Source: Acholeplasmataceae bacterium (GTDB lineage: Bacteria; Bacillota_I; Bacilli_A; ML615J-28; CAG-313). Taken from it: a stretch of DNA of 49,797 nucleotides. The notes under the pieces were generated by a model, which did no database searches, was not told the DNA's origin, and saw only the letters and a list, made by a program, of their open reading frames with translations. The position numbers were made by a program, and so were the translations under genes. The DNA lies in the NCBI GenBank assembly GCA_012838945.1, contig DUOG01000049.1:1-49797 (forward strand), read 5' to 3'. Of the stretch, positions 1-49,797 are shown in pieces (within the stretch, counting starts at the first letter, position 1; the number at the start of each line of letters is the position of its first letter).

Positions 1-1082
1 TAATTATGGGATGGATCGTTTCAATTCCAGTGTTTTGTGATAGTGGTTTTGTTGTTTTAAATCCAATTAGAAAATCACTAAGAGCACGAACCAAAAAGTC
101 ATCAGTTGCTATGACAATATGTTTATCACTAGGTCTCTATACTTCACACGTTTTTATCCCGCCGACACCTGGGCCGATAGCGGCAGCAGCATCAGTTGGA
201 CTGGCTGATAATATTTTGCTTATTATCGGTGTAGGTGCTTTAGTATCAATATTTTCGTTAATCCCAAGTTATATCTTTGCTATTTATATTGGGAAAAAAG
301 TAAAGACTATTGAAGATGAAGCTGAATTTACTGATGGTGATGAAAACATATTAGATAAGACAAGAGATGCATTTGATTCTCTCAAAAATGAATACGGCAA
401 AATTCCAAATGGTTGGTTATCTTTTGCGCCGATTGTTGTCCCGATTCTTTGTATGGCGATGGGAACCGTGGCTAATTTAACTGGATGGGCATCCGCACCG
501 TTTTGGAACTTTATCGGGGCTCCAATTATTGCTCTATTTATTGGTCTGATTTTCGGAGTTATTTTACTATGTGTTACCGGTAAGTTGAAAGACTTTAATC
601 CAATTACCAATGAGAACTTAAAAATTGTTGGTCCGATACTGTTTATTACTGCTGCCGGCGGTGTTCTTGGACGAGTTATTTCGGTTGCTGGAGTAGTAGA
701 CTTTGTAAAAGAAAATGCGAAGGTCTTAACAACTCTAGGTATCCTTTTCCCATTTGTTATTGCTGCTATCTTGAAGATAGCTCAAGGTTCGTCGACAGTA
801 GCCATCACTACCACTGCCGCAATGATGGGATTATATTTTGAGGAAGCATCAGTGATGAGTGTTTTAGGATTCACCACTCCACTTGCTGCCGCATTAGTGG
901 TAATGGCCATTGGTGCTGGTGCGATGACGGTATCGCATGCCAATGACAGTTATTTCTGGGTGGTGACTAATATCGGCCGGATGACTCCGGCTCAGGGATA
1001 TAAAACCCAAACACTAGGTACTTTAGTTGCGGGTATAGGATCAATTATTGGAATATTAATCTTAAGTTTAATTTTATTATAA
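1..1082 (+). CDS. GntP-family gluconate/glycerate-type permease (5' partial)
   Basis: Integral membrane proton symporter of the GntP family, which imports sugar acids such as gluconate or glycerate. The reading frame is open to the window edge, so the N-terminal part (about 80-100 residues compared with the family's ~440) is missing and the ATG at 6 is internal. Seen: the family segment GWIVSIPVFCDSGFVVLNP, the loop HVFIPPTPGP and many hydrophobic helices ending in ILILSLILL. It lies 27 nt upstream of glycerate kinase, so D-glycerate is a reasonable substrate; that is inference from context, and gluconate or another sugar acid remains possible. Confidence 0.88.
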   Translation, partial: IMGWIVSIPVFCDSGFVVLNPIRKSLRARTKKSSVAMTICLSLGLYTSHVFIPPTPGPIAAAASVGLADNILLIIGVGALVSIFSLIPSYIFAIYIGKKVKTIEDEAEFTDGDENILDKTRDAFDSLKNEYGKIPNGWLSFAPIVVPILCMAMGTVANLTGWASAPFWNFIGAPIIALFIGLIFGVILLCVTGKLKDFNPITNENLKIVGPILFITAAGGVLGRVISVAGVVDFVKENAKVLTTLGILFPFVIAAILKIAQGSSTVAITTTAAMMGLYFEEASVMSVLGFTTPLAAALVVMAIGAGAMTVSHANDSYFWVVTNIGRMTPAQGYKTQTLGTLVAGIGSIIGILILSLILL

Positions 1083-1109
1083 GGATATTTGATAGAAGCA
1101 GGTATATAA

Positions 1110-2237
1110 ATGAAAAAGTTTGTTTTAATACCAGACTCTTTTAAAGGTACTTTATCTAGTACTAAGGTCTGTGATATTATCGAAAAAGGCATTTTAAAAA
1201 AATATAAAAATGCAAACATCATCAAGATACCAGTTGCTGATGGTGGTGAAGGAAGTGTTGATGCTTTCATTCAAGCTGTTGGTGGCGAGATTATCAATGT
1301 TAAGGTAAGTGGACCTTATTTTGATAAAATAGATTCTTTTTATGGGATTATTGATAATGGTGAATGTGCTGTCATTGAGATGGCAGCATGTGCTGGACTC
1401 CCCCTTGTTGAGGACCGCAAAGATCCATCCAAGACGACAACCTTTGGGGTTGGAGAGTTAATTAAGGATGCTTTAAACAGAGGCGTTAAAAAGATTATTA
1501 TTGGTCTTGGTGGTAGTTGTACCAATGATGGTGGAACAGGATGTGCTGCATCATTGGGAGTGGTATTTAGAAATAAAAATGGAGAGAGTTTTATTCCAGT
1601 AGGCGGTAATTTAGCAGCGATAGCTGATATCGATATGACTAAAATTGATCACCGCTTAAAAGATATTGAGATAATCACCATGTGTGATATTGAAAACCCA
1701 CTATATGGTGAAAACGGCGCTGCTTATGTCTATGGTCCTCAAAAAGGTGCATCTCCCCAAATGGTTAACTTTTTAGATCAAAACCTAAGATCACTAGCAG
1801 AAGTGGTCGAAAAAAGGTTAGGATTTAAGGACTGGGATTTTAAAGGAGCAGGAGCCGCTGGAGGCATGGGCTATGGAATGCGTGTTTTCTTAAACTCTAA
1901 GATTCAAATGGGAATTGAAACGGTTCTTGATATTACTGATTTTGATAATATTATTAAAGACGCTGATTACATAATTACCGGAGAAGGAAAGATCGATTAC
2001 CAGTCACTTCGTGGAAAAGTTGTGATTGGAGTAGCCCGACGAGCGAAAAAACAAGACAAAAAAGTTTTCGCTGTTGTTGGTACAATTGGTGAAGGTGCTG
2101 AAGGTGCCTATGAAGAAGGAGTAACTGAAATTATTGAATGTAATTGTGACCATTTACCATTTGAACAAATAAAACCTAGAGCCTCTCAAGATCTAGAAAG
2201 AGCGGTATCAAAACTTATTGAAAGACTGGAAAACTAA
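1110..2237 (+). CDS. glxK: Glycerate kinase, type I (GlxK/GarK family)
   Basis: Cytoplasmic kinase that phosphorylates D-glycerate with ATP, feeding it into lower glycolysis. 375 aa, the full family length (~370-380). It opens with the family signature VLIPDSFKGTLSS, followed by VADGGEGSVDAF, the glycine-rich segment GLGGSCTNDGG near residue 135, GAGAAGGMGYG near 250 and ITGEGKIDYQ near 290. It follows the GntP permease closely, which suggests an uptake-plus-activation pair. A terminator hairpin begins inside its stop codon. Family call is firm; whether the product is 2- or 3-phosphoglycerate cannot be read here. Confidence 0.93.
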   Translation: MKKFVLIPDSFKGTLSSTKVCDIIEKGILKKYKNANIIKIPVADGGEGSVDAFIQAVGGEIINVKVSGPYFDKIDSFYGIIDNGECAVIEMAACAGLPLVEDRKDPSKTTTFGVGELIKDALNRGVKKIIIGLGGSCTNDGGTGCAASLGVVFRNKNGESFIPVGGNLAAIADIDMTKIDHRLKDIEIITMCDIENPLYGENGAAYVYGPQKGASPQMVNFLDQNLRSLAEVVEKRLGFKDWDFKGAGAAGGMGYGMRVFLNSKIQMGIETVLDITDFDNIIKDADYIITGEGKIDYQSLRGKVVIGVARRAKKQDKKVFAVVGTIGEGAEGAYEEGVTEIIECNCDHLPFEQIKPRASQDLERAVSKLIERLEN

Positions 2238-2262
2238 AGGTTCCTATGAGGGAATCTTTTCT
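2236..2262 (+). terminator. Intrinsic terminator after glycerate kinase
   Basis: AAAGGTTCC pairs with GGAATCTTT (one G-T wobble) around a 6-nt loop, followed by a T-rich run. It ends the permease-kinase unit; the next gene has its own promoter. Confidence 0.6.
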
Positions 2263-2286
2263 TATTTCGGTAGTATTGCTGTTTGG

Positions 2287-2315
2287 TTGCTTTTTAATCC
2301 TATTGTCGCTATAAT
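2287..2315 (+). promoter_or_regulatory. SigA-type promoter for the GHL10 gene
   Basis: TTGCTT at 2287-2292, a 17-nt spacer and a perfect TATAAT at 2310-2315, placed between the terminator and the GHL10 ribosome site. Confidence 0.65.
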
Positions 2316-2367
2316 TAACTTATATGAAAAGGGTAGAGAAATAACTAACAGAGAAGGAGTTGCATTT

Positions 2368-3801
2368 ATGAGTTTATTTACTAAAGAAGAACTTACACGG
2401 TTTAAGACTTATAGGTCACGAGGAATTGAAATGAGAGGTATTTGGCATATGCCAAAAGCATTAATACCTCGTTTTGGCTTTGATGGGAATAGATATGATG
2501 AAAATACCTTAAAAGGTATACAAGCGGCATTAGATGACGTCAGAGGACTTGGTTTTAATACCATTTTAATTGAAACTACAGTTAACGCTTATACCATCTA
2601 TCCATCTAAAGTTGGTACTATTCATCCCGATTATAAAGATCACTACTATGGGCCTGAATATGGAAATGATTATTTGAAGTGTTTTATCGGTGAGGCCCAT
2701 AAGCGAGGATTGGATGTCCATGCCTGGACAACAACGATGCGGGCTGGAAGTAATTATAAGTCTACTGTTAATGAAAGTTTACCACAAGCGATTAAATTGG
2801 AATGGTTAGCAAGGGGATATCACAATGAATATGGACTTTCAGGAAAATATGGCGAATTGATGTGGCTTGACCCAAGCAATGAAGAAGTTGTTGATTATAT
2901 CCTTCGTTTATATGAAGAATTATTAAATAATTATGATTTTGATGGTATTGAACTTGATGCCATTCGTTATCCAGTTTCTAACATAATGAGCGTAAGCAAA
3001 GTTGAAGATATAAGTGACTTTGGTTATACCGAAAATGCCCTAAAAGGATTTAAAGAACAATATCAATTTGATGGTGATTTGAAGAAAGAAATTATCGATA
3101 ATATTGATCTTAAAAAGAAATGGATATCCTATAGAACGGAATTGATAAATCAAATAGTTGAAAAGCTATATTCATTAGTACGTGCATTAAAGCCGAATTT
3201 ACCATTTTCAGCAGCAGTCTTTAATAATCCTGAATCTAGTATTACTACTGTTTGTCAAGACTGGGCTGATTGGTGTCAGAAAGAATGGTTTGATTTTATC
3301 TCACCAATGGCCTATTCAACCGATCATTCAATAGTCCAAAAGTCATATGATGTTACAGAAACACTTGTTGACGGTAAAGCCTTTAATCTTCAAGGATTGG
3401 GATCAATTATCTTTAGTGGAACATATGAAACTCATTTTGAACAAATGGAATTAATAAATAATGCAGGTGGTTTGGGTTCAATTTTATTTTCTACTAGACA
3501 ATTATTAAAAGATGATAAGACAATGGCAATGCTAGAGATAATCCATCAATATGACCAGGCTATTAGTCCTTTAAAAACTAAAGATGAGATTACTGAAGAA
3601 GTTTCAAATAAAATAAAAAACTATGCACCAAAATTTGCATTAGATAGCAAATTAGATGTCAACATAAGTAACTTGAAGCAATTAAGAGATACAACATTTA
3701 AAAATGATAAGTATATAGCTCAGGTTATTGATGCTTTGATTAAAACATTAAATATTAAAGACTATCGCGAAAACCTAATTAAAAATAAGAAGGAGTGTTA
3801 A
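2368..3801 (+). CDS. Family 10-like glycosyl hydrolase (GHL10/DUF187), apparently cytoplasmic
   Basis: 477 aa predicted TIM-barrel glycoside hydrolase. The start at 2368 follows GAGAAGGAG at proper spacing; an upstream in-frame ATG at 2218 would overlap glycerate kinase and lies before the promoter. Seen in order: RGIWHMP near residue 24, GFNTILIETTVNAYTIYPS, the region from HKRGLDVHAWTTTMR, MWLDPSNEEVVDYI, then FDGIELDAIRYP with the acidic pair typical of GHL10 barrels, and FDFISPMAYSTD. Most relatives are secreted or lipoproteins; here there is no signal peptide or lipobox, so it may act on an imported or intracellular glycan. The last ~90 residues are charged and helical with no recognised domain. 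The OsmC gene starts 2 nt after its stop. Confidence 0.8.
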   Translation: MSLFTKEELTRFKTYRSRGIEMRGIWHMPKALIPRFGFDGNRYDENTLKGIQAALDDVRGLGFNTILIETTVNAYTIYPSKVGTIHPDYKDHYYGPEYGNDYLKCFIGEAHKRGLDVHAWTTTMRAGSNYKSTVNESLPQAIKLEWLARGYHNEYGLSGKYGELMWLDPSNEEVVDYILRLYEELLNNYDFDGIELDAIRYPVSNIMSVSKVEDISDFGYTENALKGFKEQYQFDGDLKKEIIDNIDLKKKWISYRTELINQIVEKLYSLVRALKPNLPFSAAVFNNPESSITTVCQDWADWCQKEWFDFISPMAYSTDHSIVQKSYDVTETLVDGKAFNLQGLGSIIFSGTYETHFEQMELINNAGGLGSILFSTRQLLKDDKTMAMLEIIHQYDQAISPLKTKDEITEEVSNKIKNYAPKFALDSKLDVNISNLKQLRDTTFKNDKYIAQVIDALIKTLNIKDYRENLIKNKKEC

Positions 3802-3802
3802 G

Positions 3803-4195
3803 ATGGCTGTTGATAATGTTCAATTAACCTTTAATAGTGAATTTGAAGGAAAAATGCAATCACCAACGGGAGAACTTATGATTGGTAATGTTGAAAATGG
3901 GTTCAGGCCATACCATTTATTGTTTGGAGCCCTTGGATCATGTTTTTATGCAACATTTATCACAATTGTTAAAAAGAAGAGATTGTCCTTTGATGGTGCT
4001 GATATTGAGATAAGCGGTATCAAAAGAGAGGAAGTTCCTCCAACACTTGAATACGCTAAAATAAAATTCACAATAAAAAATCCAAGCAATGAAGCGCAAT
4101 TTAGAAAAAGCGCAGAACTTGCGGCAAAACACTGTTCAATCCACGAGACGATAAGTAAAGTTGCACGCATAGAATTAGAACTCATTTTTGAATAA
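3803..4195 (+). CDS. OsmC/Ohr family thiol peroxidase-like protein
   Basis: 130-aa OsmC-family protein; members reduce organic hydroperoxides through two reactive cysteines or have related thiol roles. Both are present: one in GALGSCFYATF near residue 48 and one in AAKHCSIHETI near residue 112. Length fits the short YhfA/OsmC subgroup. It lies 2 nt after the GHL10 gene behind AGAAGGAG, so the two are co-transcribed although the functional link is unclear. A strong terminator follows. Substrate cannot be told from sequence. Confidence 0.87.
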   Translation: MAVDNVQLTFNSEFEGKMQSPTGELMIGNVENGFRPYHLLFGALGSCFYATFITIVKKKRLSFDGADIEISGIKREEVPPTLEYAKIKFTIKNPSNEAQFRKSAELAAKHCSIHETISKVARIELELIFE

Positions 4196-4200
4196 TTATA

Positions 4201-4237
4201 AAAGCAGTTATACCGAGATGTGTAACTGCTTTTCTTT
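4201..4237 (+). terminator. Intrinsic terminator after osmC-like gene
   Basis: Perfect 10-bp stem AAAGCAGTTA/TAACTGCTTT with a 12-nt loop, then TCTTT. Confidence 0.8.
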
Positions 4238-4257
4238 ATAACTATGTATGGTAATAA

Positions 4258-4286
4258 TTGACTAATTCATCATTTGTATATATAAT
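4258..4286 (+). promoter_or_regulatory. SigA-type promoter of the leucine dehydrogenase-like gene
   Basis: TTGACT at 4258-4263, 17-nt spacer, TATAAT at 4281-4286, just ahead of the ribosome site. Confidence 0.75.
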
Positions 4287-4310
4287 GAATGATGAAAGGA
4301 GCAGTTGCAT

Positions 4311-5390
4311 ATGAAAATCTTTGAATTAATGAAAAAGTATGGTCACGAACAGCTAATTTATTTTTATGATAAAGAAACCGGTTTAAAAGGGATAACCGCC
4401 ATCCATAATACCAACCTAGGTCCTGCACTTGGCGGAACAAGACTTTATAACTACGAAACTGAAGAAGAGGCCTTATTTGATGTGCTCCGCTTATCTCAAG
4501 CGATGACATATAAAGCTGCTGCCGCTGATCTTAACTGTGGTGGAGGTAAATCAGTTTTATTAGGAGATCCAAGCAAAGTCAAGAGTGAAGCATATTTTAG
4601 AGCCTATGGTCGCTATATTAATGTTCTAAATGGGCGTTTCTATACTGGAGAAGATATGAACATCAATGAAAAAGATGTGGAATATATGGGTATGGAAACT
4701 AACTTTGTCAATGGCCGGGCTAGTATGTCTGGTAATCCTGCTCCAATGACTGCCTATGGGGTATATTGGGGAATCAAAGCATGTGCTAAAGAGAAATGGG
4801 GAGATGATAGTTTGACTGGTAAAACTATCGCATTGCAAGGATTAGGGGCAGTAGGCTATAGTCTTGGAGAATATTTAATAAGCGAAGGTGCTAAACTTAT
4901 TGTAACTGATATTGATCGAGAAAAGGTGAGTCGAGCTGTTAAAGAGTGGAACGCAGAAACAGTACACCCTGACGATATTTATCAGGTAGAGTGTGATATA
5001 TTCTCCCCAAATGCTGGGGGAGCCATCCTAAATGATGAAACTATTCCTAAACTTAAATGTGAGATTATTGCGGGGGCGGCCAATAATGTTTTACTCGATG
5101 ATGAAGTTCACGGTAATATGTTAAAAACCTTAGGAATTTTATATGCGCCTGACTTTGTAATAAATGCAGGTGGAGTCATAAATGTTTACCAAGAATTTTA
5201 TCCGCCATACAATCAAGAGCGAGCCATGCAAATTGTAAAAGAAATATATGAAAGACTTTTACGTGTTTTTGCTTATGCGAAAGCACACAATGTTAATACC
5301 CAGATTGCTGCCATCAAATTGGCAGAAGAACGCATTGATTTAATCAGTAGAATTAGACGCAATTATATTCCTAATAGTAAACACCTGTAA
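4311..5390 (+). CDS. Leu/Val/Phe/Glu dehydrogenase family enzyme (leucine dehydrogenase-like)
   Basis: NAD-dependent oxidative deaminase of branched-chain amino acids, giving the 2-oxo acid and ammonia. 359 aa, matching leucine dehydrogenases (~364). Start at ATG 4311, nine bases after AAAGGAG; a TTG at 4305 is too close. Seen: GPALGGTRLYNY, the lysine in YKAAAADLNCGGGKSVLLGDP, GEDMNINEKDV, and the Rossmann segment LQGLGAVGYSLGEYLISEGA with VTDID. Monocistronic, with its own promoter and terminator. In spore formers such enzymes supply branched-chain acyl precursors or act in amino-acid catabolism; valine versus leucine preference cannot be assigned. Confidence 0.9.
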   Translation: MKIFELMKKYGHEQLIYFYDKETGLKGITAIHNTNLGPALGGTRLYNYETEEEALFDVLRLSQAMTYKAAAADLNCGGGKSVLLGDPSKVKSEAYFRAYGRYINVLNGRFYTGEDMNINEKDVEYMGMETNFVNGRASMSGNPAPMTAYGVYWGIKACAKEKWGDDSLTGKTIALQGLGAVGYSLGEYLISEGAKLIVTDIDREKVSRAVKEWNAETVHPDDIYQVECDIFSPNAGGAILNDETIPKLKCEIIAGAANNVLLDDEVHGNMLKTLGILYAPDFVINAGGVINVYQEFYPPYNQERAMQIVKEIYERLLRVFAYAKAHNVNTQIAAIKLAEERIDLISRIRRNYIPNSKHL

Positions 5391-5400
5391 TAAGAATAAA

Positions 5401-5427
5401 AGAATCACTTGCGGGTGATTCTTTTTG
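5401..5427 (+). terminator. Terminator between convergent genes
   Basis: AGAATCAC/GTGATTCT 8-bp stem with 6-nt loop followed by TTTTT. It serves the plus-strand dehydrogenase and could also act for the convergent SDR gene, which ends at 5441. Confidence 0.8.
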
Positions 5428-5440
5428 ATAAAGATTATAA

Positions 5441-6205
5441 TTACATTGCGGTATATCCTCCGTCAACTGTAATGATAGCACCAGTAACATAAGATGCAAG
5501 ATCGGAAGCTAACCATAAACTTACATTTGCAATTTCTTCAGCTTCAGCAAACCGACCTACAGTGCTGAGCTTTTTAGCATAGGTAACTGGATCCAAATTA
5601 AACTCTTTAAGAGCAGTTCTTAACATAGGAGTATCTACCGCCCCAGGAGCAATAGCATTGACTCTAATATTATACTTAGAATATTCAAGTGAACCATATT
5701 TAGTTAGACCAATGACCCCATGTTTTGCAGCAACATAAATTGGATTAGAAGGTTGCGGACGAATACCACTAACAGATGAGATATTTATAATTGATCCACC
5801 TTCATTTTGCTTAAGTAATTGCTTTATTTCGTGTTTCATGCAAAGGGCTACCCCTTTTAAATCAACCCCAATCAATTCTTCAAATTCTTTTTCATCCATT
5901 TCATGAATTGGTTTGGCATCGGGTTTTCGTGCTGCATTGTTAATAGCGATATCCAATCGTCCATATTTTTCTACAGTTTTTCTAACCATCGCCTCGATAT
6001 CTTTTTCTTTGGAAATATCAGCATAAACAAACAGAGCATCGCCACCACTTTCATTGATCTTGTCTGCTTGTAATTGACCTAGCTCAGTGTTAAAGTCAAC
6101 GACAACAACTTTTGCTCCTGCTCTTGCGAAGACTTCAGCGGTGGATGCTCCCATCCCCATTGCAGCACCTGTAATAATTGCTACTTTATCTTTGATTGAT
6201 TTAAT
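5441..6205 (-). CDS. Short-chain dehydrogenase/reductase with an apparent ATT start codon
   Basis: Classical NAD(P)H-dependent SDR oxidoreductase, ~254 aa. The ATG at 6160 would cut away the cofactor loop TGAAMGMG, which is encoded just upstream in frame as IIKSIKDKVAIITGAA. Between the upstream in-frame stop and that segment there is no ATG, GTG or TTG; the ATT at 6205-6203 sits at normal distance after a near-perfect ribosome site AAAGGTGGTG, so ATT is taken as the start. Other motifs: NNAA near residue 97, ISSVSG, the catalytic YVAAK, and PGAVDTPM. D in VVVDFN at the end of strand beta-2 suggests NAD preference. Substrate unknown; relatives include 3-oxoacyl-ACP and sugar or steroid dehydrogenases. 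Confidence 0.88.
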   Translation of the reverse strand: MKSIKDKVAIITGAAMGMGASTAEVFARAGAKVVVVDFNTELGQLQADKINESGGDALFVYADISKEKDIEAMVRKTVEKYGRLDIAINNAARKPDAKPIHEMDEKEFEELIGVDLKGVALCMKHEIKQLLKQNEGGSIINISSVSGIRPQPSNPIYVAAKHGVIGLTKYGSLEYSKYNIRVNAIAPGAVDTPMLRTALKEFNLDPVTYAKKLSTVGRFAEAEEIANVSLWLASDLASYVTGAIITVDGGYTAM

Positions 6206-6330
6206 AATTTCACCACCTTTGATTAGTTTTTTAAAAATATTAATTATATAGTTTCCATATTCTTATTTATTATAACAATTATCTATCTAATCATTTTTCA
6301 ACTTAAAACTGAAAATGTATTTAATATTGT

Positions 6331-6358
6331 TTGACAAAAAGCACCAAAAGTGTATTAT
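6331..6358 (+). promoter_or_regulatory. Upstream promoter P1 of the fakB-like/acc operon
   Basis: Perfect TTGACA at 6331-6336, 16-nt spacer, TATTAT at 6353-6358. A palindrome lies just downstream of the expected start site. Confidence 0.7.
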
Positions 6359-6368
6359 ATTAATATAG

Positions 6369-6382
6369 GGTTACTGATAACC
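6369..6382 (+). promoter_or_regulatory. Palindrome near +1 of P1 (candidate operator)
   Basis: GGTTACTGATAACC: perfect 5-bp arms GGTTA/TAACC around CTGA, beginning about 10 nt after the P1 -10 box. A position where a dimeric repressor would block transcription. The binding protein is unknown. Confidence 0.45.
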
Positions 6383-6421
6383 AAAAATAATCATAAAAAT
6401 TACGTTTTATATTTATTTCCC

Positions 6422-6450
6422 TTGCATTTTATTTAATACTGTGATAATAT
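6422..6450 (+). promoter_or_regulatory. Downstream promoter P2 of the fakB-like/acc operon
   Basis: TTGCAT at 6422-6427, 17-nt spacer, TAATAT at 6445-6450. The expected start falls at the edge of the 6456-6474 palindrome. Confidence 0.55.
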
Positions 6451-6455
6451 TTAGC

Positions 6456-6474
6456 ATGTCAAATATTTTGATAT
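6456..6474 (+). promoter_or_regulatory. Palindromic operator candidate at +1 of P2
   Basis: Core TCAAATATTTTGA with perfect 5-bp arms, extended to 8-bp arms with one mismatch (ATGTCAAA/TTTGATAT). It lies directly after the P2 -10 box and about 30 nt before the first gene. The MarR-family protein encoded in this operon is the obvious candidate binder; that is inference. Confidence 0.5.
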
Positions 6475-6501
6475 ACAAAGTATTTAAGGAGGAAAATAAA
6501 A

Positions 6502-7359
6502 ATGCAAGAAAAAATAGCGGTTATCGTATGTGGTAACTCAGGAATTGATTATATCAAACACGGTAAAAAAATAGATGTATTTCGTTCAATGCTTTATGTA
6601 GACGAGGATGAGTATGAAGATTATGTAGATATTGAAGCTGATGCCTTTTACCAAAGATTATTAGATAATCCCAATACTAATGTAAAAACATCTCAAACAT
6701 CAACCGGAAAAATGGGAACAGTATATAAGCAATTAGAATCTGAAGGTTATACTGATGTAATAGTTATTACCATTTCATCATTTTTAAGCGGCACTTATCA
6801 AAACGCTTTATTAGCTGCCGATACGGTTAAAAAGTTAAAAGTGCATGTATTTGATTCAAAATCAGTTTCTTATCCAGAAGCTAGAATGGCTCTTGATGCA
6901 TTTAAGATGGCCGAGGAAAAGAAAAGTGTGGCTGATATCTTAAGTCATTTAGAGTATATTAGAGATAATTCGCGTATTTACTTTAGTGTAGGTACCCTCA
7001 AGTATTTAGTCAAGAATGGCCGTTTAAGTGGTGCTGCTGGTTTTATTGGTAATTTACTTAAAATAAAACCGACACTTTGGATATCACCAGAGGGTAAGGT
7101 AGAAGTAATTGAAAAAATTCGCACGTCTTCAAAAGCGATGAATAAACTAAAACAACGTTATTTTGAAGAGACAAAAGATATTAAAATTGAACCATTTATT
7201 ATTTACACTATCAATTATGAAGAGGCTGTAGAAATTGCTAATGAAATAAAGCAACAATATCCTTATATTAATGAAGTACCAATCTATCCGTTAACTCCAG
7301 TAGTTGGTGCTCATGCTGGACCAGGAGCAATAGGACTAGGATACATTAAAATAAAGTAG
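6502..7359 (+). CDS. DegV-family fatty-acid-binding protein (FakB-like)
   Basis: 285-aa DegV protein. DegV proteins bind a fatty acid and, as FakB, present it to the kinase FakA so that exogenous fatty acids enter phospholipid synthesis as acyl-phosphate. Seen: the ligand-contacting TSQTSTG near residue 66, ITISSFLSGTYQNA near residue 93, the helix segment KYLVKNGRLSGA near 170, and the C-terminal HAGPGAIGLGY. Start at 6502 follows AAGGAGG. It is the first gene of an operon with a MarR regulator, ACP and two acetyl-CoA carboxylase subunits, which supports a fatty-acid role. No fakA is in the window. Confidence 0.88.
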   Translation: MQEKIAVIVCGNSGIDYIKHGKKIDVFRSMLYVDEDEYEDYVDIEADAFYQRLLDNPNTNVKTSQTSTGKMGTVYKQLESEGYTDVIVITISSFLSGTYQNALLAADTVKKLKVHVFDSKSVSYPEARMALDAFKMAEEKKSVADILSHLEYIRDNSRIYFSVGTLKYLVKNGRLSGAAGFIGNLLKIKPTLWISPEGKVEVIEKIRTSSKAMNKLKQRYFEETKDIKIEPFIIYTINYEEAVEIANEIKQQYPYINEVPIYPLTPVVGAHAGPGAIGLGYIKIK

Positions 7360-7370
7360 GAGGTGACATA

Positions 7371-7808
7371 ATGAGCAAATCAAAGACTCTCATCAATGAA
7401 TTATTGGTTGATGTCTTTAATAACATTTTAAGCATTGAAGAAGAAGTTTTACGGTCTCGAGGTATTAAACTTTCAATGAAGGAAGTTCATATTTTAGAAG
7501 CTGTTAGGAGCGCCAAGGAACCAACAATGAGTAATATAGCAAGCAAATTGAGAATCACTACGGGAACTCTTACAACTGCTATTGATCGATTGGTCGCTAA
7601 AAAGTTTGTTGAAAGATACCAAGAAGAATCGGACCGTCGAAAAGTATTGATAAGACTAACTGATAGTGCTCATGAGGTCTTAAAAGAACATGATCTTTTT
7701 CATAATGAAATGATCGATGAGATTTTTGAAGATTTGAATATAGATGAAGATGAAGTTCTTCTAAAATCATTAGAAAATATCTCAGATTACTTTAAAAGTA
7801 AATATTAA
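7371..7808 (+). CDS. MarR-family regulator (FabT-like by position)
   Basis: 145-aa winged-helix dimeric regulator. Seen: a helical N-terminus, the HTH from PTMSNIASKLRITTGTLTTAIDRLVAKKFVER (about residues 45-76) and the beta-wing RYQEESDRRKVLIRLT with the conserved D-x-R-[RK] motif. It follows the DegV gene by 11 nt (AGGAGGTG ribosome site) and precedes acpP by 18 nt. In streptococci and enterococci the MarR protein FabT sits at the head of fatty-acid genes and represses them with acyl-ACP as co-repressor; the same role here is inferred from position only. Confidence 0.85.
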   Translation: MSKSKTLINELLVDVFNNILSIEEEVLRSRGIKLSMKEVHILEAVRSAKEPTMSNIASKLRITTGTLTTAIDRLVAKKFVERYQEESDRRKVLIRLTDSAHEVLKEHDLFHNEMIDEIFEDLNIDEDEVLLKSLENISDYFKSKY

Positions 7809-7826
7809 CCGAGGAGGAATATAAAG

Positions 7827-8054
7827 ATGATTTATAAAAAAGTTGTAAATATAATTGTTAAAGAATTAAACGTCCCTGAAAATAAGATTACCTTAGAAAC
7901 AGATTTACAGGCTGATTTAGGCGCTGACTCTTTAGATGCCGTTGAATTAATTATGACACTAGAAGATGAGTTTGAATTATCCATTTCTGATGAACAAGCT
8001 CAAAACTTTAGAAAAGTTAAAGATATTGTTGATTATATAGAAAAACATATTTAA
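7827..8054 (+). CDS. acpP: Acyl carrier protein
   Basis: 75-aa acyl carrier protein. It has the phosphopantetheine attachment serine in LGADSLDAVELIM (Ser near residue 36) and the acidic four-helix pattern ending in VKDIVDYIEKHI. It carries growing acyl chains in type II fatty-acid synthesis. Start follows GAGGAGG. Located between the MarR regulator and accD; a bacterium may have more than one ACP, so this may be dedicated to exogenous acyl handling or be the main one. Confidence 0.94.
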   Translation: MIYKKVVNIIVKELNVPENKITLETDLQADLGADSLDAVELIMTLEDEFELSISDEQAQNFRKVKDIVDYIEKHI

Positions 8055-8111
8055 AGAAAAATACCACCACCTTTGATACAGAATTAGAAAATATGGTAAG
8101 GGTTGATTATT

Positions 8112-8945
8112 GTGAAAAGTGATTTGTTTGATGACCAATACGCTAAAACTGAAAACTATAATAAAAATATAATGTGTAAGAATTGTGATGGTATGATAGA
8201 ACGAAAAGATTTCCTGGATAATTTACATGTTTGTCCGAGGTGTGGCTATCATTACCGACTTAATGCTCGAGAACGGATAAGTATGGTATGTGATAAAGAT
8301 ACCTTTATCGAATTATATCCAGATTTGGAATCTGCAAACCCCTTAGAATTTCCTGAATACGATCAAAAAATAAAAGAAGCTCAAAACGAAAATAATGAAT
8401 TAGAAGCTTTTGCTTGTGGGGAAGGGGAGATTGGTAATCACAAAGTAGCACTTGGTGTATTGGATAGTTTTTTCATAATGGGAAGTATGGGGTGTGTTGT
8501 AGGTGAAAAGGTTACTTTGCTAACTGAATATGCGACGACTCATAAACTTCCTTTGATTATCTTTACCGCATCTGGTGGTGCTCGTATGCAAGAAGGTATT
8601 TTTTCATTAATGCAAATGGTGAAAACAAGTGCGGCTATTAAAGAACATAATGATGCTGGTCTTTTGTATATTAGTGTTTTAACGGATCCTACCACTGGGG
8701 GTGTGTTAGCTAGTTTTGCTGGGTTGGGAGATATTATAATTGCTGAAAGAGGCGCATTGATTGGATTTGCTGGTAAGAGAGTTATTAAAGAAACAATTCA
8801 ACAAGAATTACCTGAAGGATTTCAAAGTGTAGAATTCCAGTTAGAAAAAGGTTTTATTGATATGATTGTGGACCGAAAAGACTTAAAAAGCATTTTGGTT
8901 ACCTTACTCAACTTGCATCAAAGGGAGATTTATAATGGAAACTAA
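8112..8945 (+). CDS. accD: Acetyl-CoA carboxylase carboxyltransferase subunit beta
   Basis: 277-aa beta subunit of the carboxyltransferase that moves CO2 from biotin to acetyl-CoA to make malonyl-CoA. The N-terminal zinc ribbon is present (CKNC and CPRC), then MGSMGCVVGEK, the oxyanion segment TASGGARMQEG and LTDPTTGGVLASFAGLGD. GTG at 8112 is chosen because the AAGGG ribosome site lies nine bases before it; the TTG at 8103 directly abuts that site. Its end overlaps accA by 11 nt. Biotin carboxylase (accC) and carrier (accB) are not in this operon. Confidence 0.93.
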   Translation: MKSDLFDDQYAKTENYNKNIMCKNCDGMIERKDFLDNLHVCPRCGYHYRLNARERISMVCDKDTFIELYPDLESANPLEFPEYDQKIKEAQNENNELEAFACGEGEIGNHKVALGVLDSFFIMGSMGCVVGEKVTLLTEYATTHKLPLIIFTASGGARMQEGIFSLMQMVKTSAAIKEHNDAGLLYISVLTDPTTGGVLASFAGLGDIIIAERGALIGFAGKRVIKETIQQELPEGFQSVEFQLEKGFIDMIVDRKDLKSILVTLLNLHQREIYNGN

Positions 8946-9750
8946 AAATATTGAAAAACAAGTGTGGGATAAGGTTTTACTAGCAAGACATAAAGACAGA
9001 CCTACTGCAGTAAGTCTGATAAATTATTTAATTGATGATTTTGTGGAACTCCATGGTGATCGACTCTATCGAGATGATTCAAGTATTGTTGGTGGGATTG
9101 GTTTCTTAGATAAGATTCCAGTTACAGTTATTGCACAAGAAAAGGGAGTTAACCTTGAAGATAAAATCAAACATAACTTTGGGATGGCCCATCCAGAAGG
9201 TCATCGAAAAGCCTTGCGATTAATGAAACAAGCTGAAAAGTTTAAGCGTCCAGTTATTCAAATCATTGACACCCCTGGAGCTTATCCCGGCATCGGTGCC
9301 GAAGAGCGAGGACAAGCCTATGCGATCGCTGAGAATATTGCAGAAATGACAAAACTTAAGACTCCACTAATATCTATTGTCTTAGGTGAAGGCGGAAGCG
9401 GTGGTGCACTAGCTATAGGAGTTAGTGATGAAATTTGGATGTTTGAAAATGCCATCTATTCGATTTTATCTCCTGAAGGATTTGCTTCAATTTTATATAA
9501 GGATTCATCCCTGGTTAAGAAAGCAGCAGCATCAATGCGTTTAACTGCTGATGATTTATCTGGATTTAAAATATGTGATCGAATCATCATTGAACCAGAG
9601 GGGGGATTACACACAAACCCTGAGTTTTCTTTTTCGATCTTAAAAGAAGAATTAATAAAAAAAATTATTGAATTTAAAGATGAAAATATTGAGAGTTTAT
9701 TAAAAAAACGATATCAAAAATATCGCAATATTGGTCAATATATTAAATAA
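8935..9750 (+). CDS. accA: Acetyl-CoA carboxylase carboxyltransferase subunit alpha
   Basis: 271-aa alpha subunit, partner of AccD in the alpha2-beta2 carboxyltransferase. Seen: the N-terminal helix with ARHKDRPTAVSLINYL, ELHGDRLYRDD, NFGMAHPEGHRKALRLM, IDTPGAYPGIGAEERGQ and the oxyanion segment GEGGSGGALAIGVSD. Slightly short compared with ~315-325 aa in Bacillus and E. coli, because the N-terminal extension is reduced. The gene overlaps accD by 11 nt, as expected for equimolar subunits. Followed by an unusual small hairpin at 9752-9766 and then a terminator. Confidence 0.94.
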   Translation: METKNIEKQVWDKVLLARHKDRPTAVSLINYLIDDFVELHGDRLYRDDSSIVGGIGFLDKIPVTVIAQEKGVNLEDKIKHNFGMAHPEGHRKALRLMKQAEKFKRPVIQIIDTPGAYPGIGAEERGQAYAIAENIAEMTKLKTPLISIVLGEGGSGGALAIGVSDEIWMFENAIYSILSPEGFASILYKDSSLVKKAAASMRLTADDLSGFKICDRIIIEPEGGLHTNPEFSFSILKEELIKKIIEFKDENIESLLKKRYQKYRNIGQYIK

Positions 9751-9751
9751 A

Positions 9752-9766
9752 GTTATCTTTGATAAC
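9752..9766 (+). repeat. Small inverted repeat after accA
   Basis: GTTATC-TTT-GATAAC immediately after the accA stop, followed by a G-rich stretch rather than T, so it is not a terminator. It shares TGATAAC with the palindrome at 6369-6382 at the other end of the operon, possibly by chance. Confidence 0.35.
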
Positions 9767-9835
9767 GGGTGGGAGCTAAAAAAATATTAAAGAAGAATGA
9801 TAATAAAATTATATCAATCCCTACAATTTAAAGTT

Positions 9836-9862
9836 AAGGACGAAATAAGTCGTCCTTTTTTA
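9836..9862 (+). terminator. Intrinsic terminator of the acc operon
   Basis: Perfect 8-bp stem AAGGACGA/TCGTCCTT with 6-nt loop, then TTTT. Confidence 0.85.
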
Positions 9863-9871
9863 TATAATTTG

Positions 9872-9900
9872 TTGGATTATTTTTCAAAAAAGAGTATAAT
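9872..9900 (+). promoter_or_regulatory. SigA-type promoter of the ABC-2 exporter operon
   Basis: TTGGAT at 9872-9877, 17-nt spacer, perfect TATAAT at 9895-9900. Confidence 0.75.
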
Positions 9901-9925
9901 GAAAAGGTAAAAGTGGAGGTAAATT

Positions 9926-10864
9926 ATGGTTGTAAAAATTGAAAATCTACATAAGACTTACAAAAATAAAGTGAAGGCTTTGAATAATTTAAGTTTTCAA
10001 GTTCGTGATGGTGAAATTTTTGGTTTGCTTGGTCCTAATGGCAGTGGTAAGACAACATGTATTAACTGTATGTTAGCCTTGTTAAAATATGAAGAGGGCA
10101 CAATCGAAATTTTCAATCAACCTATGACAGCAACTTCCTATGATATTAAAAGAAACATTGGTGTTATTACTCAAAATGTTGCAGTATTTAATGTTTTAAC
10201 AGTCTGGGAGAACATTGATTATTTTTGTGGCTTATATGTTGCTGATAAGGAAGAAAGACATAAGCTAGTAGAAGAAGCGATTCAATTCGTCGCTCTTGAT
10301 GAGTTTAGAAACTTCTATCCCCACAAATTATCTGGTGGATTACTGAGACGTCTTCATATTGCTTGTGGCATCGCCCATAAGCCAAAGTTAATCATATTAG
10401 ATGAACCAACCGTTGGTGTTGACCCTCAAAGCCGTAACAAGATTTTAGAAGGGATTAAGAAGTTAAACCAGGAAGGTGCAACAATTATTTATACGTCACA
10501 CTACATGGAAGAAGTAGAGTTCCTTTGTGATTATATTTTAATAATGGATAAAGGAAAAGTGATTGCTGAAGGAAGTAAAGAAGAAATCAAGTCGATGATA
10601 GACTTAGGCGAAACTATTGAAATTGAATTGACTGAACCAAATGAGGATATTATTCAAGACATACAAAAGATTAACAATGTCAATAAAGTTTACTATAAAG
10701 ATAAGTTGTTAGTTGTTAAATCAGGAAAAGGGAAAACAAATATCCCTGCTGTTTTAGAGATTTTAAATAAACATCAACTTGAGTATGAAAAAATTTATTC
10801 TGAACTACCAACGCTCAATGATGTCTTCCTCGAGATTACTGGTAAAGAATTGAGGGATCAGTAA
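9926..10864 (+). CDS. ABC-2 type exporter, ATP-binding protein
   Basis: 312-aa ATPase that powers the two permeases encoded next. Seen: Walker A GPNGSGKTT near residue 37, Q-loop ITQNVAVF, signature LSGGLLRRL near 138, Walker B LIILDEPTVGVDP, the switch histidine in YTSHYMEEVEFLC, and a C-terminal ~85-residue extension typical of drug/natamycin-type ABC-2 ATPases. The signature has LL where MK or QK is commoner. Its stop overlaps the next start (TAATG). Substrate unknown; relatives export antibiotics, sodium or peptides. Confidence 0.92.
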   Translation: MVVKIENLHKTYKNKVKALNNLSFQVRDGEIFGLLGPNGSGKTTCINCMLALLKYEEGTIEIFNQPMTATSYDIKRNIGVITQNVAVFNVLTVWENIDYFCGLYVADKEERHKLVEEAIQFVALDEFRNFYPHKLSGGLLRRLHIACGIAHKPKLIILDEPTVGVDPQSRNKILEGIKKLNQEGATIIYTSHYMEEVEFLCDYILIMDKGKVIAEGSKEEIKSMIDLGETIEIELTEPNEDIIQDIQKINNVNKVYYKDKLLVVKSGKGKTNIPAVLEILNKHQLEYEKIYSELPTLNDVFLEITGKELRDQ

Positions 10865-12006
10865 TGCATCTATTTAAAGTTAGATTAAAGTGCTTATTAA
10901 GAGATCGTACTATACTATTTTGGACCCTCTTTTTCCCAATTATTTTAGCAACATTTTTTAACTTTACCTTGGCTAAAGCTAACTATGATCTTGAGATAAG
11001 TACAATAAAAATTGGGGTAGTTGAGAGTAGTAACTATCCTACTGGTTTTTTAGAATTATTAGAAAATGTTGAGTTTGACCATGGTCAAAAGATGTTTTTA
11101 GTTAACAGTAGTAACTTGGAAATACTTATAGATGCCCTTGATCACAATCAAATTACTGGTTATATTGAAATAACTTCCGATAATGTTTTTCATTTAACAG
11201 TAAAAGAAGGGGGAATTAATGCTACTATTTTAAAGTCCTTTATTGATGATTACTTGCAAACAGAGTCGATGATAAACACCTTAATTATAAATGCCCTTGA
11301 CCCTCAAGATATTGATAAGGTCATTGCTGATCTATCAAAAAATGCAAATTATTTAACTGCTGATAATAAAGGAACTAACACTCCAACCTATATGCTTACT
11401 TATTTTTATTCACTTCTAGGCATGGCACTAATTTATGGCGGATATTGGGGAGTAAATGAAATTATAAACGTACAAGCCAATTTATCACCTAGAGGCATGC
11501 GAATTAGTGTCAGTCCAACCAAACGATTAAAGCTTTTACTCATTAATATGGGGTGTGCATTTTTGATTCATATTAGTGAAATTTTGGTCTTTTTAGCCTA
11601 TGTAACACTAGTTTTAGGTATTAATTTCGGAAGCGACTTTTTCCTAATTATTCTGCTATGTATCTTAGGATCAATAACCGGAATTTCTTTCGGTGCCTTC
11701 ATTGGAATTTCCCTCAAAAGGGCTAGTGAAGGAGTTAAAGTTGGGATAACAACTGTTGTTGGTATCCTTGGGGGAGCATTATCTGGTATGATGTATCCTA
11801 ATATTAAATATTGGGTAAGTACGAAATTACCGATACTTAGTTATATTAATCCAGTAAGTATTATTACCGATGGGTTATACAGTCTTTACTATTATCCAAC
11901 CAAGGATCGATATGTTACCAATATTATTATACTTGCTATTATGGCAGTTGTCTTTATCACCGGAACATACCTCAATTTCAGGAGCGATAGCTATGAAAGT
12001 GTATAG
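10864..12006 (+). CDS. ABC-2 type exporter permease, first subunit
   Basis: 380-aa ABC-2 permease: an N-terminal membrane segment after RDRTILFWTLFFPIILATFF, a large extracytoplasmic domain of about 150 residues, and a C-terminal block of five or six helices with GALSGMMYP and LPILSYINPVSIITDGLY, a pattern usual for ABC-2 permeases. Start overlaps the ATPase stop by one base; its end overlaps the second permease by 14 nt, which points to translational coupling. Likely forms a heterodimer with the next protein. Confidence 0.86.
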   Translation: MHLFKVRLKCLLRDRTILFWTLFFPIILATFFNFTLAKANYDLEISTIKIGVVESSNYPTGFLELLENVEFDHGQKMFLVNSSNLEILIDALDHNQITGYIEITSDNVFHLTVKEGGINATILKSFIDDYLQTESMINTLIINALDPQDIDKVIADLSKNANYLTADNKGTNTPTYMLTYFYSLLGMALIYGGYWGVNEIINVQANLSPRGMRISVSPTKRLKLLLINMGCAFLIHISEILVFLAYVTLVLGINFGSDFFLIILLCILGSITGISFGAFIGISLKRASEGVKVGITTVVGILGGALSGMMYPNIKYWVSTKLPILSYINPVSIITDGLYSLYYYPTKDRYVTNIIILAIMAVVFITGTYLNFRSDSYESV

Positions 12007-13171
12007 TTTATATTTAAAGATTGTAAAGAAAAATATGGCAAGTATCATAGCATATGTGATTGCTTTTGTTTTTATTGCTCTGATTTTTGGTGGCAGTAAT
12101 GCTGAACCAACCGTCGATTTTGAAGGGGTCAGAAATCCGGTGGCCTTTATTAATAATGATGAAGATACTATCCTTATCAGCAATTTAAAAAAATACTTAG
12201 AAAACTATGCCTATTTTAAAGAAGTGGAAGTAGAAGATATTCCTGATGCTTTATATTTTAGGGAAATAATGATTGCATTTACTGTACCAGAAGGATTTAC
12301 CGAACAATTTTTAAAGGGGGAAGAGGTAACTATTTTCGAACAATCAGTACCCGATGCAGCAGCTGTTGTTCCAATTACTCAAGCTTTAAACAAGTATTTA
12401 AAACGAGTTAAAATATATCAAGATTATACTGATGATTCACTAGAAGAAATCATCAATCATGTTAATAATGATTTAGAAAAAGAGGTTAGTGCTACACGTA
12501 GTATTGTCTATGATCAATCACTAAACACTGCGAAGTTTTATTATAATTATTTGTCTTATTTGCTTTGTGCGTTAATCATAACAGTTGTTTGTTTGATTAT
12601 GTTTAGGATTAATCAACTCGATGTAAAACGCCGAATGTTAGTATCACCATATCCTCAAAGCAAGTTCAGCTTTCAGTTATATTTATCCCATTTTAGCTTT
12701 TCAATTATAGTACTTATTGTGTTTGTTGGACTGAGTTTTCTCTTATATAAAAATCGAATGGTTTCACTAAATGGAGTACTCTTTATCATTAATGCTTTTA
12801 TCTTTATGATACCAATGTTGGCCCTAGCCTTCCTAATTAGCAACTTAATTAAAAACTTTAATGTTATTGCAGCGGTTGTCAATGTAATCTCGCTTGGTAG
12901 TGCCTTCTTATCAGGTGCCTTTGTTCCACAGTTTTTACTAGGAAAAACAGTATTAACAATTGCTCATATCTTACCTAATTATTATTATGTTGCGAACAAT
13001 GAACGGATTGCTATTTTGACTAACTTTAGCTGGGACAATTTAAAAAATATTGTATTTTATATGATTATCCAGCTAATGTTTGCTGTAGTACTTTTTGCGA
13101 TAGCACTCTTTATTAGAATTAAAAAACGAAAAGAAGAAAACTATGCAGATGATCAAACATCTCCAGCATAG
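11993..13171 (+). CDS. ABC-2 type exporter permease, second subunit
   Basis: 392-aa permease with the same plan as its neighbour: one N-terminal helix (IIAYVIAFVFIALIFGG), an extracytoplasmic domain of about 150 residues, then a C-terminal helix bundle with GSAFLSGAFVP and ILPNYYYVANNE. Start at 11993 is chosen because AGGAGCG lies just before it; a longer in-frame ORF from 11870 would sit inside the previous gene. The C-terminal tail KKRKEENYADDQ is cytoplasmic. Two different permeases with one ATPase imply a heterodimeric membrane part. Confidence 0.85.
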   Translation: MKVYSLYLKIVKKNMASIIAYVIAFVFIALIFGGSNAEPTVDFEGVRNPVAFINNDEDTILISNLKKYLENYAYFKEVEVEDIPDALYFREIMIAFTVPEGFTEQFLKGEEVTIFEQSVPDAAAVVPITQALNKYLKRVKIYQDYTDDSLEEIINHVNNDLEKEVSATRSIVYDQSLNTAKFYYNYLSYLLCALIITVVCLIMFRINQLDVKRRMLVSPYPQSKFSFQLYLSHFSFSIIVLIVFVGLSFLLYKNRMVSLNGVLFIINAFIFMIPMLALAFLISNLIKNFNVIAAVVNVISLGSAFLSGAFVPQFLLGKTVLTIAHILPNYYYVANNERIAILTNFSWDNLKNIVFYMIIQLMFAVVLFAIALFIRIKKRKEENYADDQTSPA

Positions 13172-13177
13172 GGGTTT

Positions 13178-13206
13178 TTGACGAAAAGAGGACTATATAG
13201 TATAAT
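13178..13206 (+). promoter_or_regulatory. SigA-type promoter of the HAD phosphatase gene
   Basis: TTGACG at 13178-13183, 17-nt spacer, TATAAT at 13201-13206. Confidence 0.78.
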
Positions 13207-13238
13207 GTTTAGTAATTATTGGCCGGAGGTGTATTGCT

Positions 13239-13970
13239 ATGAATACTAGAATAAACACTATATTATTTGACTTAGATGGTACCTTGTTACCAATGGATCA
13301 AGATATATTTATCAAAATATATTTTCATAAACTTGCTGAAAAGTTTGCTCCACTGGGATATGATCCCCAAAAATTTATCAAAGCTGTAATGGCTGGAACT
13401 GAATCAATGATTAAAAATGATGGTAGACAAAATAATGAGGCTACTTTTTGGGAAACCTTCATTGGTTTGATTAATGCTGATTACCAGTCTTTAGAATCAA
13501 CATTTTTAGATTTTTATCAAAATGATTTTGATGCAGTACAACAATCAACTAAAACACACCCACTAGCAAAATTATGTGTTGAAGAATTGATAAATAAAGG
13601 TTATGAGATAGCACTTGCGACCAATCCGCTATTTCCTCAAGTAGCCACTTATAAAAGAATTAAGTGGGCTGGCCTTAACCCAGATGACTTTATTCATGTA
13701 ACTACATATGAGAATTCTTCATACTGCAAACCAAATCTTAAATATTATGAAGAAATCTTATCAAAGATAAATAAAAAACCAGAGGAATGCTTGATGGTTG
13801 GCAATGATGTTAACGAAGATATGATAGTAACCAACATCGGAATAAAAACTTTCTTGTTAACCGATTGCATAATTAATCCACATAACGTTGACCTTTTTGA
13901 CCATCCTCAAGGTGATTTTAAAGCTTTATACGAGTATATTAAAGAGTTACCGGTGGTCGTTAGCAAATAA
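13239..13970 (+). CDS. HAD-superfamily hydrolase
   Basis: 243-aa haloacid-dehalogenase-type phosphatase. Motif I FDLDGTLLPMD near residue 11, motif II ALATNP near 127, motif III lysine in YCKPNLKYYEEIL near 165 and motif IV GNDVNEDM near 187 are all present, so it should be active. A helical cap (about residues 18-105) lies between motifs I and II. Monocistronic with promoter and terminator. Natural substrate cannot be inferred; relatives act on phosphoglycolate or pyrophosphate. Confidence 0.88.
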   Translation: MNTRINTILFDLDGTLLPMDQDIFIKIYFHKLAEKFAPLGYDPQKFIKAVMAGTESMIKNDGRQNNEATFWETFIGLINADYQSLESTFLDFYQNDFDAVQQSTKTHPLAKLCVEELINKGYEIALATNPLFPQVATYKRIKWAGLNPDDFIHVTTYENSSYCKPNLKYYEEILSKINKKPEECLMVGNDVNEDMIVTNIGIKTFLLTDCIINPHNVDLFDHPQGDFKALYEYIKELPVVVSK

Positions 13971-13977
13971 AAGAATA

Positions 13978-14013
13978 AGTAGAAAGTCTATTTAATAGAT
14001 TTTCTACTTTTTT
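13978..14013 (+). terminator. Intrinsic terminator after HAD gene
   Basis: Long stem AGTAGAAAGTCTAT / ATAGATTTTCTACT (small internal mismatch) with a TTA loop, then a T run. Confidence 0.82.
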
Positions 14014-14036
14014 ATTTGCCTACATTACATTTACAC

Positions 14037-14065
14037 ATACAATAAAAATTGTTTGACATATTATG
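14037..14065 (+). promoter_or_regulatory. Candidate SigK-type promoter of Cys-rich gene A
   Basis: CATATTATG at 14057-14065 resembles the SigK -10 consensus CATAnnnTA (last base differs), with AC at 14039-14040 sixteen bases upstream. The same arrangement recurs before the paralogue at 14838-14865, and both share downstream GTGAAA-TAGCTT. A CATACAATA at 14036-14044 also fits SigE/SigK -10 forms. A TTGACA at 14053 has no correctly spaced SigA -10. Confidence 0.5.
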
Positions 14066-14157
14066 TGGTGAAACTAGCTTAAGGTATACTGTTATTGTTT
14101 TGGTATGGTTAAGAACTTATTTTGCTAGCGTATTTGCTTAAGAAAGGAGTTAGTAAG

Positions 14158-14706
14158 ATGAATTTTGAAAGAAAACATGAAAGACATGATTGCGAGAAGT
14201 TCGAAGAAGGTTGTGACCGTCACGCTGACTGTAAACCTCGTATGGAATTCTGCTGTCGACCTAAAATCGATTGTGTTGATGTTGCAGTAAAAACATTCAC
14301 AACTTTAAGAGAGCCATGCAATCCATGCAAACCGACTGAAGTTGTTATTTGCTATCAAGTAACTAATCAAGGTGCCGGAACAGCAACTAATGTTGTGCTA
14401 AAGAGTTTCATTTGCCCAGAACCAAAGAAGATTTGCGTTAAGGCTCATGAACACAATGCTCGATTTAACTATAAGAACGGCATTTTCACATATTGCATCG
14501 ATAAGATTAAACCGTGCGAATGTGTCGAAATCGAAGTTGCGATTATCGAATGTAAAAATTGCGAATGTCATTTTGAAGAAAGAAATGAAAAATATGAGAT
14601 TGCTACTTTTGTAGAAGCAAAAGAACAAGATCTCAATGTTTGCAATAATGTTGACTTTACAACCGCAACCGGAAGACAACGTCGCCAAGATTGTTGCTTA
14701 TGGTAA
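14158..14706 (+). CDS. Cys-rich protein A with a DUF11/CARDB-like fold; putative spore coat-like protein
   Basis: 182 aa with 20 cysteines (about 11%) and no signal peptide or membrane segment, so it is made and probably retained in the cytoplasm. Start at 14158 follows AAAGGAG by eight bases. After a charged Cys/His N-terminus (~35 aa), CCRPKIDCVDVAVK leads into a beta-sandwich-like segment (VICYQVTNQGAGTATNVVLK) typical of DUF11/CARDB repeats, then KPCECVEIEVAIIEC and DLNVCNNVDFT. It is a paralogue of the next gene. Cys-rich cytoplasmic proteins made under a SigK-like promoter suggest a disulfide-cross-linked spore coat or crust component; this role is inferred, not recognised by family. 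Confidence 0.75.
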   Translation: MNFERKHERHDCEKFEEGCDRHADCKPRMEFCCRPKIDCVDVAVKTFTTLREPCNPCKPTEVVICYQVTNQGAGTATNVVLKSFICPEPKKICVKAHEHNARFNYKNGIFTYCIDKIKPCECVEIEVAIIECKNCECHFEERNEKYEIATFVEAKEQDLNVCNNVDFTTATGRQRRQDCCLW

Positions 14707-14772
14707 GATGACTTATCGAAGGCACATGTCAAACTAAATAAGAACAAAACTTTAGACAATTGTTTTGCATAG

Positions 14773-14807
14773 GGCAAAATTAGAATAATTCTAATTTTGC
14801 CTTTTTT
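14773..14807 (+). terminator. Intrinsic terminator of Cys-rich gene A
   Basis: Perfect 14-bp arms (GGCAAAATTAGAAT and its complement) separated by one base, then six Ts. The longest perfect terminator stem in the window. Confidence 0.9.
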
Positions 14808-14836
14808 CATTTTTCTTTAATGCAATATTTTGACAC

Positions 14837-14865
14837 AACCATTAATTAAGACACTTCATATTATA
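14837..14865 (+). promoter_or_regulatory. Candidate SigK-type promoter of Cys-rich gene B
   Basis: AACC at 14837-14840 (consensus mACm), 16-nt spacer and CATATTATA at 14857-14865, a full match to CATAnnnTA. The 24 nt from 14857 aligns with 14057-14080 upstream of gene A. ACACA occurs 24 nt before the -10 in both. Confidence 0.6.
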
Positions 14866-14920
14866 AAAGTGAAATAGCTTGCATTATGCAATTCATGGCT
14901 ATTAGAAAGGAGTTTTAATT

Positions 14921-15460
14921 ATTTCTGAATATAAGAGACCTGGATGTGAAGGAAAAGAAAAAGATGCTTTCCACGATTGTGAAAAACATCCATTAATCTG
15001 TTGTGCGCCTAAAATCGACTGTGCTGATGTGGCAGTAAAAGTAAGAATCGTAGAGCGTCCAAATCCATGCAAACCAAATGATATTGTCCTCTGCTATAAG
15101 ATATGCAATTTTGGTCCTGGGGTTGCCTCTCGAATCTTCTTGAAATCATTTATTTGTCCTGCACCAGCTAAAGTATGCTTGAAAGAAAACAAGAAACTTA
15201 CTCATGTTATTTATAAGAATGGTATCTTCAAGGCGTGCATTGATTGCTTAAAACCTTGTGATTGCTTTGAATTTGAAGTGATCTTACAAGAATGTCCAAT
15301 GCCAAAAGAGAAATGTGAAAAGAAATTTTTCGATTGTAACTTTGGCTTTGAACATAAGAAACCACCTAGAAGATATGAAGTAACAACTGTTGTAGAAGCT
15401 AAAGAAGAAGACCTTAACATCTGCAACAACGTTGACTTTACTAAATCCCATGAGTGCTAG
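14921..15460 (+). CDS. Cys-rich protein B, paralogue of A, with an apparent ATT start codon
   Basis: 179 aa with 19 cysteines. Homology to protein A begins well before the first standard start (GTG at 15029): the in-frame codons from 14999 give CCAPKIDCADVAVK, matching CCRPKIDCVDVAVK in A. Upstream to the in-frame stop at 14903 there is no ATG, GTG or TTG; the ATT at 14921 lies exactly eight bases after AAAGGAG, the same spacing as the ATG of gene A. Shared blocks: LKSFICP, YKNGIF, KPC-C, VVEAKE-DLN-CNNVDFT. It carries a Lys/Phe-rich insert (KCEKKFFDCNFGFEHKKPP) that A lacks. Likely the same coat-like role as A. Its TAG stop shares a CTAG with the convergent MATE gene. Confidence 0.75.
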   Translation: MSEYKRPGCEGKEKDAFHDCEKHPLICCAPKIDCADVAVKVRIVERPNPCKPNDIVLCYKICNFGPGVASRIFLKSFICPAPAKVCLKENKKLTHVIYKNGIFKACIDCLKPCDCFEFEVILQECPMPKEKCEKKFFDCNFGFEHKKPPRRYEVTTVVEAKEEDLNICNNVDFTKSHEC

Positions 15461-16845
15461 ACTTCAATGCGAGCCCATCTTAAATTGACAAATCGATAGT
15501 TATTGAAGCAAAAACGAATGGTTTGATCTAAAATCATTCCTAACCATGCTCCGTAGAGTCCAAGACCAAGGGGATAACAAAATAGATAACTAAGACCTGG
15601 TCTTATAATCATAATACTAATCATTGAGGTTCGGGCAGTATACTTGGTATCTCCCGAGCCTCTTAATATTCCAGTGGTAATCCATTGAATACTTTGAGGA
15701 ATAATGACAATACTGCCAAATAATAATAGTTTAGTTGCTGCTCTAATTACATCGGCTTCATCGGAGAAAGCTTTAGCAAGCGGGGTCCTCAGCACAATAG
15801 TAGCAACTAGCATAACCACACTAATTCCGATCCCCAATATTTGAGAAAGTCGTCCATATGCAAAGGCGACTTCTTGCTTTTTTTCACCTAAACTTTGACC
15901 AACTAAGCTAGATACTCCAATCGCAAATCCATCAGCAATATTAAAACTTAAACTAATTACACTTTGAGTAATGGTATTAACAGCTACATAATAGGTACCT
16001 AAATCGTTGACAATTCGAGCGGAAATAAAAAAACCTATTCTAACGAATATTTGTTCAACAAAGGCCCCGCTACTAACACTGAAGAGATTAGAAAGAGTTT
16101 TTCTATCAAGACGCCAATCATCTTTTAGTCTAATCCTTAAGAAACTTGTATCTCTGGTTATCGCAATAATTGAGATAACAAAAGCAACAAAATTTCCAAT
16201 TACCGTCGCGATAGCAGCCCCGGCTACTCCCCAGGCAGGAAAACCCAGGTTTCCACCAATTAAACAGTAATTGAGAAAGATGTTGACTATGTTTGCGGTA
16301 ATATTAACTATTAAAGTAATTTGGGTATTTCCACAAGCACGTAGTGCTGAAGTAATTATTAATCTAATGTAGTTAAAGAATAGGGCAGTAGAAACAATTC
16401 TAAAATAAAGAATAGAATTATCAATTGTATCAGCCTTACTTCCTGCTAATAATAATAGTGGTTCGGCTAGAAAGTAACTTAATGATGAGATAATCAAAGA
16501 GATAATCGTCCCAACCACTAACGCTTGACGGAGAACGCGATTTGCACCTTCCGGGTCATTTTCGCCTCGACGCCTTGAGATTATCGCAATAACCCCCGCA
16601 TTAATTCCCATACAGAAGGTTAGGGTAATAAAGACTGGTTGATTTGTAATTGATACCGAAGCAATTGCTTCTTTTCCAAGGCTACCAACCATCATCGTAT
16701 CAATCATCGTTATTAATCCGATTAAGAAAATTTCGGCAGCGGCTGGTAGAGAGATTCGCAGTATACGTTTTAATAAGTTGTTAGTGGGGGGTAATTCACG
16801 GTCAAACCCCAAATTAGTTAATTTTTTTGATTTTAATATATTCAT
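15457..16845 (-). CDS. MATE-family efflux transporter
   Basis: 462-aa, 12-helix multidrug and toxin extrusion transporter that exports cationic compounds using a sodium or proton gradient. Seen: ISLPAAAEIFLIGLITMIDTMMVGSLGKEAIASVSI at the first helices, INAGVIAIISRRRGE, and repeat-half features such as AFVEQIFVRIGFF and ADGFAIGVSSLVGQSLGE. Length is normal (440-470). Start ATG 16845 follows AAAGGATG. Own promoter upstream. Substrate unknown. Confidence 0.9.
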   Translation of the reverse strand: MNILKSKKLTNLGFDRELPPTNNLLKRILRISLPAAAEIFLIGLITMIDTMMVGSLGKEAIASVSITNQPVFITLTFCMGINAGVIAIISRRRGENDPEGANRVLRQALVVGTIISLIISSLSYFLAEPLLLLAGSKADTIDNSILYFRIVSTALFFNYIRLIITSALRACGNTQITLIVNITANIVNIFLNYCLIGGNLGFPAWGVAGAAIATVIGNFVAFVISIIAITRDTSFLRIRLKDDWRLDRKTLSNLFSVSSGAFVEQIFVRIGFFISARIVNDLGTYYVAVNTITQSVISLSFNIADGFAIGVSSLVGQSLGEKKQEVAFAYGRLSQILGIGISVVMLVATIVLRTPLAKAFSDEADVIRAATKLLLFGSIVIIPQSIQWITTGILRGSGDTKYTARTSMISIMIIRPGLSYLFCYPLGLGLYGAWLGMILDQTIRFCFNNYRFVNLRWARIEV

Positions 16846-16871
16846 AAGTAATCATCCTTTTGTCTATATCC

Positions 16872-16899
16872 ATTATAACCTTTATTTTTAAAATGTCAA
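16872..16899 (-). promoter_or_regulatory. SigA-type promoter of the MATE gene
   Basis: On the minus strand TTGACA (16899-16894), 16-nt spacer, TATAAT (16877-16872). Confidence 0.75.
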
Positions 16900-16952
16900 A
16901 ATTAATAGTTAGTTTTTTGTAGAAATATGGAGATTCAATAAAGATGATTTTA

Positions 16953-16981
16953 TGGACAAAAAACAATAATTATAGTATTAT
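16953..16981 (+). promoter_or_regulatory. SigA-type promoter of the ZIP transporter gene
   Basis: TGGACA at 16953-16958, 17-nt spacer, TATTAT at 16976-16981; an overlapping TATAAT at 16981 is an alternative -10. Confidence 0.55.
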
Positions 16982-16992
16982 ATAATGTAAGC

Positions 16993-17011
16993 AAAATGAT
17001 CAGATCATTTT
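16993..17011 (+). promoter_or_regulatory. Perfect 9-1-9 palindrome in the ZIP transporter leader
   Basis: AAAATGATC-A-GATCATTTT, a perfect inverted repeat starting within ~10 nt of the expected transcription start and just before the ribosome site. The 9-1-9 geometry and position suit a metalloregulator operator (Zur/Fur class). It could also fold as a hairpin. The binder is unknown. Confidence 0.5.
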
Positions 17012-17030
17012 TATGAAAAGGAAGTTAGGT

Positions 17031-17807
17031 ATGTTTACAACAGAAGCTATTCGCGCCTTATTAATGTCAGTAATCGCCGGGTTATCTACGATTATTGGTG
17101 CCTTAATTATCTTTTATGTAAAAAATAAAAACGGAAAAATGCTCGCAATCTCCTTGGGGTTTGCAGCAGGGGTAATGTTATCAGTTTCTTTAGCTGATTT
17201 GTTTCCTAATGCCCATCAGTTAATTGCTGCTGAAGTCGGAAAACTTTGGGGAACTTTAATTGCTGTCCTAGCAATGGTAGTTGGTATTGTTATTGCTGCT
17301 TTGTTAGATATGCTGGTTCCGCATGAGGAGTTTGATGATGAAACTGGTGACAAACCGCATAAAAACTTACTGCGAGTAGGATTTGTATCAATGTTAGCTA
17401 TTGCCCTTCACAACTTTCCTGAGGGTATTGCCACCTTTATGGCTAGCTATCGCGATATCACTTTAGGTCTTGCGATTGTTGTTGCGATTTCATTACACAA
17501 TATTCCTGAAGGTATTTCAATCGCAGCACCAATTTATTTTGCAACCGGCAGTAAGAAGAAAACCTTAAAGTATACATTCCTTGCTGGAATCGCTGAACCT
17601 ATTGGTGGGATTATTGCATTCTTAGTATTACAACCATTTATGAATGATATTATTCTAGGAATAATGTTTTCTTTAGTTTCTGGTATTATGATCTATATTG
17701 CGGTGGAAGAATTAATTCCATCATCTCGTCAATATGGGTTTGACCGGTCAGCTTTAATCGCAACATTATCTGGTATTATTCTAATGCCACTTACTTTTAT
17801 CTTTTAG
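17031..17807 (+). CDS. ZIP-family divalent metal transporter (ZupT-like)
   Basis: 258-aa membrane transporter importing zinc, iron or manganese. Both metal-binding motifs are present: HNFPEGIATF near residue 118 and HNIPEGISIA near residue 150, in adjacent helices. An acidic/His loop (VPHEEFDDE) precedes the first. Start at 17031 (MFTTEAIR) is preferred because AAAAGGAAG lies six bases ahead; the ATG at 17013 would contain that ribosome site inside the gene. Followed 23 nt later by a zinc-ribbon membrane protein, probably in the same transcript. Confidence 0.9.
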   Translation: MFTTEAIRALLMSVIAGLSTIIGALIIFYVKNKNGKMLAISLGFAAGVMLSVSLADLFPNAHQLIAAEVGKLWGTLIAVLAMVVGIVIAALLDMLVPHEEFDDETGDKPHKNLLRVGFVSMLAIALHNFPEGIATFMASYRDITLGLAIVVAISLHNIPEGISIAAPIYFATGSKKKTLKYTFLAGIAEPIGGIIAFLVLQPFMNDIILGIMFSLVSGIMIYIAVEELIPSSRQYGFDRSALIATLSGIILMPLTFIF

Positions 17808-17830
17808 TAATAACCGGAGGTGTATGTTAT

Positions 17831-18202
17831 ATGAATAAATGCCCTAACTGTGGAGCACGGGTATATTCAAAAGATCGCTATTGTCAATATTGTAAAACAG
17901 AGGTAGCCCGTCCACGGCCAATAGAAAAAGACCAATCACAAATAACATATCGATCATATCATTATGATTCAAGCAAAAGTGAGATACAATCAATCAATGA
18001 TACTGGATCAATTATATGGGGAATTATTGGATTTCTATTTCCGATAATCGGATTATTAATCTATATGATATGGCATACATCAAAACCAAAGAACGCTCAA
18101 AAGGCTGGCTTAGGAGCTCTCATTGGTTTTATTGCTCAAGTAGTGGGATTGAGTATTTTACCAGTCTTTAGTTTCTTTAGAATTTTTAGAATATTTCCGT
18201 AA
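17831..18202 (+). CDS. Zinc-ribbon membrane protein of unknown function
   Basis: 123 aa. N-terminal zinc ribbon CPNC (Cys4, Cys7) and CQYC (Cys18, Cys21), a basic/polar linker (~30 aa), then two hydrophobic segments (IIWGIIGFLFPIIGLLIYMIW and LGALIGFIAQVVGLSILPVF). Similar zinc-ribbon/two-helix proteins are widespread in Bacillota without assigned function. It sits 23 nt after the ZIP transporter behind a CCGGAGGTG ribosome site, so co-expression with metal uptake is likely. The name can only be structural. Confidence 0.75.
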   Translation: MNKCPNCGARVYSKDRYCQYCKTEVARPRPIEKDQSQITYRSYHYDSSKSEIQSINDTGSIIWGIIGFLFPIIGLLIYMIWHTSKPKNAQKAGLGALIGFIAQVVGLSILPVFSFFRIFRIFP

Positions 18203-18205
18203 ACC

Positions 18206-18236
18206 AAAATCCGATTTAAAATCGGATTTTTTATTT
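18206..18236 (+). terminator. Intrinsic terminator after zinc-ribbon gene
   Basis: Perfect 11-bp stem AAAATCCGATT/AATCGGATTTT with TAA loop, then a T run. Confidence 0.88.
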
Positions 18237-18454
18237 TTTTGCACCATTTGAAATAAAAATTTAATTACAGTATTTTTCTTTTAAGTAGAACTATAGTAAT
18301 TGAAAAAATAATATATGATTATAATGAGGTGAAAAGAAGTCGCTGTTTAATAAAATATGACAAATTTTAAGGTAAATCAGAAGTTTATTTACTATTTTGC
18401 CTTATTTTTTGACAAAATATAGTATAATAAATAATATATTAAGGAGCAATGATA

Positions 18455-19051
18455 ATGTCGATTGTATATAAAATATGCCCTGACTGTGGCTCTCATGACG
18501 TAATTGATATTGTATATGGTCGTTTATCAAACGGCTTAAAGAAACTCGTAGAAGATGGGAAAGCCATTTTTGGGGGAGAGACTGGTTATTACTTTAATGA
18601 AGAAGGTAAATTAATCAATCTTCCCATCTATCATTGTCAAAACTGTTCATCTAAGTGGGACCGAGAAGACAGTTTAGCAATTGCCTATCAAAAAATTAAA
18701 AAGATCATTATTAAATGTAACACACCTAATAATGAGATTTTTATTGATATCAACATAAGTAATCGTGAAGTTTTCTATGAGCAGATTTACAATAATCAAA
18801 TCTTAAAAAAAGATTTTAAAAAGGTAAGTGTTGAAGCTATTGAAAAGTATCTTTCAATGTTACAATTTGTTGATCTTTTATATTGGAAGCCTCTTTATGA
18901 AGCGGAAAGTATTCACAATAATCAATGGACAATGACCATTGTGAAGGAAAAAAGTAGAGTTTATAAAAGTGGTATTAATGCCTATCCTTCTAACTGGAAT
19001 GCTTTTTGGGGTGTTACTTGCGAACTGTTGAGTACAACTATTGATTTTTAA
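18455..19051 (+). CDS. Unknown protein with N-terminal split zinc ribbon
   Basis: 198 aa, not recognised. It begins MSIVYKICPDCGSHDV (Cys8, Cys11) and has a second pair HCQNC (Cys61, Cys64), so the two halves of a zinc ribbon are separated by ~50 residues containing GETGYYFNEEGK. The remainder (65-198) is an alpha/beta domain with several tryptophans near the C-terminus (WKPLYEAE, WTMTIV, WNAFWG). No signal peptide or membrane segment. ATG 18455 is chosen over 18449 because AAGGAG is eight bases before it. A TATAAT at 18423 lies upstream, but the perfect TTGACA at 18409 is only eight bases from it, so the promoter is ambiguous. Confidence 0.7.
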   Translation: MSIVYKICPDCGSHDVIDIVYGRLSNGLKKLVEDGKAIFGGETGYYFNEEGKLINLPIYHCQNCSSKWDREDSLAIAYQKIKKIIIKCNTPNNEIFIDINISNREVFYEQIYNNQILKKDFKKVSVEAIEKYLSMLQFVDLLYWKPLYEAESIHNNQWTMTIVKEKSRVYKSGINAYPSNWNAFWGVTCELLSTTIDF

Positions 19052-19093
19052 AAAACTCTAGAATCTTTAGTTATAAATTTTGGATTTTATCCA

Positions 19094-19099
19094 TATAAT
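19094..19099 (+). promoter_or_regulatory. -10 box upstream of the candidate leader RNA
   Basis: TATAAT at 19094-19099 would start transcription at about 19105, the first bases of the P1 stem of the leader. No convincing -35 box 16-18 nt upstream. Confidence 0.4.
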
Positions 19100-19103
19100 A
19101 AAT

Positions 19104-19212
19104 TGAAGATTGATGAGGCTTAAATGATTGACATGAAAAGCCGAGCTGTATAGACATAATTGGATCAAGATTCAATCTTCAGTAAGGCTGTGAGTTTCAC
19201 AGCCTTAACTTA
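19104..19212 (+). ncRNA. Candidate structured leader RNA (riboswitch-like) upstream of ogt
   Basis: A 10-bp perfect stem TGAAGATTGA (19104-19113) / TCAATCTTCA (19172-19181) closes a 58-nt region that contains a GGCTT (19117) / AAGCC (19138) hairpin and a purine-rich single-stranded part. It is followed at once by a perfect 10-bp hairpin AAGGCTGTGA-GTT-TCACAGCCTT (19184-19206) and a short T-rich tract before the ogt ribosome site. AGCC at 19139 could pair with GGCT at 19187, giving an alternative fold. The layout (start, closed domain, terminator-like hairpin, gene) is that of a transcription-attenuation riboswitch, but it matches no class I recognise. Confidence 0.5.
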
Positions 19213-19231
19213 TTTTAAAGGGAGAAAGTAA

Positions 19232-19699
19232 ATGGCTGTTTCATTATATGATAGTCCTCTAGGACCAATTTATATCTATGAAGAAAATGGATTCATCACG
19301 AAACTACTTTTTAATGAAAAGATTAATGATGAAGTTTTAAATGAATCACCCCTAACGATAAAGGCAAAAGAACAACTAGATTTGTATTTCAAGGGTGAGT
19401 TAAAGGAATTTAATCTTCCACTTTCCCCAAAGGGTACCCCTTTTAGAAAGAAAGTTTGGCAAGCCCTTTTAAATATTCCCTATGGAAAAACAGCTAGTTA
19501 TCTAGATATTGCGAGAGCAATCGGAAATGAAAAAGCCTGTCGGGCAGTTGGACAAGCCAATGGTTTTAATCCAATTCCGATTATCATCCCTTGCCATCGC
19601 ATTATTAATTCCAATGGGAAACTTGGTGGTTATTCTGGGGGATTAGAATTAAAAGTTCAATTACTTGAACATGAAAAGATACACTATTCAAAGAAATAA
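19232..19699 (+). CDS. ogt: Methylated-DNA-[protein]-cysteine S-methyltransferase
   Basis: 155-aa suicide DNA-repair protein that moves the methyl group from O6-methylguanine to its own cysteine. Seen: the active-site IIPCHRII near residue 123, the DNA-binding HTH around GTPFRKKVWQALLNIPYGKTASYLDIA, RAVGQANGFNPIPI, and the C-terminal GGYSGGLELKVQLLEHE. Length is that of a stand-alone Ogt. Preceded by the structured leader and followed 18 nt later by an iron alcohol dehydrogenase gene. Confidence 0.94.
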   Translation: MAVSLYDSPLGPIYIYEENGFITKLLFNEKINDEVLNESPLTIKAKEQLDLYFKGELKEFNLPLSPKGTPFRKKVWQALLNIPYGKTASYLDIARAIGNEKACRAVGQANGFNPIPIIIPCHRIINSNGKLGGYSGGLELKVQLLEHEKIHYSKK

Positions 19700-19717
19700 A
19701 AGAAAGGATTTGTTAAT

Positions 19718-20890
19718 ATGAATACATTTATCTATAATACACCAACTAAAGTATTTTTGGGACCTGACACTGAAAAAGAAGTTGGTAAAATAATAAAAGA
19801 GTATGGTTATAAAAAAGTATTACTCCACTATGGTGGTGGTTCAATCAAAAAGACAGGTCTTTATGACCGGGTTGTCAAATCTTTAGAAGAAGCAGGACTG
19901 GACTTTGTGGAGATGGGAGGCGTTAGTCCCAATCCTAAAGTATCATTAGTTCGGGAAACAGTTGCCTTATGCCAGAAAGAAAAAGTAGATTTAATTTTGG
20001 CTGTAGGCGGTGGGTCGGTAATCGATTCAGCAAAAGCAGTCGGTGTCTCAGCAATTTCCAACATTGATCCATGGGAATTTAGTATGGGACGGGTTAAACC
20101 AACTCAAACTATTCCAGTTGGGGTAATCTTGACTATTTCCGCATCAGGAAGCGAAATGAGTGATTCTTGTGTGCTGACTGATGAAGAAACAATGATTAAA
20201 AAAGGGTTTAATACCGATGTGATTAGACCACTATTTGCGATTATGAATCCAATGTTAACTTATTCAGTATCGCCATATCAAACAGCATGTGGGACTACTG
20301 ATATAATGATGCATACTTTTGAGAGATACTTCACTCATGATCAAGGATTTGAAATCACCGATAATATATCATTAGCACTATTAAAAACCGTTTATCAAGC
20401 TGGAAAGGTAGTAATGAAAAATCCTAATGATTATAATGCACGGGCTAACCTAATGTGGGCAAGCAGCTTATCTCACAACGGTTTAACCGGTGTTGGTCGA
20501 AACTATAAGATGGTTGTTCATGCTTTGGGGCATGCGGTTAGTGGAACATATGATTTTGTTCATCATGCGGCTGGATTATCAATTTTATTTCCTGCCTGGG
20601 CGAAACTTGCCTATCATTCTGCGGTAGATAAGTTTGCTGAGGTGGCCTATCAAGTATTAGAAGTAGACCGTTCAATTGCTCCAAAAGAAGCAGCCTTGCT
20701 CGGGATTGAACGATTAGAAAACTATTTTAAAGAATTAGGAATGCCAACACGTTTCAGTGATTTAGGAATTGGCACTGATCAATTCGAATTAATGGCTAAT
20801 AAATACTCTAATAATGGTCAAAATGCCATTACCACAATTATAACGGTTGATAAAGCTAAAGCTTTAGAAATATTTAATCTTGCGAAATAA
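19718..20890 (+). CDS. Iron-containing alcohol dehydrogenase (butanol dehydrogenase-like)
   Basis: 390-aa NAD(P)H-dependent enzyme interconverting aldehydes and alcohols, of the YugJ/BdhA subgroup. Seen: NTPTKVFLGPDTE at the N-terminus, cofactor loop GGGSVIDSAKAVG near residue 95, and iron ligands in GTTDIMMHTFERYFT (Asp, His) and VVHALGHAVSGTYDFVHHAAG (His x2). Full length. Second gene of the ogt unit. Likely a redox-balancing step in fermentation; the true substrate cannot be told. Confidence 0.92.
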   Translation: MNTFIYNTPTKVFLGPDTEKEVGKIIKEYGYKKVLLHYGGGSIKKTGLYDRVVKSLEEAGLDFVEMGGVSPNPKVSLVRETVALCQKEKVDLILAVGGGSVIDSAKAVGVSAISNIDPWEFSMGRVKPTQTIPVGVILTISASGSEMSDSCVLTDEETMIKKGFNTDVIRPLFAIMNPMLTYSVSPYQTACGTTDIMMHTFERYFTHDQGFEITDNISLALLKTVYQAGKVVMKNPNDYNARANLMWASSLSHNGLTGVGRNYKMVVHALGHAVSGTYDFVHHAAGLSILFPAWAKLAYHSAVDKFAEVAYQVLEVDRSIAPKEAALLGIERLENYFKELGMPTRFSDLGIGTDQFELMANKYSNNGQNAITTIITVDKAKALEIFNLAK

Positions 20891-20901
20891 AGGTGGATAG
20901 G

Positions 20902-21288
20902 ATGAAAGAGTTTGATTTTGAAGATGATGGTAAACTTAGGGTAGTAGTCTTTTTAGGACATAAGTATTTAAAAAGTGCTCCAAAAGATGTGGAAAAAGTA
21001 ATAATTGAATATCGCGGTCCTGCTCTTGATGTCATCTCTCAACTTAGTGTTCATTGTAATGAAGTTGAAGGTAATGTGGAAGCAGGAACGTCGGTCCACT
21101 GTGATGCAGTGGGTGGCGATGTAACTGCGGGTACAAGTGTTAATTGTGATTCAGTAGGTGGCAATGTCAGCGCAGGTACAAACGTTAGTTGTGATGATGT
21201 TAAGGGATCGGTTACTGCTGGAACTAGTGTAACCGCATCTAAGATAACAGGCAATGTCACAGCACTAAAGGTTATTGTTAAGGGTTAA
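20902..21288 (+). CDS. Small Cys-ladder beta-solenoid repeat protein
   Basis: 128 aa. The N-terminal ~45 residues form an acidic lead-in, then five tandem units of about 15 residues follow the pattern V-x-C-x-x-V-x-G-x-V-x-A-G-T-x, beginning at VHCNEVEGNVEAGTS. The cysteine recurs at the same place in four consecutive units and is replaced in the last (VTASKITGNVTAL). Such 15-residue repeats suggest a small right-handed beta-solenoid (polymer-forming/bactofilin-like), which would stack four thiols on one face. Start ATG 20902 follows AAAGGTGG; it is 11 nt after the alcohol dehydrogenase. No signal peptide. Function unknown. Confidence 0.72.
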   Translation: MKEFDFEDDGKLRVVVFLGHKYLKSAPKDVEKVIIEYRGPALDVISQLSVHCNEVEGNVEAGTSVHCDAVGGDVTAGTSVNCDSVGGNVSAGTNVSCDDVKGSVTAGTSVTASKITGNVTALKVIVKG

Positions 21289-21313
21289 TATTTCAATATA
21301 TTAACCTTTTTTT
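21281..21313 (+). terminator. Intrinsic terminator overlapping the repeat-protein stop
   Basis: AGGGTTAATA / TATTAACCTT stem with an 8-nt loop, followed by seven Ts; the stop codon is inside the 5' arm. Confidence 0.82.
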
Positions 21314-21332
21314 CGCTTTAATAAAAGGTTAA

Positions 21333-21341
21333 TGATATAAT
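21333..21341 (+). promoter_or_regulatory. Extended -10 promoter of sbcDC
   Basis: TGATATAAT at 21333-21341 is an extended -10 (TGnTATAAT); the -35 region is poor, as such promoters allow. Confidence 0.5.
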
Positions 21342-21370
21342 AAAAAGTAAGAAACAAGGGAGATGAGAAT

Positions 21371-22534
21371 ATGAAAATTTTACATTCTGCTGATTGGCAT
21401 TTGGGGAGAACAATCAATGGATTTAGCCTAATTGAATTACAAAAAGATATGGTTAATCAAATCATTGATATAATAAAATCTGAAAATATTGATACAGTTG
21501 TTTTAGCTGGCGATATCTATGACCGGGCTATTCCGGGAGTAGAAGCTACCCAAATATTAGACTTCTTTTTAACTGAAGTCGCCCTAAATTTAAAAAAACA
21601 AATAATTATGGTTTCTGGTAACCACGATAGTTATGAACGTTTAGGCTTCGGCAATGAGTTGTTCCGTAAGGTTGGTATTCACTATGCTAAAACTGCTCTT
21701 CAGCCGATTGAAAAGATAATCATTGAAGATAATAATGGCCCTATAAATTTTTATCTGTGGCCTTATCAAAGTTCCTTTTTCTTAAAAGAAAAATATCCCG
21801 ATCAGAAATTTGCTTCATACAATGATGCTTTTAAATACTTGCTGGGTTTGAATCTAATAAACTATGATGAACGTAATTGTTTCGTGGGCCACAGTTATTA
21901 TACTTATGGGATGCAAAAAGATTTGGTTGAATCTGATTCAGAACGTCAACTATCGGTTGGTGGTGCTGACTTTCTTGATGTGAAATTATTAAAGGGATTT
22001 GATATAGCTATGTTTGGGCATCTTCATGGTCCCCAAAAGGTCGGACCTGAACTATTTCGATATGCTGGTTCACCCCTAAAATACTCTTTTTCGGAAGTGA
22101 ATCATCAAAAGAGTGTGGTAATTTATGATTTTATTGAAAAAGGAAAGATAACATACAAAATAGTCCCTATCAAACCTTTATATGATATGAAAACGGTCAA
22201 AGGATATTTAAAGGATATCGTTAATAATGGAGTTGAAGGGGTCGGTCAATATGATCTCATTCAATTGATTCTCATTGATGAGGAAAGAGTTTATGAACCG
22301 ATGGCTTCAGTGCGAACTCGTTATCCCAATGTCCTTGAATTAAGATATGAAGAAAAGAAAGAAGATCTTGAATTTAATCTTGGTGATCCTCAATCTGAGT
22401 CAAAGGATATCATTGAATTGTTCTCAGAGTTTTATGAAAAAATAAACAATCGTAGTATCAATGATGAAGAACTGAACATCATCAAAGATGTTTATCAAAA
22501 AGTATTGGAGGGCGAAAATCATGAGAATAATTAA
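21371..22534 (+). CDS. sbcD: Exonuclease SbcCD subunit D
   Basis: 387-aa Mre11-type metallophosphoesterase. With SbcC it cuts DNA hairpins and processes broken or protein-blocked ends. Motifs: HSADWHLGR at the start, LAGDIYDRA near residue 55, SGNHDSYER near residue 85, GHSYY and FGHLHGPQ near residue 220, giving the full set of metal ligands. The C-terminal part holds the capping and SbcC-binding regions. Overlaps sbcC by 14 nt. Confidence 0.94.
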   Translation: MKILHSADWHLGRTINGFSLIELQKDMVNQIIDIIKSENIDTVVLAGDIYDRAIPGVEATQILDFFLTEVALNLKKQIIMVSGNHDSYERLGFGNELFRKVGIHYAKTALQPIEKIIIEDNNGPINFYLWPYQSSFFLKEKYPDQKFASYNDAFKYLLGLNLINYDERNCFVGHSYYTYGMQKDLVESDSERQLSVGGADFLDVKLLKGFDIAMFGHLHGPQKVGPELFRYAGSPLKYSFSEVNHQKSVVIYDFIEKGKITYKIVPIKPLYDMKTVKGYLKDIVNNGVEGVGQYDLIQLILIDEERVYEPMASVRTRYPNVLELRYEEKKEDLEFNLGDPQSESKDIIELFSEFYEKINNRSINDEELNIIKDVYQKVLEGENHENN

Positions 22535-25500
22535 TTTAGAATTTTTCGCTTTTGGTCCCTATCCCGGCAAAGTCGAGATTGATTTTGTTCCAATCAATGA
22601 ACGTCAGTTATTTTTGATTACTGGACCAACCGGTAGTGGTAAGACAACTATCTTTGATGCAATTGCCTTTGCTTTATTTTCGCAACCATCGGGTAATTAC
22701 CGTGATCGAATGGGTCACCGGAGTCATTTATGTAAGACGGATGAAAAAACCTATGTTAAACTTGCTTTTGAATTAAATGATAATCGCTATCAAATAATCC
22801 GTTTTCCCCAACAAGAAATAATGGATCGAAACGGGAAACTAGTTACAAAATATAGCGAAGCTTATTTAACATTACCAGATGGCACTATTATTGAAGGTGT
22901 TCGTAGGGTAGATGAAGAACTTTCATCAATATTAAAACTAAACGCAAGCCAGTTTAAACGGATAGTTATGTTGGCTCAAGGAGAGTTTCGTGAACTATTA
23001 TTTGCGAGTAGTCAAGAACGAGAAGAAATATTTCGGGTCATCTTTGGCACAGATGATTTAAAGCGTTTCACGGACATCTTAAATGAAGAATTAAAAAAAG
23101 TTCAAAAAGAAAAGGAACGAATCTGTCAAAAGATTGACCTTACCGTAGATGGTTTGAATCTTAATGAACCAAAGGGACATCTTCCTTTTGAGGCTATCGC
23201 CACAATGGAGGGAAATGATCCGCTTCTTAATCATTTAGAAAAAGAGATTGAACAAACTAATAACCAAGTTGAAGATCTTGATAAAAATATATTTGAAATA
23301 AATGATTTAATCACAAAAACTAATGTTGAAAAAGAAAAAGCTAGGGAAGATAATAAAGATTTAGCTGAACTAAAAGATTACCGTAATGAACTTTCTAGAT
23401 TAAACCAAATGGAATCTGAGATAAAGAATGATGAAATATTAATAAAAAAATTAGACAATATTCCATATATTGAAACTTTTGAAAATGCTTATAAATCACA
23501 ACTTGAAGTAATCCAAAAACTAGGTCAAGATTATGAAAAGAATCAAAAAGAAATAGAGACTAATGAAAATAGTTTAAACAAAAAGGAAAAAGAGAAATTG
23601 GAGATTATTGAGGAATTAAATAGTATTAAGAAAGAATGGGAAGAAAAGAACCTATCCACGCATGAAAAAAATATCAATCAGTATTTTGAATATGATCAAA
23701 ATCTCCAAGAATTTGAAAAATCAAAAAAAGATTTAAAAGAATTAGTTGAAAATTATGAAGAAAAAAATAAAGAAAAACTAGACAAAGAAAAATTGTTGGA
23801 TGCAAAAGAAGAAAAAAAACAAGAATATCTTAAAGATATTAATCAAAAAATTACCATTTTAGAAGAAAAAGTTAGATGTGAAAAATTAATAGATAAACTA
23901 AATGAGTTCTTAAAAAGCATTCAATCTTTAACTAAAAAAGAACAAGAGATTAAAGCATTAGATAAAGAAGTTATTATTGAGGAAATAAAGTATCATGAAC
24001 TAAATAGAGATTTAGCAGAGATGGAACTGAAATATAGCTTATATCAAGCCGGTGCTTTAGCAGCTGATTTAAAACCAGGTGAACCATGTCCTGTTTGTGG
24101 TTCAACCGAACACCCACAGCTTGCTATTATATCTGAAGAAGTGTCAAAAGAAAAAATAGAGATTCAAAAAGAAATAGCTAAGAAGCAATCTGAAAAATAC
24201 AATGAAATAAAAGCCAAATTAAATACAGAAAAATTAAATAAAGAGAGTCTAAACCAAAAAATCTCAGATGAAAAAGCAAAACTGGATTTAGATATTGAGG
24301 GTGAAGAAGCAGTAGCAGAATTGATTAATCAAACTAACATCAATCTTAATTCTTTAACTGAAAAGTATAATAATATATTAGAAAAAGAGAAAGAATTAAA
24401 AATAATCGAAGAAAATATTAAAGATCTTCAAAAAGATATTGAGACAATAAAAGACGAGTTGCAAACAATAAATAATAATAAAATCAGCAAAAAAACAACC
24501 TTGGATAATCTATTAACACGAATAGAAAAGGTTAGAGGAGTACTTCCAAAATACTATGTAAATGCTACTATTTTAAAAGAACTTATTGAGAATCTTAATA
24601 GTAACAAAATCATAAAAGAACAACGTATGCAAGACCTAAATGAAGAGACTACAGGATTAAAAGCCACTATAAAACAAGGAAAAATTAGTTTAGCAAAAGA
24701 TAGGGAAAACCTCCAAAATCAAAAAGAAGAATTAACCAAAAAAGAAAATAAACTTAAAGAAGAAATATTGAAAATCTTTGATAGTGCAGAAGAATATGAA
24801 ACGGCTAAAAAGAATAAAGACTCCAAGGAAGATTTGGTTAAAAAGGTAGATGAGTACTATAAAAATATTAGAAAAATAACTTCAGACATTGAAACTTTAG
24901 AAAAAAGAACTAAAGGAAAAGAAGTTGTTGATTTGAAAGTTTTTGATGAAAAGATTGAGGTTTATTCAAAAAATCTAGAAGAAGTAAATAAAAAACGGGA
25001 TGAACTATGGGTAAAATTAAATAATAATAGAGAAGGTTTAAAAAACCTGAAGAAGTTATATAAGGATTTTTTAAAGATCAATAATCACTTTGTGATGATT
25101 AATAATTTAGATGATTTAGCTCGAGGCCAAAATGAATATCGAATCAGTTTTGAACGATATATTTTAGCTAGTTATTTTGATAATATCTTAAAAAGCGCAA
25201 ATATCAAACTAAAAGAAATGACGGGAATGCGCTATCAATTTGAAAAGCGTGAAGGGAAGGCTAAAGGACGAGCTCAACAAGGATTGGACATCAATATATT
25301 TGATAATTATACAGGCAGAGAACGTGATGTTAAGACCTTATCAGGTGGTGAGTTGTTCAAAGCCTCACTTGCTTTAGCTTTGGGACTTTCTGATGTTATC
25401 CAACAAAATGCTGGTGGAATTAGTATAAATACCATATTTATCGATGAGGGCTTTGGTTCACTTGATTCGGAATCTTTAGACAGTGCCCTTCAAACTTTAA

Positions 25501-25631
25501 CCGATATTCAATCCAAAGGAAAGATTATCGGTATCATATCCCATGTCCAAGAAGTTAAAGATCGATTAAGTACAAAAATTATGATTGGAACTTCCAAATC
25601 AGGAAGTTACATCGACAAGATAACCATTTAG
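22521..25631 (+). CDS. sbcC: Exonuclease SbcCD subunit C
   Basis: 1036-aa Rad50/SMC-type ATPase partner of SbcD. Walker A GPTGSGKTT near residue 36; Q-loop region with VMLAQGEFRELL; two long Lys/Glu-rich coiled coils on either side of the zinc hook PCPVCGSTEHP near residue 523; signature TLSGGELFKASLALALGLSD and Walker B TIFIDEGFGSLD at the C-terminus. Start ATG 22521 follows GGAGGG inside the end of sbcD. Length is typical for the family. Confidence 0.95.
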   Translation: MRIINLEFFAFGPYPGKVEIDFVPINERQLFLITGPTGSGKTTIFDAIAFALFSQPSGNYRDRMGHRSHLCKTDEKTYVKLAFELNDNRYQIIRFPQQEIMDRNGKLVTKYSEAYLTLPDGTIIEGVRRVDEELSSILKLNASQFKRIVMLAQGEFRELLFASSQEREEIFRVIFGTDDLKRFTDILNEELKKVQKEKERICQKIDLTVDGLNLNEPKGHLPFEAIATMEGNDPLLNHLEKEIEQTNNQVEDLDKNIFEINDLITKTNVEKEKAREDNKDLAELKDYRNELSRLNQMESEIKNDEILIKKLDNIPYIETFENAYKSQLEVIQKLGQDYEKNQKEIETNENSLNKKEKEKLEIIEELNSIKKEWEEKNLSTHEKNINQYFEYDQNLQEFEKSKKDLKELVENYEEKNKEKLDKEKLLDAKEEKKQEYLKDINQKITILEEKVRCEKLIDKLNEFLKSIQSLTKKEQEIKALDKEVIIEEIKYHELNRDLAEMELKYSLYQAGALAADLKPGEPCPVCGSTEHPQLAIISEEVSKEKIEIQKEIAKKQSEKYNEIKAKLNTEKLNKESLNQKISDEKAKLDLDIEGEEAVAELINQTNINLNSLTEKYNNILEKEKELKIIEENIKDLQKDIETIKDELQTINNNKISKKTTLDNLLTRIEKVRGVLPKYYVNATILKELIENLNSNKIIKEQRMQDLNEETTGLKATIKQGKISLAKDRENLQNQKEELTKKENKLKEEILKIFDSAEEYETAKKNKDSKEDLVKKVDEYYKNIRKITSDIETLEKRTKGKEVVDLKVFDEKIEVYSKNLEEVNKKRDELWVKLNNNREGLKNLKKLYKDFLKINNHFVMINNLDDLARGQNEYRISFERYILASYFDNILKSANIKLKEMTGMRYQFEKREGKAKGRAQQGLDINIFDNYTGRERDVKTLSGGELFKASLALALGLSDVIQQNAGGISINTIFIDEGFGSLDSESLDSALQTLTDIQSKGKIIGIISHVQEVKDRLSTKIMIGTSKSGSYIDKITI

Positions 25632-25646
25632 AAGAAGAGGTGGATT

Positions 25647-26339
25647 ATGAAAGTATTGCATAAAACGGTGATTGTAGTAGCGACCGTTTCATTACTGTTG
25701 TTGCTTTTCTATTTATCAGTGATGCCAATAGCAATGAGCAAATGGTTTTATATGATGAATTATGAAAACTATCAGGCAGATGATGCGACCGGATATTCAA
25801 TGGAAGAACTATCAGAGATAACCGATATTATGTTAGATTATTTAAAAGATAAACGAGATTCGATGCAACACGAAATTAACGGGAAAGAAGTATACTCTGA
25901 GCAGGCCATAATTCATATGGAGGATGTCAAAGTCTTATTTGTTGGAGCTCGAAGATTGGCATGGTTTGTTCTTGCGCTATTTATTGCTTCAATAATTTAT
26001 ATTGTCTATTATTTTAAAGAATTGAAAGGTTATCTAATGAGAACAGTTATAACAGCATCCGCTGTAGCCATTGGGTTAGTCGTTATGGCCGGCGCTTTTG
26101 CTGCTGTGAATTTTGATGTGGCCTTTGTTTGGTTTCATAAGGTTATCTTTCCTAACCAAGAAAAGTTTGAAAATGCCTTTTTTGATCCAGATGATTTCTT
26201 AATCAATATGCTCCAAGGCGAACTATTTTTCAATTTTGCGATTGTCATCATTGTTACATTTATTATCTTAATTGCTATAGTTGTTGCAGGATTATATTTT
26301 TTCCAAAAAAAATATATTGACCGAGTCTATGAAAATTAA
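25647..26339 (+). CDS. DUF1461/TIGR01906 membrane protein, likely lipoprotein intramolecular transacylase (Lit-like)
   Basis: 230 aa with four predicted membrane helices: residues ~7-30, ~103-122, ~130-155 and ~195-222. Between helices 1 and 2 is an extracytoplasmic domain with AIIHMEDVK (His90, Asp93), and between 3 and 4 is FVWFHKVIFP (His164). This layout with two conserved histidines fits the DUF1461 family, whose member Lit moves an acyl chain within lipoproteins to give the lyso form. Function is assigned by family resemblance recalled by eye. A lipoprotein gene (GH18 at 30007) lies nearby. Overlaps the next gene by 11 nt. Confidence 0.7.
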   Translation: MKVLHKTVIVVATVSLLLLLFYLSVMPIAMSKWFYMMNYENYQADDATGYSMEELSEITDIMLDYLKDKRDSMQHEINGKEVYSEQAIIHMEDVKVLFVGARRLAWFVLALFIASIIYIVYYFKELKGYLMRTVITASAVAIGLVVMAGAFAAVNFDVAFVWFHKVIFPNQEKFENAFFDPDDFLINMLQGELFFNFAIVIIVTFIILIAIVVAGLYFFQKKYIDRVYEN

Positions 26340-27024
26340 AATTCTTGATAATCATAAGATTGATTACACCATTAGACGATCCAAAAGAAATAAGATAACG
26401 ATAAAAATCAACCCAATCGGCAAAGTAAATATTCTAGTGCCTAGGATTGTGAGTGCTTCGGATGTCAATCAAGTAGTGGAAAAAAACATCGATTGGATTA
26501 AAAAAACAAGGGAAAAAGTTATTCCCTTAGAGCGGAAGTTTATCACCGGTGAAGACTATTTATTTCTTGGGAAGAAATATCAAATTGAAGTAATTATAAG
26601 CAAATACGAAAAAGTTTATATTATGAATGATAAATTATTTCTCTATACCAGTAGTGATGACTTGAATCATAAAAAGAGGATTATTGAGAATTGGATAAAA
26701 GATATGGTAGAAATGACATTCTCGGAAATATTTAATAAATGTTTTCAAGAAATGGAACCTTATCTAAAAAGTTATCCTAAATTGCTTGTGAAGCGTTATC
26801 GTTCACGTTGGGGATGTTGCTATCCCACTCGAAATACTATTATTTTAAATGATAAATTAATTCATCTGCCAGTCTATTTAATTAGATACGTAATAATGCA
26901 TGAAATGTCTCATCTACTTTTCCCTAGTCATAATCAAGACTTCCACCGCTTTCTTCAAAGTTTTATCCCAAATGAACTAGAATGTCGAAGAGATTTAAGA
27001 AAATATAGTGTTTATTATGAATAA
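26329..27024 (+). CDS. YgjP-like zinc metallopeptidase (M48-like)
   Basis: 231-aa predicted zinc protease of the YgjP/DUF45 family. Seen: N-terminal beta-rich part IDYTIRRSKRNKITIKI, SRWGCCYPTRNTIILNDKLIHLP, then the catalytic HEMSHLL (HExxH) near residue 187, followed by HNQDFHRFL with the third ligand region. No signal peptide. The start is uncertain: ATG 26329 overlaps the previous gene and has no clear ribosome site, so it relies on coupling; TTG at 26317 or 26281 is possible. Ends in a bidirectional terminator. Confidence 0.87.
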   Translation: MKIKILDNHKIDYTIRRSKRNKITIKINPIGKVNILVPRIVSASDVNQVVEKNIDWIKKTREKVIPLERKFITGEDYLFLGKKYQIEVIISKYEKVYIMNDKLFLYTSSDDLNHKKRIIENWIKDMVEMTFSEIFNKCFQEMEPYLKSYPKLLVKRYRSRWGCCYPTRNTIILNDKLIHLPVYLIRYVIMHEMSHLLFPSHNQDFHRFLQSFIPNELECRRDLRKYSVYYE

Positions 27025-27053
27025 CCCCTTAGCCATAGCTAAGGGGTTACTCT
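27023..27053 (+). terminator. Bidirectional terminator overlapping two convergent stop codons
   Basis: Perfect 11-bp stem AACCCCTTAGC/GCTAAGGGGTT with CATA loop. The 5' arm includes the plus-strand TAA and the 3' arm encodes the last residues and stop of the minus-strand gene. Confidence 0.85.
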
Positions 27054-27752
27054 TTTATAAAGATAAAGTCTTTTATCAGTTCCTATTTTATTGATGACAC
27101 CAAGATGGGAAAGGATATTGGATGAGACTTGAGCTGTCTTTAACCTAATCCGGGCTTCTTTGGCTAAATCTTTGGTGGTGAAGGGTTCCTTTAGTGAATC
27201 AGGTAACATTTTTAGATAATCCAAAGGAGAAGTCAAATTAATCTCTTCAATTAGTTTAAGCGGAACTTGGTCAATTTTATTTGTTTCATTATATTTAGGT
27301 TTGTGATTGTGACGATATTCACATGATTCGATTAGTAAAAGTTTAATCCTTAAATTAGGGTTTGACAAGAATGGTTTTATTTTATAGAGTTCATGGGAAC
27401 AATCAAGGGGATGACACGATTTGGGTGATTTTCTAGACGAGATAATCTCCCCGCTATCATCAACGTAGTGAATATACTTTACAGCAGCCAAAGGGTATAC
27501 AATAGTGACTTGATGGTCTTTTAAGAATGATGAGAGTTTGCTCCGTAAAGTATTGAAATTTCTAAGTTGAATTTCATAAATATGATTTCCTTTTACTACA
27601 TCAGCAATATACTCATTGATTGGTATTTCGTGAAATGATTGATCTGGTTCTAAAAAATGTTTGATTGCTGCATGTAAGGTTTTTTCGTTTAAGGTCCCAA
27701 TTGATGTTCTTTCCCCTTTAATTTTTGAGACTATTGTTTTAAAATCTTTCAT
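27039..27752 (-). CDS. Unknown protein: possible PD-(D/E)xK nuclease-like domain plus C-terminal winged helix
   Basis: 237 aa, family not recognised. The N-terminal ~100 residues read as an alpha-beta core: NEKTLHAAIKHFL, then EIPINEYIADVVKGNHIYEIQ, where D in IADVV and E-x-Q in YEIQ are spaced like the metal-binding residues of PD-(D/E)xK nucleases. A middle Cys/His-containing stretch (SCHPLDCSHELY) follows. The last ~65 residues (FTTKDLAKEARIRLKTAQVSSNILSHLGVINKIG) look like a winged-helix DNA-binding domain. Start follows GAGG. No partner gene is nearby, so a DNA repair, restriction-like or regulatory role is only a guess. Confidence 0.6.
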   Translation of the reverse strand: MKDFKTIVSKIKGERTSIGTLNEKTLHAAIKHFLEPDQSFHEIPINEYIADVVKGNHIYEIQLRNFNTLRSKLSSFLKDHQVTIVYPLAAVKYIHYVDDSGEIISSRKSPKSCHPLDCSHELYKIKPFLSNPNLRIKLLLIESCEYRHNHKPKYNETNKIDQVPLKLIEEINLTSPLDYLKMLPDSLKEPFTTKDLAKEARIRLKTAQVSSNILSHLGVINKIGTDKRLYLYKRVTP

Positions 27753-27815
27753 ATTAATTTCCTCACCCTTAATTATAGCACAAAGTTTGTGTTAATAAAA
27801 CATAAGCCAATAAAA

Positions 27816-27843
27816 TTGTAAAAAAGTAAAAAAATGATATAAT
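27816..27843 (+). promoter_or_regulatory. Promoter of pncA-pncB
   Basis: TTGTAA at 27816-27821, 16-nt spacer, TATAAT at 27838-27843 with an upstream TG (extended -10). Confidence 0.65.
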
Positions 27844-27893
27844 ATTTATGATATATTGAAAATAAGAAAATAAATATAAATTATGGAGGTAAT

Positions 27894-28436
27894 ATGAAAA
27901 AACTATTAATTGTAATTGACTTTCAAAAAGACTTTGTTGATGGGAGTTTAGGATTTTCAAAGGCCGAAGAACTAGATGAAAGAATTTATCAAAAGATTAA
28001 AAAATATCAAGACGAAAAGCAAGACATTATCTTTACTTTTGATACCCATCAGCCGGACTATTTAAATACTCAAGAGGGTCGTTATTTACCAATTGAGCAC
28101 TGTCTTAAAGGTTCGCCAGGCTGGGAACTATACGGAAAAGTTGGCGCTTTTTATAAAGAAAATAACAATAAGGAAAATATAAAAGCCATTGAAAAAATAA
28201 CCTTTGCCTCACTTGATTTAGGTGTTTATTTAAAAGATAAAGATTATCAAGAAGTAGAATTAGTTGGCCTAGTTTCAAATATTTGTGTATTATCGAATGC
28301 AGTTATTGTCAAGGCAGCTCTTCCTGAAACTAAAGTAATCGTTGATGCTAGTTGCACAGCTAGCGCTAGTGAAGATTTACACAATAAATGCCTTGATGTA
28401 ATGGCTGGAATTCAAGTAGAAGTAGTGAATCGTTAA
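27894..28436 (+). CDS. pncA: Nicotinamidase
   Basis: 180-aa isochorismatase-fold amidohydrolase that converts nicotinamide to nicotinate for NAD salvage. Seen: IVIDFQKDFVDGSL (catalytic Asp near residue 9), TFDTHQPDYL with the metal-site residues, PIEHCLKGSPGWEL, the lysine in EKITFASLDL, and GLVSNICVLSNAVIVKAALP with the nucleophilic cysteine near residue 131. Overlaps pncB by one base, so the two salvage steps are co-expressed. Confidence 0.92.
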   Translation: MKKLLIVIDFQKDFVDGSLGFSKAEELDERIYQKIKKYQDEKQDIIFTFDTHQPDYLNTQEGRYLPIEHCLKGSPGWELYGKVGAFYKENNNKENIKAIEKITFASLDLGVYLKDKDYQEVELVGLVSNICVLSNAVIVKAALPETKVIVDASCTASASEDLHNKCLDVMAGIQVEVVNR

Positions 28437-29884
28437 TGAAAAATATTCGTTCTAATTATACAATGCTTTGTGACTTTTACGAATTAACGATGGCCAATGG
28501 TTATTTCGTAAAAGGAATGAAAGACAAAATTGCCTATTTTGATGTCTTCTTTCGCACCTTCCCAGATCAAGGGGGATTTGTGATTGCTGCGGGGCTTGAA
28601 GAGGTTATTAAATATATTCAAAATATACATTTTACTGCCGATGATATCGAATTCTTGAGATCAAAAAAAATATTCAATGAAGAATTTTTAAAGTATTTAG
28701 AAAACTTTAAATTCACTGGAGATATTTATGCTGTACCGGAAGGAACGGTTGTCTTTGCTAATGAACCGATGATGATTGTCAGAGCACCAGTGATCGAAGC
28801 CCAATTTATTGAAACTTATGTATTGACTTCGTTAAACTATCAATCATTAATAGCAACTAAAGCCAATCGAGTAGTTCGAGCATCCGAAGGAAAAGTAGTT
28901 TCTGAATTTGGAGCAAGACGAGCACATGGTCCAGAATCTGCCCTTTTAGGCGCAAGAGCAGCTTATATTGGAGGATGTGATAGTTCTTCTAATACCCTAG
29001 CAGATCGCGATTTTGGTGTTCCATCATCAGGAACGATGGCCCATTCTTGGGTTGAGATGTTTGATGATGAGTTAAGTGCATTTAAGGCATACTGTGAGAT
29101 TTATCCAGAAAATACTGTCTTACTAGTAGATACATATAATATTGAAAAAAGCGGTATTCCAAACGCAATCAAAGCTTTTAATGAAGTATTAGTACCAAAA
29201 GGATATCGACCAAAAGGAATTAGAATTGACTCAGGTGATATTGCCTATGAATCTAAACGGGCTCGTAAAATGTTAGATGAAGCTGGTTTTCAAGATTGTA
29301 AGATTGTTGCTTCTAATTCATTAGATGAATATCTGATCACTGATCTCATTTTACAAAATGCTAGTGTTGACTTTTTTGGTGTTGGTGAACGTTTAATCAC
29401 TTCGAAAAGTAGCCCTGTTTTAGATGGAGTGTATAAATTAGTAGCGGTAGAAGATGAAGAAGGTAATATTACTCCTAAGATTAAAATCAGCGAAAATATC
29501 GGAAAAATCACTACTCCTCATTATAAGAAGGTGTATCGACTTTATGACCGTGAAACCAATAAGGCATTGGCTGATTTAATTACCGTTTATGATGAAGTAA
29601 TCGATGATACGAAACCACTATTAATCTTTGATCCAATTGCAACTTGGAAACAGAAAACTCTAACTAATTTTTATGCTCGTGAATTATTGGTTCCAATTTT
29701 TAAAGGTGGCGAGTTAGTATATCAACTTCCAACACTTGAAGAAATTAAAGATTATGCCCAAAAAGAAGTTGATACTTTATGGGAAGAAGTGAAACGTTTC
29801 GAGAACCCTCATCGTTACTATGTTGATTTATCCCAAAAATTATGGGATATAAAAAATGAGTTATTGTTTGCTCAAAAGCGATAG
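28436..29884 (+). CDS. pncB: Nicotinate phosphoribosyltransferase
   Basis: 482-aa enzyme that joins nicotinate to PRPP to make nicotinate mononucleotide, the step after PncA. Seen: YTMLCDFYELTMANGYF at the start, VSEFGARRAHGPESALLGARAAYIGG (with the conserved histidine), GTMAHSWVEMF, LVDTYNIEKSGIPNA, IRIDSGDIAYESK and FFGVGERLITSK. Long bacterial type of ~480 aa. Starts on the pncA stop (TAATG). The next enzyme, nadD, is not in this window. Confidence 0.95.
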   Translation: MKNIRSNYTMLCDFYELTMANGYFVKGMKDKIAYFDVFFRTFPDQGGFVIAAGLEEVIKYIQNIHFTADDIEFLRSKKIFNEEFLKYLENFKFTGDIYAVPEGTVVFANEPMMIVRAPVIEAQFIETYVLTSLNYQSLIATKANRVVRASEGKVVSEFGARRAHGPESALLGARAAYIGGCDSSSNTLADRDFGVPSSGTMAHSWVEMFDDELSAFKAYCEIYPENTVLLVDTYNIEKSGIPNAIKAFNEVLVPKGYRPKGIRIDSGDIAYESKRARKMLDEAGFQDCKIVASNSLDEYLITDLILQNASVDFFGVGERLITSKSSPVLDGVYKLVAVEDEEGNITPKIKISENIGKITTPHYKKVYRLYDRETNKALADLITVYDEVIDDTKPLLIFDPIATWKQKTLTNFYARELLVPIFKGGELVYQLPTLEEIKDYAQKEVDTLWEEVKRFENPHRYYVDLSQKLWDIKNELLFAQKR

Positions 29885-29906
29885 ACTGCCTTGGCAGTCT
29901 TTTTTA
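29883..29906 (+). terminator. Intrinsic terminator of pncAB
   Basis: AGACTGCC/GGCAGTCT hairpin followed by a T run, directly at the pncB stop. Confidence 0.85.
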
Positions 29907-29940
29907 TGGCAAATATTAACACAATCATTTAATTTTTCCT

Positions 29941-29970
29941 ATGACATTTTATGTTGAAAGATGATATAAT
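29941..29970 (+). promoter_or_regulatory. Promoter of the GH18 lipoprotein gene
   Basis: ATGACA at 29941-29946, 18-nt spacer, TATAAT at 29965-29970 with TG one base upstream (extended -10). Confidence 0.6.
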
Positions 29971-30006
29971 TATAAATGGCTATATAATGTTATGGGAGGA
30001 AAAGAA

Positions 30007-31362
30007 ATGAAAATCGTAAAATTTCTTATAATTAATTTGTTTATATTAAGTATAACTATCTTCTTAGCAGGTTGTGGCGAAAATACCCCTCCGGTTGGTG
30101 GTGGAGATCCTGATGAATACACGATGGAAGAAGCAATTGATTATGTTAATAAACTGTTTCCTACATATGTGATTGAAGATATTGAACTTCCAACTACCAT
30201 TGAAGGTACAACTACAACCATTACTTGGAGTTCTAATAGAGAAGAATTAATTAATAGAGAAGGAAAGGTTACCAGAGGTTATGAATTTGAAACAGTAAGA
30301 CTTACGGCTCGCATTCGTTTAAATGGTAAAACAGAAACAGTCCGTAATGAAGTAACTGTTATTCCAATGGAAAGTCCACTTCCAAAAAATAAAAAGTTAG
30401 TATTTGCCTATAATTATGTGGGGGGACAAGGATTTGATCAAATTCCAGCCCACAAGATTGATGTAATGAACTATGCTTTTGCCTATTTAAAAAATGGCAA
30501 AATCGACTTTAGTACTATTCGTCATGCTGAGCAAATTATTCGTTTAAGAGAACGAGGAACTAAAGTTGTCATTTCACTTGGTGGTGGCGGTTCTTCGGGA
30601 GGCTTTAGTCAAGCAGTTTCTACCACAAATGGCAGAAAAGCATTAATTGACTCAATTATTGAAGGGGTTAAAAAGTATCACTTCAGTGGCGTTGATGTTG
30701 ACTGGGAATATCCAGGAAGCGGTCCTGATGCTTTACCGAATGATAAGGAAAACTTTACTTTATTCTTAACAGAGTTAAAAGCTGAACTAGTAAAAGTTGA
30801 TCCGAATTTACTATTAACTGCAGCTTTAGGAATTGACCCAACTATTGTTAAAAACCTTGACGTACCAGCTATTAGTCAAGTATTAGATTATGCTCACCTA
30901 ATGACTTATGATTTCGTAACAGCAAACACCGAAAATGAACAGCATTTAACTAATTTATATAGTTCACCAATGCAAGGTAATTATAGTGTTCAAAATGCGG
31001 TTAACCATTACAATTCATTAGGTATGCCACTTGAAAAAATTGTAATCGGTGCAACCTTTTATGGTCGTCAACGCTCTTTCTATTCTGATGGAACAAAGTC
31101 AACTTACACAAGTATTTCCTATACAGAAATCAAAGAGAAATATTTAAGTAATCCTGATCTCATCACTTACTATTTTGATGAAGCAGCACAAGCTCCGTAT
31201 CTTCGAAATGATAATCTTTTTATCACCTTTGATGATCCACGCTCTATCAAAGCTAAGTGTGAATTTGTTAAGGAACGAGACCTAGCTGGAATTATGTTTT
31301 GGCAATATAATCAAGATCAAACAGGTGAATTATTAGATACAATTTATATCAATATTCGTTAA
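30007..31362 (+). CDS. GH18 glycosidase lipoprotein (chitinase-like)
   Basis: 451 aa. Start at 30007 follows GGGAGGAAAAG; an in-frame ATG at 29992 contains the ribosome site. Residues 1-23 are a lipoprotein signal with lipobox LAGC (Cys23), so it is membrane-anchored outside the cell. Residues ~35-120 form an atrophied bacterial Ig-like domain (TITWSSNREELINREGKV). From ~125 is the GH18 barrel: VMNYAFAYL, VVISLGGGGSSGGFS, the catalytic FSGVDVDWEYPG (DxxDxDxE, glutamate as acid), LMTYDF and GIMFWQYNQD. Likely hydrolyses beta-1,4-linked N-acetylglucosamine polymers, chitin or peptidoglycan-type. Single-gene unit. Confidence 0.9.
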   Translation: MKIVKFLIINLFILSITIFLAGCGENTPPVGGGDPDEYTMEEAIDYVNKLFPTYVIEDIELPTTIEGTTTTITWSSNREELINREGKVTRGYEFETVRLTARIRLNGKTETVRNEVTVIPMESPLPKNKKLVFAYNYVGGQGFDQIPAHKIDVMNYAFAYLKNGKIDFSTIRHAEQIIRLRERGTKVVISLGGGGSSGGFSQAVSTTNGRKALIDSIIEGVKKYHFSGVDVDWEYPGSGPDALPNDKENFTLFLTELKAELVKVDPNLLLTAALGIDPTIVKNLDVPAISQVLDYAHLMTYDFVTANTENEQHLTNLYSSPMQGNYSVQNAVNHYNSLGMPLEKIVIGATFYGRQRSFYSDGTKSTYTSISYTEIKEKYLSNPDLITYYFDEAAQAPYLRNDNLFITFDDPRSIKAKCEFVKERDLAGIMFWQYNQDQTGELLDTIYINIR

Positions 31363-31387
31363 TAATTGAAAAAATCATTTGAAAATG

Positions 31388-31421
31388 GAATCTTTACTTT
31401 CTAAAAGTAAGGATTCTTTTT
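31388..31421 (+). terminator. Intrinsic terminator after GH18 gene
   Basis: GAATCTTTACTT / AAGTAAGGATTC stem (one G-T pair), followed by a T run. Confidence 0.82.
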
Positions 31422-31466
31422 TATTTTTGAGAAAAACACTACATTTTTTTCGCTACTTATAGTCTG

Positions 31467-31501
31467 CTAAAATAAAGACGTATTTTGTCTTAACGTTTTA
31501 G
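31467..31501 (+). repeat. Imperfect hairpin upstream of the HTH-TPR regulator
   Basis: Inner stem AAGAC/GTCTT with a 7-nt loop and outer stem CTAAAA/TTTTAG, separated by a 2-by-4-nt internal loop, located 64-98 nt before the start codon. It lacks a T-tract, so it could be an operator or leader structure. I found no well-spaced SigA promoter in 31422-31564. Confidence 0.4.
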
Positions 31502-31564
31502 TTTACTAAAAAGTGGCTATATGATAAGGTTAACTCATACTAACATATAATAGGAGGAAGGAAA

Positions 31565-32809
31565 ATGAAAGAAATTATTGACAGCAAGACTGTTCAACTA
31601 CTGAAAGAAAGGTTTGAACGGGTAGATGGAGGCGGTACTAACAGTTACGCTAAATTTTTAAGAAGAAAGAGGTTGGAACAAAAAAGAACTTTACACGACG
31701 TAGCAAATGGGGTATGCAGTCCCAGCTATCTTTCAAAAATTGAGAATAATACAGTAGAAGTATCGGATGAGTATTTTCGAGCATTATGTGAGAATCTTGA
31801 TATTAAGTATGATGAGGTAAAGAAAGAACGAAACGATTCAATCTTTAACGACATGCTCAAAAAATATATTAGTTTTAAGAAAAAAGATATTAAAGCAATG
31901 ATTGAGAAAGCGATCAATACTGGTGCTTATTGTGAAACAGAAGTTGAAATAATGTTACTATTCAATAATATTATTGAAGGCTTATATGAAGAAGCAAAGA
32001 TATTGATTCATAAATTGAATGAAGTTAAAACAGCTTTGACAACCCAAGAACTATTACATTTTGTATATTTAACGACCTTATATCTATATAAAACCGGTAA
32101 CAGTAAAAAAGCTTTTGATTATGTTTTGATGTTACAAACGGTAAAGTTTGATAATGAATTATTGAAACAAGCTATTTATGATTTGGCCATTGATATTTTT
32201 TATAAAGTAGGGAAATATCATTTGATGGGAAAATGTTATTACTATATTGAAAAGAATAACTATAACCAACTTTTCAGCAAACGTTTAATCATTCATAAGT
32301 TTCAACAATTAGAATTAGAATCTAGAAGTTCATATCATCCAGCTCATGCGGAATTAAAAAGTTTGATTAGTCTGCTGGATAGTGAAAACATTCTTGATGA
32401 ATATGGTTATTATTTAGCCAAGATTTATTATAATAATCAAAACTATTTGCGATCTCTTCAATGTATCTTGAAGCGTCCGTTAACGGCACGAAGTGTTGCC
32501 CTTTTAGCAACAAACTTGGGTATGTTGGATAAAACACGACATCAAAAAGAAGTGTATGCCAAAATCATTAATTATGAGTTTGAGAAAAACGAAACCGAAT
32601 ATCAATATCATACCGAAATGATAATTAATAAATTAAATGGAGAAAATGAATATCGTCAGATTAACTTTATTAAGAATGTGGTAATGGTTAATCAAAAGAC
32701 TCATTATGATGAGTTTTTGCATGACTTAGCATTAGCGGAGTTTGCTAAGTTAGGTTTTTCGATAGGTAAATATAAAGATACATTGCGTTATCTTATGAAT
32801 CTTTCTTAA
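31565..32809 (+). CDS. HTH (XRE) plus TPR-like transcription regulator
   Basis: 414 aa. Residues ~22-88 are an XRE helix-turn-helix (SYAKFLRRKRLEQKRTLHDVANGVCSPSYLSKIENNTVEVSDEYF). The remaining ~320 residues are all-helical with tandem helical pairs like TPR repeats (for example YEEAKILIHKLNEV, LLKQAIYDLAIDIFYKVGKYHLMGKCYYYIE). This is the plan of RRNPP-type regulators (PlcR, Rap, Rgg), which often bind short peptides, and of Bacilli virulence or capsule regulators. Start follows AGGAGG. Target and ligand unknown; a short-peptide transcript lies 0.6 kb downstream. Confidence 0.78.
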   Translation: MKEIIDSKTVQLLKERFERVDGGGTNSYAKFLRRKRLEQKRTLHDVANGVCSPSYLSKIENNTVEVSDEYFRALCENLDIKYDEVKKERNDSIFNDMLKKYISFKKKDIKAMIEKAINTGAYCETEVEIMLLFNNIIEGLYEEAKILIHKLNEVKTALTTQELLHFVYLTTLYLYKTGNSKKAFDYVLMLQTVKFDNELLKQAIYDLAIDIFYKVGKYHLMGKCYYYIEKNNYNQLFSKRLIIHKFQQLELESRSSYHPAHAELKSLISLLDSENILDEYGYYLAKIYYNNQNYLRSLQCILKRPLTARSVALLATNLGMLDKTRHQKEVYAKIINYEFEKNETEYQYHTEMIINKLNGENEYRQINFIKNVVMVNQKTHYDEFLHDLALAEFAKLGFSIGKYKDTLRYLMNLS

Positions 32810-32813
32810 TTAC

Positions 32814-32838
32814 AAAAGGGTTTTTACAACCCTTTTTC
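32814..32838 (+). terminator. Terminator of the HTH-TPR gene
   Basis: AAAAGGGTT/AACCCTTTT stem with TTTAC loop and a trailing T, just after the stop. Confidence 0.8.
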
Positions 32839-32842
32839 TTAA

Positions 32843-32869
32843 TGAAAAAACTGCACATAAAGTGCAGTT
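32843..32869 (-). terminator. Terminator of the minus-strand XRE gene
   Basis: Read on the minus strand, AACTGCAC and its complement form an 8-bp stem with a 5-nt loop, followed by TTTTTTC. It overlaps the XRE stop codon. Confidence 0.8.
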
Positions 32870-33266
32870 AGTTCTTTTCTGTTCTTTGAGACAATTTGAA
32901 TCTTGCAAAATCTAGTATTTCGTCTATTTCATCTCGATCAAGGGTTTGACCTTGATATACTATTTTAAAGGAGGTTAAGAGTTCATCGAGGTTGGCTTCT
33001 TTTAACTCATTAATAGGTTCTTGGTTAAGTGGTTGCTTAAGAAAACTGTCTAGGTCGCTGAAAAAATTGTTGCCGATGATGATGTCAACCGGTACATTGA
33101 AAAGAGCGGATATCTCTTTTAAAGATTCATAGTCAGGTTCGCGTCTTCCTTGTTCCCACATTCCGATTGTACTTTCGGCTTTGTAAAGTTTTCTAGCAAG
33201 CTCTTTTTGGGTCCATCCTTTACTGGTACGCAACCTCTTAATGTTTTTTCCATATGTTTGAGACAT
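32868..33266 (-). CDS. XRE-family repressor
   Basis: 132 aa. Residues ~6-62 form a standard lambda-repressor-like HTH (GKNIKRLRTSKGWTQKELARKLYKAESTIGMWEQGRREPDYESLKEISALFNV). The C-terminal ~65 residues are acidic and helical (NLDELLTSFKIVYQG, DRDEIDEILDFARFKL), probably for dimerisation. Start follows GAGGTGG. A TATAAT on the minus strand (33290-33285) is its likely -10. It is divergent from a strong promoter surrounded by GTGTA/TACAC half-sites, so it probably represses that promoter and perhaps itself. Confidence 0.85.
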   Translation of the reverse strand: MSQTYGKNIKRLRTSKGWTQKELARKLYKAESTIGMWEQGRREPDYESLKEISALFNVPVDIIIGNNFFSDLDSFLKQPLNQEPINELKEANLDELLTSFKIVYQGQTLDRDEIDEILDFARFKLSQRTEKN

Positions 33267-33318
33267 ATTGCCACCTCAATGAAAATTATAATATATTCTG
33301 TATGGCTTTTGTTTAGAA

Positions 33319-33343
33319 AACACTTGACACCACAAAAAGTGTT
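33319..33343 (+). promoter_or_regulatory. Inverted repeat over the -35 region
   Basis: AACACTT (33319) and AAGTGTT (33337), perfect 7-bp arms 11 nt apart, overlapping the -35 box of the strong promoter at 33324. A candidate second repressor site. Confidence 0.4.
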
Positions 33344-33352
33344 GTGTATAAT
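33324..33352 (+). promoter_or_regulatory. Full-consensus SigA promoter divergent from the XRE gene
   Basis: TTGACA at 33324-33329, 17-nt spacer, TATAAT at 33347-33352: a 12/12 match at ideal spacing. It drives the short transcript ending near 33468. Confidence 0.85.
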
Positions 33353-33372
33353 TGATATACACGATATGTGTA
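33344..33372 (+). promoter_or_regulatory. Cluster of GTGTA/TACAC half-sites, candidate XRE operator
   Basis: GTGTAT (33344) with ATACAC (33357) forms an inverted repeat over the -10 box; TACAC (33358) and GTGTA (33368) form a second one over the start site. Three half-sites in 29 nt. Confidence 0.5.
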
Positions 33373-33468
33373 GCAAGGAAAAGACGAAAGGGCAGGGAAG
33401 GGGAGATTCTATGTGGGTGTTATAGGAATAATTTCTGATAAATTAAAGGGTTTTTTAGGCCCTTTTTT
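33359..33468 (+). ncRNA. Short transcript (~110 nt) with tiny ORF and intrinsic terminator
   Basis: Bounded by the full-consensus promoter and a terminator (AAAGGG 33445 / CCCTTT 33460, then Ts). It could be a small RNA or encode a very short peptide. An ATG at 33366, about 8 nt from the start site, opens a 19-residue ORF (MCSKEKTKGQGRGDSMWVL); an in-frame internal ATG at 33411 has a strong AGGGGAG ribosome site but would give only MWVL. Its polypurine middle (about 33372-33405) is unusual. Function unknown; the divergent XRE protein is the likely controller. Confidence 0.45.
33445..33468 (+). terminator. Terminator of the short transcript
   Basis: AAAGGG and CCCTTT arms with a 9-nt loop and six Ts. 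Confidence 0.65.
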
Positions 33469-33525
33469 CGGTATTAGGTTTAATTTTTATGTTTTATGTC
33501 AAGAATAAATTTTAAGGTAATTCAC

Positions 33526-33554
33526 TTTAAAAATAGGCTCAAATACGGTATAAT
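33526..33554 (+). promoter_or_regulatory. Promoter of the trmR-trhP operon
   Basis: TTTAAA at 33526-33531, 17-nt spacer, perfect TATAAT at 33549-33554, close before the ribosome site. Confidence 0.55.
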
Positions 33555-33571
33555 AAATAATAGGTGATATT

Positions 33572-34192
33572 ATGATAGATTATCTAAAAAAACTAAATGA
33601 GCCTGAATTATATCAAGATTTAGTTGAATATGCAATTAACAATAAAGTACCAATAATAAAAGAAGATGGTCTATGGTTGTTAAAGAAAATAATTAGATTA
33701 GTCAATGCTAAAAATATTTTAGAAATTGGATCAGCAATTGGTTACTCCGCTTTACATATGGCATCAATTGATGGGGATATCCAAATTGATACTATCGAAC
33801 GAGACTCGAAAATGATTGAACAAGCAATAGAAAACTTTAATAAATATGATCTAAATCATCAAATCAATTTGATTAAAGGTGATGCTTTAGAATTAGACTT
33901 AGACACTCTTAGATCACAATATGATCTTATTTTTATTGATGCCGCTAAAGCTCAGTATCAAAAGTTTTTTTTGAAATATACTACCCTATTAAAAAAAGGT
34001 GGCATTGTTGTAACTGATAATATAATCTATCATCAATTAGTTAATGGTCACCATAATAATATTAGTAAGAATACCCAATCACTAGTTAAGAAGATTGATG
34101 CATATAATCATTGGCTTCAAAGCCTTGATGATTATAGCACCACTTTTTTATCTATTGGTGATGGGCTTGCAATTAGTGAAAGGATAAAGTAA
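33572..34192 (+). CDS. trmR: tRNA 5-hydroxyuridine methyltransferase (TrmR/YrrM family)
   Basis: 206-aa class I SAM-dependent O-methyltransferase. SAM motif ILEIGSAIGYSALHMA near residue 50, acidic IDTIERD near residue 72 and the metal/substrate region DLIFIDAAKAQYQKFF near residue 120. On sequence alone it is a generic O-methyltransferase; the two U32 genes that follow, as in Bacillus yrrM-yrrN-yrrO, identify it as the enzyme that methylates 5-hydroxyuridine to 5-methoxyuridine at tRNA position 34. Ends on the start of the next gene (TAATG). Confidence 0.85.
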   Translation: MIDYLKKLNEPELYQDLVEYAINNKVPIIKEDGLWLLKKIIRLVNAKNILEIGSAIGYSALHMASIDGDIQIDTIERDSKMIEQAIENFNKYDLNHQINLIKGDALELDLDTLRSQYDLIFIDAAKAQYQKFFLKYTTLLKKGGIVVTDNIIYHQLVNGHHNNISKNTQSLVKKIDAYNHWLQSLDDYSTTFLSIGDGLAISERIK

Positions 34193-35082
34193 TGAATATA
34201 TTTTTAGAAGTTATATCTTTAGATAATATCGTTCAAAGAAGTAATTATTTTGAATATGTAGTTGGTTTAGAAGGAATTAGTTTGAGAGCACCGGCTACTT
34301 TTTCATTTGATGAAATTGATCAAATCATTGGAAAGGCTGAAAGTGTTGGTCATGGAGTAGCATTGAACGCAAGTAAGATCTTTCATGAAGACGAACTAGA
34401 CCATTTACGTGCTACTTTAATGGCGATAAAAGAGCGAAATATTAAACATATCTTTTTTAGTGATTTAGCAGTTTATATGATTGCTAGAGAACTAGGTATG
34501 AATGACCGACTTATCTATAATGCGACAACTTACCTAGCTAATAGTGAAGATGTCAATCACTATTTAGACTTGGGGACAAGTGTTGTTATCTCTCCCGATT
34601 TATCACTTAGAGAACAAATAGAAATTGTAAATCATACCAAAAAGCCAAGTGTTATTTTTGCTTTTGGTAAATATGCAATTTTTCATTCACGTCGTGAACT
34701 ATTAACCAACTATTTCGAATATCGAAATTTTGATAATATTAATCTGAGAAACAATCGAAACCTTACGATTGTTGAAGAGTTGCGTTTTGAACACCATCCA
34801 ATTGTGGAAGATGAAAATGGTACTCACGTATTTACATCTAAGTATTACTGTTTGTTAAAAGAAATCAACCTATTTAATAAACCGTTTAATTTATATTTAA
34901 GTACCAATTTTCTAACAAATGACCAAATAAACTTCCTTGCACAAACATATGATGATGCCGCTACTAATAACAAAAAAGCAGAAAGTTTTTATGATGAATT
35001 ACAACAAGTAATTCCAGGATTAGGTGAAGGCATCCGTAATCAAAAAACATTTTTACTAAAGAAGGACGGAGGTGCCGAATGA
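34192..35082 (+). CDS. trhP1: U32-family protein, TrhP1/YrrN-like
   Basis: 296-aa U32 family member that, with its larger partner, is needed for prephenate-dependent hydroxylation of tRNA wobble uridine. Seen: YFEYVVGLEGISLRAPATFSFDEI, a barrel pattern with FFSDLAVYMIARELG, LIYNATTYLANSEDVNHYLDLG and VVISPDLSLREQIEIV. It lacks the four-cysteine iron-sulfur motif of the larger subunit, as expected for YrrN. Overlaps trhP2 (ATGA). Confidence 0.82.
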   Translation: MNIFLEVISLDNIVQRSNYFEYVVGLEGISLRAPATFSFDEIDQIIGKAESVGHGVALNASKIFHEDELDHLRATLMAIKERNIKHIFFSDLAVYMIARELGMNDRLIYNATTYLANSEDVNHYLDLGTSVVISPDLSLREQIEIVNHTKKPSVIFAFGKYAIFHSRRELLTNYFEYRNFDNINLRNNRNLTIVEELRFEHHPIVEDENGTHVFTSKYYCLLKEINLFNKPFNLYLSTNFLTNDQINFLAQTYDDAATNNKKAESFYDELQQVIPGLGEGIRNQKTFLLKKDGGAE

Positions 35083-36281
35083 AAAAGATAGAATTATTAG
35101 CACCAGCCGGTGACCTTAATCGAGCTAAAGTAGCACTGATGTATGGAGCAGATGCCGTCTATATCGGTGGTAAAGAGTTTAGCTTGCGAGCACGCGCTTC
35201 TAATTTTACTTTAGAAAATATTGAAGCAATTGTTGAGTTTGCGCATAAGATGAATAAGAAAGTATATGTAACGACTAATATAATTCCTCACGATGAAGAT
35301 TTACCTAATTTAGAAAATTACTTAAGAGCTTTAGAAAAAATACAAGTAGATGCAATCATTGCTTCCAGTCTTCATATTGTTAAAACTGCTCGAGAGGTTG
35401 CCCCTAAATTAGAGGTCCACTTGAGCACCCAAGCTTCAACTACTAATTCCGAAGCAATTAAGTTTTGGCAGGAACTTGGGGTTACAAGAGTTGTATTGGC
35501 TCGAGAAACTACATTGAAAGAAATTGAAGCGATAAAAAATAAATCTGAATTAGAATTAGAAATCTTCATTCACGGTGGTATGTGCGTCAGTTATTCCGGT
35601 CGCTGTATCTTAAGCAACCACTTAACTAATCGTGATGCTAACCGAGGAGGATGTGCTCATTCTTGTCGTTGGAACTATCATTTATATGAAAATAAAAAGT
35701 TAGTAAGTGATCAATCATTTAATATGGGTTCTAAAGACTTGATGGCAATAGCTCAAATTCCTAACTTGATTGATTTAGGGGTTGAGAGTCTAAAAATTGA
35801 AGGACGAATGAAATCAACATATTACTTAGCAACCGTCATAAGATGTTATCGTCGCCTTATTGATGAATATTTAGAAAAGCAACATATCTCTGAGGAGCGA
35901 TTAGCCTACTATGCGAGTGAAATCGCTAAAGCAGAAAACCGCCCAACAGCAACCGGCTTTTTAGAAGGTCGCCCAGGGATTTCTGCTCAAATGTATGATA
36001 ATGTCGCTGAGGTTCCAACAAAAGAATATATTGGTTATGTCTTAGAATATGATGAAGCAAATCAAACGGCTGTTATCGAACAACGCAATTACTTTGAAGT
36101 TGGCGATCAAGTTGAATTTTTTGGTCCCCAACTCGACAATACCATTTATGTTGTAGAAAAAATGGTTGATGCTCTAACTGATGAAGAATTGACCGTGGCG
36201 CGTCATCCATTACAGTTAATTAAAATTAAAGTTCCATTCAAATTAAGTACCCATGATTTGATGAGAAAAGTAATAACATAA
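35079..36281 (+). CDS. trhP2: U32-family tRNA hydroxylation protein, TrhP2/YrrO-like
   Basis: 400-aa U32 protein (family ~420). Seen: MKKIELLAPAGDLNRAKVALMYGADAVYIGG, VHLSTQASTTNSEA, VLARE, then IHGGMCVSYSGRC and GGCAHSCRWNY with four cysteines expected to hold an iron-sulfur cluster, and ESLKIEGRMKS. It makes 5-hydroxyuridine in tRNA with TrhP1; TrmR then methylates it. The three genes overlap and form one module. A separate promoter precedes greA. Confidence 0.88.
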   Translation: MKKIELLAPAGDLNRAKVALMYGADAVYIGGKEFSLRARASNFTLENIEAIVEFAHKMNKKVYVTTNIIPHDEDLPNLENYLRALEKIQVDAIIASSLHIVKTAREVAPKLEVHLSTQASTTNSEAIKFWQELGVTRVVLARETTLKEIEAIKNKSELELEIFIHGGMCVSYSGRCILSNHLTNRDANRGGCAHSCRWNYHLYENKKLVSDQSFNMGSKDLMAIAQIPNLIDLGVESLKIEGRMKSTYYLATVIRCYRRLIDEYLEKQHISEERLAYYASEIAKAENRPTATGFLEGRPGISAQMYDNVAEVPTKEYIGYVLEYDEANQTAVIEQRNYFEVGDQVEFFGPQLDNTIYVVEKMVDALTDEELTVARHPLQLIKIKVPFKLSTHDLMRKVIT

Positions 36282-36285
36282 ACGG

Positions 36286-36314
36286 TTGATAAGTTAAACA
36301 TTTTTTGGTATAAT
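36286..36314 (+). promoter_or_regulatory. SigA promoter of greA-mtnN
   Basis: TTGATA at 36286-36291, 17-nt spacer, TATAAT at 36309-36314. Confidence 0.7.
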
Positions 36315-36342
36315 ACTATCAATGAAATATGAGGTGGATTAA

Positions 36343-36846
36343 ATGAAAAATAAGTATACGATCATTACCCAAGATGGACTTAAGAAATTACAAGATGAAC
36401 TCGAAGGGTTAAAACATGAGCGTGAAGAAAATATTGAGGCCTTAAAAGAAGCGCGAGCTCAAGGTGACTTATCAGAAAATGCTGATTATGATGCTGCTCG
36501 TGAACGTCAAGCTCAAATTGCTAACCGAATTAAACAAATTGAAGCAATTCTAAAAAACCACGTTGTAATTAAAGAAGATGAAAATAACAACTTAGGAAAA
36601 ACTGTTACTATTGTGTATCTTAAGGATATCGCTGGTAACAAAACTGAAAATACTGGACGAATTGAAAAATTCACAATTGTTGGTAGTTTAGAATCTGATC
36701 CAGCTTCCGGTAAGATATCAAATGAATCACCACTTGGTTCCGTTATTGTAAATAAGGGAGCTGGTGAAGAAGTAGTCGTTAAACCTGAAGATGGAGCACC
36801 GTTCCATATCCGAATCCTAGAAGTAAAAGACTCAAACGGCCGATGA
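36343..36846 (+). CDS. greA: Transcription elongation factor GreA
   Basis: 167-aa factor that rescues backtracked RNA polymerase by stimulating transcript cleavage. The N-terminal coiled coil (LKKLQDELEGLKHEREENIEALKEARAQGDLSENADYDAARERQ) carries the acidic tip residues, and the C-terminal FKBP-like domain ends in VVKPEDGAPFHIRILEV. Slightly longer than the usual ~158 because of an insert near residue 95 (KDIAGNKTENTGR). The TGA stop overlaps the mtnN start (ATGA). Confidence 0.95.
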   Translation: MKNKYTIITQDGLKKLQDELEGLKHEREENIEALKEARAQGDLSENADYDAARERQAQIANRIKQIEAILKNHVVIKEDENNNLGKTVTIVYLKDIAGNKTENTGRIEKFTIVGSLESDPASGKISNESPLGSVIVNKGAGEEVVVKPEDGAPFHIRILEVKDSNGR

Positions 36847-37550
36847 TCGCGATTATAGGTGCAATGGCCAAAGAAGTGGCTGCTCTCTTGGAATTGCTTG
36901 ATAATCCTCAAAGCAAAACCTTGGGGTCCCGTACTTTTTATGAAGGCCAAATTAAAGGTTTTCCGGTCGTGATTACAGTGGCCGGAATTGGAAAAGTAAA
37001 TGCTAGTATAACGACAACATTAATCTGTGAACATTATCATCCACAACTAATTATTAATGTTGGGGTGGCTGGTGGAGTTAACCAAGTCTTAAAAACCCTA
37101 GACATTGTGATTGGTACCACGGTTGGTTATCATGATGTTGATTTAACCATAGATGGTAATCAAATAGGAGAGTTGCCAGATTTACCAAGGTTTTTTAGCT
37201 CAGATGAAAAATTAGTAAATGGACTAAAGGATTTTCAGTTAAAGAATCGAAAGGTTCATTGTGGCACAATTTTAACCGGTGATCAATTTGTTACAGACTT
37301 TCATAAAGTAGAAAGCTTAATAAATAATCACTATCAAAATCAAAATATAATGGCAGTTGATATGGAATCAGCAGCGATTGCGCATGTTGCCTATACCTTT
37401 GGGATACCATTTATTATCGTTCGGTCAATTAGTGACTTAATTGGCAGTACTGATCAATTGGATGAATATAGTAATTTTGTAGAAGAAGCATGTCTTAATG
37501 CGACCGAGGTTACGAAACACATATTATCTGAAATTGAAAAAAAGAGATAA
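36843..37550 (+). CDS. mtnN: 5'-methylthioadenosine/S-adenosylhomocysteine nucleosidase
   Basis: 235-aa nucleosidase that removes adenine from methylthioadenosine and S-adenosylhomocysteine, clearing the by-products of SAM use, including that of methyltransferases such as TrmR. Seen: IAIIGAMAKEVAALLELL, ITVAGIGKVNASITT, NVGVAGGVNQ, TGDQFV, AVDMESAAIAHVAY (catalytic Glu and Met) and RSISDLIG with the catalytic Asp. Coupled to greA by a 4-nt overlap. Confidence 0.94.
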   Translation: MIAIIGAMAKEVAALLELLDNPQSKTLGSRTFYEGQIKGFPVVITVAGIGKVNASITTTLICEHYHPQLIINVGVAGGVNQVLKTLDIVIGTTVGYHDVDLTIDGNQIGELPDLPRFFSSDEKLVNGLKDFQLKNRKVHCGTILTGDQFVTDFHKVESLINNHYQNQNIMAVDMESAAIAHVAYTFGIPFIIVRSISDLIGSTDQLDEYSNFVEEACLNATEVTKHILSEIEKKR

Positions 37551-37571
37551 CGTAATTTTATCTCTTTTTTT
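37538..37571 (+). terminator. Bidirectional terminator between mtnN and sigK
   Basis: AAAAAAGAGATAA / TTATCTCTTTTTT stem overlapping the mtnN stop; the A and T runs make it usable in both directions. Confidence 0.82.
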
Positions 37572-37577
37572 ATGGAT

Positions 37578-38255
37578 TTACCCATGTTCTTTTAGATATA
37601 AGTAAAGTTTGGTTAAAGCTCGTTTTTCGATCCGTGACACATAACTTCTAGAAATGTTCAAACTCTTAGCAATCTCTCGCTGTGTTTCCACAAAATGATT
37701 GTTTAATCCATAACGTCTTGATATTATTTCTAACTCGCGATCGCTAAGGATACTTAATGCTTCGTTTAGGCGAGCATTCTTTTCTTCAATCAGCAATTCT
37801 TCATCAGCTGATAGTGCTGTGTCTTGGATGATATCACAAAGTCTAATTTCATTACCTTCCTTATCTTCGCCAATTGGTGCTAGCAACCAAGATGTTTCTT
37901 TTCTCTTTTTATTACTTCGCAAATGCATCAATATTTCATTTTCGATGCATCTTGCTGCATAAGTTGCTAGTTTAGTGTTAGAATTAAAGTTGTAAGTATC
38001 AACGGCCTTTATTAAACCAAAGGCTCCGATTGATAATAAATCATCCTTATCTTCACGAGTGTTTTCAAACTTTTTAACTATATGAGCTACTAAACGGAGA
38101 TTGTGTTCGATTAAAGTATTACGAGCATCAAAATCTCCTTCTTGCCAAAGTTTAAGATATTTTTCTTCCTCTTCGGGAGACAAGACTTCGGGAAAACTTT
38201 GAGAATTGAGTGCTCCAATTAGTGGCAGTAATAGTAGCGATAATAGATTAATCAA
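37578..38255 (-). CDS. sigK: Sporulation sigma factor SigK-like, with pro-sequence
   Basis: ~225 aa. Region 2 ARNTLIEHNLRLVAHIVKKFENTREDKDDLLSIG and KLATYAARCIENEILMHLR match SigK/SigE very closely, as does region 4 TQREIAKSLNISRSYVSRIEKRALTKL. The hydrophobic N-terminus (MINLLSLLLLPLIGALNSQSFPEVLS) is like the SigK pro-peptide removed in the mother cell. The longer ATG start at 38276 would place the AAAAGGAG ribosome site inside the gene, so TTG 38255, ten bases after it, is preferred. The gene is uninterrupted. SigK drives late mother-cell genes, chiefly spore coat. SigE is the main alternative, but the pro-sequence and REIAKSLNISRSYVS favour SigK. Confidence 0.87.
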   Translation of the reverse strand: MINLLSLLLLPLIGALNSQSFPEVLSPEEEEKYLKLWQEGDFDARNTLIEHNLRLVAHIVKKFENTREDKDDLLSIGAFGLIKAVDTYNFNSNTKLATYAARCIENEILMHLRSNKKRKETSWLLAPIGEDKEGNEIRLCDIIQDTALSADEELLIEEKNARLNEALSILSDRELEIISRRYGLNNHFVETQREIAKSLNISRSYVSRIEKRALTKLYLYLKEHG

Positions 38256-38282
38256 AAATAAACAACTCCTTTTCATTATTTT

Positions 38283-38311
38283 TAGACAAAAATAGGCTTA
38301 TTTAGTATAAT
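38283..38311 (+). promoter_or_regulatory. SigA promoter of the yqeG-yqeH-yqeK-rsfS operon
   Basis: TAGACA at 38283-38288, 17-nt spacer, TATAAT at 38306-38311. Confidence 0.7.
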
Positions 38312-38339
38312 ATAATTATCAAATTAGTTGGAGGAATAT

Positions 38340-38897
38340 ATGGACTATAAAAAATTTGTACCAAATGAAGTGTATCGTAGTGTCTTTGATATTGACTTCA
38401 AGAAATTATATGAAGATGGTAAAAGAATAATACTAACCGATGTTGATAATACCCTCATTAGTTACGATGAAGTAGGTCCAAGTGAACAACTATTAATGCT
38501 CCATCAAGAATTAACTAACATGGGTTTTAAAATATATTTAATTTCCAATAATAATATTTTTAGACTAGAAAAGTTTAGTGAAAAATTTATCAATGAAGGC
38601 TTTATAGCGAGTGCCCGAAAACCATTAAAGCGTGGTTTTAAACGAGCGATAAAGTTAATCAATCGACCTGCCGAAGAAATTATTGTCATTGGTGATCAAA
38701 TTATGACTGATGTCTATGGAGCAAAAAGATCAGGACTAGATGTAGTTTTGGTTAAACCAATCAAAAAATCAACCGAGAAATGGTATACGCGGTTTAATCG
38801 CTACTGGGAAAACAAAATAGTTAAAAAGATTAAAAAGGTTAATATTGATATTTATAATAAAATAATAAATCTAAAAGAAGGAAATGATAATGATTAA
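38340..38897 (+). CDS. yqeG: YqeG family HAD IIIA-type phosphatase
   Basis: 185 aa. HAD motifs: ILTDVDNTLISYDE near residue 30, YLISNNN near residue 65, the lysine of ARKPLKRGFKRAIK near residue 93 and VIGDQIMTDVYGAKRSG near residue 113. YqeG sits beside YqeH in most Bacillota and is thought to assist ribosome assembly or phosphatidylglycerophosphate metabolism; which one is not resolved here. Start ATG 38340 follows GGAGGA; overlaps yqeH by 8 nt. Confidence 0.88.
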   Translation: MDYKKFVPNEVYRSVFDIDFKKLYEDGKRIILTDVDNTLISYDEVGPSEQLLMLHQELTNMGFKIYLISNNNIFRLEKFSEKFINEGFIASARKPLKRGFKRAIKLINRPAEEIIVIGDQIMTDVYGAKRSGLDVVLVKPIKKSTEKWYTRFNRYWENKIVKKIKKVNIDIYNKIINLKEGNDND

Positions 38898-39993
38898 ATG
38901 TATTGGCTGTGGAAGCACTTTACAAACTATTGATGAAAATAAAGAAGGTTACATTAGTGAAGAAACATTAACTAAACATCGAGAGATGGCTTATTGTAAA
39001 AGATGCTATCAAATTCAACACTATGGAAAAGTAACCCGTCTTCCTTTTGATCTTCATCGATATAAAAAGCAAATGTCCCGAATCAAAAAAGAAAGAGCTA
39101 AAGTCCTTTTAATTATTGATGTGCTCGATATTTATGGATGTTTTAATCCGGTTATTATCGATGCCATCAGTGAAAGTGAAGTTATCATTTTAATCAATAA
39201 AGTTGATGTATTACCTAAAGGAATAAAAATAGCTAAGATAGAAAATAGAGTCAGAGAAATTGCATATGAAAAAGGTTTGAATGTTAAAAAAGTAGTTAAT
39301 ATTTCAGCCTTAAAAAGTCAAAACATTATACAAGTAATTGACTGGATATTGAAAGAAGCAAAACAAAATGTCTATTTGGTGGGGCTTGCAAATAGTGGTA
39401 AATCAACCTTTTTGAATGCGGTAATAAAGAAATACTTTAATGAAACTAAAGATATAATCACTACTAGTTATGTCCATGGAACTACCTATGATTTTATTAA
39501 AATTCCACTGGAGGATAACATTAATTTAATCGATACACCAGGCTTAATTAGTAATAGTCAATATAGTTACTATTTAACTGATAAGTCAATGAAAATAATA
39601 AATCCTAAAAAGTATTTAAAACCAACCATATATCAGTTAAATGATAACCAAACTATCTATATTGGAGGTTTGTTTAGACTTGATATCTTAAGGGGCGAAA
39701 ATATAACGGTGACAACTTTCCTATCTAATAGTCTATATGTTCACCGCACCAAATTAGAAAATGCTGATAAACTCTATGATAATCAAGTAACAAAGCAATT
39801 ATCACCCCCAAGTAAAGATGAATTATTACTTATGGGCACTTTAAAGTTAAAAGAAGAAGTAAAACTCGCTGGCGAAAAAAAAGCCATTATAATAGGTGGA
39901 TTAGGATTTATCCATTTGACTGGAACCAACTTAACGGTTCGAACCTTTGCTCCAGAAATGATCGATATAAAAATTGTTGATCCGATTATTTAG
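38890..39993 (+). CDS. yqeH: Ribosome biogenesis GTPase YqeH
   Basis: 367-aa circularly permuted GTPase needed for 30S subunit assembly. An N-terminal zinc finger (CIGCG, then CKRC near residue 38) precedes the permuted motif order: G4 INKVD near residue 105, G5 SALKS, then G1 GLANSGKST near residue 162 and G3 DTPG near residue 213, with a C-terminal domain for RNA or protein contact. ATG 38890 is preferred over 38884 by spacing from AGAAGG. Confidence 0.94.
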   Translation: MIKCIGCGSTLQTIDENKEGYISEETLTKHREMAYCKRCYQIQHYGKVTRLPFDLHRYKKQMSRIKKERAKVLLIIDVLDIYGCFNPVIIDAISESEVIILINKVDVLPKGIKIAKIENRVREIAYEKGLNVKKVVNISALKSQNIIQVIDWILKEAKQNVYLVGLANSGKSTFLNAVIKKYFNETKDIITTSYVHGTTYDFIKIPLEDNINLIDTPGLISNSQYSYYLTDKSMKIINPKKYLKPTIYQLNDNQTIYIGGLFRLDILRGENITVTTFLSNSLYVHRTKLENADKLYDNQVTKQLSPPSKDELLLMGTLKLKEEVKLAGEKKAIIIGGLGFIHLTGTNLTVRTFAPEMIDIKIVDPII

Positions 39994-40001
39994 GTGTAAC
40001 G

Positions 40002-40604
40002 ATGACCTACGAAAAAATATATGATATAGTGAAACAAAAATTTTCTGGAGTCTATCTGAACCGCTTCATTCATATGGAAGGTGTGGTTAAGATGGCGCTA
40101 AGGTTAAATGAACATCACGGTCTTAACCTCAATCCGGAAAAAGTGAAGTTGGCGGGTTTGTTACATGATTATGCAAAAATAATCAAAATATCAGAATTAG
40201 AAGAAGTTATTAGAAAAGAATACTCTGGCGAGTTATTAGAAAATATTTTAGAAGTTCCAGCGACTTATCATTCATTTGCTGGTGCATACTATATAAAAAG
40301 AGATTTTAATATTGATGATGAAGAAATTTTAGATGCTGTGATTTATCACACTACCGGAAAAAAGGATATGGCTCCTCTGACAAAGTTAATCTTTATTAGT
40401 GATTATATTGAGGAAGGGAGAAACTTTGAAAGTGCCTTGATTGCTCGTCAAGTTGCATTTGAGGATTTAGATTTAGCGGTAGTTAAAGTTTATGAACTTG
40501 GCATAAAAAAGGTCCAAAAAGCAAATCAAAAGCTATTTAAGGGTACCGAAGCCATATATAAATATTACTTAGAAAGGATGAATTTGAAAAATTGGAATTG
40601 TTAA
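40002..40604 (+). CDS. yqeK: HD-domain hydrolase YqeK (Ap4A hydrolase type)
   Basis: 200-aa HD phosphohydrolase. Metal ligands: HMEGVVKMA near residue 23, LLHDYAK near residue 50, YHSFAGAYY near residue 88 and YHTTGKKDM near residue 112. YqeK enzymes split symmetric diadenosine tetraphosphate. Usually nadD lies directly upstream, sometimes fused; here yqeH is the neighbour. Overlaps rsfS by 13 nt. Confidence 0.9.
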   Translation: MTYEKIYDIVKQKFSGVYLNRFIHMEGVVKMALRLNEHHGLNLNPEKVKLAGLLHDYAKIIKISELEEVIRKEYSGELLENILEVPATYHSFAGAYYIKRDFNIDDEEILDAVIYHTTGKKDMAPLTKLIFISDYIEEGRNFESALIARQVAFEDLDLAVVKVYELGIKKVQKANQKLFKGTEAIYKYYLERMNLKNWNC

Positions 40605-40927
40605 AGCAAGTTATTAAGACGATTGATAAAGCTGTTGTGCAAGATTTAAAAGTTTATGATTTAGAAAACTTTACTCCATATTATGACTATGTTGTCATTT
40701 GTACGGTTTCTACAAGTCGTCAAGGAATGGCGGTCGTTGATTATTTAAGAGAAGATGCTGAGAAAAATAACTATTCAATTCGCAGTATCGAAGGCAAGGG
40801 TGATTCAACTTGGATTTTAGTTGACCTTGGTGATGTGATTGTTAATATCTTTTTAGGTGATGAACGAGATACGTATAATTTAGATGAAATATATTCCCAA
40901 TTTAAAAAAATTGAATTAAATGACTAA
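40592..40927 (+). CDS. rsfS: Ribosome silencing factor RsfS
   Basis: 111-aa RsfS/YbeB/Iojap protein that binds the large ribosomal subunit and blocks subunit joining in starvation. Seen: YYDYVVICTVSTSRQGMAVVDYL, SIEGKGDSTWILVDLGDVIVNIFLGDERDTYNLDEI. Start taken as TTG 40592, inside the end of yqeK; the ribosome site AAAGGA is 13 bases away, so translation is probably coupled. Full length for the family (~110). Confidence 0.93.
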   Translation: MELLKQVIKTIDKAVVQDLKVYDLENFTPYYDYVVICTVSTSRQGMAVVDYLREDAEKNNYSIRSIEGKGDSTWILVDLGDVIVNIFLGDERDTYNLDEIYSQFKKIELND

Positions 40928-40961
40928 ATAATGGACATAATACTATCGGAAGGTGATGAAA

Positions 40962-41102
40962 ATGGAAAAGCCAACACCGCCGGACAAGCGTAGTTTCTTA
41001 GTTCATAAAGGTGAACTAACAGAGCTAGAACGCGAAAAATTCCGTGAACATTTAAAACAAAATTATGGAATTAAAGTAAGGCGTGGCAAGACATTGGAAT
41101 AA
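40962..41102 (+). CDS. Small hypothetical protein (46 aa)
   Basis: A short ORF with a GGAAGGTGATG ribosome site just before ATG 40962, ending at a TAA followed by a strong terminator. The product is charged, helical and soluble: MEKPTPPDKRSF at the start and ELTELEREKFREHLK in the middle, ending in a basic VRRGKTLE. It is the last gene of the yqeG-rsfS unit, 34 nt after rsfS. No family recognised; the position, ribosome site and codon pattern make it a real gene candidate. Confidence 0.6.
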   Translation: MEKPTPPDKRSFLVHKGELTELEREKFREHLKQNYGIKVRRGKTLE

Positions 41103-41117
41103 CCGTTCCCAAATGAG

Positions 41118-41146
41118 AAGCGTTGACAAAAGGTCAACGCTTTTTC
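41118..41146 (+). terminator. Terminator of the yqeG operon
   Basis: AGCGTTGAC/GTCAACGCT perfect 9-bp stem with 5-nt loop, followed by TTTT. Confidence 0.9.
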
Positions 41147-41156
41147 TCAAAAAGTT

Positions 41157-41187
41157 TGTCACATTATAGGCGTTAACACATATAATA
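41157..41187 (+). promoter_or_regulatory. ylmC promoter; SigA and SigK/SigE-like readings overlap
   Basis: TTGTCA at 41157-41162, 18-nt spacer, TATAAT at 41181-41186 is a good SigA promoter. The same place contains CATATAATA at 41179-41187, a full match to the SigK -10 form CATAnnnTA, with AC at 41161-41162 sixteen bases upstream. Confidence 0.5.
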
Positions 41188-41202
41188 TAACGAGGTGATA
41201 TT

Positions 41203-41448
41203 TTGTTATTATCCGAATTAGAATCTAAGGATATCATCAACGACCATGATGGAGCAAAAATTGGTAGAATCGTTGATGCTGAAATAGATGTAGCAACCGG
41301 AAGAATTTTAAATATTAGATTACAACTCGGATTTCGTCTTTTGAATATTTTTTCTTCAAAAGACACAGCGATCATTCCTTGGAATAAAATAATAAAAATT
41401 GGCAATGATGTGATTATCGTTGATTATCGAAATAATAATGGTGATTAA
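41203..41448 (+). CDS. ylmC: YlmC/YmxH family PRC-barrel protein
   Basis: 81-aa PRC-barrel protein (LLSELESKDIINDHDGAKIGRIVDAEID, then IPWNKIIKIGNDVIIVDY). Family members are annotated as sporulation-associated in Bacilli and Clostridia, though the exact role is not settled. TTG start at 41203 follows GAGGTG with five bases. Stand-alone gene with a promoter whose -10 also fits a sporulation sigma. Soluble and cytoplasmic. Confidence 0.85.
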   Translation: MLLSELESKDIINDHDGAKIGRIVDAEIDVATGRILNIRLQLGFRLLNIFSSKDTAIIPWNKIIKIGNDVIIVDYRNNNGD

Positions 41449-41450
41449 TG

Positions 41451-41474
41451 AAAAAAGGCAGTAGTGCCTTTTTG
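41451..41474 (+). terminator. Terminator after ylmC
   Basis: AAAAAGGCA-GTAG-TGCCTTTTT hairpin. Confidence 0.85.
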
Positions 41475-41495
41475 GTTTTTAGAATGGTATTTAAT

Positions 41496-41524
41496 TTTAC
41501 AAAAATGAAAAATAATGCTATAAT
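41496..41524 (+). promoter_or_regulatory. SigA promoter of the ROK-like gene
   Basis: TTTACA at 41496-41501, 17-nt spacer, TATAAT at 41519-41524. Confidence 0.75.
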
Positions 41525-41559
41525 GAATTTAATAATAATATAGTAAAAGGAGACTGAAA

Positions 41560-42936
41560 ATGAGTAATTTGAAATTTAAATCTTCATTAGATCCTAACTT
41601 TCAACCATTAATAGTTGAATTAAGAGATTTTAAGAAAAAAGTATCAGAAAACAAATCAGTACCATTCGCTATTTGTGTCGAACGTAATGATGGTTTTCGT
41701 TATCGTTATGAAATAGCTGTTTTAGAAGATCCGAAAGAACTTGAAACAAACTTTAGAATCGTCGAACGTATTGTTAAAAGTATTTTATGGGTTGTTGGTG
41801 GCTTTAAGGTTTATGTTGGTGGTTTAAAACCATTAGCCGAAAAGATTAAAGAAGCTTACACCGAAGATGGACTTCGTGCTTTTGATGCTAAATTTATGGC
41901 TCGTGTTTATGAGCGACCTTTTGAAGTAATTGTTACAGAATATGATGAGGTTCCTGAAAGTGTTCATTCATCTATTCCAGCCGGTGGACACCTTGATGGT
42001 TGCCGTATCGGTTTTGATGCTGGTGGCTCTGACCGTAAAGTAAGTGCCGTGATTGATGGCGAAGTTGTTTATAGTGAAGAAGTTGTATGGCATCCAAAAT
42101 TAAGTGAAGACCCAGAATATCAATACAATGGTATTTTAGACAGTTTCAAGAAAGCTGCTAGTAAAATGCCACGTGTTGATGCAATTGGCGTTAGTAGTGC
42201 AGGTATTTATATTAATAACCGTATAATGGTTGCTTCTTTATTCATTAAAGTACCTGAGGATGTTTTTGAAGAAAAAGTTAAAGATCTCTATATTCGTGCT
42301 GCCAAAGAAATTGGTGATGTTCCACTTCAAGTAGCAAATGACGGTGACGTTACTGCACTTGCTGGTGCCTTAGAATTAAAGGACACTAGAGTGTTAGGAA
42401 TTGCGATGGGAACAAGTGAAGCTGTAGGTTATATCAATAAAGATGGTAACTTAAATGGTTGGTTAAGTGAATTAGCATTCGTTCCAGTTGATCTAAATAA
42501 AGATGCAATGGTTGACGAATGGAGTGGTGACTATGGCTGTGGTGTTAAGTACTTTAGTCAAGATAGCGTTATTAAATTGGCCAAACCTGCTGGAATTGAA
42601 TTAGATGAAAATCTATCACCAGCTGAAAAACTTAAGGTTGTTCAAAACTTAATGGCGGAAAATGATCCGCGGGCTCGTCAAATATATGAAACTATCGGTA
42701 TATATTTAGGATATACACTACCATATTATGCTGAATTCTATGACATTAAATATGTCTTATTACTTGGAAGAGTAACTAGTGGAGAAGGCGGAAACATTAT
42801 GGTTGAAAAGGCTAAGGAAGTTCTTAAAACTGAATTCCCTGAGTTTGCTGAGATTCAATTATTAATGCCAGATGAAAAATCTCGTCGCGTCGGCCAAAGT
42901 ATTGCGGCTGCGAGCCTTCCACAAATTAAAAAATAA
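41560..42936 (+). CDS. ROK-like sugar kinase with N-terminal extension
   Basis: 458 aa. From about residue 148 it is an actin-like ATPase fold of ROK type: phosphate loop GFDAGGSDRKVSAVIDG, IGVSSAGIYINN, the catalytic VANDGDVTALAGAL near residue 265, and GIAMGTSEAVGYI. The ROK zinc motif (CxCGxxGC) is absent; instead it has GDYGCGVKYF. Residues 1-147 form an extra domain (FAICVERNDGFRYRYEIAVL, KVYVGGLKPLAEKIKEAY, RVYERPFEVIVTEYDEVPES) not usual in sugar kinases. Whether it phosphorylates a sugar or another substrate is open. Overlaps the next gene by one base. Confidence 0.75.
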   Translation: MSNLKFKSSLDPNFQPLIVELRDFKKKVSENKSVPFAICVERNDGFRYRYEIAVLEDPKELETNFRIVERIVKSILWVVGGFKVYVGGLKPLAEKIKEAYTEDGLRAFDAKFMARVYERPFEVIVTEYDEVPESVHSSIPAGGHLDGCRIGFDAGGSDRKVSAVIDGEVVYSEEVVWHPKLSEDPEYQYNGILDSFKKAASKMPRVDAIGVSSAGIYINNRIMVASLFIKVPEDVFEEKVKDLYIRAAKEIGDVPLQVANDGDVTALAGALELKDTRVLGIAMGTSEAVGYINKDGNLNGWLSELAFVPVDLNKDAMVDEWSGDYGCGVKYFSQDSVIKLAKPAGIELDENLSPAEKLKVVQNLMAENDPRARQIYETIGIYLGYTLPYYAEFYDIKYVLLLGRVTSGEGGNIMVEKAKEVLKTEFPEFAEIQLLMPDEKSRRVGQSIAAASLPQIKK

Positions 42937-43562
42937 TGAAAATAGAGACAATTAATTTTGATCGAAATATGGCTAACACGTATGTTGTTAGCCATAATCA
43001 TCAAGCCATAATAATAGACCCTGCTAACAGCATCAATGAAATTGAACAAGCGGTAGGGACTTATAAAGTAGTAGGTATTATTTTAACTCATGGTCACTAT
43101 GATCATTTTAAAACATTACCAGATGTTTTAAACAAATATCAAGTTCCACTCTTTATGCATAAGAATGCTTATCATAAATTGAGTAATCCTGAATATAGTT
43201 ATAGTTACTTTTTTGGTAATGAAGATGGTATTGAGATTGATGAAGAAAAGGTCTCATTTGTTAAAGATAATGATACTTTAAATATTGGAAACTTTTCGAT
43301 TAAAGTGTGGTTGACTAAAGGACATACTGATTGCTCGATATGTTTATTTATTGATAATCATCTTTTCTCAGGAGACACCTTATTTAGAGGAACGGTAGGG
43401 AGAACTGATTTAGAAAGTTCTAATACATATGAACTAGTTGAAAGTATCAAAAGACTGATGAATCTAAAAAAAGATTATTTAGTTTATCCTGGTCATGGTC
43501 TTCACACCTCAATCGAAGCCGAAAAAAGACTAAACTTTTTTTATAATCAAATAAAACACTAA
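42936..43562 (+). CDS. Metallo-beta-lactamase-fold hydrolase (glyoxalase II-like, YqgX type)
   Basis: 208-aa binuclear metal hydrolase. Motif LTHGHYDHFK (HxHxDH) near residue 52, GHTDCSICLFI, FSGDTLFRGTVGRTDL with the bridging Asp, and YPGHGLHTSIEAEKR at the C-terminus. Very like the stand-alone YqgX/GloB-type enzymes that hydrolyse thioesters. It starts on the stop of the ROK-like gene (TAATG) without a clear ribosome site, so translation is coupled. Confidence 0.9.
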   Translation: MKIETINFDRNMANTYVVSHNHQAIIIDPANSINEIEQAVGTYKVVGIILTHGHYDHFKTLPDVLNKYQVPLFMHKNAYHKLSNPEYSYSYFFGNEDGIEIDEEKVSFVKDNDTLNIGNFSIKVWLTKGHTDCSICLFIDNHLFSGDTLFRGTVGRTDLESSNTYELVESIKRLMNLKKDYLVYPGHGLHTSIEAEKRLNFFYNQIKH

Positions 43563-43594
43563 AAATTGGTTATAATTATTAACCAATTTTTTTG
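43561..43594 (+). terminator. Terminator after MBL-fold gene
   Basis: AAAATTGGTTA/TAACCAATTTT arms with a short AT loop and a T run. Confidence 0.85.
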
Positions 43595-43680
43595 ATTTGT
43601 TTAGTATAATGTGTTAAAGAATAAATAAGTTATGGTGGTAAATACGAAAACGATCATATACCACTAGTAAAGGAACGAAT

Positions 43681-44226
43681 ATGAAAGTAAAAGGAACAAA
43701 AACTATTGAAACACCAAGGTTAATACTTAGAAAGATTACTTTAAATGATGCTCCCCAAATGTTTGCTAATTGGGCATCTGACCCCGATGTTACCGCCTAC
43801 CTATCCTGGCCAGCACATCAAAGTATTGATGTTACGAAAAATATTATTGCTGAATGGGTTAGGCAATATGATTCTGACCTGTTTTTTCAATGGGTAATAG
43901 AACTTAAAAGTAACAAAGAAGTGATTGGTACTATTAGTATATTTAATGTTAATGAAAGTGAAAAGAGTGGCGAGATTGGCTATTGTATAGGTAAGAAATA
44001 TTGGGGCCAAGGAATAATGTCAGAAGTTCTAAAATACATTATATCCTATTTAATAAATGAAACTGATTTTGAAGTGATTGCGGGAAGACACGATGTTGAT
44101 AATCCGGCTTCCGGAAAAGTCATGGTTAAAAACGGTTTTGTCTTTGAAACCAATAAAACTGAGCATTCTAAAAAGAATAATTCCTTGATAGTTGTTAGTT
44201 GCTATCGCTTGGATTTGAGAAAATAA
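43681..44226 (+). CDS. GNAT acetyltransferase (RimJ/RimL type)
   Basis: 181-aa GCN5-related N-acetyltransferase. Seen: the opening IETPRLILRKITLNDAPQMFANWASDPDVTAYLSW typical of RimJ/RimL-like enzymes, IGTISIFNVNESEKSGEIGYCIGKKYWGQGIMSEVLKYII with the acetyl-CoA loop (Q/R-x-x-G-x-[GA] variant KYWGQGIM) and the segment beginning NPASGKVMVKNGF. It acetylates an amine, perhaps a protein N-terminus or a small molecule. Single gene; start follows AAAGGA. Confidence 0.9.
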   Translation: MKVKGTKTIETPRLILRKITLNDAPQMFANWASDPDVTAYLSWPAHQSIDVTKNIIAEWVRQYDSDLFFQWVIELKSNKEVIGTISIFNVNESEKSGEIGYCIGKKYWGQGIMSEVLKYIISYLINETDFEVIAGRHDVDNPASGKVMVKNGFVFETNKTEHSKKNNSLIVVSCYRLDLRK

Positions 44227-44235
44227 TGGTATAAC

Positions 44236-44275
44236 AAAAAACACTTTAGTCTACTAGTTAGCTAAAGTGTTTTTT
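44236..44275 (+). terminator. Bidirectional terminator between acetyltransferase and udk
   Basis: 13-bp stem AAAAACACTTTAG/CTAAAGTGTTTTT with a 12-nt loop. Confidence 0.88.
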
Positions 44276-44276
44276 A

Positions 44277-44900
44277 TTATTCAGTACCAAGAATCTTTCC
44301 GATTTTTGCGGCTATAACATCTATTGCCACTTCATTATTGCCCCCTTCAGGAACGATTAGATTGGCATAGCGTTTGGATGGTTCAATAAATTGTAGATGC
44401 ATTGGTCGAACCGTTTGTAAGTATTGATTAATTACTGAATTAATATCACGACCGCGATCGTTTATATCTCGCTGTAATCTTCGAATAAAACGAATATCAT
44501 CAGGAGTATCAACAAAGATTTTGATGTCTAATAGTTCACGAATTTCAGGAATGGCAAGCGGCAAGATACCTTCTAAGATAATGACGTTGCTTGGCTCAAT
44601 AGCTTCGGTTTTTGTGCTGCGATTATGAGCGACAAAATCATATACCGGCTTGTTGATGCCTTCTCCGTTTTTTAATAGTTTTAGATGAGAACAAAGTAGT
44701 TTGACATCATAAGCATCAGGATGGTCATAATTGATCTTTCTTCGTTCATCCATGGAGAGGTCGGTTAAATCATTATAATAGTCATCAAGTTTAATGATAA
44801 TAACAGAACCATATTTTTTTGTTTTTCGATGTAACTTCTCAGCAATCGTAGTTTTACCAGAAGCGGTGCCACCAGCAATTCCAATTATAATAGTGTCCAT
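44277..44900 (-). CDS. udk: Uridine kinase
   Basis: 207-aa enzyme phosphorylating uridine and cytidine to UMP and CMP in pyrimidine salvage. Seen: P-loop GIAGGTASGKTTIAEKL near residue 8, LDDYYNDLTDLSMDERRKINYDHPDAYD, PVYDFVAHNRSTKTE, VIILEGILPLAIPEIRELLDIKIFVDTPDDIRFIRRLQRDI. In Bacillus udk lies between yrrO and greA; here it has moved to the minus strand ~8 kb away. Start follows TTGGAGG. Confidence 0.95.
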   Translation of the reverse strand: MDTIIIGIAGGTASGKTTIAEKLHRKTKKYGSVIIIKLDDYYNDLTDLSMDERRKINYDHPDAYDVKLLCSHLKLLKNGEGINKPVYDFVAHNRSTKTEAIEPSNVIILEGILPLAIPEIRELLDIKIFVDTPDDIRFIRRLQRDINDRGRDINSVINQYLQTVRPMHLQFIEPSKRYANLIVPEGGNNEVAIDVIAAKIGKILGTE

Positions 44901-44996
44901 AGTAGGCCTCCAATTCTTTAGTTATTATAACACAAAAATAAAAAATATATTGCTAGGGCATAAAAAAATAATTAAGGGATAAAATATATTAAGATT

Positions 44997-45023
44997 TTAG
45001 CACTAAACCCTTGACAGTGCTAA
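44997..45023 (+). promoter_or_regulatory. CIRCE operator 1 (HrcA site)
   Basis: TTAGCACTA, 9 nt, CAGTGCTAA: 8 of 9 bases match in each arm of the CIRCE consensus (TTAGCACTC-N9-GAGTGCTAA). It covers the -35 box of the hrcA promoter. Confidence 0.88.
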
Positions 45024-45039
45024 TATTATATAGTATAAT
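45011..45039 (+). promoter_or_regulatory. SigA promoter of the hrcA operon
   Basis: TTGACA at 45011-45016, 17-nt spacer, TATAAT at 45034-45039: a 12/12 consensus match, expected to be very strong when HrcA is released. Confidence 0.92.
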
Positions 45040-45043
45040 GCTA

Positions 45044-45070
45044 TTAGCAAATCAAGGTATTGAGTGCTAA
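45044..45070 (+). promoter_or_regulatory. CIRCE operator 2 (degenerate left arm)
   Basis: TTAGCAAAT, 9 nt, GAGTGCTAA. The right arm is perfect, the left matches 6 of 9. It lies just after the start site and touches the hrcA ribosome site. Confidence 0.78.
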
Positions 45071-45082
45071 AGGAGGGTCGTT

Positions 45083-46093
45083 ATGTTATCGGAACGACAG
45101 AAACTAGTGTTAATTGGAATTGTTGAAGAATATGTAAAAACTAGTGAGCCAGTTGGATCGCGCACTTTATCTAAGCGTCCGGAATTAGCTTTTTCCCCCG
45201 CAACCATTAGAAATGATATGGCTGATTTAGAAGAAATGGGGTACATTCTAAAGACTCATACTTCAAGTGGTCGCATTCCATCAGAGGAAGGTTATCGCTA
45301 TTATGTTCAAGAAATAATGAACCGAACTAAAGAAATTGAAGTAACATTTCCGATGATTGATGAAATATTTGAACGGGAATCAATTACAAAAGAAGAAGCT
45401 ATAAAGGAATCAATGGCATTAGTTGCTGATTTAACTAATTATGCCTCAGTGGTACTAGGACAGTCAGCTCAAAATTCTCGCATTAGAAAACTTCAGTTTG
45501 TTTCCCTCCAAGATCGTTATGCTATCATTTTAATGGTCACCGATTTAGGTCATGTTGAAAGCAAAAAGATCATTATTCCTGAAGGTATAAGCATTCATGA
45601 AGTTGAGAAAGTTGTTAAGGTTTTAGATGAAGTATTGTATGATTGCTTAATTAGTGAAATTGATAAACGTTTAGAACAATGTGGCGATAATGAAGGACTT
45701 CAAGAGTTTATTATATACAATGAACAATTGATAAAAGTCTTCCTTAATGCCTTTGCTAGTATGGTTTCCGATAAAGTCTTCGTCGCCGGACAATCAAATA
45801 TTTTGATGCAGCCTGAATTTCAAAATGTTGACAAAATCAGAGAAATTCTTGATGTCTTTGAGAATAAGGAATTACTAAGGGTTATTAGAGCCGATAGTAA
45901 TGGAATTACAGTAAAGATAGGTCAAGAAAACGAAGTAAAAGCAATGAAAGATTGTACGGTTGTTACGGTGCCGTATTCATCTAAAGATGGATTGAAAGGG
46001 GTTATTTCAATTTTGGGTCCGACTCGAATGGAATATGATAAAGTTATCCCCCTTTTAGAGTATATTGCTGAAAACTTGAAGAAAATAGTTTAA
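45083..46093 (+). CDS. hrcA: Heat-inducible transcription repressor HrcA
   Basis: 336-aa repressor of chaperone genes that binds CIRCE and is kept active by GroEL. Seen: the N-terminal winged helix (LSERQKLVLIGIVEEYVKTSEPVGSRTLSKRPELAFSPATIRNDMADLEEMGYI) and the GAF-like C-terminal domain ending in GPTRMEYDKVIPLLEYIAENL. First gene of its own regulated operon. Start ATG 45083 follows AAAGGAGGG. Confidence 0.95.
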   Translation: MLSERQKLVLIGIVEEYVKTSEPVGSRTLSKRPELAFSPATIRNDMADLEEMGYILKTHTSSGRIPSEEGYRYYVQEIMNRTKEIEVTFPMIDEIFERESITKEEAIKESMALVADLTNYASVVLGQSAQNSRIRKLQFVSLQDRYAIILMVTDLGHVESKKIIIPEGISIHEVEKVVKVLDEVLYDCLISEIDKRLEQCGDNEGLQEFIIYNEQLIKVFLNAFASMVSDKVFVAGQSNILMQPEFQNVDKIREILDVFENKELLRVIRADSNGITVKIGQENEVKAMKDCTVVTVPYSSKDGLKGVISILGPTRMEYDKVIPLLEYIAENLKKIV

Positions 46094-46104
46094 TGGAGGT
46101 TTAA

Positions 46105-48613
<2,509 letters not shown>

Positions 48614-48620
48614 TTTAATC

Positions 48621-48657
48621 AAAGGAGTTAATGCTTGTTTATCCAAGCAACTCCTTT
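48621..48657 (+). terminator. Hairpin between dnaK and dnaJ (attenuator or processing site)
   Basis: AAAGGAGTT pairs with AACTCCTTT, with an inner GCTTG/CAAGC stem and a 3-nt bulge. The T-tract is short (four Ts), so it probably lets part of the transcription through, lowering dnaJ relative to dnaK, or protects the dnaK end. Confidence 0.6.
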
Positions 48658-48687
48658 TAAAAAATATATGGAAGCGAGGTGGGCTCT

Positions 48688-49797
48688 ATGGCTGCTAAAA
48701 GAGATTATTATGATGTATTAGGAATCAATAAAAATGCTACCCAAGATGAAATCAAAAAAGCCTATCGAACCCTAGCCAAAAAGTATCATCCTGATGTAAG
48801 TAAAGAGCCTAATGCGGCAGAAAAGTTTAAGGAAGTCCAAGAAGCATACGATGTTTTAAGTGATCCAGCAAAAAGAGATAACTATGATCGTTTTGGTCAT
48901 GATGGACCATCCTTTAGCGGTTTTGAAGGTTTTGGTTCAAGTGCCTTTGGTGGTTTTGAAGACATCTTTAATAGTTTCTTTGGTGGCGGTTCATCTCGAA
49001 GACGGGCTGCTAATGAACCTGTTCGCGGTCGAGACTTACAAACAGAAATTACAATAACCTTTGAGGAAGCGGCTTTTGGTTTGAAAAAAGATATCGTACT
49101 TAATCGTCAAGAAGAGTGTTCAACTTGTGCAGGTACAGGAGCTCACTCGAAGAGTGACATCGAAACTTGTTCTCGTTGTAATGGAAGTGGACGAATCATT
49201 ACCGAACAAAGTACGTTATTTGGACGAATTCAAACCCAAACTACTTGTCCAGAGTGTTATGGCAAGGGTAAAACGATTAAACGCAAGTGTGAAAAATGTT
49301 CTGGTTCTGGTAAAGTTAGAAAGCAAGCAACAATTACCGTTAATGTCCCAGCCGGTATTGATGATGGCCAAACAATACGTTTAAGTGGTCAAGGTGAAGC
49401 TGGTACTAATGGCGGACCTAGTGGTGATTTATATATTAGAGTTAATGTTCAACCACATGAGATCTTTGAACGGGATGGCAATAATATATACTTAGAATTA
49501 CCATTAACATTCAGTCAAGCGGCTCTTGGAGCTACGATAGATGTTCGAACTTTGCATGGTATGGTCGCATTGAAAATACCAGCAGGAACCCAAACAGGAA
49601 CTAAATTTAAGATGAATGGTAAAGGTATTCATAATTCAACCACTGGACGGGTCGGTAGTCAATTCGTTATTGTTAAGGTGGTAACGCCAACCAAACTATC
49701 TGCTGAACAAAAAGATTTATTTACTAAACTTTCCAAAACAGATGAAACTAATGATACCATCTTTACAAAATTTAAGAAGTTTTTCCAAGGAAACAAA
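48688..49797 (+). CDS. dnaJ: Chaperone DnaJ (3' partial)
   Basis: The frame is open to the window end (370 codons, no stop), so only the last few residues are likely missing. J domain with HPD ([10 protein letters not shown] near residue 33), Gly/Phe-rich linker ([20 protein letters not shown]), four zinc motifs CxxCxGxG ([32 protein letters not shown]), and C-terminal substrate domains. Works with DnaK and GrpE. Start ATG 48688 follows GCGAGGTGGG. Confidence 0.95.

Follow-up and report, generated by a model that had tools for sequence, protein, structure and literature searches.

Bacterial 5' leaders of two described kinds come closest to the one considered here. In an intrinsic-terminator attenuator, a perfect hairpin that contains GC pairs and carries a U-rich tail lies between the promoter and the ribosome site. 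In a transcriptional riboswitch, a closing stem is followed by a terminator-like hairpin. Both a closing stem and such a hairpin lie ahead of ogt, the gene for O6-methylguanine-DNA methyltransferase, in an Acholeplasmataceae bacterium.

The locus is part of a stretch of DNA of 49,797 nucleotides, which was analysed as a whole and is called the window below. An original prediction had described this leader as a riboswitch architecture controlling ogt and the alcohol dehydrogenase gene that follows. The observation is fair; the interpretation over-reaches. The best explanation, which stands about an even chance of being right, is an orphan, lineage-restricted structured 5' leader of the ogt cluster with an attenuator-like hairpin. 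The features are collected in Table 1.

Table 1. Features of the ogt leader and of the genes around it.
Feature	Position	Strand	Evidence or remark
Upstream ORF	18449-19051		family unknown; no Pfam or NCBIfam match
Gap	19052-19231		between upstream ORF and ogt
Possible -10 box TATAAT	19094-19099	+	sequence; with weak TTATAA at 19071-19076, 17-nt spacer
Closing stem, 5' strand, TGAAGATTGA	19104-19113	+	perfect complement of 3' strand; in MFE and centroid folds
Internal hairpin GGCTT (19118-19122) / AAGCC (19138-19142)	19118-19142	+	MFE fold; 3-bp AUG/CAU extension
Possible 9-codon upstream ORF MIDMKSRAV	19124-19153	+	translation, no sign of use; GAGG 5 nt before ATG
Perfect -35-like TTGACA within proposed aptamer	19128-19133	+	sequence; putative
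Possible -10 boxes for TTGACA	TATAGA 19149-19154 or CATAAT 19155-19160	+	putative; spacers of 15 nt and 21 nt, respectively
Closing stem, 3' strand, TCAATCTTCA	19172-19181	+	pairs with 5' strand
Terminator-like or 5'-UTR hairpin	19183-19207	+	sequence, terminator scan; perfect 11 bp, 3-nt loop, tail ACTTATTTTA
ogt ribosome-binding site GGGAG	19220-19224	+	sequence
ogt, O6-methylguanine-DNA methyltransferase	19232-19699	+	PF01035 5.2e-36, TIGR00589 4.7e-35
Iron-containing alcohol dehydrogenase	19718-20890	+	PF00465 4.4e-45

Gene context

An 18-nt spacer separates ogt from the alcohol dehydrogenase gene, whose best NCBIfam model is PRK15138 alcohol dehydrogenase, with a score below that model's cut-off. 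After 3 nt there follows a 131-aa ORF (20893-21288), which is repeat-like and without a family, and then sbcD and sbcC; the cluster downstream of ogt spans 19718-25631. The unit from ogt through alcohol dehydrogenase to sbcD-sbcC may be a DNA-repair operon. Because the cluster runs on into sbcD-sbcC, the gene context points to DNA repair, and it fits a DNA-repair cluster at least as well as an aldehyde-sensing unit.

The genome is the sole member of its genus among those compared. The nearest Ogt proteins within the family are 52-53% identical and belong to two family members. In neither does ogt have a leader; the preceding gene ends 10 nt before its start or overlaps it by 4 nt, and alcohol dehydrogenase lies on a different contig. 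A wider, Ogt-based search for loci led to distant phyla, where identity was at best 64% for a partial match and 57% for matches covering most of the protein. The suggestion that the two genes would suit an aldehyde, alkylation or redox ligand is thus weak, as ogt and adh are unlinked in the nearest family members and the cluster continues to sbcD-sbcC.

The terminator-like hairpin

The strong structural signal of the leader is the hairpin at 19183-19207. A hairpin of at least 11 bp arises in only 1 of 400 dinucleotide shuffles of the gap. Its pairing is perfect, as had been proposed, with 11 bp instead of the 10 first counted, of which five are GC pairs. It is not confirmed as a clean terminator: its tail, ACTTATTTTA, is interrupted, with T at five of the first eight positions past the stem, whereas typical terminators of the same genome run straight into TTTT. 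The hairpin is unique in its own genome, allowing up to three mismatches.

Its position was compared with 348 kb of the same genome, made up of the window and 15 further stretches, in which 157 gaps precede a gene. Where such a gap holds hairpins of at least 9 bp, these mostly begin 0-15 nt past the preceding gene, and many have a T-rich tail. In the ogt leader, the hairpin begins 131 nt past the preceding stop codon, ends 24 nt short of ogt and 12 nt ahead of its ribosome site, and is the only strong one in the 348 kb that combines a large distance from the end of the upstream gene with one of at most 45 nt to a start codon. Judged by its position, far from the upstream gene and near the ogt start, it is part of the ogt leader. 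Since only 24 nt remain, a promoter after the hairpin is hardly possible, and transcription of ogt must cross it.

The hairpin could instead be a late, weak terminator of the gene at 18449-19051, with the closing stem as an incidental inverted repeat and ogt transcribed by read-through or from a promoter in the gap. The stop codon of that gene is followed by no hairpin of at least 9 bp of its own, and the hairpin heads the list of terminator-like sites in the first 20 kb, among which it has the most G-C pairs. Chance might also supply the inverted repeat, as stems of 10 bp turn up in about 3% of shuffles of this AT-rich region. Set against this are the distance of 131 nt and the broken T-run, where most other strong hairpins lie directly behind a gene and many have clean T-runs. 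This account is rather doubtful.

The nearest positional parallel in the 348 kb is at 41452-41473 of the window, where 46 nt separate it from the start of an ORF on the other strand. This perfect 9-bp palindrome, AAAAAGGCAGTAGTGCCTTTTT, is followed by T-rich sequence on both strands and is perhaps a two-way terminator. The gap that holds it is 154 nt long, with a minus-strand ORF (41052-41405) on one side and a plus-strand gene at 41560 on the other.

The hairpin's GGCTGT (19186-19191) is repeated at the ogt start codon (19234-19239, ATGGCTGTTTCA), which is likely a coincidence. Were the hairpin opened, pairing between its 3' arm and the ogt start region would in principle be possible.

The closing stem and its contents

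The two strands of the closing stem form a perfect inverted repeat, as originally reported, with 10 Watson-Crick pairs, or 12 when the U-G and A-U ends are counted. Likewise, the GGCTT/AAGCC hairpin is present inside it, and the ribosome site is found ahead of ogt. A stem of at least 10 bp with a span of up to 90 nt appears in 11 of 400 dinucleotide shuffles of the gap; two stems of at least 10 bp together appear in none of the 400. The fold of the whole leader has a z-score of -3.35 relative to shuffles. The part proposed as an aptamer is unremarkable when taken alone, as its fold barely beats shuffles (z = -1.8; 12 of 200 shuffles equally good).

Evidence for switching would be a pair of mutually exclusive helices, one in the aptamer and one in the expression platform. 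In prefix folds of the growing transcript, the internal hairpin forms first, next the closing stem and next the hairpin at 19183-19207, each being added to the earlier ones. The closing stem and this hairpin are adjacent and compatible, and coexist in the predicted folds. The best upstream competitor for the 5' arm of the hairpin, 19113-19122 with 19183-19191, reaches a probability of about 0.05-0.07, and no mutually exclusive pair was found with energy models that include neither ligand nor pseudoknots, upstream competing pairs staying at or below 0.07. The alternative pairing suggested between AGCC (19139) and GGCT (19186) has a probability of about 0.01. A ligand or a pseudoknot could alter the fold, yet the sequence gives no pointer to either.

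Promoters and the upstream reading frame

The closing stem was thought to start right at the expected transcript start. A TATAAT is present ahead of the stem; the start itself is less secure. The TTATAA ahead of it matches the -35 consensus at three of six positions, so that this promoter falls under the scan threshold. The start is also uncertain because a perfect TTGACA sits inside the proposed aptamer. Three promoter-like sites of the window have both sigma-70 boxes perfect (16872-16899, 33324-33352 and 45011-45039; 0.29 expected by chance), and the ogt candidates are much weaker than these.

If the TTGACA promoter is in use, the closing stem is absent from the RNA, and the inverted repeat could act, if at all, as DNA. 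The repeats might then be operators for a transcription factor around this promoter, with a start near 19160-19167. The perfect TTGACA between the half-sites fits such a model, as does the 10-mer TGAAGATTGA, which is confined to its two closing-stem sites in the 348 kb. The model is nonetheless unlikely. The TTGACA lacks a well-spaced -10 box, its candidates lying at 15 nt and 21 nt; the half-sites are about 68 bp apart; and the 348-kb sample holds no further copies, so no regulon.

Another model is attenuation by a leader peptide, through the 9-codon ORF inside the closing stem. A GAGG lies 5 nt ahead of its ATG, and ribosomes at this site would affect the fold. The ORF has no run of regulatory codons and no conservation, and there is no visible antiterminator helix that an opened closing stem would release. 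Leader-peptide control is accordingly most improbable.

Searches for related leaders

Searches of Rfam at the gathering threshold gave no match over the whole window, in agreement with the original remark that conserved cores of familiar riboswitch classes are not seen. At E<=10 nothing credible appeared, the top sub-threshold score being 21.8 bits against a gathering threshold of 49.9. A DNA search of the bacterium's own genome, its family, phages and plasmids returned the leader itself or short chance matches only, and a search of viral contigs with the leader pattern gave no match. In the titles and abstracts searched, no leader RNA of this kind was found described for ogt or alcohol dehydrogenase.

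For the closing-stem domain, a covariance model was built from the single sequence and used class-wide with strict filters. It found no credible homologue in the own genome, 14 family members or 395 class genomes; a strongly diverged one could escape such a model. Applied to 87 ogt/adh loci, it gave a single match, with E = 1. The comparison of related ogt and adh upstream regions that had been proposed has thus yielded no homologous leader, and at 74 other ogt loci no perfect hairpin of at least 8 bp lies within 75 nt of the ogt start codon. With no homologue found, these searches gave no sign of selection on the leader structure.

The best foreign match among the 395 class genomes scored 30.4 bits with an E of 5e-4 per genome, so that about 0.2 such matches are expected over the set. 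It lies inside a pheS-like gene and is not a credible homologue. The other matches checked are mostly within neopullulanase-like, asnS-like, GntR regulator and glycosidase-like genes (all names read from translations). Two matches outside long ORFs have scores at chance level.

These results bear directly on a new riboswitch class controlling ogt and adh. The order of promoter, stem, terminator-like hairpin and ribosome site suggests one, as does the lack of an Rfam match. Such a class is very improbable given that no alternative upstream helix exceeds a probability of about 7%, that the aptamer part is so ordinary, that neither the 395 class genomes nor any other ogt locus examined holds a homologue, and that ogt and adh were not seen linked in the family members whose ogt is nearest. 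The riboswitch reading given at the outset is not supported: the predicted folds show no mutually exclusive helices, and no homologue was found that could reveal a conserved core. Very little credence is likewise given to a lineage-specific regulatory RNA, either a riboswitch or a protein-bound leader, that would sense alkylation or aldehyde stress and control ogt, and would so far be present in one sequenced genus.

A possible mode of action

A structured ogt leader is plausible because its hairpin is improbable by chance, placed in the leader and without an Rfam match. If transcription starts near 19105, the RNA would form the long closing stem with its small internal hairpin, and then the 11-bp hairpin, followed by an imperfect U-tract and the ribosome site. 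The 11-bp hairpin would most likely act as a leaky, constitutive attenuator, that is, a partial intrinsic terminator, holding ogt expression low. The first stem would shield the 5' end or insulate the hairpin. Ligand sensing is neither needed nor indicated.

Several observations favour an attenuator leader: the stems exceed shuffles, stem and then hairpin form without competition, and the hairpin is near the ogt start. The poor U-tract, a promoter that is weak by consensus, the rival -35 box inside the structure and the lack of any homologue in the searches speak against it. If the leader does regulate ogt, it would exemplify how an uncultured bacterium controls direct alkylation repair at the RNA level. 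At present it is a structured leader of a single genome without comparative support, and chiefly illustrates how weak the evidence is when a riboswitch architecture is read by eye in one sequence.

Comparison with known systems

The ogt leader resembles transcriptional riboswitches in having a closing stem and then a terminator-like hairpin. Unlike theirs, its helices are compatible, and no conserved core, homologue or Rfam match was found for it.

The Rfam family with the best sub-threshold score, freshwater-2 (RF02980), also has a hairpin and, after it, a GGAGAAA...AUG ribosome site. The ogt leader is not a member, as it scores 21.8 bits (E 0.18), far from the gathering threshold, and aligns mainly via the hairpin and the ribosome site.

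Intrinsic-terminator attenuators differ from the ogt leader, whose U-tract is interrupted and which has no demonstrable antiterminator helix and no known sensor. What it has in common with them is a perfect, GC-containing hairpin with a U-rich tail, placed between the candidate promoter and the ribosome site.
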